Assembly (NCBI GenBank): GCA_029259935.1
Contig: JAJDEH010000286.1
Location: forward strand, 1-46,053
Source: Planctomycetota bacterium
Lineage (GTDB): Bacteria; Planctomycetota; Planctomycetia; Pirellulales; Pirellulaceae
Length of the DNA stretch: 46,053 nt
Direction of reading: 5' to 3'
Positions 1 to 46,053 of the stretch are shown here, piece after piece. The position numbers were made by a program, and so were the translations under genes. The notes beneath the pieces were generated by a model. The model did no database searches and was not told where the DNA came from. It saw only the letters and a list, made by a program, of their open reading frames with translations. Numbering within the stretch: the first letter of the stretch is position 1; each line of letters opens with the position of its first letter.

Positions 1-277
1 CCTTGGAACCGTTTTGCCAATGACCTCCTCCGTTGGCTATGGGGTTCCAGTTGTTGTCGCACAACGAGTTGAACGGCAACTGCTTGTAAGTGTCGTTGTA
101 GTTGTGCAAGGCGACGCCAATTTGTCGCAAGTTGTTGGTGCATTGCGATCGTCGCGCGGCTTCACGAGCGGCCTGGACCGCAGGCAACAGCAGCGCGATC
201 AAGATGCCGATAATGGCAATGACCACCAGCAATTCGACCAGCGTAAACGCCGGTCGAAAACGAGGGGATGATTTCAT
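1..277 (-). CDS. DUF1559 prepilin-like protein, copy 1 (3' end outside window)
   Basis: Only the first 92 codons are inside the window. They begin with [19 protein letters not shown], a prepilin-type N-terminal cleavage/methylation segment, followed by the hydrophobic helix and the [14 protein letters not shown] stretch typical of planctomycete DUF1559 (SBP_bac_10) proteins. The ATG at 277 has an AGAGGAC ribosome-binding site about 8 nt upstream. Its DNA is nearly the same as the matching part of the copies starting at 3013 and 4383, and less like the copy starting at 1639. Family members are exported pseudopilin-like proteins of unknown role. The residue before the expected cleavage point is Ala, not the usual Gly. 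Confidence 0.93.
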
Positions 278-354
278 TCCACGGTCCTCTGAACGAGACA
301 GAAATAATGGAGATTTGATGACACCGCCTCACCCTGAGGAGAGGAATTGGATTG

Positions 355-438
355 TAGTTATAATATTACAAATAAATGTAGTCAATCTTTTTCGCAATAT
401 TTTAAGACCGATTCAGATGTAGTGGACTAACAAACACT
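355..438 (-). promoter_or_regulatory. Sigma70-type promoter and upstream element of DUF1559 copy 1
   Basis: On the minus strand a -35 TTGACT (385-380) and a -10 TATAAC (362-357) are separated by 17 bp. The -10 lies inside a 17-bp element (355-371, plus strand TAGTTRTANNNYYACAA) present upstream of all four paralogs. A further block, GGACTAACAAACACT on the plus strand (424-438), lies 38 bp upstream of the -35 and recurs before two other copies. The leader is about 70 nt and contains a small CCTCA/TGAGG hairpin. Confidence 0.75.
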
Positions 439-440
439 CA

Positions 441-486
441 AAAAAATGAATAGCCACGTCGTTCGATGAACGAAACGTGGCTATTC
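441..486 (-). terminator. Rho-independent terminator after DUF1559 copy 2
   Basis: A 12-bp stem (GAATAGCCACGT at 448-459 with its complement at 475-486) encloses an inner 5-bp stem (460-464 with 468-472). On the minus strand it is followed by ATTTTTT (447-441). It sits just after the stop codon of the copy at 500-1639. A nearly identical hairpin follows the next copy. Confidence 0.85.
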
Positions 487-499
487 AGCTACTTTTTAG

Positions 500-1639
500 C
501 TATCTTCCGGCGACATCCTTCGGGTTAACGACCAGACCGTCGCGCCGGGCACCTAGCCGCTGATAAAGCTCGTAATCGATATTGTGGAAGTAATACTGGA
601 TCGAGCCATCGCCGAGCAGGACGTTGGCACCCCGTCCGTTGTGGTTCGACCGGAAACCGTAAGCATAGGACTCGCCCCAGCTGGTGCACGTATGACCGAG
701 GAATTGCTTACCCGGATCGATCGACTCGTGGGGGTAGACTTGAGATTCGCCGACACCGCTGATCGGAGCGCCGATAGGCGAAGAGGTTCCAACGGTCTCG
801 CCTTGTCCTAGCGACCACCCTCGATCCCAGGCGTGGCTCCGCTCATCTGGCAGGATTTCGCCCGCGAAAATGGTGTTCGACAAGCCATCCGAGATTTCGC
901 CGTAAGTGGCACCGTAGTAAGTGTTGGAAAACGGACCTGAAACGTGACGTGGCTCCCAGCGGTCGCCGTGCCAGGCGTGTCCCGGATTTCGGTTGCCCGG
1001 CTGGTCGAAGAAATCGCCTTCCCACTGGAAAATACCTTGGTCTCGACAATTTCCCGCAGTGCGCTGGGCACCCCAACTGAAACCATAACAGTGCATTGCC
1101 CGGCCACCTTCGTCATAGGCACGGTTGTTACGATACTTGGGAGAATCGGACGACGGGCACCACAGGTTGGGAATGAACACGTGGTGGATCCACTGTTCTT
1201 TGCGCCCGCTGGTGACGGCCGTGTACTGGTTGTCGGGAATGAAGTCGTCGACCGCCTTGTGGCGAAATCCGAGTTGGTCTTCCCAGTTGTTGGTGGCTTT
1301 CTTCATCTTGTCGAACAATGCCTGGCGTTCCATGTAAGGCAGCAGCTTGACAAAGATTCCACCCTTGGTTCCATTTTGCCAGTGGCCTTGCCCGTTGGCG
1401 GTGGGAGCCCAGTTGTTGTCGCACAGCGAATTGAACGGCAACTGCTTGTAGGTGTCGTTGTAGTTGTGCAAGGCGACGCCAATTTGTCGCAAGTTGTTGG
1501 TGCATTGCGATCGTCGCGCGGCTTCACGAGCGGCCTGGACCGCTGGCAACAGCAGCGCGATCAAGATGCCGATGATCGCAATGACCACCAGCAATTCGAC
1601 CAGCGTAAACGCCGGCCTAAAACGAGGGGATGATTTCAT
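500..1639 (-). CDS. DUF1559 prepilin-like protein, copy 2
   Basis: A 379-residue exported protein. Residues 1-35 form a prepilin-type leader and hydrophobic helix ([20 protein letters not shown]), and the rest is the DUF1559 domain. Near the C-terminus there is a His-x10-Asp-Gly stretch ([15 protein letters not shown]), one residue longer than the H-X9-DG signature named for this family. Planctomycetes usually carry many DUF1559 paralogs; their function is unknown, and a pseudopilin or surface-fibre role is an inference. This copy differs most from its neighbours, for example in residues 45-60. It has its own promoter and terminator, so the array looks like separately transcribed units. The ATG at 1639 follows a GAGGACATCGGA Shine-Dalgarno region. 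Confidence 0.93.
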
Positions 1640-1728
1640 TCCGATGTCCTCTGAACGAGAAAGAAAAAAGGATGATGGGATAACTGCAAATTTTGTAGCA
1701 ATAAGACTACAAAAGCTCTAGCGAGTTG

Positions 1729-1812
1729 TAGTTATATAGCCACAAATGCAATTGATCAACCTTTTTGTCTAATATTTTATTCTTGCTCAGAAACCATGTA
1801 CTAACGAACACT
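1729..1812 (-). promoter_or_regulatory. Sigma70-type promoter and upstream element of DUF1559 copy 2
   Basis: Minus-strand -35 TTGATC (1759-1754), 17-bp spacer, -10 TATAAC (1736-1731). The shared 17-bp element is at 1729-1745. The upstream block GTACTAACGAACACT is at 1798-1812, again 38 bp from the -35. The leader contains a hairpin with an 8-bp stem, TTTTGTAG/CTACAAAA (about 1691-1714), not found in the other leaders. Confidence 0.75.
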
Positions 1813-1860
1813 TAAAATAGCGAATAGCCACGTCGTTCGATGAACGAAACGTGGCTATTC
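1811..1860 (-). terminator. Hairpin terminator after DUF1559 copy 3
   Basis: The stem GAATAGCCACGT (1822-1833) pairs with 1849-1860 and has the same inner stem and loop as the hairpin at 448-486. The following T tract on the minus strand is weaker (TATTTTAAG). It lies directly behind the stop codon of the gene at 1874-3013. Confidence 0.75.
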
Positions 1861-1873
1861 AGCTACTTTTTAA

Positions 1874-3013
1874 CTATCTTCCGGCGACGTCCTTCGGGTT
1901 AACGACGAGGCCGTCTCGTCGGGCACCGAGCCGCTGATACAACTCGTAGTCGATATTGTGGAAGTAGTACTGAATCGAGCCATCACCGAGCAGGACATTG
2001 GCACCCCGCCCGTTGTGATTCGACCGGAAACCGTAAGAGTACGCCCAGTCCCAGCGACTACACTGGTGACCCAGGACGGTCTTGCCCGGATCAATCGATT
2101 CGTGGGTGTAGACTTGTGACTCGCCGACTCCCATGATCGGAGCCCCAATGGGGGCGGACGTTCCAACGGTCTCACCTTGCCCTAGGGACCATCCTCGGTC
2201 CCAGGCGTGGTGCCGCTCGTCGGGGAGGATTTCGCCCGCGAAAATGGTGTTCGACAAGCCATCGGAGACTTCGCCGTACGTGGCACCATAGTAACTGTTG
2301 GAGAACGGCCCCGAAATATGGCGTGGCTCCCAGCGGTCCCCGTGATGGGCATGACCTGGATTGCGGTTCCCCGGTTGGTCGAAGAAATCGCCTTCCCATT
2401 GGAAAACGCCTTCGTCTCGACAGTTGCCCGCAGTTCGCTGGGCACCCCAACTGAAAGCGTAACAGTGCAATGCCCGGCCATTTTCTTCATAGGCACGGTT
2501 GTTGCGGAACTTGGGAGAATCGGACGAGGGACACCAGAGATTGGGGATGAACACGTGGTGAATCCACTGTTCTTTGCGCCCGCTGGTGACGGCCGTGTAC
2601 CGGCCGTCGGGAATGAAATCGTCCACCGCCTTGTGGCGGAAGCTTATTCGATCTTCCCAGTTGTTGGTGGCTTTCTTCATTTTGTCGAACAGTGCCTGAC
2701 GTTCCATGTAGGGCAACAGTTTGACGAAGATTCCCCCCTTGGAACCGTTTTGCCAATGACCCCCTCCGTTGGCTATGGGGTTCCAGTTGTTGTCGCACAA
2801 CGAGTTGAACGGCAACTGTTTGTAGGTGTCGTTGTAGTTGTGCAACGCGACACCAATCTGGCGCAGGTTGTTGGTGCATTGCGAGCGCCGCGCGGCCTCG
2901 CGGGCGGCTTGCACGGCTGGCAACAGCAGCGCGATTAAGATACCGATGATCGCAATGACCACCAGCAGTTCGACCAGCGTAAAAGCCGGTCTAAAACGAG
3001 GAGATGATTTCAT
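1874..3013 (-). CDS. DUF1559 prepilin-like protein, copy 3
   Basis: A 379-residue paralog with the same prepilin-type leader and DUF1559 body as its neighbours. The reading frame is open upstream to 3064, but the ATG at 3013 is the better start. It has the GAGGACCGTGGA ribosome-binding region shared with copy 1, gives the same N-terminus as the other copies, and puts the leader peptide at the extreme end. The C-terminal [20 protein letters not shown] block is shared with copies 2 and 4. Function unknown; probably exported and anchored by the N-terminal helix. Confidence 0.93.
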
Positions 3014-3090
3014 TCCACGGTCCTCTAAAGAAGAAAGGAAAATAAGAAAAAATAGACCGAACACCGCTCACCGTACAGGCGAGGGCTCCA

Positions 3091-3121
3091 TAGTTGTAAT
3101 ACTACAAGCAGAATCGATCAA
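3091..3121 (-). promoter_or_regulatory. Sigma70-type promoter of DUF1559 copy 3
   Basis: Minus-strand -35 TTGATC (3121-3116), 17-bp spacer, -10 TACAAC (3098-3093). The shared element at 3091-3107 contains a perfect TTGTA-N4-TACAA palindrome (3094-3107). The GTACTAA-type upstream block seen before copies 1, 2 and 4 is absent here. Confidence 0.7.
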
Positions 3122-3186
3122 GATTTTTCCAGCTTTTTTCCTTTTTCTTTAGAAAACAGTGCGCGTATGGGCATCTTGGATTTAAT

Positions 3187-3226
3187 GGATAGCCACGCCC
3201 TCCAATTCAAGAAAACGTGGCTATCC
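3187..3226 (-). terminator. Hairpin after DUF1559 copy 4
   Basis: An 11-bp stem, GGATAGCCACG (3187-3197) with its complement at 3216-3226. The stem core AGCCACG/CGTGGCT is the one used behind copies 2 and 3, but the loop is unrelated and there is no good T tract. It is a weaker terminator candidate. Confidence 0.6.
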
Positions 3227-3243
3227 GGCTATTTTCCGGCCAT

Positions 3244-4383
3244 TTACCTTCCCGCGACGTCCTTCGGGTTAACGACGAGGCCATCACGCCGGGCACCGAG
3301 CCGCTGATACAGTTCGTAGTCGATATTATGGAAGTAATACTGAATCGAGCCATCGCCCAGCAGGGTGTTGGCACCCCGTCCGTTGTGATTCGAGCGAAAT
3401 CCGTAAGAAAACGCCCAATCCCAGCGACTGCAACGGTGGCCCAAGACCATCTTGCCCGGATCAATCGATTCGTGGGCGTAGACTTGTGACTCGCCGACTC
3501 CCATGATCGGAGCCCCGATTGGGGCGGACGTTCCAACGGTCTCACCTTGCCCTAGGGACCATCCTCGGTCCCAGGCGTGATGCCGTTCGTCAGGCAAGAT
3601 TTCGCCCGCGAAAATGGTATTCGACAGGCCATCGGAGATCTCGCCGTACGTGGCACCATAGTAGCTATTTGAAAACGGCCCGGAAGTGTGACGCGGCTCC
3701 CAGCGGTCGCCGTGATGGGCATGACCTGGGTTTCGGTTCCCCGGTTGGTCGAAGAAATCGCCTTCCCATTGGAAAACGCCTTCATCTCGGCATCCGCCCG
3801 CGGTGCGCTGAGCACCCCAACTGAAGGCGTAGCAATGCAATGCCCGACCGGATTCTTGATAGGCACGATTGTTACGATACTTGGGAGAATCGGACGAGGG
3901 ACACCAGAGATTGGGGATGAACACGTGGTGAATCCACTGTTCTTTGCGCCCGCTGGTGACGGCCGTGTACTGGCCGTCGGGAATGAAATCGTCGACCGCC
4001 TTGTGGCGGAAGCTTATTCGATCTTCCCAGTTGTTGGTGGCTTTCTTCATCTTGTCGAACAGCGCCTGACGTTCCATGTAGGGCAACAGTTTGACAAAGA
4101 TTCCCCCCTTAGAACCGTTTTGCCAATGACCCCCTCCGTTGGCTATGGGGTTCCAGTTGTTATCGCACAGCGAGTTGAACGGCAACTGTTTGTAGGTGTC
4201 GTTGTAGTTGTGCAGGGCGACACCAATTTGGCGCAAGTTGTTGGTGCATTGCGAGCGCCGCGCGGCTTCGCGGGCGGCTTGCACGGCTGGCAACAGCAGC
4301 GCGATCAAGATGCCAATGATCGCAATGACCACCAGCAGTTCGACCAGCGTAAAAGCTGGCCTAAAACGGGGGGAAGATTTCAT
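3244..4383 (-). CDS. DUF1559 prepilin-like protein, copy 4
   Basis: A 379-residue paralog and the first transcribed unit of the array. It has the prepilin-type N-terminus and full DUF1559 body, and most of its sequence matches copy 3. One visible difference is a C-terminal NTLLGDGS where copies 2 and 3 have NVLLGDGS. The ATG at 4383 aligns exactly with the other copies. The upstream neighbour is the divergently transcribed threonine aldolase gene, so this copy's promoter region is not shared with a preceding paralog. It is therefore useful for telling promoter sequence from terminator sequence. Confidence 0.93.
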
Positions 4384-4455
4384 TTAGACGGCCCTCTGAA
4401 CGAGAAAAGGAGAAGAAAATAATAAGGAATACCGCTTCACCCCGAAGGGAGTTCG

Positions 4456-4550
4456 TAGTTGTACAGCTACAATTTACATGTTGCAATATTTTTCCTGAAA
4501 TTTTCACGAAAAAATGAAGTATTGCCCGGAGAGGTGTACTAAAGAACACT
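4456..4550 (-). promoter_or_regulatory. Sigma70-type promoter and upstream element of DUF1559 copy 4
   Basis: Minus-strand -35 TTGCAA (4486-4481), 17-bp spacer, -10 TACAAC (4463-4458). The shared element (4456-4472) contains a perfect TTGTA-N4-TACAA palindrome (4459-4472). The upstream block GTACTAAAGAACACT (4536-4550) is 49 bp from the -35, 11 bp (about one helical turn) further than before copies 1 and 2. No terminator precedes this copy, so the block belongs to the promoter. Confidence 0.75.
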
Positions 4551-4644
4551 ATTCGGGTGCCCATTGGCGACGCCCTCGAATGGTCGCTTGGTTTCCAGAC
4601 AGCCGATATAATTCGACGGACCGATTCGTGCCCCGGAGTCCGAC

Positions 4645-5730
4645 ATGCTCAATGATTTCATCGATTTTCGAAGTGACACCATCACTCAGCCCACGCCTGA
4701 AATGCGTGAGGCGATTGCCAAAGCGCCAGTGGGCGACGACGTGTTCGACGATGATCCGACCGTGCATCGCTTGCAAGAATTGACCGCGGCACTGCTCGGC
4801 AAAGAGGCCGCGTTGTTTGTTTCGTCGGGCAGCATGTCGAATCAACTGGCCGTGCGGCTGCATTGCGGCTTGGGTGATGAACTGATTTGCGAGGGCGGTT
4901 GTCACATCTACAACTACGAACAAGGGGCCTATGCACAGCTCAGCGGCGTCACCACGCGCGTGGTGGAAGGTGAAGGCGGCGTGCTGCAACTGGACCAACT
5001 GCGCGGTTTGATTCGTCCCGAAAACGAACACCTCGTGCGTACGAAATTGGTCTGTTTGGAAAACACGCACAATCGCGGAGCGGGCAGGATCTTGCCCTAC
5101 GACGGAGTGGCGGAGATCTGCGAGTGGGCTCACGATAACGGCCTCAAGACGCATCTCGACGGGGCGCGCCTGTTCAATGCCGTGGTCGGATCGGGCATCA
5201 AGGCGTCCGAGTGGGCCAAGCATTTCGACACGGTCAGCGTTTGCTACAGCAAGGGACTGGGAGCTCCGGTGGGATCGGCGATTGTCGGATCCAAGGCCGA
5301 CATTTACGAAGCGCGACGAACGCGCAAGGCGTTTGGCGGCGGCATGCGGCAAGTCGGGATTCTCGCAGCCGGGGCGTTGTATGCTTTGGAAAACAACATC
5401 GAGCGGATGCGTGACGACCACGAGAACGCCCAGATTTTGGCCGCCTGTGTACGCGAGACCGAAGGCCTAACGCTGACCAGCGACCAGGTCGACACCAACA
5501 TCGTGTTGTTCGACGTCGATCCGTCGCTGACGACTGCTTCCAAGTTCGTGCTGGCCTTGGAGGATCATCGCGTGCGAGCGCTCGCGCTGGGTCCCAAAAT
5601 GGTCAGGCTTGTCACCAACTTGCATGTCACATCTGACGACGCCCGGCGGGCGACCGAAGCCATCCGTGAAGTCGCCAACGGATTCCTTGAGGGGACCTTG
5701 CAGGTAACTGGCGAGGGAGCGGCCTATTGA
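4645..5730 (+). CDS. ltaE: Low-specificity L-threonine aldolase (PLP-dependent)
   Basis: A 361-residue fold-type I PLP enzyme that cleaves L-threonine or L-allo-threonine to glycine and acetaldehyde in the cytoplasm. Visible family marks are the N-terminal DFRSDTITQPTPEMREA, the FVSSGSMSNQLA phosphate-binding region, HLDGARL with Asp172, and the PLP lysine Lys203 in CYSKGLGAPVGS. Length and motif order fit the LtaE/beta-eliminating lyase family. The ATG at 4645 has CGGAG about 7 nt upstream. The gene is divergent from the DUF1559 array and is followed 113 bp later by a hydroxyacid dehydrogenase on the same strand. Substrate preference cannot be read from sequence. Confidence 0.93.
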   Translation: MLNDFIDFRSDTITQPTPEMREAIAKAPVGDDVFDDDPTVHRLQELTAALLGKEAALFVSSGSMSNQLAVRLHCGLGDELICEGGCHIYNYEQGAYAQLSGVTTRVVEGEGGVLQLDQLRGLIRPENEHLVRTKLVCLENTHNRGAGRILPYDGVAEICEWAHDNGLKTHLDGARLFNAVVGSGIKASEWAKHFDTVSVCYSKGLGAPVGSAIVGSKADIYEARRTRKAFGGGMRQVGILAAGALYALENNIERMRDDHENAQILAACVRETEGLTLTSDQVDTNIVLFDVDPSLTTASKFVLALEDHRVRALALGPKMVRLVTNLHVTSDDARRATEAIREVANGFLEGTLQVTGEGAAY

Positions 5731-5843
5731 GACCTCGGTTTGCTGCTTTGCTAACCCGGGACCGTGGCGACAAGTCCTTCTATCGCGGCAATATGGAACT
5801 CGCGCCAATCCGTAGTTGACCCACTCATCCACACGGGCAAATC

Positions 5844-6845
5844 ATGAAGCTTGTACTCTATCCGCCGTTGGAAGGAGCTCGCTTGGAAAAGGTCGAATCC
5901 GTCGCGGGTGCCCTGTCGGTGGTGAACTGCCCCGATTCCGAGCGCGCGCAGGAGGAAATCCGCGACGCGGACGCTTTTTTCGGCAAGCTGACTCCGGAAC
6001 TGCTGTCGGTGGCGTCTCGATTGCGCTGGGTCCAGTCGCCGACGGCCAGTTTGGAACACTATCTGTTTCCAGAACTCGTCGCCCACGATTGCACTCTGAC
6101 CAACATGCGGGGGCTGTTTTCCGACGTGATTGCCGATCATGTGTTCGGCTACATTCTTTGTTTTGCCAGGAATCTGCATCGGTATATGCGGCAGCAGATG
6201 CGGGCGCATTGGGACCCGATTGGCGGCGAGTCGGGTCGGTCGACCTTTTCCGCCGGCCCGGGAACCGTCAGTGAGATCGACCGATCGCACATCCACTTGA
6301 GCGACTGCGTGCTGGGAGTTGTCGGTTTGGGAGCGATCGGCGCGGAAGTGGCCCGGCGGGGATTGGCTTTTGGAATGCGAGTCGTGGCGGTCGATCCCGT
6401 CGCCACCGCAGCGTCGGTGGGCGTGGAAGCGTTATGGAATCTGGACCGGCTTGACGACCTGCTTTCCGCAAGTGATTTCGTGGTAGTTGCCGCGCCGCAC
6501 ACTCCAGATACGGAAAGAATGTTCGACCGCGAGAAGTTTCAAAAGATGAAACGTTCGGCCTATCTGATCAACATTGGGCGCGGCGTGATCGTGGCGCTCG
6601 ACGATCTGGTGGCGGCGCTGCAAGCCGAAGAGATCGCCGGCGCGGGCCTGGACGTCTTTGAAACCGAACCGCTGCCCGCTGGTCACGCGCTGTGGCAGAT
6701 GGAAAACGTGATCATTACACCGCATGTCGCCGCAGCCTCGGTGCATATCGCCGAGCGGCACTTGCAGGTGCTGCTGGACAATATCCAACGTTTCGTGAAC
6801 GACGAACCACTTCAGAACATCGTCGACAAAGAGAAGTGGTTTTAG
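5844..6845 (+). CDS. D-isomer-specific 2-hydroxyacid dehydrogenase
   Basis: A 333-residue NAD(P)-dependent dehydrogenase of the D-2-hydroxyacid family. The Rossmann motif GVVGLGAIGAEVARRG starts at about residue 158. The catalytic Arg lies in NIGRGVIV, the Glu in FETEPLP and the His in ITPHVAAAS. The N-terminal substrate domain is divergent, so the substrate (glyoxylate, hydroxypyruvate, phosphoglycerate or other) is not assigned. The ATG at 5844 is preceded by a weak ribosome-binding region. It lies downstream of the threonine aldolase on the same strand, and a glycine/glyoxylate link is only a guess. It is convergent with the sirtuin gene across a 62-bp gap. Confidence 0.9.
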   Translation: MKLVLYPPLEGARLEKVESVAGALSVVNCPDSERAQEEIRDADAFFGKLTPELLSVASRLRWVQSPTASLEHYLFPELVAHDCTLTNMRGLFSDVIADHVFGYILCFARNLHRYMRQQMRAHWDPIGGESGRSTFSAGPGTVSEIDRSHIHLSDCVLGVVGLGAIGAEVARRGLAFGMRVVAVDPVATAASVGVEALWNLDRLDDLLSASDFVVVAAPHTPDTERMFDREKFQKMKRSAYLINIGRGVIVALDDLVAALQAEEIAGAGLDVFETEPLPAGHALWQMENVIITPHVAAASVHIAERHLQVLLDNIQRFVNDEPLQNIVDKEKWF

Positions 6846-6855
6846 CAAAGCCGCT

Positions 6856-6900
6856 GATCGCTCCGCGATCATGGCGTTTCGTTCTGTTCGCGGAGCGAAC
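6856..6900. terminator. Bidirectional hairpin pair between convergent genes
   Basis: Two short hairpins fill the gap between the dehydrogenase and sirtuin genes: GATCG/CGATC (6856-6870) and GTTCGC/GCGAAC with a GGA loop (6886-6900). There is no strong T tract on either strand, so termination activity is plausible but unproven. Confidence 0.45.
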
Positions 6901-6907
6901 AACGACT

Positions 6908-7684
6908 TTAACTAACCAAGAACTGTTTCCAAATCTTGTCCAACGCGGTCGCCGCGCCGAGTGGCAGGCGATAGTCCACGCAAGCGGAGAGTACCGTCTC
7001 GGTAGGATTGATTTCGATGGTGGGTATGCCCAGCTCGCCGGCCATGACGACGGGCTGCTGAATGTACGGAAACAAGCTGCTGGTTCCCACGCTGAATACG
7101 ACGTCGAATCCGTTGTTCACCTCTCGCCAAAACAAATCTACCGCCTCATCGGGCAACAGTTCCCCGAACAGCACGACATCGGGACGCAAGATGGCATGGC
7201 AATCGGGGCACCTGGGTGGCATGTCGAGGCTAGATTCCTGCTCGACCGTCATCCGATAGCTGCACTGAGTACACGACAGCGAGCGCATGTTGCCGTGAAT
7301 CTCAATCACGTTTTGTGAACCCGCCAAGCGATGAAAGCCATCCACGTTTTGCGTTAGCGTCCAGACGCGCGGAAAGTGCCGTTCCATTTCCGCGATCACT
7401 TCATGCGCCCGGTTGAACTTGGCACCCCGTGCCGCTTCGGCAATCTGGCCCAGATACTTCCAACTCAGTTCGGGATCGGAGCGAAACGTTGATCCCGAGA
7501 GGATTTGTTCGATCGGCAGCCCTTCTTCAGTGACTTCAACGTCGTATAGACCCCCAATGCCGCGATAGGTCGGCACGCCCGAGTCCGCCGAGATGCCCGC
7601 TCCCGTCACGAACAAGATACTGCGGCTATCGCGCAGCACGCCCACGATGTCATTGATGGTTGGTTGAAGTTGCGGATCCATCAA
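6908..7684 (-). CDS. cobB: Sir2-family NAD-dependent protein deacylase
   Basis: A 258-residue sirtuin that removes acyl groups from protein lysines using NAD. The NAD-binding loop is TGAGISADSGVPTYRG (residues 27-42), TQNVDGFH is at 111-118, and the catalytic His130 is in IEIHGN. A structural zinc site is formed by Cys138/Cys141 and Cys159/Cys162. Length matches bacterial CobB proteins. The start at 7684 overlaps the end of the Skp-like gene by 35 bp on the same strand, so the two are probably co-transcribed and perhaps translationally coupled; a second Met codon is at 7681. I did not find the Tyr-x-x-Arg pair of the succinyl-preferring class, so acyl specificity is open. Confidence 0.93.
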   Translation of the reverse strand: MMDPQLQPTINDIVGVLRDSRSILFVTGAGISADSGVPTYRGIGGLYDVEVTEEGLPIEQILSGSTFRSDPELSWKYLGQIAEAARGAKFNRAHEVIAEMERHFPRVWTLTQNVDGFHRLAGSQNVIEIHGNMRSLSCTQCSYRMTVEQESSLDMPPRCPDCHAILRPDVVLFGELLPDEAVDLFWREVNNGFDVVFSVGTSSLFPYIQQPVVMAGELGIPTIEINPTETVLSACVDYRLPLGAATALDKIWKQFLVS

Positions 7685-8417
7685 GAGATTCTTTTCGGTC
7701 TTGGCCGGCAGCAGAATTTTTTCGTCGAATGTAATCTTGATTCACTCGCTTGATGACGGCCGACGTGATATCGAGGTTCTTATGATGAACGAGGCCGCGG
7801 TCAATAAATCGCAGAACGGATTCGGGGTCATTGGGATCGGGATCATTCCCTCGAAGATCCGCGTTTACCACCATGCGAATCTTGTGTTCTTCAGCAAACT
7901 GTTCGACTTTCCACGTGATTTCTTGGTATGCCTTCAGCAGAAGTTCGGCCTCTCGTACTTTGAACTCTTGCTTCATTTGTTCGAGTAACGCGGTACGCTC
8001 CACCTCACGTCCGTTCCAATCGTCAAGCCATTCGAATCTGGGTGTGTACTCGGGCGAAATCCAGTTATTTGCGTTTATCGAAAACGAGCGACGAGCCGCT
8101 TCGTCCTTTTTTGCTTTCAGAATCTTCGGGTACTCTCTTGCTTCACGTCGAAGAGCGGCTAATTTATCAGTCAACTCAGCATGCCCTGCCATGACTCGTC
8201 TGATATCGACGACGGCGGCAAACGCGGTGGGCTTTTGCTTTTCTTCGGATGATTCGGTGATTTTGGCAACGTCAGCGGTGCTGATTACCACGACACCTTC
8301 CAGCTTCGGTGGGTTCGGGCCTTTCACAGAGTCGGCGGATTCCTCCGCCGACGCGGCGCTTGCAACAGTAATGAGTAGGCTCGACAACAACAGGAGCACG
8401 GTCATCTGATTCGACAT
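7650..8417 (-). CDS. Skp/OmpH-like periplasmic chaperone-family protein
   Basis: A 255-residue exported protein. A signal peptide (about residues 1-25, ending in ASAAS-AEE) is followed by a region reading VVDIRRVMAGHAELTDKL, long charged helices (about 95-180) and a C-terminal strand region, the layout of Skp/OmpH chaperones. The reading frame is open to 8465, but the ATG at 8417 has a GAGGTGA ribosome-binding site and puts the signal peptide at the N-terminus. Skp-type proteins hold unfolded outer-membrane proteins in the periplasm; that this one does so is an inference from the helical tentacle pattern. It overlaps the sirtuin start by 35 bp. Confidence 0.75.
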   Translation of the reverse strand: MSNQMTVLLLLSSLLITVASAASAEESADSVKGPNPPKLEGVVVISTADVAKITESSEEKQKPTAFAAVVDIRRVMAGHAELTDKLAALRREAREYPKILKAKKDEAARRSFSINANNWISPEYTPRFEWLDDWNGREVERTALLEQMKQEFKVREAELLLKAYQEITWKVEQFAEEHKIRMVVNADLRGNDPDPNDPESVLRFIDRGLVHHKNLDITSAVIKRVNQDYIRRKNSAAGQDRKESLDGSATSTNHQ

Positions 8418-8598
8418 GCATTCACCTCGGAACACTTGAGTGATGGAAATCCAGGCCCCCGCCAAGAAATCAGCGGAGTATCACGCCGAACGTAGATAGC
8501 GTAAAGAGCAGGTTTTCCGCGAAATATCAATCAGCCTCAACTGAAGACGGATCCCGGAATGCCGCAATTGATTTGAGCTGAAAATTGAATCAAATGCT

Positions 8599-11500
8599 TC
8601 ATTCGCCTGACTTGATCGGTGGGACAATTGCTCGTGATGTCCGGTCGTCGACCCGGAAGTGGCCGAGTGGCTTTTCGTTCGCGTCGGTGATAAGCCAGAC
8701 CGCACCGGGTCGCGTTTGTTGCCGACGCCGCTTACTGGGCGCGATGTCGGCATAGAACTTGGGAGCGCCCTCGCGAGTCATCCAGAACAATTTGACCGGC
8801 GCGTCCGACTTGTTGATGAAGACCACGTCGAATGGTTTGCCGTCGGGCTTGGACGGTGGCGTGGGCTTGTCCGCTTGAGGTTGCCATGCCAATTTGGGCA
8901 GCGAGTCGTCGCTGGGCGGCGGCTTCGGCGCGAATTTCTTCGGCGCGAGGGCGCGAAGTTCGGCCAGCTTCGCGGCGTGCTGCTCGTTGGCGGCTAAGTT
9001 AGTCCACTCATGGGGATCTGACTCAATGTCGTACAACTCTTCGTCACCTTTGGCGTAGTGAATGTACCGCCACCGCTCGGCGCTCAGGCCAAAGCTGCCC
9101 GGGTCGCTAAGGTGGGTGACGGATGCGTGCGGCCACTCGCTTGAGGGATCGCGCAGCAACGGAACCAGGCTCGGTCCGTCGTGATGCGCTTGGTCGGGCA
9201 GTCCGCAGAGTTCAAGCAGTGTTGGATACAGGCTCAACAAGTTGACGGGCCGCGAACACTTGGACGGGACCGTTCCAGATGGAAGCCCGGGGGCCTGTTT
9301 GGGAACACGCACGATCAGCGGAACCCGCGTGCAAGCTCGCCAAGCGGTGTACTTCTGCCAGTGCTGCTTCTCGCCCAAGTGCCAACCGTGGTCAGACCAC
9401 AGGACGACAAGGGTGTTGTTTGCGTGCGGGCTTTTTTCCAACGCGTCCAGCACACGTCCTAGCATGGCGTCACCAAAATGAATGGACGCGAGATAGCCCT
9501 GGATCCCCTGTTTCCATTGCTTTTGCTTTCGAATGTGAGCGAAGTATCGATTCGGACCGCGACGCTTGCCGCCGGGCGGTAGATCATCTAGATCGTCTTC
9601 CTTGTAACCGGGCGGAAGTTGAATGGTTTCCAGCGGAAACGGCTTAAAGTATTTTTTGGGAACAAACCACGGTTCATGCGGACGGTAGATTCCACAAGCC
9701 AGGAAAAAAGGCTTGTCGCGTTCGATGGCCAGTTGCTCGGAGACCCACTTAGTGACGAGATAGTCGCCTCCATATTCCTCGTCGGTCGCGTCGAGCGGCC
9801 CCCAATCCGTTTCGACGTACTGCCAAGGTCCGCCACGAGGCAGGCTGAGCGGTCGCTTCTCGGGATACAAAGTGCGTGGAAACGGGTTTTCGGATTTCGC
9901 TTCTGGGAAGTACTCATCCCACGAAGGCGCATCGATGAAGTAGTGCAACATCTTGCCCGAACCGGACGAGTGATAGCCATGCCGAGAGAAGGTCTTCGGC
10001 AAGATTTCCGCGTCCGGCAGCACTTCGCGCATTTTCTGCCGGTTGTCGTAGAGGCCCGATCGATGGGGCGAGCGGCCCGTGAAGATGGCGGTCCGCGAAG
10101 GATTGCAGGCGGCACCCGGACAGTGGGCGTTGGTGAACAACACACCCGACTTGGCCAGCCGGTCCAGATTCGGCGTCAAGGTCTGGGGATGGCCACCCAT
10201 GCAGCCGATCCAATCATTCAGGTCGTCCATGGCAATGAACAGGACATTCGGCGCATCTGCAGGCGCGGCGCGAACGAAACGAGGGTCGCTCGACGCAACT
10301 AATTCCGCTTTCAGCTTCTTGGCCAGCTCTGTGCGGGCGGCTGCGTAGTCGGGCAAATTAGCCACGTTGTGAAGCTGATGCGGGTCCTTTTTCAAGTCAT
10401 ACAGCTCCGCCTCCGGTCGTGGGCCAAAAGCTTGAGCGCAGCGCGACTTCAACTCGGTATCTCCCTGGTTGCGCAGCATGTACTGCTTTGACGGAGACGG
10501 ATCGATGTTGAAGGAGAAGGCTTCGGAGCCCGATGGCCAATGCCTTTTCGAAAAGTCATATTCGGGTGGCGATCCCGCTCCGCGACCGGTGGGCCAAGTG
10601 GCTGGTTCGAAGTTTTGTATGTAGAGGTAATCGCTGGTACGGATCGCCCGACTTGGGTTGTCAAATACATGCCGCTCCATGCCGATGAGCACATGGTCTC
10701 GAGACGGCTGGACAGTGCCCGATTTGGTCGAGCGTAGTATTGGCAACAGGCTGTGGCCGGTCATTTCATCAGGCCGCCGCAAACCGGCCGCTTCGAGAAA
10801 CGTAGGGGCCAGGTCGCAAAGGCTGACAAAGTCCGCGATTGTCCGCCCGCCTTGGATCTTGTCACCCCAGCGGATAACCAGTGGTACGCGCGTTCCGGTG
10901 TCGTACAGGGTGGCTTTGCAGCGTGGGAACGGCATGCCGTTGTCGCCACTCATCACGACAATCGTATTGTCCAGTTCGCCCGCCTGTTCCAGCCGCTTGA
11001 TCATCTTCGCGGCGTCGCTGTCGAATTGCTGTATTCGTTCGTAGTAGTCGCAAAGATCCACGCGGACGGATGGATGATCCGGCAAACAGGTTGGAACTTT
11101 GACGTCACCGGGTTTTAGTCCCGCCCTCTCGCCGGTTCCATGGATGTAGGGACGATGCGGTTCGCCCGCGCCGTACCAAAAACAAAAGGGCTCGTCCGCC
11201 TTCCGCTTTGCAAGGAACTCGGTGAAAGACTTAAACCGAGGACCGAACGGATCATTGCCGCGATATACATGCTTGCTCGGACCCGCCCCTTTACGGGAAA
11301 AGCCAATTTGGTAACCGATACTTCGCAGCATTTCCGGATAGACATCGACATCCTTGGCCAGGGAACCGCCAAGGTTGGCGGCCTCTTTCAGCCTCCAATG
11401 CCATTGCCCCGTCACGATCGCCATGCGGCTGGGCGTGCAAGAAGGAGAAGAGACGAATGCGTTTTCCAGCAGCACACCCTCCCGCGCAAGCCGATCGAAA

Positions 11501-11664
11501 GCAGGCGTCTTCACGACAGGATCGCCCAAAGCGCCGGCATGCGGCCAGGACCAATCGTCTCCCATCAGAAACAAAATATTGGGCCGAGCTTCTTCCTTCG
11601 ATTCGGCCGAATGGGCTACTACCGTTAGACAGAGTAGAGTGATTAACGCCAGAAATCTTGTCAT
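8599..11664 (-). CDS. Two-domain sulfatase with C-terminal VHL-beta-like domain
   Basis: A 1021-residue exported protein. After a signal peptide come two complete sulfatase domains. Domain 1 (about 26-455, SGSH-like) has the formylglycine motif C76-T-P-S-R. Domain 2 (about 470-920, iduronate-2-sulfatase-like) has C520-N-P-S-R. Both have metal-binding DD near their N-terminus and late Asp-rich motifs (SGDNGMPF, WSDHGWHLGEKQHW). Residues about 945-1013 (VFINKSDAPVKLFWMTREG, later GAVWLITD and LGHFRVDD) resemble the beta domain of the von Hippel-Lindau protein. The start at 11664 is chosen because its ATG overlaps the upstream stop as ATGA and has GGGGA before it; a GTG start at 11676 is possible. 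It is the second gene of a sulfatase operon. It probably desulfates sulfated polysaccharides outside the cytoplasm. Confidence 0.9.
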   Translation of the reverse strand: MTRFLALITLLCLTVVAHSAESKEEARPNILFLMGDDWSWPHAGALGDPVVKTPAFDRLAREGVLLENAFVSSPSCTPSRMAIVTGQWHWRLKEAANLGGSLAKDVDVYPEMLRSIGYQIGFSRKGAGPSKHVYRGNDPFGPRFKSFTEFLAKRKADEPFCFWYGAGEPHRPYIHGTGERAGLKPGDVKVPTCLPDHPSVRVDLCDYYERIQQFDSDAAKMIKRLEQAGELDNTIVVMSGDNGMPFPRCKATLYDTGTRVPLVIRWGDKIQGGRTIADFVSLCDLAPTFLEAAGLRRPDEMTGHSLLPILRSTKSGTVQPSRDHVLIGMERHVFDNPSRAIRTSDYLYIQNFEPATWPTGRGAGSPPEYDFSKRHWPSGSEAFSFNIDPSPSKQYMLRNQGDTELKSRCAQAFGPRPEAELYDLKKDPHQLHNVANLPDYAAARTELAKKLKAELVASSDPRFVRAAPADAPNVLFIAMDDLNDWIGCMGGHPQTLTPNLDRLAKSGVLFTNAHCPGAACNPSRTAIFTGRSPHRSGLYDNRQKMREVLPDAEILPKTFSRHGYHSSGSGKMLHYFIDAPSWDEYFPEAKSENPFPRTLYPEKRPLSLPRGGPWQYVETDWGPLDATDEEYGGDYLVTKWVSEQLAIERDKPFFLACGIYRPHEPWFVPKKYFKPFPLETIQLPPGYKEDDLDDLPPGGKRRGPNRYFAHIRKQKQWKQGIQGYLASIHFGDAMLGRVLDALEKSPHANNTLVVLWSDHGWHLGEKQHWQKYTAWRACTRVPLIVRVPKQAPGLPSGTVPSKCSRPVNLLSLYPTLLELCGLPDQAHHDGPSLVPLLRDPSSEWPHASVTHLSDPGSFGLSAERWRYIHYAKGDEELYDIESDPHEWTNLAANEQHAAKLAELRALAPKKFAPKPPPSDDSLPKLAWQPQADKPTPPSKPDGKPFDVVFINKSDAPVKLFWMTREGAPKFYADIAPSKRRRQQTRPGAVWLITDANEKPLGHFRVDDRTSRAIVPPIKSGE

Positions 11665-13244
11665 CGTTTTCCCCACCGCTTTTCTTGAATTGTGTCGAAC
11701 CGAACTTCGGTGTCGTTACTGCTCTTCTGGCCAGCGCGACTTGTGCCGCGTGCGATGACCGCCTTCAATTCCCTGGTCATCCGCCGGGCGATTTCGGGTT
11801 CTTGTTTGGACAAGTCGTTTTGCTCGCCGATGTCGGAGTCAAGATTGTAAAGCTCGGCGATGGTTGGCTTGCCACGTGACTGCTGGAGGTTCCGGCCGCT
11901 CATTTTGAAGACCAATTTCCAGGGGCCATGACGGTAGGCAAACTCGCCATGATTGGAATGGCTCACAAGACTCGTACGCCGAACACCGTCCTCTTTTTCG
12001 AGAATAGATGGCAGAAAACTGATGCTGTCTTCGGCGCCATCTTTCGGCAAGTCGGCTCCGACAAGTTCGGTGCAGGTAGCGAAAATGTCGGTGAGCGAGA
12101 CCATTTGGCTGCTGCTCTTGCCAGCCGGAACTCGCTTTGGCCAGCGGACGACAAGCGGAACGCGATGCCCCCCTTCCCAGATGTCGCCTTTATGCCCGCG
12201 ATAAGGTCCGCTTGGCATGTGACCCGCCTCGACCAGTTTCTCCCAGCCGGTGTAATGCGAGTGTCCGTTGTCGGCCGTGAAGATCACGATCGTATTGTCG
12301 GCGATGCCCGCGTCGTCGATCGCTTTGACGATTTGCCCGGCCGACCAATCCGTCTCCATGACAAAGTCGGCAATGGGAGCAATGCCACTCTTGCCTTGAA
12401 ATTCTTTCGATGGCACTACGGGCTCGTGGGGCGAGGTCATCGAGAAGTACAAAAGGAACGGAGCGTCCTGCTTCGCGCGGTCATGGATCTGCTGAACGGC
12501 TCGCCGCGTGATTTCAGGCAGGATTTTTTGAAGACGCCAGCCTGGAGCGGTCGGCGCGCCGACAAAGCCTCGGGGCAAGACAACGCCTTCACTGGGATCG
12601 AGTTCGTAACGTTCGGTGGGCTGAATCGCGACGCGATCGTTTTCCATGAAAGTGAAGGGCGGCAAGTTAGGCAGGTCGACGCCGAAGTAATAGTCGAATC
12701 CTCGCTCGGTCGGACCGCCGCGGATGGGCTTGGTGAAATCCCAAGTGAGTGTCTTTTGCCCGTTACGGACGTCGGTCATGCGGCTTGGCTGCGGTCCGGG
12801 CCAGTGCCAGCCCAAATGCCATTTGCCAATGCAGGTGGTTTGATAACCGTGCTTCCCAAGGACTCCTGCCAAAGTGGGCCGATCCTGGGCGATCAGCGGC
12901 GGTTCGTAGGCGGCAATCACCCATTCTTGGAGCGGTGTTCGCCAAGAATAACGTCCCGTCAGCAAACCGTATCGCGTGGGCGAACAAACGGCCGACGGAC
13001 TGTGTGCGTCAGTAAAGCTGATTCCTTGACGAACCAAGCGATCAAGATGCGGCGTGGCAATCTTGTTGTCGGGATAGTGGGCCTGAATATCCCCGACGCC
13101 AAAGTCGTCGGCCAAAATAATCACGATGTTCGGACGGTCGTTTGCCGCGATCGCGAAATTCACACTGGCAATCGCGACTGCAAGCAAAAGTAATATTCTC
13201 GAGTTATGCAACGTTCGCTCCAAAAAACTGGGGTAATCGATCAT
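11661..13244 (-). CDS. Secreted arylsulfatase (formylglycine type)
   Basis: A sulfatase of about 527 residues. The N-terminal hydrophobic segment (about 16-34) ends in a signal-peptidase-like site before NDRPNIVIILADD. The catalytic motif is C87-S-P-T-R, where Cys is converted to formylglycine by the FGE enzyme. IGKWHLG and TADNGHSHYTGW are further family marks. The start is uncertain: the frame opens at 13283, the ATG at 13244 gives a more normal signal-peptide position, and neither has a clear ribosome-binding site. The stop overlaps the next sulfatase start (ATGA), so the pair is translationally coupled. The substrate is unknown, probably a sulfated glycan. Confidence 0.9.
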   Translation of the reverse strand: MIDYPSFLERTLHNSRILLLLAVAIASVNFAIAANDRPNIVIILADDFGVGDIQAHYPDNKIATPHLDRLVRQGISFTDAHSPSAVCSPTRYGLLTGRYSWRTPLQEWVIAAYEPPLIAQDRPTLAGVLGKHGYQTTCIGKWHLGWHWPGPQPSRMTDVRNGQKTLTWDFTKPIRGGPTERGFDYYFGVDLPNLPPFTFMENDRVAIQPTERYELDPSEGVVLPRGFVGAPTAPGWRLQKILPEITRRAVQQIHDRAKQDAPFLLYFSMTSPHEPVVPSKEFQGKSGIAPIADFVMETDWSAGQIVKAIDDAGIADNTIVIFTADNGHSHYTGWEKLVEAGHMPSGPYRGHKGDIWEGGHRVPLVVRWPKRVPAGKSSSQMVSLTDIFATCTELVGADLPKDGAEDSISFLPSILEKEDGVRRTSLVSHSNHGEFAYRHGPWKLVFKMSGRNLQQSRGKPTIAELYNLDSDIGEQNDLSKQEPEIARRMTRELKAVIARGTSRAGQKSSNDTEVRFDTIQEKRWGKR

Positions 13245-13342
13245 GGGATTTCGAAGTCTATCATGCTTGCCACGGCCTTGCATTTCATTGTGGGTCCGGC
13301 ATCAGGGCCACGCCGTGCTTCAATCCGCGCAAGTAGCGTGCC

Positions 13343-13395
13343 GTGCTTGCACGCACTGATAGTGCCGGTTTCAAGTGGAAAGTGCGTGCAAGCAC
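13343..13395. repeat. 15-bp perfect inverted repeat in divergent intergenic region
   Basis: GTGCTTGCACGCACT (13343-13357) is repeated in inverted form at 13381-13395, with 23 bp between. It lies in the roughly 330-bp space between the divergent sulfatase and small membrane protein genes. The direct motif CCGTGCTT also occurs twice nearby (about 13312 and 13342). It could be a REP-like palindrome or an operator. I see no gene in 13245-13578. Confidence 0.6.
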
Positions 13396-13578
13396 CCGGC
13401 ATCACTGGTGGACAGCGCGATTTTGCCTAAGAAATCTTGTAAGAAAGCGTCCAACGGTGCGTCATATTACAAGCAGCCCGTGGGTATTAAATCGCACGGA
13501 CTCGGGAGGGGGCACCAGTCCATAATCTCCCCAACACGTTGGATTCAAGGAAGAGAATTCAAATCATGGAGGATTGCC

Positions 13579-13797
13579 ATGTGCCAGGCAGCAGGTCGAG
13601 TTGTTTTTGTGGTCCTGCTGGGACTGTGGGGGATTGGAAGGCGGCGACAAAAAGAAGTGCGGGGCACGAGCCGCCAGGCCAATACCATGATTCGGGGCAC
13701 AGGCAACTTTGTGCAAGACCTGCGTGGGGGAGTCCGGTCGCTGGGTGACGAAATCGAACTGCTGGGCAGCCAAATTATTTCCCCTATTCAACAGTAG
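13579..13797 (+). CDS. Small membrane protein, unknown function
   Basis: A 72-residue product. Residues 8-19 (VVFVVLLGLWGI) are a short hydrophobic segment, followed by a basic RRR cluster and a polar, possibly amphipathic tail. The frame is open further upstream to 13375, but the ATG at 13579 has GGAGG spaced 6-7 nt away, the best start. It ends 15 bp before the lipase lipoprotein gene, so the two are likely co-transcribed. I do not recognise the family. Confidence 0.6.
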   Translation: MCQAAGRVVFVVLLGLWGIGRRRQKEVRGTSRQANTMIRGTGNFVQDLRGGVRSLGDEIELLGSQIISPIQQ

Positions 13798-13812
13798 GAA
13801 CGAATTCGCATC

Positions 13813-15336
13813 ATGCCTTTTGTGTTTCCAAAACATGCGGCGTTGTTAGCGACCGCTGTTTTGTTTCTGAGCAGTTTGGCGCTTGGCGGCTGTGCGCGAA
13901 CTCCCAAGCAGCCGCAACTCGGCCGCATATACGACCGCGCGGCGAAAAGTCCGGACTACTTGCGAAACCCCGTGATCGTGATTCCCGGACTGTTGGGGTC
14001 ACGTTTGGTGGACGACAAGACGGGCCAAGTCGCCTGGGGCGTGATCGATTGGGGTGAGACTGATCCACGCAAACCGGCGGGGGCGCGGCTGATTGGCTTG
14101 CCGATGGTCGAAGGCGTGCCGCTGGCGGATCTCCATGACGCCGTGCGCAGCGACGGGGCACTCGACCGCGTGGACGTCAATCTGTTTGGCATTCCGATTC
14201 ATGTGAAGGAGTACGCGCAAATCCTCGCCGCCCTGGGTGTCGGTGGCTATCGCGACCCGCAGCTTGCCGGAACGGGGCCGGTCGATTACGGCAACGAACA
14301 CTTCACTTGCTTTCAATTCGATTACGATTGGCGGCGGGACGTTTCCGAAAACTCGCGACAGCTACACCAGTTCATTCTCGAAAAACGCGCCTTCATTCAA
14401 GAGGAGTACCGACGGAGGTGGGGAATCGAGCAGGCCGACATACGGTTCGACATCGTCACGCATTCGATGGGCGGGCTGCTGACTCGTTACTATTTGAGAT
14501 ATGGTCCCCAGCAGTTGCCCGAGGATGGTTCGTTGCCCGAGCTTGACTGGTCGGGAGGCCAGCATGTAGAACGCGCGATCTTCATCGGCACGCCCAACGC
14601 CGGTTCAGCGACCGCGATCACCGACCTGATTCACGGCACGAAGCTGGGGCCGTTCGTCCCCAGCCCACCGCCGGCGGTCGGCGCGACCATGCCGTCGGTC
14701 TATCAACTGCTGCCCCGCTCGCGGCATGGTGCCCTGGTGGATGCCGCCGACCATCGCCGCAAGCTTGATATCTTCGATCCCCAATTGTGGCGGCAGATGG
14801 GCTGGTCGTTGGCGGATCCCAAGCAGGATGACGTGCTGAAGATGCTGTTGCCCAACGTACCTGATCGCGACACGCGCCTGCGGATCGCCTTGGACCATCA
14901 ACGCAAGTGTCTGCTGCGAGCTCGCCAATTTCACGCGTCGCTCGACATTCCGTCGACACCGCCCCCGGGCCTGTCGATGTATCTGTTTGCCGGAGACGCG
15001 ATCGAAACTGCTGCCGTCGTCGCCGTCGATTTGGAAACAGGCAAGATCAAGGTGGTTGGAAAAGCGCCCGGCGACCGGGTTGTCGCGCGCGCGAGTGCCG
15101 TGATGGACGAACGCACCGGCAGCGATCGAGTTTCACGGCTGATTTCGCCCATCCGGTGGACGAACACGGTGTTTCTGCGTACCGATCATCTTGAATTGAC
15201 CCGCGATCCGATTTTTACCGACAACGTCTTGTCGCTGCTTCTCGAATCGCCAAGTTACCGCTTTCCGCCATATCCCCGTCCGGACGAAATGCGGCCAGAG
15301 CCGATTCCGCCCCCGGCGCTGAGTGGTCCACGATGA
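13813..15336 (+). CDS. LCAT-family lipase/acyltransferase, predicted lipoprotein
   Basis: A 507-residue alpha/beta-hydrolase. The N-terminus is a lipoprotein signal peptide with lipobox LALGGC, so the mature protein should be lipid-anchored at Cys27. The oxyanion region VIVIPGLLGSRL is at about residues 53-65, as in lecithin:cholesterol acyltransferases. The nucleophile Ser218 sits in THSMGGLLTRYY, and FIGTPNAGS follows. The candidate catalytic His is in the C-terminal RTDHLEL stretch. Family members hydrolyse or transfer acyl chains of phospholipids; the substrate here is not known. It is convergent with the Crp/Fnr gene, with 36 bp between stops. Confidence 0.85.
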   Translation: MPFVFPKHAALLATAVLFLSSLALGGCARTPKQPQLGRIYDRAAKSPDYLRNPVIVIPGLLGSRLVDDKTGQVAWGVIDWGETDPRKPAGARLIGLPMVEGVPLADLHDAVRSDGALDRVDVNLFGIPIHVKEYAQILAALGVGGYRDPQLAGTGPVDYGNEHFTCFQFDYDWRRDVSENSRQLHQFILEKRAFIQEEYRRRWGIEQADIRFDIVTHSMGGLLTRYYLRYGPQQLPEDGSLPELDWSGGQHVERAIFIGTPNAGSATAITDLIHGTKLGPFVPSPPPAVGATMPSVYQLLPRSRHGALVDAADHRRKLDIFDPQLWRQMGWSLADPKQDDVLKMLLPNVPDRDTRLRIALDHQRKCLLRARQFHASLDIPSTPPPGLSMYLFAGDAIETAAVVAVDLETGKIKVVGKAPGDRVVARASAVMDERTGSDRVSRLISPIRWTNTVFLRTDHLELTRDPIFTDNVLSLLLESPSYRFPPYPRPDEMRPEPIPPPALSGPR

Positions 15337-15372
15337 CTGGGATGTCCAAGGACTGATTGCGGCAACGCCACG

Positions 15373-16077
15373 TTACGCGTCTCCAAGCATTGGCACCTGC
15401 ACGTTCTTGGCCAGCCGCTCGATGTCGGTAACGATGATTTCCTGACGCGCGCGCCATACACTGCCTTCGTTCTGCAACTGGCCAAGCGTGATGCTGACTG
15501 TCTCTCGCGTGCAACCGATCAGCTTGGCCAAGTCGTGATGCGAAATGCGGATGTCCAGAGCTGTCCCGCGGTCGCAGGGGCGTCCGTATCGATCCGCCAT
15601 ATCCAACAGCAGATGGACCAGCCGCTCGCGGTTCGACAGAAACATCAAATTGGCGAGCCGTCGTTCGATATGTGCAAGCCGAAACGCAATCAGTTTCGCC
15701 ACACCCAGGGAGACGTCTGGATGCTCGTTCATCAATTCCCGCACGGCTCCGGCGGGAATATATACCACGGTTGATCGCTCCATGGCTTCGGCATACTCGT
15801 CTCGATGGCCGCTACGAAAAACGGCCATCTGGCCAAACAACTCGCCCTGCTCGATCAGCGTAAGAATCGTCTCCTTGCCTTGGACGGTAACGTTGCAAAC
15901 CTTGACTCGGCCCTCGTCCAACAACAACACGTCCTCTGCCTGATCGCTGGGCAAATAGACCGCGCTTCTGGCGTTGTGCTGCCGCACCTGACATTTCGAC
16001 TCGATGCGTTGAAGCCGATCATCATCCAGACGCTGGAACAGTTCGCAGTTTTTCAAATACGAAAACCGATCCGACAT
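15373..16077 (-). CDS. Crp/Fnr-family transcriptional regulator
   Basis: A 234-residue regulator. Residues about 15-125 form the cyclic-nucleotide-binding-type beta-roll (GELFGQMAVFRSGHRDEYAEA), followed by a long dimerisation helix and a winged helix-turn-helix (HHDLAKLIGCTRETVSITLG, about 180-200). The E-T-V-S-x-x-L recognition-helix pattern is typical. There is no N-terminal cluster of cysteines for an FNR-type iron-sulfur centre, although Cys11 and Cys29 are present. Its effector and targets are unknown. The neighbouring genes (lipase, MBL hydrolase) are not obviously regulated by it. Confidence 0.92.
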   Translation of the reverse strand: MSDRFSYLKNCELFQRLDDDRLQRIESKCQVRQHNARSAVYLPSDQAEDVLLLDEGRVKVCNVTVQGKETILTLIEQGELFGQMAVFRSGHRDEYAEAMERSTVVYIPAGAVRELMNEHPDVSLGVAKLIAFRLAHIERRLANLMFLSNRERLVHLLLDMADRYGRPCDRGTALDIRISHHDLAKLIGCTRETVSITLGQLQNEGSVWRARQEIIVTDIERLAKNVQVPMLGDA

Positions 16078-16091
16078 CTGGAACCCTATTC

Positions 16092-16385
16092 ATGGTGTTG
16101 AATCAACCGAGGCCGAGTGCCGATCTGCCGCCGATCGCGAAAGTTTCGCAAGTCAAAGCGATTCAACCAGAGGCGTCACCCGTCGTTAAATTAGGAGACG
16201 GAGACGCTGCCAAGTCCTTACAGGATTTCCAGAGAATGTTGTCCCGCCGAATTCAGAATTCCATGACCTCGAACGCCGGTTGCCAAGCGGTGCCGTCGAC
16301 AAGCCAAAAAGAAGTCGGAAGGCGGTTTTGGGCACGTCGGGATTTGGGCACGTCGGGATCTGCGGGATGTCTAGCAGCCTGTTGA
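16092..16385 (+). CDS. Doubtful hypothetical ORF, ends inside the MITE
   Basis: A 97-residue open frame with no recognisable domain and no ribosome-binding site. It starts 14 bp from the divergent Crp/Fnr start codon and its stop lies in the left terminal repeat of the element at 16372. Its tail is partly created by a 16-bp tandem duplication (16327-16358). It may be chance, or the remnant of a gene cut by the insertion. The stretch 16078-16371 holds nothing else I can name beyond the Crp/Fnr upstream region. Confidence 0.2.
   Translation: MVLNQPRPSADLPPIAKVSQVKAIQPEASPVVKLGDGDAAKSLQDFQRMLSRRIQNSMTSNAGCQAVPSTSQKEVGRRFWARRDLGTSGSAGCLAAC
16327..16358. repeat. Tandem duplication of 16 bp
   Basis: TTTGGGCACGTCGGGA occurs twice head to tail (16327-16342 and 16343-16358), 13 bp before the MITE-like element. 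Confidence 0.85.
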
Positions 16386-16506
16386 AAAACGGAGTTGGGT
16401 GGCTGGGGTCGAACGAAAGTGAGCCCCCAGAACGCGAATTAACGGGGGTTCGCCACGCTCAACCCCAGCCACCCTCTCTAGGTTCGACTTTTTCAACAGG
16501 CTGCTA
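16372..16506. mobile_element. MITE-like element, copy A (135 bp, intact)
   Basis: Perfect 18-bp terminal inverted repeats (TAGCAGCCTGTTGAAAAA at 16372-16389 and its complement at 16489-16506) enclose a second inverted repeat, GGTGGCTGGGG/CCCCAGCCACC. The outermost TA at each end could be a TA target duplication as made by IS630/Tc1-mariner-type transposases (inference). There is no coding capacity. The right end overlaps the last 3 bp of the MBL hydrolase gene and supplies its TAG stop. Confidence 0.8.
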
Positions 16507-17289
16507 ATCCAGCGGAAATTTGCCTTCGGCGATTTCCTTTTCCCACTCGTCCATCAACGGCCAATCCGCGGCGCAAGTGCCGAAATCGGCCATGTGCAGA
16601 TAGCCTTCCAAACGGGCGATCGTCGAGTCCAACCGGTCATTGTCCTTGCGGAAAATTGGGCCATGGCTGGGCAGCAGCCACTGCACGTCGCTGTCACGAA
16701 TCCGCCGCAGCGAAAGAACAAACTGCTTCAGGTCGCTGCCGTGGTGAGCGTCGATCGCGCCCACGCAGCCATCGCGATAAATGTTATCGCCGCTAAACAA
16801 CAAGTCGCCAAATCGAAAAGCGAGTTGCGAATTCGTATGGCCAGGGGTTAGCCAAACCTCCAACTGCAGCTTGCCGACCTTCACGGTGTCGCCGTCGTTG
16901 ATCAAGTTGTCGACGGTTACGGCTGGCATCTCCAAATCGATTCCTTGGGCCGCGATCTCGGCAAATGTCAACAACCGGTCGCCCTTGGCCAGCGGTTCCG
17001 CGGCCAGTGGATGAGCACTGACCGTGGTGCGTAGAGCTTGCTTGGCCCGTGCCAGGCCCTGAATGTGGTCGACGTCGGCGTGCGTGGCGATCAGCGTTTT
17101 GCATTTCGACAGGGGAAAGTCCAATTGTCGAATGAGTTCAATAATCTCATCGACGGTTTCGTCATAGCCAATGTCGATCAGCAACCATTCATCTTCGTCG
17201 AAAACCAGGTAGACATTGCATCCCAAGATGTGTCCGGATTGATGGTTGATTTCGATGACGTTGGGAAAGACGGGCTTTCGTTCAAGCAT
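16504..17289 (-). CDS. MBL-fold metallo-hydrolase
   Basis: A 261-residue beta-lactamase-fold hydrolase, probably cytoplasmic. The metal-binding signature is H70-A-D72-V-D74-H75, with Asp at the second position where the canonical HxHxDH has His. Other ligands are His151 in TPGHTNSQ, Asp168 in FSGDNIY and His209 in LPSHGP. Glyoxalase II and related thioesterases are the nearest functional types, but the substrate is unknown. The ATG at 17289 has AGGA 7-8 nt upstream; the open frame to 17331 would need a TTG start. The stop codon is made by the end of the MITE, so the original C-terminus may have been different. Confidence 0.85.
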
Positions 17290-17934
17290 CGTTTCGTCCT
17301 GTCGGGATGGCGGCGCAAACGGCTCGCCCAATGTGCTGGTTGATCGATCTTGGCGGTTGCCAATGGGATTTTAAGGATGAGTGTATTGAGCATCAACTGC
17401 CGGTCGTCGCAAAACGAAGATGCAACAGATTTAAACGGCTAATGAGATTCGCTCTCAGCTATTCTTGCGATTGGAACCTCGCGCGATGGATGGATTCTCG
17501 GCACGGCGAAAGTCTTGCAAGAATAGGTGGTCGACCCATCCGCGGAACATAGTGGAGTGTTCCGCGAGACCATTGATCGAACACCCCGGGAGCGGCCGAG
17601 CCCTCCTGGTTCTCGGCAGCCGGCTTCTGAAGCGAAATCCAGAGGATCACGCCTGGGTGCGCCCTAGACAGAATGACACTTCGTGTTTTTGCTCACAATT
17701 GGCAGAACCCGTGAAATTGAACCTGGCAACCGGCACGGGCGACTAACGAGAGAGAAGGTCTGTTCCCTCAAGCCGTAATAATCGTTACTAATTCGCAAAC
17801 AAGGCAAATTGGGGTATATTTACCTGCTAACGATAGATGCAAACTTGGGTTCATCTTGCCCGGTGTCGCCTCGATGGCAATGTTCGATAGGCACACACCC
17901 CTTTGCCGCTGGCGAAACATAAAGGAAATCAAAC
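17290..17934. other. Gene-poor intergenic region
   Basis: About 645 bp between the divergent MBL hydrolase and protease genes. I find no convincing gene or tRNA. It contains a 9-bp hairpin, CGCGGAACA (17541-17549) with its complement at 17558-17566, and the candidate protease promoter at 17792-17820. Confidence 0.6.
17792..17820 (+). promoter_or_regulatory. Candidate promoter of the metalloprotease gene
   Basis: -35 TTCGCA (17792-17797), 17-bp spacer, -10 TATATT (17815-17820). This gives a leader of about 105 nt before the ATG at 17935. The -35 is weak. Confidence 0.4.
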
Positions 17935-20652
17935 ATGCGTAGTTCTTGCGTCACACTCTCCACTTCGGCGATCCTCGTCGCTGTCATGTTCGGGTCTGCA
18001 TTCGCACAAGACGCCAAACCAGAGAAAAAACAAAGTGACGAGCAAGCGAAGAGCCCCAGTGAGGTGGCGGCAACGGCCACGACTTCGCCCAGCACCAGCA
18101 CCAAGTCCACGACGACCACGACCGCCAGTACGCCGAAACACGTCGCGCTGTTGAAGGGTGGAAAGACGCATACCGGACTGTTCACGGTGCATCACAAGGA
18201 AAGCAAGGTCTTTGCCGAACTGACCGCCGCGAACTACTCGAAACAGTACATCGTGCTGATTTCCATTGCCCGCGGAATCGGCCAGGGGAATCTGCTGGGT
18301 GGAATGAGTTGGGGATTCGGTGACGATTGGGTGTGGGAATTCCGAAAAATCGACAACCGCGTACTCATCATTCGCAAGAATGTCCGCTTCAAGGCAAAAC
18401 CGGGCAGCCGCGAATCGTACGCCGTAAAAAATGCTTACACCGATAGCGTGCTGTACAGCCTGCCGATCCTTACCAAGGGCCCCAAAGGGGGCGACCTGAT
18501 CGATCTGACGGGCGTCTTCATGAGCGACTTACCTCAAATTTCGCAATCGCTGCCTGGATTCTCTTTTTCGGCCAGCAAATCGCTGTGGGAATCAGTGAAG
18601 TCGTTCAGCAAGAACCTCGAACTGCAGGTGGCCGCCACCTATGCATCGAGCGGACGTTCCAACATCGAATCCGTTGCCGATTCGCGCGGTGTCACCGTCA
18701 ATGTTCACTATTCAATTAGCGCTCTGCCGGCAGCCAGCGCTTATCAGCCGCGATATGCCGACGATCGAGTGGGCTACTTCTTGACGGTTCGCAAAGACTA
18801 TTCAAAGAACAGCCAGCGCGATCAATTCTTGCGTTACATCAACCGCTGGAAGCTTGAAAAAGACGACCCCAGCGCGGCGGTTTCATCACCCAAGGAACCA
18901 ATCATTTTCTGGTTGGAAAAGACGATCCCCGCCAAGTACCGGCCGGCTATCCAGGCTGGAATCCTGGAATGGAACAAGGCCTATGAGAAGGCGGGATTCG
19001 CGAATGCCATCGAAGTTCGCACGCAACCGGTCGATGCCGACTGGGATCCCGAGGATATCAACTACAACACGTTCCGTTGGATCACCTCCAGTGCCGGCTT
19101 TGCCATGGGGCCCTCGCGAGTCAATCCCTACACGGGACAGATCCTCGATGCCGACATCATTTTTGACGCCGACTTCCTCACGTTTTGGAAAGAGGACTTC
19201 GATACGTTCACGACCGAGAGCATCTACGCCATGACGGGCGGTCCACTGGATCCTCAAGCGAACCCGATTGAGACGGCTTTCATGCGGGCACGACAGCAGC
19301 AACGTTGCCAACTCGGCTCGGGCATGGCTCGGCAATTCGCGTTTGGCACGACGGCGCTGATGGCCAACACGGACCCGAAACTGCTGGCCGCTGAAAAAGA
19401 GAAGTTCATTATGCAGGGCCTGAAGGAAGTGGCGATGCACGAAGTGGGGCACACGTTGGGATTGCGCCACAACTTCAAGGCCAGCACTTGGCGCAGCCTG
19501 AAGCAAGTCAACGATCCTAACGTCAACGGCGACAGCGTCGCTTCCGTCATGGACTATACGCCGGCCAATATCGTTCCCAAGGAGTGGAAGCAGGGTGATT
19601 ATTTTCCCAGGACGCTGGGACCCTATGATTATTGGGCGATTGAGTATGGATATAAGACGCTTTCGGGCGGCACGACCGGCGAGGTCAAGGAACTGAAGAA
19701 GATCGCCTCGCGCAGCGGCGAACCCGGATTGGCTTATGCCACCGACGAAGACACCGTTTCGCGCGATCCCGATCCGCTCAACAATCGTTTCGATCATGGC
19801 AGCGACGCGCTGGAATACGCCAAAACCCGAGCCCAAATCGTGCAGGAACTGATGCCGGGGCTCGTTGATCGCATGACCGAAGAGGGCGACGATTATGTCC
19901 AAGCCCGCCGCGCCTTCAACACGCTGCTGTCTCAGCAGGGCCAAGCGATGTACTTTGCCTCGCGCTATGTCGGCGGTCTGTATACGCATCGCAATCACAA
20001 GGGCGACAAGAATGGCAAGCCGCCGATCGAAGTCATCGCGCCGGAAAAACAGCGTGAAGCGCTGAAGCTGCTTTCTGAGGGCGTGTTTAACGACAAGCCA
20101 TTTCAGTTTCCACCAGCAACTTACAATTTCCTCGGCCCATCGCGCTGGCGACACTGGGGCACTTCGCCCACCAGCCGCAAGGATTTTCCGGTTCACGAAT
20201 ATATCTCCATGTGGCAATCGCGCATCTTGGACCAATTGCTGGCTCCGGTCACGTTGGAGCGTATTCACGATACGGAATTGAAGATTCCCGCCGGCGAGGA
20301 TGCCTTTACCACCGCGGAACTGATCGAAGGATTGACCGCCGCGATCTATGCCGAAATTGGCGCATTGAAAGACGGCAAGTATTCCAATCGCCAACCGGCC
20401 ATCTCCAGTTTGCGCCGAAATCTGCAACGGATCTTTCTGCGCGAACTATCCAGCTTGGCGATGGGACGCACTTCGGCTCCGGATGATTGCCAAACGATCG
20501 CGTTCGCCGAGCTAATGAAACTGCAAGGCCGAATCAAAAAAGCATTGAAAGGCAAAGCGGACTTGGATAGTTATTCGCGGGCCCACCTTCAAGAAACGTC
20601 CAGCCGTATCAAGAAGGTATTGGAAGCGGATCTCTCGCTCGCGCGTCCTTAA
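17935..20652 (+). CDS. Secreted zinc metalloprotease (metzincin-like, DUF5117/DUF4953 type)
   Basis: A 905-residue exported protein. The signal peptide (residues 1-25, ending SAFA-QD) is followed by a low-complexity Thr/Ser-rich linker (about 40-65). The N-terminal half carries a DUF5117-like region, and the catalytic domain has H502-E-V-G-H-T-L-G-L-R-H, the HExxHxxGxxH zinc site. A Met-turn-like SVMDYTPANI follows about 35 residues later, so the active site looks complete. Such proteins are large periplasmic or outer-membrane-associated proteases of unknown substrate. AGGAA lies about 6 nt before the ATG. No neighbour on the same strand is close enough to be an obvious partner. Confidence 0.9.
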   Translation: MRSSCVTLSTSAILVAVMFGSAFAQDAKPEKKQSDEQAKSPSEVAATATTSPSTSTKSTTTTTASTPKHVALLKGGKTHTGLFTVHHKESKVFAELTAANYSKQYIVLISIARGIGQGNLLGGMSWGFGDDWVWEFRKIDNRVLIIRKNVRFKAKPGSRESYAVKNAYTDSVLYSLPILTKGPKGGDLIDLTGVFMSDLPQISQSLPGFSFSASKSLWESVKSFSKNLELQVAATYASSGRSNIESVADSRGVTVNVHYSISALPAASAYQPRYADDRVGYFLTVRKDYSKNSQRDQFLRYINRWKLEKDDPSAAVSSPKEPIIFWLEKTIPAKYRPAIQAGILEWNKAYEKAGFANAIEVRTQPVDADWDPEDINYNTFRWITSSAGFAMGPSRVNPYTGQILDADIIFDADFLTFWKEDFDTFTTESIYAMTGGPLDPQANPIETAFMRARQQQRCQLGSGMARQFAFGTTALMANTDPKLLAAEKEKFIMQGLKEVAMHEVGHTLGLRHNFKASTWRSLKQVNDPNVNGDSVASVMDYTPANIVPKEWKQGDYFPRTLGPYDYWAIEYGYKTLSGGTTGEVKELKKIASRSGEPGLAYATDEDTVSRDPDPLNNRFDHGSDALEYAKTRAQIVQELMPGLVDRMTEEGDDYVQARRAFNTLLSQQGQAMYFASRYVGGLYTHRNHKGDKNGKPPIEVIAPEKQREALKLLSEGVFNDKPFQFPPATYNFLGPSRWRHWGTSPTSRKDFPVHEYISMWQSRILDQLLAPVTLERIHDTELKIPAGEDAFTTAELIEGLTAAIYAEIGALKDGKYSNRQPAISSLRRNLQRIFLRELSSLAMGRTSAPDDCQTIAFAELMKLQGRIKKALKGKADLDSYSRAHLQETSSRIKKVLEADLSLARP

Positions 20653-20777
20653 CGACTCGGATCCACGGGGCTTCGCCACGAAGGGAAGCTCCGTTTCGTC
20701 GTCTTGTGGTGCGTGCCTTTCAAAGGCGTTTCCGCAACTGGCTGAATTAGTTATGTTGGGCGAAACGGAGATGCCCC

Positions 20778-21125
20778 ATGAAACTCGTTACCGCCATCAT
20801 TCAGCCGACTAAGCTGCGGGCCGTTCAGCAAGCGCTGCACAAGATCGGTGTCGAGAAAATGACCGTTTGTGATGCTCAAGGATTTGGCCGGCAGCGCGGC
20901 CAAACGGAGATGTATCGCGGTATTGAATATCAGACCTACTTACTGCGAAAGATCGCGTTGGAGATCGCGGTGAACGACGACTTTCTGGATCGCACGATCG
21001 AGACGCTGATCAGCGTCGCTCGAACGGGCCCCGAAGGCAACATCGGCGATGGCAAAATCTTCGTCCAACCAGTCGACGACGTAATTCAAATTGACGGTGC
21101 GGCGCGGGGCAAAGCCGCAGTTTAG
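20778..21125 (+). CDS. glnB: PII nitrogen-regulatory signal protein
   Basis: A 115-residue PII protein that senses 2-oxoglutarate and ATP/ADP and controls nitrogen assimilation by binding partner proteins. The N-terminus MKLVTAIIQPTKL, the T-loop GFGRQRGQTEMYRGIEY with Tyr51 at the uridylylation position, and RTGPEGNIGDGKIFV near the C-terminus are all as in GlnB/GlnK. CGGAG lies 8 nt before the ATG. No amt or glnA gene is in the window, which leaves GlnB and GlnK equally possible. A pseudo-receiver gene follows after 25 bp and may be co-transcribed. Confidence 0.93.
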   Translation: MKLVTAIIQPTKLRAVQQALHKIGVEKMTVCDAQGFGRQRGQTEMYRGIEYQTYLLRKIALEIAVNDDFLDRTIETLISVARTGPEGNIGDGKIFVQPVDDVIQIDGAARGKAAV

Positions 21126-21150
21126 TTCTTTCAATTCGGCGAGGTATTCG

Positions 21151-21501
21151 GTGGCGATCCTTCATTTGACAGGCGACTTGATGTTCTCATCCAGGGTCAG
21201 CGCGGCCGCTAGGCAGCAGAGCGTTGATTGCCTGATGGCTTCCTCCAGTGATTCGTTGCCGTCGCCGCCCGAGTCGTCGCCGATGTCGCTGGTGATGATC
21301 GACCTGGCAACTCCCGGGCTGCGAATCGATGAGGCAATGCCGCTGGTTCGGGCGGCTTATGCGGACGTGCATGTCGTCGCCTATGCATCTCATGTTCATG
21401 AGTCGACGCTGGCCGCCGCGCGGGCCGCCGGGTGTGACGAAGTCCTTAGTCGCGGGCAATTCAATAGCCGCATGGACGAACTCGTGGGCCGCGATCTATA
21501 G
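21151..21501 (+). CDS. Small pseudo-receiver (response-regulator-like) protein
   Basis: A 116-residue protein from a GTG start at 21151 (GAGG six nt upstream); an ATG at 21181 is an alternative. The pattern of hydrophobic strands and helices matches a receiver domain: strand AILHLTGD, then LVMIDLATPG with Asp at the phosphoacceptor position, HVVAYAS, and AAGCDEVLSRGQF. The acidic pair after strand 1 is missing (LTGD) and the conserved Lys of the DEVLxK loop is Arg, so normal phosphorylation is unlikely. It follows the PII gene closely. A role as a PII partner is speculation. Confidence 0.6.
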   Translation: MAILHLTGDLMFSSRVSAAARQQSVDCLMASSSDSLPSPPESSPMSLVMIDLATPGLRIDEAMPLVRAAYADVHVVAYASHVHESTLAAARAAGCDEVLSRGQFNSRMDELVGRDL

Positions 21502-21509
21502 GGTCCGCC

Positions 21510-21624
21510 TAGCAGCCTGTTGAAAAAGTTGAACTTAGATGAGGGCGGCTGGGGTTGAGCGTAGCGAACGCCCAGTAAATCGCGTTCTGGAGGCTCACTT
21601 TCGTTCGACCCCAGCCACCTGCTA
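21510..21624. mobile_element. MITE-like element, copy B (damaged, opposite orientation)
   Basis: It begins with the same 18-bp end, TAGCAGCCTGTTGAAAAA (21510-21527), and matches the reverse complement of the element at 16372-16506 through the CCCCAGCCACC block. It then skips about 20 bp and ends in TGCTA (21620-21624), so most of one terminal repeat is deleted. It lies between the convergent pseudo-receiver and epimerase genes. Confidence 0.75.
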
Positions 21625-21644
21625 GCGCTTGGGCGGGATCGGTC

Positions 21645-22628
21645 CTAATTCGAGTGTGAGCGACTCGACAGATCGTCGATAATGTCACGGATCACCGTGG
21701 TTAAATCGCGGCTGAGCTGATAGTTGATCAGATCTTGAGCCCGCTCCAGGCAGGGTACTCGGCGACGCATGTCTTCGAATCCCTCCCCGTACTCCTCGTC
21801 GTAGGCCACATGGCGGATTTCGCTCTTGCTACTGGTAAGCTCAATCACGAGCCGCGCCAACTCGTTGATCGAAACTTCTTGGTTGCTGCCGATATTAATC
21901 ACTTTTCCGATGGCCGCGGGAGTTTCCAGGCAGTGGACCAATCCTTCGACCACGTCGGTGACATGAGCGAAACAGCGAGTTTGCTCGCCATCGCCATGAA
22001 CCTGGATCGGTTCGCCCCGCAGCGCGGCCTGCACAAACCGCGGAACGACCATCCCATACTGGCCGGTTTGCCGAGGTCCCACGGTGTTGAACAGCCTTAC
22101 GATGGAAACCGGCAAGCGTGTTTCCTTCCAATGTGCCAGGGCCAGGAATTCGTCCAGCGATTTGGCGCAAGCATAAGCCCAGCGGTGCTTGCAGGTCGCG
22201 CCGGTCAGTACGTCGTCATCTTCCCGAAAGGGAATCGCGGTTCCCTTGCCGTAAACTTCGCTGGTGCTGGTGAGCAGCACCGGTTTGCGGTACCGCGAAC
22301 AATTTCGCAGGACGACGTCCGTCCCGCCAAAGATGGTTTCTATCGTCTTGACCGGCTGGTCCATGATCAGCTTCACACCGACGGCCGATGCCAAATGAAA
22401 GACTTGATCGCTGGCCCGCACCAGTTCAGAAACCAACGATTCGTTAAAGACTGAATCGATGATGACGGTGACGTTATGATTGCTTTCGAGATGGGCAACA
22501 TTGCTGAATTGGCTTGTCGACAAGTTGTCCAGCAGCGTCACGTGCAAGCCGTCCGCCAGTAGTCGCTGGACGAGGTGGCTGCCAATAAATCCCGCGCCCC
22601 CGGTTACTAGTACGCGTTTTTCCGTCAT
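21645..22628 (-). CDS. NAD-dependent nucleotide-sugar epimerase/dehydratase (extended SDR)
   Basis: A 327-residue extended short-chain dehydrogenase. The NAD motif GGAGFIGSHLVQRLL is at about residues 10-24. The catalytic residues are Thr/Ser in LLTSTSEVYG and Tyr/Lys in YACAK. RLFNTVGPRQTGQYGMVVPRF and the later IQVHGDGEQTRCFAHV are typical of UDP-glucuronate decarboxylase and related UDP-sugar enzymes; dTDP-glucose dehydratase is less likely. It supplies activated sugars for surface polysaccharide or glycoprotein. The start at 22628 is preferred over the open frame to 22700 because the Rossmann fold begins a few residues later and AAGGT precedes it. It is last in a run of minus-strand genes. 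Confidence 0.88.
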   Translation of the reverse strand: MTEKRVLVTGGAGFIGSHLVQRLLADGLHVTLLDNLSTSQFSNVAHLESNHNVTVIIDSVFNESLVSELVRASDQVFHLASAVGVKLIMDQPVKTIETIFGGTDVVLRNCSRYRKPVLLTSTSEVYGKGTAIPFREDDDVLTGATCKHRWAYACAKSLDEFLALAHWKETRLPVSIVRLFNTVGPRQTGQYGMVVPRFVQAALRGEPIQVHGDGEQTRCFAHVTDVVEGLVHCLETPAAIGKVINIGSNQEVSINELARLVIELTSSKSEIRHVAYDEEYGEGFEDMRRRVPCLERAQDLINYQLSRDLTTVIRDIIDDLSSRSHSN

Positions 22629-22841
22629 CCCGTTACCTTGCTCTGGTGATTCGATTAGGTCCGCCGCGAGCGGGGACATCCTCAATTCTACTCGAACCAC
22701 GCAATTTCCGCTCTTGGGCCGGAACGAACAAATCTGAGCGCAATTACCACGGCCCGATTCGCCTAGACGGACGATTCGTCCAATTAGTCGGTAGGTCTCG
22801 CGCGATGCCTCGACGATGTACGTCAGGGACTGTTGGTCCTA

Positions 22842-25049
22842 TTACTCGTCTTCCAGCGCCTTTTCATATTCCGCCATCAGCGGAATATAGGCGTACGCGT
22901 TGAGAACCGCGATTAGGCCACGGTCGCTTTGGTCGCGCGCGACGTCGCTTAGCGTGTCGATCGCGTTGTACAGTTGCTCAATCGCCGTTTCGAAGTGCTC
23001 AATCGCTTTCTCATTTTCGCCGTTTTTTCGTGCGATCGCGGCCTCGCGCACCGATTTGACCGCGGCCAGGTATTCCAACACATACTCGCTTCTCTTGGCC
23101 CAATAGAACAGGATCCGTTGCGCGCGCGGATCCGTATTGCTATTGCTACGGTACAGTTCGACCATGGCTTGGGTGTAGCATTCGTTCATTTCGTCCAGCC
23201 ACTTTGGCGCGGGTTTGGCTTCGTAGTGCTTCATGAACATGCCGGCGACCGGGAATCCAAATCCGATGTCGTGGCGGTCGATTAACTCGGTCGCCTTTTC
23301 AATCTGCTGGAAGCCGAGCCACAATCGGTCGGCGGTCGATGGTTTTCCCGTGATCGCCGTAAACAGTTCGTCGTGACAACTGCGCGGCGTGACTTTCGGG
23401 TCCCAAGCGGCGCGCGAAATATAATGCACCGTCGGGTCGAGTTCGGCCAGCATCCAATAGCGAGTCGAAAAACCATCCCAGCCACCCTGCCGAATGTCGC
23501 CGAGTAGTTCGTGAATGGAATTTGTCGCGGACTGGGACAGGACGCCCACATTGTCATCGGCCAAGGTGAGGATCAAACCGCTACGAACCTTGCCGGCGGG
23601 AATCTGACTTAGTAACTTGCGATTCTCAACGACCCGACGTGCCGTGTAATCGATGAAGTTCAACGTGCTCGCACCTTCAGGAACCACTTGATCCAAAACC
23701 GGGTATAACGCCGGATCGACGCCGCGAATCACGAGGGCGACACCATGACCGTCAGGTCGCTTCAATAACTCGGAATCCGCAAACAACGACTTGAAGAAGG
23801 CCAACCCAACGACGTTGCCTTTGACCGCCTGTTCCCCGCGCTTTCCGGACGAGATCAAATTGCGTTTCGAGGCGGCCTGAATCAGGCCTTCGAGCGTGAA
23901 ACCGTCGAGTCGGCCGCCCTCGCTAAGCGTTCGCCACGCGGCCTCCGCATGCTCCTCCCATTCAGGAAATTCCGGCATTCCCACGTAGAGGGCGTCGACC
24001 GTTGGGTAAGTTTCGATGTAAGCGCGAATCTTGGCGGCCACCAACCTGCGCAGCAGTTGATCCTCCGGTTTCTGTTTCGGACCGGGGCCAATGGTGAGAT
24101 TCTTGAGTTGATGCACGTCCTTCGCCCCCGGAAGGACGCGGGCAAACTCTCGAGGGAATTCCACCGGCTGAATCGAAAGCCCGACGGACATGCCCAATCG
24201 GTGAGCTTCGTCGATGATGCCTCGCGCGTGCTTGACTCCCGCAACGGTCATTTCCTCGTAGGTTTTCAGCCCCGCGAAGTCGGGATTCTCGAAGACACGA
24301 GCGCCGCCCAGCGCCGTTCGGCCCGGCGCGTCCCGAGCAATCGTAAACCTCTCGCCGTACCATAGCATGGCCGTTTGCTTCTTGACGCCCCCGAATTCGT
24401 AGTGGACGAAAGGCTGCCACGGGTAGACCGACAACATCACGCGGTTGAATTTCTGCTTGGCCAATTGCCCGAGCAGGCGTTTGTGGTCTGTCAGCGGCCA
24501 CGACTCGGGGCCGATCGGAAAGTCGTTGATGGTCCGCCACGTGCGCGTGCGCAATTCAGGCTCGTCGACCACGTTGAAACCGCCGAGTTTCAGCGGAATC
24601 GGCGTGTTTGGATAAATGTCTTCGCGCAGTAGATAACGAATTCCATGGCGGTAACCCAATTCATAGACCGCCCACAATGTGGCGACCGGGCTGCCACCTC
24701 CAACCACGAGTGCTTGTTTGCCTTTATGCCCGACGCTAAGAAGCACGATTCCTTGATCGGAAACTTCCGGCCACTTATCGCCGAGCAACGCCTTAACCGC
24801 CGGATTCGTCGGCGGACTGCCAAGGAAAATCAATGGACCTGCGTCAGCCGGCTCTTTGTCGGCCAGAACAACCTTGACGTCGAATAAACGCTTGAACTGC
24901 GCCGACAGTTCTCGCGCGGCAAACTGCTCAATCGGTGGCGCGTTCTTGGCCGCGATCACGGTCACGCTGTCCGCCGCGCGGGCGCTTCGCGTCGCGCAGA
25001 GTAAGGTTACCACGGCAATGCAGCACAAGAGGTTCACGCGAATCATCAT
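22842..25049 (-). CDS. Secreted alpha-glucuronidase-like (GH67-type N-domain) glycosidase
   Basis: A 735-residue exported protein. The signal peptide ends at SARA-AD. Residues about 28-150 (PPIEQFAARELSAQFKRLF, later IFLGSPPTN and VGGGSPVATLWAVYEL) look like the N-terminal domain shared by GH67 alpha-glucuronidases and GH20-like enzymes. The middle region (about 165-450) looks like a TIM barrel (FNRVMLSVYPWQPF, RLGMSVGLSIQP, ALYVGMPEFPEWEEH). The C-terminus is helical. Catalytic residues cannot be assigned safely. It starts 30 bp downstream of the PQQ-propeller stop, probably in the same operon, and GAGG precedes the ATG. Confidence 0.7.
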   Translation of the reverse strand: MMIRVNLLCCIAVVTLLCATRSARAADSVTVIAAKNAPPIEQFAARELSAQFKRLFDVKVVLADKEPADAGPLIFLGSPPTNPAVKALLGDKWPEVSDQGIVLLSVGHKGKQALVVGGGSPVATLWAVYELGYRHGIRYLLREDIYPNTPIPLKLGGFNVVDEPELRTRTWRTINDFPIGPESWPLTDHKRLLGQLAKQKFNRVMLSVYPWQPFVHYEFGGVKKQTAMLWYGERFTIARDAPGRTALGGARVFENPDFAGLKTYEEMTVAGVKHARGIIDEAHRLGMSVGLSIQPVEFPREFARVLPGAKDVHQLKNLTIGPGPKQKPEDQLLRRLVAAKIRAYIETYPTVDALYVGMPEFPEWEEHAEAAWRTLSEGGRLDGFTLEGLIQAASKRNLISSGKRGEQAVKGNVVGLAFFKSLFADSELLKRPDGHGVALVIRGVDPALYPVLDQVVPEGASTLNFIDYTARRVVENRKLLSQIPAGKVRSGLILTLADDNVGVLSQSATNSIHELLGDIRQGGWDGFSTRYWMLAELDPTVHYISRAAWDPKVTPRSCHDELFTAITGKPSTADRLWLGFQQIEKATELIDRHDIGFGFPVAGMFMKHYEAKPAPKWLDEMNECYTQAMVELYRSNSNTDPRAQRILFYWAKRSEYVLEYLAAVKSVREAAIARKNGENEKAIEHFETAIEQLYNAIDTLSDVARDQSDRGLIAVLNAYAYIPLMAEYEKALEDE

Positions 25050-25079
25050 TGGTTGTTGTCCTCAAATAGCCACGCGCTT

Positions 25080-26516
25080 CTAATTTGCTTCTTCGGAAAA
25101 ACAGTAAAGCTTGCTGATCGTTCGCACGAATATTCGGCCGTCAGCGATGGCTGGCGAGGCGATACAGCTTTCTCCCATGTCGTTCTTGGCCAGCACTTCA
25201 GGTTTGGGGCCTTGCTGAAGCACGACAAGGAAGCCGTTCTCGCCCATCACATAGATTTTTGCGTCGCCGGCGACGGGCGAGGCATAATAGTTGCCGAGAT
25301 TGCGAATACGTTTTTTCATCCAGATCGTCTTGCCGTCGGCCGCATCGAAGCACGCCGAAATGCCGCCCTTCTTGACAACCAGCAATCGCCCGTCGACGAC
25401 CAGCGGTGACGCGATATTGGAAGAGGCCTTGTGGTCGAGGTTCCACAGCAAGTGCGTCTTCGTCACGTCGCCACGACCTCCACCGCGGACCGCTTGAATC
25501 GTGTCTCCCCCGCCGCTCATGTTTGTCGGAGCTTGAAACGCCGCGTCGATTTCGTCGTCGACCAGGTATCCATCCTTATTCTTGTCGCCGCGATCGAACT
25601 TTTGTCCAAACGAATCGGGCAGTTCCGATTTCTGCAGCCGGCCGTCTTGATCGGTATCTTTCCATTGCAGCAAAGCAAATTTCAGCGTCCGGTCCGCGTC
25701 GCCATAGCTTTGAATGCCGATGTAAATCTTGTCATTGGCAACGACGGGTGACGTCATGATGGTCCGCAGCAACGAGTTGCACGTCCAAAGTTCCTTGCCC
25801 GTTTTCGGGTCGTATCCCTTCAGCTTGCCCGAGCCGGCGATCACGAGGTCTTCCCGGCCGCCTGCCCGACAGATCACCGGCACCGCATAGCCAGCCAACA
25901 TTTCTGGCCGAGGCGTGTTCCAGCGGACTTCACCCGAGTGCTTGTCGAGCGCGATCAGGAATGGCGCGCGATCGTCATCTTGACAGAATATCACGCTGTC
26001 CTTGTAAACGATGGGCGAGTGCGCCGCGCCCCATCCCAACAAGTACTGGGGCATCGGAATCGGATGTTTCCAAAGCAGTTGGCCGTCATCGCAATTCAAC
26101 GCCATCAGGCCCAGAGTGCTGAAGTAAACGTAGACGCGCTCGCCGTCCGTTGCGGGCGTTGACGAGGCATGTGTATTCGGCGACATAATGGCCGGAAGTT
26201 TCCCGGTGTCGAATTCCTTTCGCCAAAGCTGCTTGCCCGACTTTGCATCAAAGCCGAACACGGCGAACTTCTGTTCTTCGACCATTGCCGTGCTGAAGAG
26301 CTTGCCGTGCGAGATGACAGGAGAAGCGATGCCTTCGCCCAACTCGGCGGACCAGAGCACTTTCTCTTGGTAGGAGAATTCTACCGGCAAATTCTTGCTC
26401 TCCGAGGAAACTCCCGTCGCGTTGGGTCCACGGAATTGCGGCCATTCTTCCGCCAGCGCGCTGCTAGAGAGCAGAAAGAGCGCTAAGAGTGATAATCCAG
26501 GTCGCGCGAACGGCAT
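25080..26516 (-). CDS. PQQ-type beta-propeller protein with an EF-hand insertion
   Basis: A 478-residue exported protein. After a signal peptide (about 1-22, ALA-EE) it opens with EEWPQFRGPNATGVS, the usual start of planctomycete PQQ-repeat (BamB-like) propellers. Repeats of the type GKQLWRKE, GQLLWKH, GEVRWNT, GKELWTC and GKTIWMKK mark the blades. Between blades, residues about 287-326 hold two EF-hand-like loops, DTDQDGRLQKSE and DKNKDGYLVDDE. The start at 26516 has GGGAGA 7-8 nt upstream; the frame is open to 26588. It is probably a periplasmic scaffold or carbohydrate-related protein; enzymatic PQQ use is not supported. Confidence 0.88.
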   Translation of the reverse strand: MPFARPGLSLLALFLLSSSALAEEWPQFRGPNATGVSSESKNLPVEFSYQEKVLWSAELGEGIASPVISHGKLFSTAMVEEQKFAVFGFDAKSGKQLWRKEFDTGKLPAIMSPNTHASSTPATDGERVYVYFSTLGLMALNCDDGQLLWKHPIPMPQYLLGWGAAHSPIVYKDSVIFCQDDDRAPFLIALDKHSGEVRWNTPRPEMLAGYAVPVICRAGGREDLVIAGSGKLKGYDPKTGKELWTCNSLLRTIMTSPVVANDKIYIGIQSYGDADRTLKFALLQWKDTDQDGRLQKSELPDSFGQKFDRGDKNKDGYLVDDEIDAAFQAPTNMSGGGDTIQAVRGGGRGDVTKTHLLWNLDHKASSNIASPLVVDGRLLVVKKGGISACFDAADGKTIWMKKRIRNLGNYYASPVAGDAKIYVMGENGFLVVLQQGPKPEVLAKNDMGESCIASPAIADGRIFVRTISKLYCFSEEAN

Positions 26517-26653
26517 GACGAGTCTCCCACAAGAAGTACCAATGAACTGGAGAATACGATAGCCGCCCGCGAATGCGGAAGCAAGCAATCATGCCAGGAT
26601 CTCGTGGGTGAGCATGTCCCATCGGCGATTGAAGCTCGTAAGGCAAACGCCGT

Positions 26654-27733
26654 CTATCGATCCGCCCGGACCAGCTTCCAAACATCCTTTTGCATGTTGT
26701 TGCCGGCGACCATCCACAACGCGTCATCGTGGACAAACACACTGGCAGCGTGCCGTGGGTTCCACGGTGTGTTCGGCAATTCATGCCAGTGCGTTCCGTT
26801 GGATGAATACCACACATCGTTGCGGTTGCCGCCTTGGCGATGATATCCCTCGAGTACCCACATGCAACCGTCGAACACGGCAACGTCGTGATATTGCCGA
26901 GCGTGCCAAGGGGCGTGTTCGACATGGCGAATCCACTTCACTCCGTCCGCGGAACTCCAGACATCGTTGTGGAAATTGCGACTCGGCGTTTTTGGAGTGT
27001 CGTACGTGCCGCCACCGAGAATCCAAATCCGATCTTGAAAAACGACACTGCCGCCAATCATCCCGCGCGGCGACCAGCACGGCTCTTTGGGAACAATCTG
27101 TCTCCAGTCGCGGCCGTCCTTGGTTGTCCAAACATCGCGATGGAATTTCTCCTTGGCGGGCGCGAAGGCGGGCATGGTCTGGCCTCCCATGACCCAAATC
27201 TTGTCTTGAAGGACCAACGTGTAGTGCAAGGCCCGTGGAGCCCAAGGAACTTCCGCCTGGATCAATGACCACTTCTTGCCATCGGCCGAATTCCAAACGT
27301 CGTTCTGATAGTGGCCCTGATTCGCGTCGCCGCCAACGATCCACATCTTATCCTTGTACACGACATAGCCAACCGTGTGTCGTCCTTCCCAGTCTTTCAA
27401 AGCGTCGAAACTGCGATCGAGAAAGCTGTTGGACTTCTCCAAAGTCCACGCCACTCCGTCTCTCGAACTCCAAACTTCGTTGTTGCAGATGCGGGGAAAG
27501 TGGGCTTTGTCACTCGGATTCCAGCCGCCGATCAGCCACATGCGATCCTTGAAGACCAGAGCGCCGGCCCCATCACGCGGCGCGTAGTCCGCCTTTTCGG
27601 TAACCTTCACCCACTTGTACTTGCGAGCCGCCTTGTACTTAGGATCCTCAGTGTCTTGCTGCTCTCCGAAGCTGGCGGAAGATCCGGCCAACAACGCGAC
27701 GACAAGACCCAATGTCAACTGTCCCTTGAACAT
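26654..27733 (-). CDS. Secreted kelch-repeat beta-propeller protein
   Basis: A 359-residue exported protein. The signal peptide ends about residue 23 (SASFG-EQ). About six repeats have the form D-V-W-x-S-x-D-G-x-x-W, then a short loop with W-x-P-R, then V-x-x-D-x-I/M-W-V-x-G-G. These are kelch-type blades as in galactose oxidase-like and N-acetylneuraminate epimerase-like propellers. No catalytic residues are obvious. AGGA lies 8 nt before the ATG at 27733. It heads the minus-strand run with the PQQ propeller and glucuronidase-like protein, and may bind or process glycans (inference). Confidence 0.85.
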   Translation of the reverse strand: MFKGQLTLGLVVALLAGSSASFGEQQDTEDPKYKAARKYKWVKVTEKADYAPRDGAGALVFKDRMWLIGGWNPSDKAHFPRICNNEVWSSRDGVAWTLEKSNSFLDRSFDALKDWEGRHTVGYVVYKDKMWIVGGDANQGHYQNDVWNSADGKKWSLIQAEVPWAPRALHYTLVLQDKIWVMGGQTMPAFAPAKEKFHRDVWTTKDGRDWRQIVPKEPCWSPRGMIGGSVVFQDRIWILGGGTYDTPKTPSRNFHNDVWSSADGVKWIRHVEHAPWHARQYHDVAVFDGCMWVLEGYHRQGGNRNDVWYSSNGTHWHELPNTPWNPRHAASVFVHDDALWMVAGNNMQKDVWKLVRADR

Positions 27734-27865
27734 CGATGTCTTCCTGAAAGATTGGCGAGCTACGTGGTTAATTAATGACCGGCATCCAATGCCCCAGTAT
27801 CATACACCAACAGAACTTCACCCGTGGTGAATCCCCGCAACGAACCTGGATGATGGGCGCAACCG

Positions 27866-29662
27866 ATGAATAGCTACAAGCGAATTGAAACCACCGTTAC
27901 CTTGGGCGCGATCGCCGTCTGGTTTATGCCATTGCTAGGTGCTGAACCAAACGCCGGGGCCGAAAGCAAGGAAGCAGGTGGTCGCGCGCATGCGGAATCA
28001 CCCGATGTCGTCATTGTGGGAGCCGGCATTTCGGGACTGACAGCGGCTTTGGAACTTGGGCGCGGCGGTGCCAAGGTGGCCGTCGTTGACATGTCCTCCG
28101 TGTTTGGCGGGCACGCCGTCATGTCACAGGGCGGTCTTTCCATTATTGATACGCCCGTGCAACGAGCGGCCGGCATCAAAGACTCTCCAGATCTCGCCTA
28201 CGAAGACTTCATCCGGTGGGGTGAAGACGCCGAAGCCGACTGGGTTCGCTATTACGTCGATCACTCGCGGCGCGACATTCATGATTGGTTGATCGAGCTT
28301 GGCGTTCAATTTGAAGACAAGGTCGGAACCGCGCCCGGCAATTCGGTCGACCGATCGCATCAACCCACCGCTCGTGGAATCGGCCTGGTCACGCCCATCT
28401 ATCGCGAATGCCTTGCGCACGACAACATCCGCTTCTTCTGGAATTCTCAAGCGGTTCGCCTGCTGACCAAGGATCGGCGCGTCGTCGGTGTCGTGACCCG
28501 CGATGTAAGAACCGCCAAGGAACGGAAGTTGCTCGCCGGCGCGGTTGTCCTAGCAACGGGCGGTTTTCAGAGCAACCTGGACATGGTGCGGGAATTTTGG
28601 CCGGCCGAATTTCGATTTCCGCCGCGAATTCTGATCGGTTCAGGACGCAACTCCGTCGGTCACGGACACCAACTGGCCAAGCGGATCGGCGCGGACCTTG
28701 TCAAGATGGACCATCAGTGGAATTACTTTACCGGCATCCCCGACCCGCGTTATCCGCAAGGCACTCACGGGCTGAGTGCCGCGAATATGCACGGCATCAT
28801 CGTCAACTCCAAAGGCCGCCGATTCGCCAACCTGCACAATTGGGCCAAAGAGGTGACTCCCGCACTGTTGCGCCAGGAAGATGCCACAATGTGGTTTGTC
28901 TTTGACGAATCAAGCAAGCGGCAGTTTGTCGTTTCCGGTTCCGATTGGGGCGACTTCGAGAAAGTGGAAGCGTTGATTCTCAATAACTCGAAACTGGTAA
29001 AGCGCGCCGACACGGTCCAGCAACTGGCGCGGCTCGCCGGACTGCCACCCGAAAAGTTGGCGGCAACAATCGACCGATACAACCAACTGGTGCAACAGGG
29101 CCAAGACGATGATTTCGGCCGCTTCGGATCAGGACGGCCGGAATTCAGTAACAAGGCTTCACCCAAGATCAGTCATCCGCCGTTTTACGCGATGCAAACG
29201 TTTCCGCTCACGCGAAAAAGCATGGGCGGAGTGGCGATCGACCGAGCTTGCCGTGTGCTGGACAAGAAGAAGCAGCCGATTGGGGGTCTCTACGCAGTGG
29301 GCGAACTAACTGGCTTGGCCGGCATCAACGGCAAGGCGTCGCTGGAAGGTACGTTTCTCGGGCCTTGCATCATCACGGGCCAAACCGCTGCCCGCGAGAT
29401 TCTGAAAGAACCGACGTTCCCAGTAGAGAAGCCGAAGCACGCCGCCCAGCGGTGCGCGTCTTGTCATGATGTGAAGGCCAGCCTCGCGAAGCCAAGGCCA
29501 GGTTACTGGCACTTCGAACGGGCTCACGCCGTGGTGATGGAGCGCGGCACCGATTGTCGGCAATGCCATGCGGAACTCTCACCTTATCGAAAGGACGACC
29601 ACCGCATCAACCGCCAGGCGCTCGCCACTTCTTGCGTGAACTGTCATTTCGCACAAGAATGA
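27866..29662 (+). CDS. FAD-dependent flavocytochrome-like protein with C-terminal triheme tail
   Basis: A 598-residue exported protein. The hydrophobic N-terminus (about 8-26) is followed by the FAD motif VVIVGAGISGLTAALELG (about 47-64) and the full FAD-binding_2 (fumarate reductase/succinate dehydrogenase flavoprotein) fold, ending with GGLYAVGELTGL. The C-terminal 70 residues carry three c-type heme motifs: CASCH (530-534), CRQCH (564-568) and CVNCH (590-594). In Shewanella-type flavocytochrome c the heme domain is N-terminal. The fumarate-binding His and Arg positions read RKSMGG and NGKASLEG, so the protein is probably not a fumarate reductase. Its substrate is unknown. It is divergent from the kelch gene. 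Confidence 0.87.
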   Translation: MNSYKRIETTVTLGAIAVWFMPLLGAEPNAGAESKEAGGRAHAESPDVVIVGAGISGLTAALELGRGGAKVAVVDMSSVFGGHAVMSQGGLSIIDTPVQRAAGIKDSPDLAYEDFIRWGEDAEADWVRYYVDHSRRDIHDWLIELGVQFEDKVGTAPGNSVDRSHQPTARGIGLVTPIYRECLAHDNIRFFWNSQAVRLLTKDRRVVGVVTRDVRTAKERKLLAGAVVLATGGFQSNLDMVREFWPAEFRFPPRILIGSGRNSVGHGHQLAKRIGADLVKMDHQWNYFTGIPDPRYPQGTHGLSAANMHGIIVNSKGRRFANLHNWAKEVTPALLRQEDATMWFVFDESSKRQFVVSGSDWGDFEKVEALILNNSKLVKRADTVQQLARLAGLPPEKLAATIDRYNQLVQQGQDDDFGRFGSGRPEFSNKASPKISHPPFYAMQTFPLTRKSMGGVAIDRACRVLDKKKQPIGGLYAVGELTGLAGINGKASLEGTFLGPCIITGQTAAREILKEPTFPVEKPKHAAQRCASCHDVKASLAKPRPGYWHFERAHAVVMERGTDCRQCHAELSPYRKDDHRINRQALATSCVNCHFAQE

Positions 29663-29704
29663 ATCAGCCAAGCGGATCGGCCGCCAAGTCTCCCAGGGCG
29701 GGGA

Positions 29705-32278
29705 TTACTTCGATTGAAAAGGCTCACTGAGAACGACCAGTTGAATCAGTTCTCGCATGCCGTATTCGCGCTCGCGCAGTTGCCCCAGGATTTGGTCGAT
29801 GTGAGGGCGGTCCGCGGGCGTGAGTTGACGGCCCGATGCATAGGCGAGCAGTTTTTCCGTTAATGCTCGCGCGAATTGATCTTTCTGTTGGACCAAAATG
29901 CGTTTCAGTCCTTCGATATTGTCGAAAGACTGGCCATTCTGCAATTCTCCTGACGCGTCGACTCTTGTCTTCGAACTGTACGAATCGCGCCATTTGCCAA
30001 TCGGGTCGAAGTTTTCCAATGCGAATCCGAGAGGGTCGATCTTGCGGTGACAATCGTTGCAACTCGCCACATTACGGTGTTTTTGCAATTGGTCGCGAAT
30101 GGTCTTCGCGCCGCGAACATCCGGGTCGAGCGGTTCGACGTCAGGCGGCGGTGGAGAGGGAGGAGTGCCCAGAATGTTTTCCAACAGCCACACTCCACGG
30201 ACAACGGGCGATGTGTCGATGCCGTTGGCGGTGACCGTCAAAATGCTCGCCTGACCGAGCAGGCCACCGCGGCGGCCGTCTTGTAGTTGGACCCGTTGAA
30301 ACTGCCGGCCTTTCGGCGGAGTGAGCCCATACAACCTGGCGAGGGATTTATTGGCGAAGGTAAAGTTGGAGTCGAGAAAATTGCCGATGTCGAGATTCTC
30401 GTCGATCAAGTGACGCATGAAGAGATGTGTTTCCTGACGCATCGCGGTGCCAAGATCGTAGTGATAGAAGCCACGGAACTGATTGCGATCAGGAGGAGTC
30501 GCGCCGAGTTCACGCAAGTTGAGCCAACTGCCGAGAAAGCCGTTAGTGAACGCTTCGGACCTTTCGTCTTTCAGCATTCGAACAACTTGAGCCTTGAGAA
30601 CCGCGGGTTTCGATAACTGATCTTTGGCGGCCAGATTCAGCAGTGTCTGGTCCGGCATGGAAGACCACAGGAAATAGGACAGCCGCGAAGCTAATGCAAA
30701 CGCTGCTAATTGCGACTCCTTCGTACTCTTCGCCTCCTCCAAGTAAAGAAAGTTGGGCGAGCAGAGCGCGGCTTTCAAACCATCGGCATAGGATTCCAAC
30801 GACGAGCGGCCGGTCTGTTGCCGATTCGCCACGACTTGCAGAATGCGTTCGACATCTTCCGTCCGAGCGGGCCGACGATAGGTTCGCGCCAAGAACGAAG
30901 TGAGCAATTGGCGCGATTGCTCTGCCGTTACTGAACCCGTGCTGAGGATCGGTTCGCAATCGTCACCCAGCAGCACGCGCTGACTGGCAGTGGGCCAGGT
31001 GTCGAAGATGGGTCCTTCGATTTCGATCTCGTGAATGTGGATCTGCGGAAGCTTGCCATACGCAATCGCGTTGTAGCGGTTTTCGACAATACCGCCTCGC
31101 TTGGGCTTGGGAAACTGGTCCGGGTACTTCCGCAGCAAACGGCTCCACAGATTCCGCGCGTCCATCAAGCCATTTCGGAAAGTAAATCGAGGCGTGTAGC
31201 CAGCGTCCAGCCAAACGCGGACGGTGTACGACTTTCGCTCGTCCGCCAGATCCAGTTCCGCAAGCAACGGCTCGACGGGCTGAGGCTTATGGAGTTGTCC
31301 CGCTAGGTAGTTGCCGGCCACGATGCCAAGTCGCAAGGGCTCGTTGGGATCGGTGCCCAAAAACTTTGGATCGTAAGGGTGCATCCGGTTGACGGCTTCA
31401 GCATCGAGTCGGATCTTGTAGAAGCCGTCGACCGGGACGCCTTCCTTGAAAGCGAGGATCGGACCGTAAGCGCCTTCGTGCTTGTCCGCGCCGACGACGT
31501 CGTACAGGGTCATATGCTCGAAGCGATTTGTCTTTCGGTGAACCTGGTCGATCTCCGGCTGTTGCCGAAATCCGTCCCGAAACACCCACTTTTGCACGGA
31601 CGGCTGCTCCAGCGGCAACAGCGCTTTGTCGATCGCCTGCTCGGCCGCCTCCAAGTAACGGTTCAGCAGATACCCAGACGTGACAAGTGTATCGCCGACA
31701 TTATCGAGTTGCTCGGTCGTCTGATCCTTGGGAAACGTCGACGTCGGATCGAACATCGTCATGTTCAGATGCAGCAAGTCGCGGACCGTGTTGCGATACT
31801 CGCGCGCATTCAACCGCCGTAACACCGTTTGGCCGCCCGCGTGATTGCGTTCTTGATGGTACGACTCGATGCGGCGGCTCAACCAGCCAATGATGCGCCG
31901 GCGATCCTCGTCCGACGGCTGTTTGGCTTTCCTTGGAGGCATCTCGGCGAGGTTGAGCTGATCCAAAATGTCCTGAAAATCGACGAGCGTGTTGTCGTCG
32001 CGGATTTCGCCGGCAAGCGTGTCGAATCGACGTTCGCCCTTCTGTTGTTTCGCGCCGTGACAGCCCGTGCAGTAGTTGTTGAGGAAGGGCTTGAGCGTCG
32101 TTTCGAACGCGACAGCCGAGTCACTCCCGCGATTGTCATCCGCACCCGCCATGCGATGTCCAAGGCTCATGGCGACTGCGGTGAAAACGAGCGGCAGCAA
32201 CGAGGCTCGTCGAACGGCAAGTCTGGCGGCTTCGGATAGGCCGTTGAACGAAGTATCGGCACCAGGCACGCGCATCAT
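29705..32278 (-). CDS. Planctomycete cytochrome-domain protein (DUF1587/1595/1592/1588/1585)
   Basis: An 857-residue exported protein. A Cyt1-type heme motif (C70-T-G-C-H) lies near the N-terminus with MPPRKAKQPSDEDR after it. Then come DUF1587 (LNAREYRNTVRDLL), DUF1595 (LARTYRRPA), DUF1592 (ASRLSYFLWSSMPD), DUF1588 (GVWLLENILGTPPSPPPPDV, with a second heme motif CNDCH) and DUF1585 at the C-terminus. The architecture is standard for planctomycetes and verrucomicrobia; its biochemical role is unknown. The ATG at 32278 overlaps the stop of the DUF1552 gene as ATGA, so I prefer it to the open frame reaching 32404. Confidence 0.93.
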   Translation of the reverse strand: MMRVPGADTSFNGLSEAARLAVRRASLLPLVFTAVAMSLGHRMAGADDNRGSDSAVAFETTLKPFLNNYCTGCHGAKQQKGERRFDTLAGEIRDDNTLVDFQDILDQLNLAEMPPRKAKQPSDEDRRRIIGWLSRRIESYHQERNHAGGQTVLRRLNAREYRNTVRDLLHLNMTMFDPTSTFPKDQTTEQLDNVGDTLVTSGYLLNRYLEAAEQAIDKALLPLEQPSVQKWVFRDGFRQQPEIDQVHRKTNRFEHMTLYDVVGADKHEGAYGPILAFKEGVPVDGFYKIRLDAEAVNRMHPYDPKFLGTDPNEPLRLGIVAGNYLAGQLHKPQPVEPLLAELDLADERKSYTVRVWLDAGYTPRFTFRNGLMDARNLWSRLLRKYPDQFPKPKRGGIVENRYNAIAYGKLPQIHIHEIEIEGPIFDTWPTASQRVLLGDDCEPILSTGSVTAEQSRQLLTSFLARTYRRPARTEDVERILQVVANRQQTGRSSLESYADGLKAALCSPNFLYLEEAKSTKESQLAAFALASRLSYFLWSSMPDQTLLNLAAKDQLSKPAVLKAQVVRMLKDERSEAFTNGFLGSWLNLRELGATPPDRNQFRGFYHYDLGTAMRQETHLFMRHLIDENLDIGNFLDSNFTFANKSLARLYGLTPPKGRQFQRVQLQDGRRGGLLGQASILTVTANGIDTSPVVRGVWLLENILGTPPSPPPPDVEPLDPDVRGAKTIRDQLQKHRNVASCNDCHRKIDPLGFALENFDPIGKWRDSYSSKTRVDASGELQNGQSFDNIEGLKRILVQQKDQFARALTEKLLAYASGRQLTPADRPHIDQILGQLREREYGMRELIQLVVLSEPFQSK

Positions 32279-33555
32279 GCTGCTTCCAAACCGCGTAACG
32301 TGCCAGTGCTTGTGCCGAACCGATCGGTCTCGACGCCAAACTGCTGCAGCATGGAAACATACAGATTGCACAATGGAATACGCCGGCGGCTCTCTCGCGG
32401 ACATGGCAAGTGCTGGCCGTGTTTGAAGCCGCCACCAGCCAGAAGAATGGGCAAGTCGTTGTTCGTATGCGAGTTACCGTTCCCCATGCCGCTGCCAAAC
32501 AACGCCATCGTGCTGTCGAGCAGCGATCGATCGCTTTCCGGTTCACGAATCGACCGCAGTTTGTCCAGGAAGCGGGCAAACTGTTGCACTTGGTAGAGTT
32601 CGATTTGAACCAACAAATCAATGTTCGCTTGAACCTTTCCGTGATGCGACAGCCCGTGATAGCCCTTGTTGATCCCAATGTCACGGGCCACGAAACTGCC
32701 GCCAATCTCCAAAGTGGCAACGCGCGTGGAATCGGTCTGCAGAGCCAGAGTGATGAGATCGTAAATCTTGGGAAGATCCTGCGCCAGACCCTCATTCATG
32801 GGTTCGTCGAGTTCGGTTTTCGGCTTGGGGATCTTCTGCCACTGCTCGTCGAGGGCCAGCTTGACTTCCACGTCGCGAACGGAGGAGAAATACTCGTCCA
32901 GCTTTTGGCGGTCGGCCTTATTGAGTCGCCGCTGGAGTGACTTGGCATCTCCCAGCACGGCGTCGAGAATCGAGGCCTGAAGTCTGATTCGATCGGCGGC
33001 GATTTTTTTCGCGGACGGGCCGTCGTCAATGAACAGCGCCCGAAACAACTCGCGAGGGCCGGGTATTGGCGGCACGCGAGTGCCGGATCGCGTCCAACTG
33101 ATTTGACAACCGCCATGCAAGCCGTCCGCCGAGCCGATCGTCAGCGCGGGAAATCGGGTTCTGGAGCCGACGAATTCAGCCGCCCGTTGGTCCAAACTAA
33201 TTCCACCGTTGGGCATTCCTCGGGCGTCGGCCGCCTTGACGCCGGTCAGGAATGTATGCACCGCGAAATGCCCACCCTTGAGCCCGTGATCGAGGTGCGA
33301 AAACAACGTGAAGTCGCGCCGATGTGCTTCTAGCGGCTTCAGCAAAGTTGTCATTTCGAAATCGCCGCCAGCGGTTTTCGGCCAAAACGCTCCCGGATAC
33401 ATTCCGAATTCGTTTCCAATACAGACCATCCGGCGCGGTACCTCCCGCGACTTCTCCGCCGCGGAAACGCAACGCAAGGACTCCAGCGCCGGCAGCGCGA
33501 TACAGACTCCGGCCGCCGTCAGAAAGGAACGTCGTTCTTGATTGATCAGTGACAT
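32275..33555 (-). CDS. DUF1552 exported protein
   Basis: A 426-residue DUF1552 protein. It begins with a twin-arginine-like signal (QERRSFLTAAGVCIALPAL), so export is probably by the Tat pathway. Family marks include CIGNEFGMYPGAFWP, LFSHLDHGLKGGHFAVHTF, and the late ALFGSGMGNGNSHTNNDLPI. The ATG at 33555 has AAGGG upstream; the frame is open to 33645 but the Tat signal sets the start. It is translationally coupled to the DUF1587/1592-type gene downstream, the usual pair. The function of this conserved pair is not known to me. Confidence 0.92.
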   Translation of the reverse strand: MSLINQERRSFLTAAGVCIALPALESLRCVSAAEKSREVPRRMVCIGNEFGMYPGAFWPKTAGGDFEMTTLLKPLEAHRRDFTLFSHLDHGLKGGHFAVHTFLTGVKAADARGMPNGGISLDQRAAEFVGSRTRFPALTIGSADGLHGGCQISWTRSGTRVPPIPGPRELFRALFIDDGPSAKKIAADRIRLQASILDAVLGDAKSLQRRLNKADRQKLDEYFSSVRDVEVKLALDEQWQKIPKPKTELDEPMNEGLAQDLPKIYDLITLALQTDSTRVATLEIGGSFVARDIGINKGYHGLSHHGKVQANIDLLVQIELYQVQQFARFLDKLRSIREPESDRSLLDSTMALFGSGMGNGNSHTNNDLPILLAGGGFKHGQHLPCPRESRRRIPLCNLYVSMLQQFGVETDRFGTSTGTLRGLEAA

Positions 33556-33704
33556 CGAGGAACCCTTGCGGTTTACGTGCTTCCGATTCGAGCGAGGAAT
33601 GCGGAAGCTCAAGAAGCAGGTGGCGGCAATAAAGCCGGCCTTCATTATACAGCCGTTGATGCCTCATCCCATAGTCCGCCGCTGGCAGCCTGGGTGGGCG
33701 GAAT

Positions 33705-35894
33705 CTATTTCTCTCCGTAGAAAGGCGCCTTCCATTCCTTCGGCAATTTCCCTTGTGGCCGCACACCGTAGGCATCCCTGGGGATTGGATGGTCTTTGAC
33801 TTGTTGTAGCTGCATGTCGTCTGGCAGATGCTTGATTTTGAAGTCTCTGTATTGAATTTTCATCACCGGGCCGACATGGACTTGCACGGCCAAGACGCCT
33901 TCGAGAGCGCGGCCCTTTTCGTCGAAGTCGATCAGATCGGCCGTGGGATGGCCGTCAATCCAATGTTGGTGATGATTTCCACGAACAAGAACGCGATAGT
34001 CGTGCCACTCGCCGGGTGCGAACTCTTTAAAGGGCAGCTTGCCGACGACCCACGGTTGTCCCGACGGATCGACAATGACTTTCTCGCCGGTGTGCGACAA
34101 AATACGCCGGCCCTTCTCTTCGTACAGCATGCCGTTGTACTTCGCCGTGTTCGCCACCACGTCGCATTGATAACCGGTGACGATGTCGAGTCCGAGATCG
34201 GGCCGCGACGTGCCGCGATACTGAATGCCGCTATTGCCGCCGGGACTGACCTTCACCTGCACCCGCAGGTCGAAGCTGCGGACCGTCGATCCTTTCCAAG
34301 TGAGAAAGCGATTCATCTTCAACGAGCCATCGGTCACCCCGGTGATTGCGCCCTCTTGAACCGACCAGTATTTTGGATCACCTGCCCAGCCGGCCAAGTT
34401 CCTGCCGTTGAACAGTTGGACGAATCCGTCGTTACCTGGCCTCACACTGGCGGCGGCCGATGCTTCCGGATGCGGAACGGTGGACGCCGTGAAAGTGCCT
34501 CGCAGCTTGTCGAGCGGCCCGCCGTACATAGCAACGCGTTTCGTGGTCCGCTCTCGCATGGCCTTCAGCATGTCGGCGTGCTTTGGATCGCCGGCCAGAT
34601 TGACGAGTTCGTCGGGATCATTTTTCAGGTCGTGGAGGAATTCGTGATTCCCATGATCGAAGTAGCGGACGTACTTGAACTGTCCATTCCGCAGGCCTTC
34701 AAACGCCGGAATACGATTCCTCACGGCGAAGTGTTCGTGAAAGGTCTCGGTGCGCCAATCGGCCGGTTTGCCTTTGCCAACGACGGGCTTCAAACTGCGG
34801 CCCTGATAGCGCTTCGGCACCTTCGCGCCGGCCCAATCCAGAAATGTCGCCGGCAAGTCGAGATTCAGCGCGGGGGCGTCGGTGACTTTGCCGCGCCGCG
34901 CTGCGGGCAACCGCGGATCGGCCACGATCAGCGGAACGCGAAGCGACTCTTCGTAGTGCGACCACTTGCCCGCGAAACCGCGATTGCCCATGTGGTAGCC
35001 GTTGTCAGCCGAGTAGACGATGATCGTATTTTCGGCGAGCCCGGCTTCTTCGAGCGCCTTCATGAAACGGCCGATCGCACTGTCGATCCCGCTGACCATG
35101 CGAAAATAGGCGCGCATGTTCGTCTGATATTTCTGATCCGTGTTCCACCGCCAAAAAAAGCGATCGCGGTTGATCGTCGTTTTTAGAAAGTTGGGCTGCG
35201 CCTCAAAAATTGCCGGATCATTCAATCGTGGAAGATACACTTCGACGTCGTCATACATCCCGTCAACGGCCCGTGGCCAAGGAAAGTGCCCGATGCCGGG
35301 CCGACGATCCCCGTCCTCGGCATGGCAAGCGTTGAACCACATATTCAGCGCGAACGGCTTATCTTTCGGCTGACTCTTCACGAACTCAATCCCGCGATCG
35401 ACGATCAATTCCGTCTCGTGCCGCAGGCTGCCATCGGGTTGTTTCTTGTAATAGGGATTTCTGCCGATCGCTTGGAATTCGTCGAAGTGGTCTTCTCTTC
35501 GAAAACCGCTTGGCATCTTGGCGTGCCATTTTCCAAAGTAGCCCGTGCGGTAGCCGTGGTCGCGCAAGATGTCGGAATACAACGTCTCGACCGCATCGGC
35601 CCGCGCTTGATCGGGATTGCTCGGCGTGCCATAGCTGCGTCCCACCAGTCCCGTGAGAATCGTCGTGCGGCTCACCCAGCAGATCGAATGGCTGACGAAG
35701 GCATTTTCGAATCGTACACCGCGCCGAGCCAGCGAGTCGATATGCGGCGTCTTTACAATCGGATTCCCGTAGCAGCCGAGCGTACTGGTCGTTTGGTCGT
35801 CGGCAAAGAAGAAAACGATGTTGGGACGCTCGCTTGCGGAAAGACTGGAAGCGCCCAGCGAGGCGACGAACAATAAAAGCAGGCGATTTAGCAT
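33705..35894 (-). CDS. Sulfatase fused to DUF1080 (3-keto-disaccharide hydrolase-like) domain
   Basis: A 729-residue exported protein. The signal peptide (1-20) is followed by a sulfatase domain (about 22-465) with C72-W-V-S-R, where Val replaces the usual Pro of the formylglycine motif. TGYFGKWHAKMP and YSADNGYHMGNRGFAGKWS are intact. Residues about 505-695 are a DUF1080/concanavalin-like domain (GFVQLFNGRNLAGW, SGIQYRG, GEWHDYRVLVRGN, WIDGHPTADL). It likely combines desulfation with glycan binding or hydrolysis outside the cytoplasm. It lies 149 bp downstream of the DUF1552/DUF1592 pair's promoter side on the same strand. Confidence 0.9.
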   Translation of the reverse strand: MLNRLLLLFVASLGASSLSASERPNIVFFFADDQTTSTLGCYGNPIVKTPHIDSLARRGVRFENAFVSHSICWVSRTTILTGLVGRSYGTPSNPDQARADAVETLYSDILRDHGYRTGYFGKWHAKMPSGFRREDHFDEFQAIGRNPYYKKQPDGSLRHETELIVDRGIEFVKSQPKDKPFALNMWFNACHAEDGDRRPGIGHFPWPRAVDGMYDDVEVYLPRLNDPAIFEAQPNFLKTTINRDRFFWRWNTDQKYQTNMRAYFRMVSGIDSAIGRFMKALEEAGLAENTIIVYSADNGYHMGNRGFAGKWSHYEESLRVPLIVADPRLPAARRGKVTDAPALNLDLPATFLDWAGAKVPKRYQGRSLKPVVGKGKPADWRTETFHEHFAVRNRIPAFEGLRNGQFKYVRYFDHGNHEFLHDLKNDPDELVNLAGDPKHADMLKAMRERTTKRVAMYGGPLDKLRGTFTASTVPHPEASAAASVRPGNDGFVQLFNGRNLAGWAGDPKYWSVQEGAITGVTDGSLKMNRFLTWKGSTVRSFDLRVQVKVSPGGNSGIQYRGTSRPDLGLDIVTGYQCDVVANTAKYNGMLYEEKGRRILSHTGEKVIVDPSGQPWVVGKLPFKEFAPGEWHDYRVLVRGNHHQHWIDGHPTADLIDFDEKGRALEGVLAVQVHVGPVMKIQYRDFKIKHLPDDMQLQQVKDHPIPRDAYGVRPQGKLPKEWKAPFYGEK

Positions 35895-36069
35895 GATGGT
35901 CTCATTGAGATGCCGAGTCTTGAACTGGAAAGGAATGCCTTCGCATTATGATCGATGAGGTACGTCGATTCCATTCCCCCGCTTCCGCCGTTGGCCAATG
36001 GCAAGTGAATTCGTGCTAAAATGCCTCAAGCGAAATAATGCTAACAAGACGAATTTGTTGGAGATTATC

Positions 36070-38226
36070 ATGCGGTCAACGAGATTCACGTCAGCGATCG
36101 TGCTGTTGCTCGCGATCAGCGTTTGCGGACGGGCGGAATCTGAAGAAATCAACGACGCCGACCGGTTGTTCAGGGCTGCCAAGTGGAATCAGGCGCGAGC
36201 TGCCTACGAAACGTTGCTGCCCAACTTGTCCGGGAACGATGCCGCGCGAGCGCTTCGGCAAATCGGCTATACATGGCAAATAGTACACCAGCACGAAAAG
36301 GCGGTGCCCTTCTTTCATCGTGTATTGGCAATGGAAGGCCTTGATGCCGAACATGTGTCCGGCGCTTGGTTGCGGCTCGGCTATTCATTGCGGTTTCTCA
36401 AGAAGGGCGAACAGGGAATCGCCGCGCTCGAAAAAGCGGCGGCGATCGAAGGCGCACCGGCGGCGCACGTTGCCGAGGCCTTGTTATTCGCGGCTTGGGA
36501 GCACAACACCCGCAATGAACGAGCATCGGCGCTGGACAAGCTCCGGCGCATCGCATCGATCGAAGACGTGCATGCCAACTACATTGCCACGGCGCAGTTG
36601 AGCATCGGGCAGATTCTGCAAGGTCAAAAACGTTATGAAGATGCGATCGCCGAGCTGCGCAAAGTCGCGTCGCTTAGTCCCGTCGCGGCTTCCAACCGAT
36701 CGCGAGCCCGCGTGTACATTCTGGAGTGCGAGGCCTTGCTCGCCGGTGACTCGCCGTTTCACATCAAGCCGTATGTCTCCAAGGTCACCACGACCACCGC
36801 CAAACTGTTCTGGGTTTCGCAGGGGGAAATTCCAGCGAGCAAAGTCGTTGTCAGCCGCGGCGATTCGCAACGGAGTGTTGACCTGGAAACCGCCGCTTTG
36901 CCGAACACGATTTGTCACCTGCACTCGGCAGCGCTGGGCGAACTGGAGCCAAACGCCAGATACACCTATCAGGTCGACTGTGCCGGCCAGCAGATCAGTG
37001 GCTCATTCAAGACCGCTCCTCAAATCGACACGCCGTTCTCGTTCTGCCTAATCGGAGATACGCAAAGTTACCACGAGGGCTTGCAACCGCTGTTGGACGC
37101 CATGGCCGAAGAGCGGACCGATTTCGTGCTGCATGTCGGCGATATCACGGATCGCGGCGAACTATGGGGCGAATGGGAGGCGAGTTTTTTTGATCCTGGC
37201 CGGAGCTATCTGAAACGCCAGGTATTCTGGCCCGTGTATGGAAATCATGACGGCGGCCCATACTTTCCGAGGCTGTTTGAAATGCAGAAGCAACTTTGGT
37301 ACAGCTTTGATTGGGGAGACGCTCATTTCATCGTGCTGGACAGCTACGGAGCCGGATCGGGCGGACGTGGGCGTCAGGCACAACTGGCTTGGCTTGCCAA
37401 GGACCTAGAATCCAACGACAAGCGTTGGACTTTTGTTGCCCTGCACGTGCCGATGGTCGCCACGCGGAGAAGATTGAAATGGTTCGGCGAGGACGACTTT
37501 TTACCGCTGCTGGAAAAGCATGAAGTCGACGTCGTGTTCTCGGGCCACCATCCACACTATCGGCGCTACGACCCCATCGGCACGCGTGGCAAGAAGCCAA
37601 TCCTGCATATCACCAGCGGAGGTGGTGGCGGCCCCGTTGGCGGCTACGCTCCAAGCCCCTTGCTGGCCCAAGGCATCAATGTCAATCACTATTGCAGAAT
37701 CGACATCGACGGAACTCAGCTTCGCTTGACGGCCCATGCAATTAGCGGCGCGGAAATCGACCGATTCGAACTGATCAAAGACAATGACTCTCCCCTGGCG
37801 AAGAGTGCCGTGGAAACGCGGCAGGCGAAGGGTTTAATTTCCCTGTATCAGGAACTTGTAACGGACCACACGCACGAACTGCGTTTAACGAGCAAGTTGC
37901 CGCCGGTCGCGGGCCAATCCAGCGAATTGATCTTGGACCTATCGAAACTTCCAGGCGGACCGCTCGACCCCGCACTTTTCGCGGAAGACGACATACTTGC
38001 CGTCGAATCCACGAAGGACAGTGCTTGGATCATTCCGTCACAGACAATGCGACTGCGAGATGGCGTCGGCGTATTTCGCGCCACGGCCCCAAAATCGACC
38101 GCCACTCAGGGCACGTCAATTAGCCCCGCCGCAAAGCTGCGGTTGCAACTCAAAAAAGGTGAACGAACTTTTGAGCCATTTGAAACGCGTGCTCGATTGC
38201 TTTTAGATCTAGAAACGCCGAAATGA
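36070..38226 (+). CDS. TPR protein with purple-acid-phosphatase-like metallophosphatase domain
   Basis: A 718-residue exported protein from the ATG at 36070 (GGAG 8 nt upstream; the frame is open to 35998). The signal peptide is about residues 1-22. Residues about 28-215 are TPR-like helical repeats (AALEKAAAIEGAPAAHVAEA and similar). A fibronectin-like purple-acid-phosphatase N-domain follows at about 230-320. The calcineurin-like domain has Asp330 in GDTQ, Asp358 in VGDITDRG, GNHD at 391-394, LHVPM, and the metal-binding GHHPHY. The C-terminal 130 residues are unassigned. It is probably a periplasmic phosphoesterase; the TPR part suggests a protein partner. Confidence 0.87.
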   Translation: MRSTRFTSAIVLLLAISVCGRAESEEINDADRLFRAAKWNQARAAYETLLPNLSGNDAARALRQIGYTWQIVHQHEKAVPFFHRVLAMEGLDAEHVSGAWLRLGYSLRFLKKGEQGIAALEKAAAIEGAPAAHVAEALLFAAWEHNTRNERASALDKLRRIASIEDVHANYIATAQLSIGQILQGQKRYEDAIAELRKVASLSPVAASNRSRARVYILECEALLAGDSPFHIKPYVSKVTTTTAKLFWVSQGEIPASKVVVSRGDSQRSVDLETAALPNTICHLHSAALGELEPNARYTYQVDCAGQQISGSFKTAPQIDTPFSFCLIGDTQSYHEGLQPLLDAMAEERTDFVLHVGDITDRGELWGEWEASFFDPGRSYLKRQVFWPVYGNHDGGPYFPRLFEMQKQLWYSFDWGDAHFIVLDSYGAGSGGRGRQAQLAWLAKDLESNDKRWTFVALHVPMVATRRRLKWFGEDDFLPLLEKHEVDVVFSGHHPHYRRYDPIGTRGKKPILHITSGGGGGPVGGYAPSPLLAQGINVNHYCRIDIDGTQLRLTAHAISGAEIDRFELIKDNDSPLAKSAVETRQAKGLISLYQELVTDHTHELRLTSKLPPVAGQSSELILDLSKLPGGPLDPALFAEDDILAVESTKDSAWIIPSQTMRLRDGVGVFRATAPKSTATQGTSISPAAKLRLQLKKGERTFEPFETRARLLLDLETPK

Positions 38227-38282
38227 ATTGTCTCGCCGACCTCAACGTTTGAGTGTCTTGCGCCGAAGCCAACCGGCCTCGA

Positions 38283-39455
38283 TTACTTCGCGTCCATCAG
38301 CTTGTAGAGGACGAAGGGGGCGACGTCCATGGACGGCCGGAAGCCTGACGGCCCGCGACCGCCCTGGTAGGTAATTTTTCCGGCCGCGTCGATAATGTAA
38401 AGCCGGTCCGGCTCGCCACGATAGGCCTTGTTCACATGGTCATCCATCGTGTCCACCAGAACTGGCACCGACAGTTCGACCTGCTCGGCGAACTGGCTGG
38501 CCACCCGTCGCCGCTCCTCCAGCGTCTTGTGCTGCGCTACATCCTTGAATTCGCGAGCATATTCTTCCAGCGGGTGCCGCTCGCGGGTATAGATGGTGTA
38601 GAAGTGCGCCTGGTCTTTGTAGGTCTCGTAGAGCTTCTCGATCGAACCGACCGAGCGGACAAACGGCGGTCACGTACAACTGCCGAAGATCAACACCACC
38701 GGCTTGCCCCTCAGTTCCGAGAGCTTCACCGTGGTCTCGCCTTGCGTGTCCTGAAGAGTGAAGTCGGGGGCTGCGTCTCCCGCCCGTACTTCGCGGGGCC
38801 TCCTGGATCGCTGCTTCGGTCGCGTGGATTCCTGAGTCGGAGCGGGCAATTCCGCAAAGGTTCCCTCCGTGTGTTTATAGAGCAGGAACGGAATGGCGGA
38901 GAGCGCCGGCCCGAATCCGTCTAGAGTGTAGTTCGACTTGAGCAGCACGTTACCGTGCGCGTCGATGACGTAGATCCGGTCCGGCCAGCCAGCGTAGAGG
39001 TTGTCGGTTTGGTCGTCCTCGGTATCCATCAGGACCGGAGCCAACAGCCCGACCCGTTTGGCAAATGCGCTAGCCACCTGCCGCCGCTCTTCGAATGTCT
39101 TCGGAGCCGGCGCGTCGTCATCATCTTTCTTGCCGGGGTTTTCGCGAACATAGACCACGTAGACATGGGCCGCATCTTCATAGGCTGTGTACAGCTTGTT
39201 GATCGCGGCGACCGATTCGACGAAACGAGACGAGGTCGAGCTGCCAAAGATCAGTACGACCGGTTTCCCTTTCAATTCGGCAAGCTGAACCGTCTGCGTG
39301 CCGTGCGCGTCCCGCAACGTGAAATCAATAGCCGCGTCACCTGCCTTGAGTTTACCGGCGCGGCGCTGTTGGGCTTCTACGGAGATAGGCACGGTCATGA
39401 GGATCAGCAGAAACAGAAGCAAGAGCCGCCGAGTTGGCGTAGCGGGCTGAAACAT
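38283..39455 (-). CDS. Deiodinase-like selenoprotein candidate (in-frame TGA = Sec262)
   Basis: Read through the TGA at 38672-38670, this is a 390-residue exported protein with two tandem thioredoxin-like deiodinase domains. The signal peptide is about 1-28. Domain 1 (about 37-195) has G-S-S-T-S-S at 71-76. Domain 2 (about 225-388) has G258-S-C-T-U262-P-P-F, the deiodinase active-site context, followed by VDTMDDHVNKAYRGEPDRLY and GGRGPSGF, which match the C-terminal half of iodothyronine deiodinases. The frame after TGA is open for 128 codons to a TAA, in the same phase. AGGAG lies 7 nt before the ATG. A SECIS-like hairpin follows the TGA. If the TGA is read as stop, a 261-residue protein ends inside domain 2. 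Selenocysteine insertion is inferred, not shown; the substrate is unknown and need not be an iodothyronine. Confidence 0.85.
38637..38655 (-). promoter_or_regulatory. Candidate bacterial SECIS element
   Basis: On the mRNA an 8-bp stem CUCGGUCG/CGAUCGAG (one G-U pair) carries the apical loop GUU. The loop starts 22 nt after the UGA and its first base is G, matching the published general rules for bacterial SECIS elements (loop about 16-37 nt after UGA, G in the first two loop bases). The loop is at the short end of the usual range. Folding was done by eye. Confidence 0.6.
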
Positions 39456-39530
39456 GGAGCTTCTCCTGTGTACAAGCGTCGTGGAAACCTGAATCGCCGG
39501 AACTTCTTACAGGCTGTCGGAATGCGAATA

Positions 39531-39629
39531 GTAGGCCGGACCAAGGAGCAAAGCGACGACGTTCCGGCTTCTGCGATTTCAAGGTAAACGGCGAAATGCC
39601 GGAGCAGCGCTTCGCTCGATCCGGCCTAC
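39531..39629. repeat. REP-like imperfect palindrome
   Basis: The ends GTAGGCCGGA (39531-39540) and TCCGGCCTAC (39620-39629) are perfect inverted repeats. The interior (AAAGCGACGACGTTCCGGC and TGCCGGAGCAGCGCTTCGC) is partly symmetric. It fills the gap between the DUF3500 and deiodinase-like genes. A line with partial similarity to the MITE end (GTTTTTCAACGGATGCTA, 39642-39659) runs into the DUF3500 stop codon. Confidence 0.65.
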
Positions 39630-39656
39630 ACTTCACAACTGGTTTTTCAACGGATG

Positions 39657-40724
39657 CTATACCTGGCTGGTGATGTTTACATAGCAGTGGACATGAGGCA
39701 GCACTCGGTAATTCCAGATGAATCCGGGACCTTCCAACCGCCAAAAGTGCCAACGCACGTTCTCTTCCGTGCTGCTGCGATCTTTGTAGAACGCCAGGTG
39801 GATCTTCTCCATCCCGCCACCTGCTTTAACGATCTCCATGACTTCATCGGTGTCTTCCTTCCGGAAGGGATTCAGCAAGGTGCGCATCACCGATTCGACC
39901 AATCCTTGTTGATCCTTGGCCAATTCCGCATAGGCAATGCCCGGTTGGGGTGCGCCGGGCTCAGGGAATCGAATGCCCCGTTCGCGATCGCCGGGACTGC
40001 CGGCAGCGATGGCCTTCTCTTGTTGCTTCGCGTCTAATGCGTCGAAGACAGCTTGCACTTGTTTAGTCTGGTAATGGTAGACGTTCCTGTCGGTATATCC
40101 GTTGGGCGAATGTCCATAGTAAATCGGGCCTCCGAATGCCGCGCCCGGTTCGCTGTTACCGTCGCAACGGAGCGTGAGATGATGGCCGCTGAATACCCAG
40201 GCAAACTTCTTGTCGTCGCTCGGCTCGCCAAAGATAACGCAGCCCGTATTGTCGAATGATTTGCTGCCGTCCCATCTTCCATGGCGCGTGATCCGTTCCC
40301 AGGCTTCGTTGCCGGAGAGGATGGATTGCACGATGCGCTTCACCAAATCCTGTTGCGATTGGGTGCAGTGTTCGTGTAGCCGCTTGTTGAGAATGGCACT
40401 GTTATAGGTGCCCAGGCGAGACAGCTTGCCGTTGCCCCGCGCGTGGTCCCATGGCAGCACAAGTTCTTTCTTTTGCTCGGGCGTGAACGACGCGTGAAGC
40501 TCGCGAATCAACCCTTCAGCCGGTTTCTTCGTCGGCTTGCTGGCCGCTGCCGGGGCATCCTCCGCCTTGCTCACGCTGGGCGTCACGGTGTTGATGGTGG
40601 CCGTGCCGATCGTGGCCAAAGCCGCGGCACCGCCGACCTTGAGGAACTCACGCCGTCGCAGTTCCAGTGCTTCCACATCGTCAAACGACTCGCATTCCGG
40701 ACATTGAGTTTCTTTCAGGCACAT
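39657..40724 (-). CDS. DUF3500 protein with Tat-like signal
   Basis: A 355-residue protein. The N-terminus has a short Cys pair (CPEC), then a twin-arginine-like signal (LRRREFLKVGGAAALA), so it is probably exported folded. The mature part matches DUF3500: LVLPWDHARGNGKLSRLGTY, WVFSGHHLTLRC, GGPIYYGHSP, and a His-rich C-terminus WRLEGPGFIWNYRVLPHVHC. Several conserved His and Trp suggest a metal or cofactor site (inference). GAGGAG lies 6 nt before the ATG. It sits between a MarR regulator (51 bp upstream) and the deiodinase-like gene, all on the same strand. Confidence 0.85.
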   Translation of the reverse strand: MCLKETQCPECESFDDVEALELRRREFLKVGGAAALATIGTATINTVTPSVSKAEDAPAAASKPTKKPAEGLIRELHASFTPEQKKELVLPWDHARGNGKLSRLGTYNSAILNKRLHEHCTQSQQDLVKRIVQSILSGNEAWERITRHGRWDGSKSFDNTGCVIFGEPSDDKKFAWVFSGHHLTLRCDGNSEPGAAFGGPIYYGHSPNGYTDRNVYHYQTKQVQAVFDALDAKQQEKAIAAGSPGDRERGIRFPEPGAPQPGIAYAELAKDQQGLVESVMRTLLNPFRKEDTDEVMEIVKAGGGMEKIHLAFYKDRSSTEENVRWHFWRLEGPGFIWNYRVLPHVHCYVNITSQV

Positions 40725-40775
40725 GGCAGTCTCCTCGGTAGGATGGGCGGTAAAGGCGGGAGTCTCTATTGTTAG

Positions 40776-41252
40776 TCACACGGACGTTGGAGTTTGTTTT
40801 TCACTTCGTGGGTCCTTCGTTCTCCAATTGACCGGAAGTGCCACGCAAATACGGTCCAGGCACTTGACGACGGTTGCCAGTTCTCGTTCACTGAGCAAAT
40901 TCTCCATGTTCGTCGGATCGCCCACGTGGCCGATACGCTTGAGTCGCTGCTGTTGCCGGCGGCCCTCGGACGTGAGGAAGACGCGCCGCGCACGCCCGTC
41001 ATTAGGACAGGGCTCGCGGCGAATCCACTGGCGATCCTCCAGCAACACCAACATCTGCCGAATCGTACTCGGATCCGAGAACGCGCGTTCGCCCAACTCA
41101 AGTTGCGTCAGCCCGTCCTCTTCCGCCAGCAGCGTCAACACCACGACTTGGTCGATCGTCGCTTCGCTCTCGGTCAGGTGCTGTTGAGCGCTGCGGCGAA
41201 TCGAAAAATAGGCCTCGCGCAACCGCATGGCAAGCGTTTCACGAAAACTCAT
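40776..41252 (-). CDS. MarR-family transcriptional regulator
   Basis: A 158-residue winged-helix regulator. The DNA-binding core is about residues 48-100: LTQLELGERAFSDPSTIRQM as the helix-turn-helix, then LLEDRQWIRREPCPNDGRAR with the wing Asp-x-Arg (D-G-R-A-R) of MarR proteins. It is the first gene of the apparent operon with DUF3500 and the deiodinase-like protein, and probably represses it. AGGA lies 8-9 nt before the ATG at 41252. MarR proteins often respond to phenolic or oxidising ligands; the ligand here is unknown. Confidence 0.92.
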   Translation of the reverse strand: MSFRETLAMRLREAYFSIRRSAQQHLTESEATIDQVVVLTLLAEEDGLTQLELGERAFSDPSTIRQMLVLLEDRQWIRREPCPNDGRARRVFLTSEGRRQQQRLKRIGHVGDPTNMENLLSERELATVVKCLDRICVALPVNWRTKDPRSEKQTPTSV

Positions 41253-41300
41253 CGCGGGTATCCTTCGAATTTCACGCTGGCAGGTTGGCGAACTAAATGA

Positions 41301-41343
41301 TGCGTATACGCACTAATATAATCCGGCGTGCCCGTACAAGCAA
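41301..41343 (-). promoter_or_regulatory. Promoter and palindromic operator of the marR operon
   Basis: Minus-strand -35 TTGCTT (41343-41338), 17-bp spacer, -10 TATATT (41320-41315). A perfect 12-bp palindrome TGCGTATACGCA (41301-41312) starts two bases after the -10 and covers the expected transcription start. This is a good position for MarR autorepression. The leader is about 55 nt. Confidence 0.65.
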
Positions 41344-41504
41344 GCGTCAGCCTTCCATGTGCTGAATGGGACGATTAGGCGGAGTAGGTTTCAGCAGGTT
41401 TTTGCCGCACTCGCCGGGATGCTAGCTTGCAGATCGATAGCTTCCTCGTAGAATTGGCAGAGTCGCCCGCTCAACTTTTTGGCAAGGAATTAGGAGGCCT
41501 CTGC

Positions 41505-42983
41505 ATGCGCGTATCGAACCCCCTGGACCTGTTGGCGTTTAATCTCAAGTTGCTGGGCAACCGCAGCAAGAAGAATGTCGTTATCAGCGCCGGAAAATCC
41601 GACAACAAAGAACGCATGCTGCCCGCCCTCCAGCAGCTTGAGCAACTCAATGTCGCCATCCATGCCACGCCCGGAACCAGCCGTTTCTTGAACCAGCGGG
41701 ATGTCTCCAACACCGAGATTCACAAGATCGCCGAAGGGCGCGAGCCGAACATCTTTTCGTTTCTCAAGGAGAAGCAAGTTGATTTGGTGATCAACATCTT
41801 GACCGGAGACCACGACTACGACGAGAAGACCGACGTCAACCTGATTCGCACGCTGTCCATCGAAAACGGCATTCCATTAATCACCGACGTGGACGTGGCC
41901 ATTCAGACCATCGAGCAAATCGTACTCGACCACGAGCGAGGCCGCTTTCAATACCGGTTGGCGGACGAATCCGAGCCTTGGAATTTAGAACTGAACTTTC
42001 TCGAATTTGTCAGCCAGTACGGCGGCTTCGCCTGCCATCACGCGCATTTCGACAAGGCTTATCTGATTTCCATGGAGAACTTGCGACTGGGCCAGGTCGA
42101 TATGCAAAAGAAGTGGGAGCTGTACAAGTTTCTCAAAGAGAACTATACCCATGGCGATTTGGTGGAACGGATTTCGCGCGGCGTGCAAAAGATGATCGAC
42201 CAGGGTGTTACCTATTGCCGTTCGATGGTCGACGCCGACAGCACCGTCAAGCTGCTGCCGATCAAGGCGGCCCTGGAAGTGAAACGCATCTACCAGGATC
42301 GAATCAACTTCGAAGTCGGCATTCAGCCGCTGCAAGGCGTGGTCGACAAAGAGTCGCTGCGGTATGTCGAGGAAGCCTGCGAGATGGCCGACTTCATTGG
42401 TGGGTTGCCGTCGCGCGACCGGCCCACGCCGGAAAAGCACCTGGACGTCATCATGCGCATTGCCAAAAGCCAAGGCAAAATGCTCGACGTGCATGTCGAC
42501 CAAGAGAACAACCCGCTGGAAAGCGAAACGGAATTGCTGGCCCGCAAGACCATCGAACACGGCTTGGAGGGGCAGGTATTCGCCGTGCATGCGATTTCGC
42601 TCTCGTCTAAACCGCCGTCCGAACAAGATCGCGTGATTTCGTTGCTGAAAGATGCCGGAGTGAGCGTCATCATTTGTCCTTCGGCCGCGCTTAGCATGAA
42701 GCAACTCGAAATGGCGGGACCACTACATAATTCGATCGCTCCATTTGTGAAGCTGACGGAAGCCGAGGTTCCCGTTTACTTGGGCGTCGACAATGTCCAC
42801 GACCTATTCATGCCGTTGGTGGACGGAGACATTTGGTTTGAGTGCCGGCTGCTGATGGAAGCGACAAGAACCTACGATATCGAAAAGGTAGCCCAGGTCG
42901 CTTGTGCCACGATTCCGGGGCGTTCGACCAAGTCGAACGGCAATGCGAGTACGCTTCAAACTTCGTCGAACTCGGCGCTGTAG
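41505..42983 (+). CDS. MGS-like domain fused to an amidohydrolase
   Basis: A 492-residue cytoplasmic protein from the ATG at 41505, which has GGAGG 8 nt upstream; the frame is open to a TTG at 41427. Residues about 22-140 are a methylglyoxal-synthase-like domain as at the end of CarB and PurH (NVVISAGKSDNK, HATPGTSRFL, QVDLVINILTG, GIPLITDVDVAIQTI). Residues about 170-470 are an amidohydrolase of the cytosine deaminase type: H179-A-H181 (metal site), DVHVDQENN, FAVHAISL and YLGVDNVHD. The combination suggests a ligand-regulated deaminase or cyclic amidohydrolase. The substrate is unknown. fhcA lies about 1.9 kb away, but a C1 link is only a possibility. Confidence 0.85.
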   Translation: MRVSNPLDLLAFNLKLLGNRSKKNVVISAGKSDNKERMLPALQQLEQLNVAIHATPGTSRFLNQRDVSNTEIHKIAEGREPNIFSFLKEKQVDLVINILTGDHDYDEKTDVNLIRTLSIENGIPLITDVDVAIQTIEQIVLDHERGRFQYRLADESEPWNLELNFLEFVSQYGGFACHHAHFDKAYLISMENLRLGQVDMQKKWELYKFLKENYTHGDLVERISRGVQKMIDQGVTYCRSMVDADSTVKLLPIKAALEVKRIYQDRINFEVGIQPLQGVVDKESLRYVEEACEMADFIGGLPSRDRPTPEKHLDVIMRIAKSQGKMLDVHVDQENNPLESETELLARKTIEHGLEGQVFAVHAISLSSKPPSEQDRVISLLKDAGVSVIICPSAALSMKQLEMAGPLHNSIAPFVKLTEAEVPVYLGVDNVHDLFMPLVDGDIWFECRLLMEATRTYDIEKVAQVACATIPGRSTKSNGNASTLQTSSNSAL

Positions 42984-43070
42984 TCATGTTGCGACCCGTC
43001 GCAAAATGATCTCAGTACATCACGGCGAGCCCCCAGAGTCCTTTGTTGCGGGTGCTGAGAAAAACCTCGC

Positions 43071-43128
43071 CTAACCCCTCCTTGTAAAGGAGGGGAACCA
43101 GTTCTCCCCCTTGCCAAGGGGGAGTTAG
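43071..43128. terminator. Double hairpin between convergent genes
   Basis: Two 9-bp hairpins, CCCCTCCTT-gta-AAGGAGGGG (43075-43095) and CTCCCCCTT-gcc-AAGGGGGAG (43104-43124), are enclosed by CTAAC (43071-43075) and GTTAG (43124-43128). The whole forms a branched structure between the amidohydrolase and quinone oxidoreductase stops. It may be a bidirectional terminator or a dispersed repeat. Confidence 0.65.
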
Positions 43129-43141
43129 AGGGGGTCTCTGG

Positions 43142-44134
43142 TTACGGTTTTAGGACAATTTTCCCAGCCAGCGTGTCGGCTTTTTCAAGCGTGTTTTGTT
43201 CTTGCAGCCTGTGGGCGGCAGCGGCTTCCGATAGCGGCAGGACTTGGGAAATGTTCGCGCTGAGTTTGCCTTCCGCCATCCAGCGATTGATGTCGTCCGC
43301 ACAAGTCTGCAGTTCGGCGGGCGATGCCTTGAACATCACGAATCCGTGCAAGGAACATTCCTTCACATAGAACGGCCCCACGGGAAAAGCGGGCCGCGCG
43401 TCCCGGCCGGCCATCAAGATGATCCGCCCTCGTTCGGCCATGTAGGTGACGATGGTTTCGAAGTCGGGTTCGCGCTGGGTTTCCCAAAAGACTTGAAATC
43501 CTTTGGGGGCGAAGCGGGCCGCTTCCTCGGCAATGTTCTGCGTTTTGTAGTTGACCACCACGTCGGCTCCCAGATCGCGACAGGCAGCCGCTTTTTCGTC
43601 GCTTCCGCACGTGGCGAAGACCCGTGCCCCGGCCAGCTTGGCAATTTGCACGACAATCGACCCCACCCCGCCGCTGCCGCCTTGCACGAAGATGTTCTCC
43701 CCCGATTTTAACCGGGCTTCGCGGAACAACCCAAGGTGGGCCGTGACTCCCACCAAGGCGATCGCCGCGGCGGCTTCGTCTTCGACATTGGAAGGTGTCG
43801 GATAGAGCCAGCATTCGTCGACAGCGCGGAATTCGGCAAACGTCCCCTGCCGCCCCACCAGACCCTGATTGGTTCCCCACACGCGATCGCCGACCTTAAA
43901 GCGAGACGCGCGCGGGCCAACCGCCGCAACTTGGCCCGCCAAATCACAGCCAATAACAAACGGCATCGGTAAATCCCAATAAGGAGCTCCGTTGCGGATG
44001 TAGGTGTCCACCGGATTGACCGCGACCGCGCCGACCTTCACCAGCACTTCGCTTCCGACCGCGTCGGGCGTCGGCAGTTCGCCGTAAATGATGTTCTCGG
44101 GAGGGCCCGTTTGTTCGATGTAGGCGGCTTTCAT
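43142..44134 (-). CDS. Zinc-independent quinone oxidoreductase (MDR family)
   Basis: A 330-residue medium-chain dehydrogenase of the zeta-crystallin/NADPH:quinone reductase type. It shows the N-terminal GroES-like fold (MKAAYIEQTGPPENI, GCDLAGQVAAVG) and the NADPH motif FVQGGSGGVGSIVVQIAKLAG (about 150-170). The zinc-binding Cys and His set of alcohol dehydrogenases is absent. It reduces quinones or enone-like aldehydes using NADPH in the cytoplasm; the substrate is not known. It lies between a convergent amidohydrolase and a DinB-family gene on the same strand (74 bp away). Confidence 0.92.
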   Translation of the reverse strand: MKAAYIEQTGPPENIIYGELPTPDAVGSEVLVKVGAVAVNPVDTYIRNGAPYWDLPMPFVIGCDLAGQVAAVGPRASRFKVGDRVWGTNQGLVGRQGTFAEFRAVDECWLYPTPSNVEDEAAAAIALVGVTAHLGLFREARLKSGENIFVQGGSGGVGSIVVQIAKLAGARVFATCGSDEKAAACRDLGADVVVNYKTQNIAEEAARFAPKGFQVFWETQREPDFETIVTYMAERGRIILMAGRDARPAFPVGPFYVKECSLHGFVMFKASPAELQTCADDINRWMAEGKLSANISQVLPLSEAAAAHRLQEQNTLEKADTLAGKIVLKP

Positions 44135-44208
44135 GAAATCTTTTTTCAGTGGGTTAGTGCGGACGCTTCATCGGGTCGAAATTTGGATGAATCACGCGGG
44201 CGGCATTC

Positions 44209-44718
44209 CTAGCGAACGGGGTCTTTGCCGAGCAATCGCCGCAATAGGCCGATTTGTCCGGCATGCAGCATTTCATGATGGGCGCAGAATAGGAGCGACC
44301 CCAACTTGGTGGGGAAACCGGCGTAAGGCATATCGACGGGTTCGTTCAACTGTTCGTCGCTGTAACCGGGCAGTTCTTTCATCGCTTGCCGATGCACGCC
44401 GTGAAGCGTGTCAAGGATTTCGCTGGGCGGCGGATTGCTGTCCGGGTCTGGGTTGGGTGTACTTCCTTTGCTAAACTGTTTGCGGAATTTCGACGACATG
44501 AGTTGGCCGTCGATTTCGCCTCGCCCGCGCTGCCGAAACAGACACAATCCATACTCGGCCATCGCCAGATGGCCCACTTGCCAAGCGATGTGCGTGACGC
44601 CCCCGCCAGGCTGCTGAAACCAATCCGGATCGTCGATCCCCTCGAGCAAGGTGAGCGTATATTCGCGAGCCGATTGAATTTGCTGGCGGGCGATTTCGAG
44701 CCGCACATGGGCCGACAT
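44209..44718 (-). CDS. DinB-family metal-binding protein
   Basis: A 169-residue four-helix-bundle protein of the DinB/YfiT superfamily. The metal site is formed by His in QVGHLAMAE and the late pair in HHEMLHAGQI (H-x3-H). The ATG at 44718 has GGAG 6 nt upstream and fits the helix start; the frame is open to 44772. Members include thiol-dependent S-transferases and nucleic-acid-damage-linked proteins of uncertain role. Function here is not assigned. It is divergent from fhcA across about 160 bp. Confidence 0.83.
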   Translation of the reverse strand: MSAHVRLEIARQQIQSAREYTLTLLEGIDDPDWFQQPGGGVTHIAWQVGHLAMAEYGLCLFRQRGRGEIDGQLMSSKFRKQFSKGSTPNPDPDSNPPPSEILDTLHGVHRQAMKELPGYSDEQLNEPVDMPYAGFPTKLGSLLFCAHHEMLHAGQIGLLRRLLGKDPVR

Positions 44719-44878
44719 GGGAGTCTCCGCTTGTTGGGTTTGCGAGTTGGGTCCATGATAGACGATTACCAAGTTTCGACCACTAACCTAGGCGGCAGCC
44801 ACACACCAGATTCGCCTGGCCACGGGTCGCGCGGTTAAACGAAGATTTACTAATTCCCGAGCCACCAAGAAGGCCCTC

Positions 44879-46053
44879 ATGTCCGATTCGCTGCTGAAAA
44901 TCTCGGGAGGCTACGTCTACGATCCGCTGCACCGTATCGACGGCCAAGTCAAAGACATTTGGGTCCAGGACGGCAAGATCGTCGACGCGCCCACCGATCC
45001 CGAAACTCGGCCCAGCCGAGTACTCGACGCGGCCGGGCTGGTCGTCATGCCCGGCGGCATCGACATGCATTGCCACATCGCCGGGCCGAAGGTCAACATG
45101 GCTCGCAAGATGCGGCCCGAGGAAAAGCGCCGCGCCGAACCGGTTCCGCGAACGGCTCTCACGCACAGCGGCACGATGGGCAGCGTCCCCAGTACGTTCG
45201 CCACCGGCTACAAGTACATCGGCCTCGGTTACACGACCGCGTTTGATGCCGCCGTCCCGCCGCTGTCCGCTCGCCACGCCCACGAGGAGTTCGAAGACAC
45301 GCCCTGCATCGACAAGGGATTCTATGTCTTGATGGGCAACAATCACTATGTGATGAAGTCGATTCAGGACGGCGAACCCGAACGGCTGAAGGCGTTCGTG
45401 GCTTGGCTGTTGGGAGCGGCCAAGGGCTACGCGCCAAAGCTGGTCAACCCGGGCGGTGTCGAAGTGTGGAAACATCACGCATCGGGAAACGTCAACTCAC
45501 TGGACCAGCAGGTCGATCATTTTGACGTGACGCCACGGCAGATTATCAGCTCGGTGGCGCGAGCAACCAACCAGTTGAAACTGCCCCACCCGGTCCATAT
45601 TCACTGCAACAATCTGGGCATGCCCGGCAACTGGGAAACCACCTTGGAAACCATGAAGGCGCTAGAGGGTCAGCGGGGCCACATCACTCACATTCAATTT
45701 CACAGTTATGGTGGCGGCGAAGGCGACGAGAATACCTTCAATTCGAAAGTGGTGCCGCTGGCCGATTACGTCAACCAGCACGACAACATCACGGTCGACG
45801 TGGGCCAAGTGATGTTCGGGGAAACGACCAGCATGACCGGCGATGGTCCGCTCGGTTACTTTCTGGCCAACATCTACGGCACGAAATGGTTCAGTTCCGA
45901 CACAGAACTCGAATCAGGCTGCGGTATCGCGCCGATCAAGTACCGCAACAAGAGTCTGGTCCACACCTTGCAGTGGGCGATCGGCCTGGAGTGGTACTTG
46001 TTGGTTAACGATCCCTGGCGCGTCGTGATGAGTACCGACCATCCCAACGGCGG
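44879..46053 (+). CDS. fhcA: Formylmethanofuran dehydrogenase/formyltransferase-hydrolase subunit A (3' end cut by window)
   Basis: The first 391 codons of FhcA/FwdA are present, with no stop before the window end. It is the amidohydrolase-fold subunit that hydrolyses or transfers the formyl group in the tetrahydromethanopterin C1 pathway (in bacteria, oxidation of formaldehyde to formate). Visible marks are the metal site H64-C-H66 in GIDMHCHIAG, Lys198 in VEVWKHH as the likely carboxylated lysine, PVHIHCNN, ITHIQFHSYGG, and STDHPNGG at the cut end with the expected catalytic Asp. AAGAAGG lies 6 nt before the ATG. Genes for other subunits are expected beyond 46053 (inference). Confidence 0.92.
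   Translation, partial: MSDSLLKISGGYVYDPLHRIDGQVKDIWVQDGKIVDAPTDPETRPSRVLDAAGLVVMPGGIDMHCHIAGPKVNMARKMRPEEKRRAEPVPRTALTHSGTMGSVPSTFATGYKYIGLGYTTAFDAAVPPLSARHAHEEFEDTPCIDKGFYVLMGNNHYVMKSIQDGEPERLKAFVAWLLGAAKGYAPKLVNPGGVEVWKHHASGNVNSLDQQVDHFDVTPRQIISSVARATNQLKLPHPVHIHCNNLGMPGNWETTLETMKALEGQRGHITHIQFHSYGGGEGDENTFNSKVVPLADYVNQHDNITVDVGQVMFGETTSMTGDGPLGYFLANIYGTKWFSSDTELESGCGIAPIKYRNKSLVHTLQWAIGLEWYLLVNDPWRVVMSTDHPNG

Follow-up and report, generated by a model that had tools for sequence, protein, structure and literature searches.

Reading frame and domain organization

The window analysed here is the whole stretch of 46,053 nucleotides, and the gene at 38283..39455 lies on its minus strand, as do all features of it given below. 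By frame translation and the PF00837 profile, it encodes a putative tandem deiodinase-family selenoprotein, in which selenocysteine (Sec) would be specified by UGA. The frame comprises 390 sense codons counting UGA codon 262, from an ATG at 39455 to a TAA at 38285-38283, and its single in-frame stop is the UGA at 38672-38670. Translation confirms what a first-pass annotation had read from the letters, namely one frame broken only by this TGA, here of 390 residues, and the context GSCT-TGA-PPF, which in the second domain of the protein reads GSCT-Sec262-PPF. The AGGAG at 39463..39467, 7 nt 5′ of the ATG, is by its sequence a likely ribosome-binding site. Residues 1-28 (39372..39455) comprise, as judged by eye, a charged start, a long hydrophobic stretch and VEA at the end, a helix is modelled at residues 7-35, and the N-terminus of the 390-residue protein is likely to be an export signal.

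Residues 35-194 align with residues 222-385 at 51% identity and represent two copies of one domain, with a complete deiodinase-family domain already present 5′ of the UGA. Domain 1 (residues 35-194; 38874..39353) and domain 2 (residues 222-385; 38301..38792), defined by the DIO3 match and by domain and family alignments, are joined by a linker (residues 195-221; 38793..38873) that is bounded by the domain alignment and is the lowest-confidence part of the structure model. The read-through protein scores 137.9 bits against PF00837 (cut-off 27) in two stretches, of which the best, residues 221-375, spans the UGA. The whole protein also passes NCBIfam NF038285 'deiodinase family protein' (282.5 bits, cut-off 250), whereas the domains taken singly stay below that cut-off (109.9 and 178.2 bits). 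Mouse DIO3 (4tr3) matches domain 2, with Cys written for Sec, at 81.8 bits and domain 1 at 30.3 bits. An AlphaFold2 model from 36 sequences (mean pLDDT 80.9) places most of domain 2 above 90 and domain 1 lower, and predicts two folded domains in one chain whose relative packing is uncertain (pTM 0.65). The best Foldseek matches in the PDB are DIO3 (4tr3, E 6.5e-12) and DIO2 (9h48, 5.5e-11), followed by ResA-type thiol oxidoreductases. The earlier description of the product as deiodinase-like holds in that the protein belongs to PF00837, with 'deiodinase' serving as a family name only; the tandem architecture had escaped that description.

The two domains differ at the residues expected to carry catalysis. 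By translation and domain alignment, the Sec/Cys position of domain 1 is occupied by Ser75 (codon at 39231..39233) in the context GSST-Ser-SRF, and this domain has no His at the equivalent of His294 of domain 2. Domain 2 has the predicted Sec262 and keeps Tyr289, Glu292, His294, His309 and Arg367, the last five of which in the DIO3 alignment fall at the proton-relay residues of the DIO enzymes and at the arginine of the GGRGP stretch, the placing of single residues being our own. His294 (codon at 38574..38576) takes the place of DIO3 His202 and DIO2 His162 in the DIO3 and family alignments, and the roles of these and other DIO residues are described in the accessible text of PMC11592359. The family alignment holds 227 sequences, with domains shorter than 130 residues omitted, a few duplicate loci retained and most UGA loci selected by the PPF pattern. 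Within it, the His294 equivalent is invariant (144/144 UGA domains and 78/78 Cys domains), while those of His309 (19/144 and 0/78) and Arg367 (32/144 and 42/78) are not, and by these frequencies only the first is a mark of the family. The catalytic Sec/Cys and the conserved His that follows it are both in domain 2 and neither is in domain 1, and we predict that domain 1 is catalytically inactive and domain 2 active. The sole Cys of the protein is Cys260, two residues before Sec. Separately, in the deiodinase-family proteins P0064 and P0081 a hydrophobic segment of membrane-like character is inserted after the HP motif and before the next helix.

Decoding of UGA codon 262

The UGA at 38670..38672 is predicted to encode Sec on the basis of the frame, the codons of relatives, a downstream hairpin and a link to tRNA-Sec. 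It is very unlikely that this codon is a real stop, marking either a decayed gene or a 261-residue product that comprises domain 1 and breaks off early in domain 2. Such a reading draws on the database copy of the protein, P0002, which has 261 residues and ends at GSCT, and on the termination at UGA of 9 among 28 genes that we picked from the window (11 end at TAG and 8 at TAA). Against it, the 128 codons 3′ of the UGA resemble coding sequence, since their GC content by codon position (0.66/0.38/0.80) is like that of the 5′ part (0.63/0.44/0.72), and the residues of the family persist there, with the GGRGP stretch aligning with DIO, in agreement with the first-pass annotation, which had noted a deiodinase signature after the TGA. 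The related protein P0003 ends at the same place, a bSECIS-like hairpin lies past the UGA, and in the relatives scored the site is occupied by UGA or a Cys codon, never by TAA or TAG. The decayed gene, the truncated product and a changed code were rejected on the codons of relatives, coding composition, the hairpin and the normal UGA stops.

The codons of relatives were collected in two ways. An exact pattern, F-G-S-x-T-UGA-P-P-F, is found in at least 117 stretches of genome contigs; by an HMM built from database matches, 113 of the 117 matched stretches are deiodinase-family frames, and 103 of these 113 have at least 100 open codons past the UGA. The UGA form is thus common, and the titles of the contigs name several phyla (Acidobacteria, Planctomycetota, Chloroflexi, Verrucomicrobia, Proteobacteria and others). 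The remaining stretches, L060, L063, L110 and L120, are chance matches to the pattern and were rejected as deiodinases by the HMM, and the pattern has 4 matches in viral contigs, none of them a convincing deiodinase frame. As the 112 sites of L005-L121 were selected for TGA, they are uninformative on TAA and TAG. For the second collection, the window protein served as query against 294 genomes from the phylum of G040. A match at E <= 0.001, in many cases a weak one, occurs in 198 of these; among the 104 matches listed with E <= 1e-20, 93 have exactly one internal TGA and 11 have none, as counted by eye.

At the 82 sites scored in loci L122-L224 the codon is TGA in 41, TGC in 28 and TGT in 13, with no TAA or TAG, under a regular expression limited there to stop codons and to the residues Cys, Trp, Ser and Ala. 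Four deiodinase loci were missed by this expression, of which L167 has a stop at the site (TGA by the genome search) and L202, L218 and L224 have Cys; the other 17 loci in which no site was scored are those of the marker or of sel genes. The 41:41 split between TGA and Cys is not a frequency, because L196-L224 were picked deliberately from rows without an in-frame stop, and the informative point is the absence of TAA and TAG at the site rather than the ratio. L194-L195 were picked for an in-frame TAG, which lies elsewhere in loci with Cys at the site, and among the listed matches to P0001 a TAG occurs inside those of G477 and G382, both with Cys at the site, and in one weak row of G025. The UGA accordingly sits at the catalytic Sec/Cys column of the family, where relatives have Cys, and the alignment of PF00837 homologs that had been proposed as a check on residue 262 returns TGA or Cys codons in the relatives scored and no TAA or TAG, an outcome that favours the Sec reading. 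A subgroup of the pattern loci (L016, L017, L028, L030, L034, L058, L068, L071, L084, L088, L090, L092 and L099) reads FGC(L/M)T-UGA-PPF, mostly with 170-395 open codons past the UGA and with titles from Planctomycetes and Verrucomicrobia, and may represent a larger Sec protein with an extra C-terminal part.

Reading of the UGA as some other amino acid, through a changed code or tRNA suppression, is improbable in the extreme. In one database relative, P0034, the Sec/Cys site is indeed occupied by Trp (GSYTWPPF), which probably reflects a UGA rendered as Trp under another code. Against this, Cys and not Trp is the alternative residue in relatives, the hairpin and the link to tRNA-Sec point to Sec, and 9 of the 28 window genes end normally at UGA, which argues against a change of code. 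Of 14 candidates for UGA read-through lying outside other genes of the window, the present gene is the only one with a motif recognised by eye.

The hairpin past the UGA, CUCGGUCG-GUU-CGAUCGAG (38637..38655), was identified by folding and by a restricted hairpin test. It has 8 pairs and an energy of -9.2 kcal/mol, and its loop starts 22 nt past the UGA with G first, so that a hairpin of the bSECIS type, with a small apical loop containing G, lies just past the UGA by our test. This test, which is our own and not bSECISearch, asks for a loop of 3-14 nt with G among its first two bases, at least 4 unbroken pairs and a position of the loop 16-37 nt past the UGA, ranges that we take to be those of bSECIS elements. 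Taken alone, the folding energy of 48 to 60 nt does not set the site apart (p 0.06 to 0.21, depending on length); among 373 codon positions, the 54-nt stretch that starts at the UGA holds rank 196. In the restricted test, devised after the hairpin of the window had been seen and after the energy of the whole region had proved non-significant, 0.69% of 10,000 synonymous versions are as stable as -9.2 kcal/mol (p = 0.007). Among 5989 other codons from eight genes of the window, 2.4% are followed at that distance by a hairpin as good, and the equivalent site of domain 1 has a hairpin energy of -1.6. The contrast between UGA genes and Cys genes is plain: in 150 distinct UGA genes, that of the window among them, the mean is -7.9 as opposed to -2.8 in synonymous versions of the same genes (Wilcoxon 1e-25), whereas 41 Cys genes have a mean of -2.5 against -2.0 (p 0.35), and the difference between the two groups has p 3e-13, these family p-values being too small because related genes are not independent.

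The machinery for Sec was sought in related genomes, ranked by the 905-aa DUF5117/DUF4953 protein of the window (17935-20652). This marker finds its best matches in the family of G168, and the nearest genome, G474, contains selA, selB and tRNA-Sec. The window organism is probably a planctomycete, as suggested by the titles of loci such as L075 and by Pfam domains of planctomycete type. In the 12 top marker genomes (G474, G403, G354, G413, G436, G362, G352, G429, G405, G383, G341 and G342), selA is above the cut-off in 11, while selB above its cut-off and tRNA-Sec with at least 57 bits each occur in 10; G341 alone passes none of the three tests, with selA at 252.2 bits against a cut-off of 267.9. 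The more distant G168 and G250 are without selB and tRNA-Sec. The window organism would thus be expected to possess the machinery by relation to genomes of which the nearest is only 68% identical in the marker. The Rfam model of tRNA-Sec also matches other tRNAs, probably tRNA-Ser, and at E <= 0.001 it matches 50 of 50 genomes, with 5 of 14 control genomes above the gathering score. With a cut-off of 57 bits, chosen once the scores were seen, tRNA-Sec is present in 39 of 47 UGA-deiodinase genomes, which represent 47 of the 113 frames and were chosen by us, and in none of 3 genomes with chance matches.

A sample of 119 of the 241 genomes in the family of G168 gives the same association. At the same cut-off, 39 of the 42 genomes that carry a UGA deiodinase (E <= 1e-10) have tRNA-Sec. 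The proportion is 4 of 14 where the only deiodinase is uninterrupted, Cys at the site having been checked in 13 of these (all but G358), and 22 of 63 where neither form occurs (Fisher tests of the UGA genomes give 6e-6 against the 14 and 9e-11 against all 77 others). The four Cys-only genomes with tRNA-Sec all have selA and selB; in nine tested Cys-only genomes without it, selB never exceeds the cut-off and a selA match occurs in one, G355. Three genomes have a UGA deiodinase without tRNA-Sec, of which G352 and G343 have selA and selB and G437 has neither. The G437 gene (C53:82238-82729), with no tRNA-Sec at 57 bits and no selA or selB above the cut-off, reflects either an incomplete genome or a real exception. 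The four genomes with full Sec machinery and a Cys deiodinase match (G369, G434, G431 and G452) suggest exchange of Sec for Cys, or of Cys for Sec, within one family. The recoding of the TGA as Sec262, put forward in the first-pass annotation, is therefore supported by the position in the catalytic column, relatives without TAA or TAG, the hairpin, the end of P0003 and the Sec machinery of the nearest genomes.

Tandem proteins and the role of domain 1

The protein P0003 (251 aa) is 66% identical to the window protein over 239 residues and, read as protein only, its second domain ends exactly at GSCT, at the same codon as the UGA of the window. Its domain 1 is the same as that of the window, with the same losses (no Sec/Cys, no His), and the two group in a FastTree phylogeny with support of 0.999. 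The node that unites both with domain 2 of the window has support of only 0.383, and the next neighbour is a single-domain Cys protein, P0004 (0.778); given these supports, one duplication before the split of the window protein and P0003 is likely but not proven. A third tandem, P0023, has 455 residues, and its halves group together elsewhere in the tree (0.976). Like the window protein, it has two deiodinase-family domains, one of them without the catalytic residue and the His, but its live half comes first and uses Cys: domain 1 has Cys and His, and domain 2 has Ser and Gln at those places. Tandem relatives are absent from the matches listed for 241 genomes and from the pattern loci.

A bacterial family of Sec deiodinase-like proteins has been known since 2005, when Sargasso Sea sequences were reported to include Sec and Cys members whose SECIS elements are bacterial, with four Sec sequences tabled in the available text of PMC1088965; a deiodinase-like family with 22 entries is listed in a table of the GOS paper (PMC2398784). 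As far as the accessible parts of these papers describe them, those proteins resemble that of the window in PF00837 membership, Sec at the same site and a bacterial SECIS past the UGA, but no tandem is described, and the window adds a catalytically empty domain before the Sec domain. A deiodinase-like selenoprotein fused to EF-hands, described in accessible sections of PMC9402790, is likewise joined to another domain, whereas the partner in the window is a second deiodinase domain. Sec machinery and selenoproteins are reported for Planctomycetes in PMC4807772, in whose main text 'deiodinase' is absent, and a 2026 review lists the family, the functions of the group being said in its available text to remain largely open (PMC13188914). 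In the open-licence literature, we found no report of tandem deiodinase selenoproteins or of Acidobacteria deiodinase selenoproteins, and the combination of a dead and a Sec domain appears new. The Sec form is probably under-seen, as protein collections end such genes at the UGA (P0002 and P0003 at GSCT).

Compared with animal DIO2 and DIO3 (9h48, 4tr3), the window protein aligns in fold, Sec region, His294, His309 and the GGRGP stretch, but has two domains per chain, a predicted export signal, a putative bacterial in-frame SECIS in its gene and no known iodothyronine substrate. As the protein is bacterial, thyroid hormone is an unlikely substrate. We consider it probable, with good confidence, that the gene encodes an exported (predicted) two-domain deiodinase-family protein in which the UGA is very likely Sec, domain 2 would be a working enzyme and domain 1 a dead partner. 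The hairpin would recruit SelB with Sec-tRNA for insertion of Sec at codon 262, and outside the cytoplasm the protein may then be a reductase that works through its selenol. This group would attack a peroxide, disulfide or halogenated aromatic substrate and could be regenerated by thiols or through Cys260.

Animal deiodinases are homodimers, and on this ground domain 1 might stand in for the second subunit, a speculative proposal that we rate as rather doubtful. The wider reading, which we put forward tentatively, is a covalent pseudo-dimer with a dead copy fused to a Sec copy, in which the live/dead design would have arisen at least twice, with Sec in the window protein and P0003 and with Cys, in reversed order, in P0023. 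Nearly even in its prospects is the alternative that Sec is inserted but domain 1 binds a substrate or partner or is a spacer, the enzyme being an ordinary selenol peroxidase or disulfide reductase. The fold is also near ResA-type thiol oxidoreductases and the packing of the two domains is unsettled in the model, both in favour of this alternative, as is a redox role proposed for the bacterial family in the accessible text of PMC1088965, where a function other than iodothyronine deiodination is argued. Set against a binding or spacer role are the good conservation of domain 1 between the window protein and P0003, with the same losses, and the presence of one live and one dead half, in reversed order, in the separate tandem P0023, which suggest that the pairing as such has a function. 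As a fusion made by nature in which one half is dead, the tandem lends itself to asking directly why deiodinases form dimers, and it may also point to the substrates that the bacterial enzymes reduce, a question standing since 2005.

Genomic surroundings

The neighbouring genes give no functional hint: at 1e-8, none of 224 loci matches those for DUF3500, TPR-phosphoesterase, MarR and amidohydrolase proteins, and 5 of the 224 match the neighbouring sulfatase weakly. Rfam at gathering scores and ARAGORN found nothing in the window. At the other end of the window, the minus-strand region 500-4383 holds a local triplication, in which three genes lie side by side, differ very little and encode proteins that start with a pilin-like segment, presumably of the DUF1559 type.
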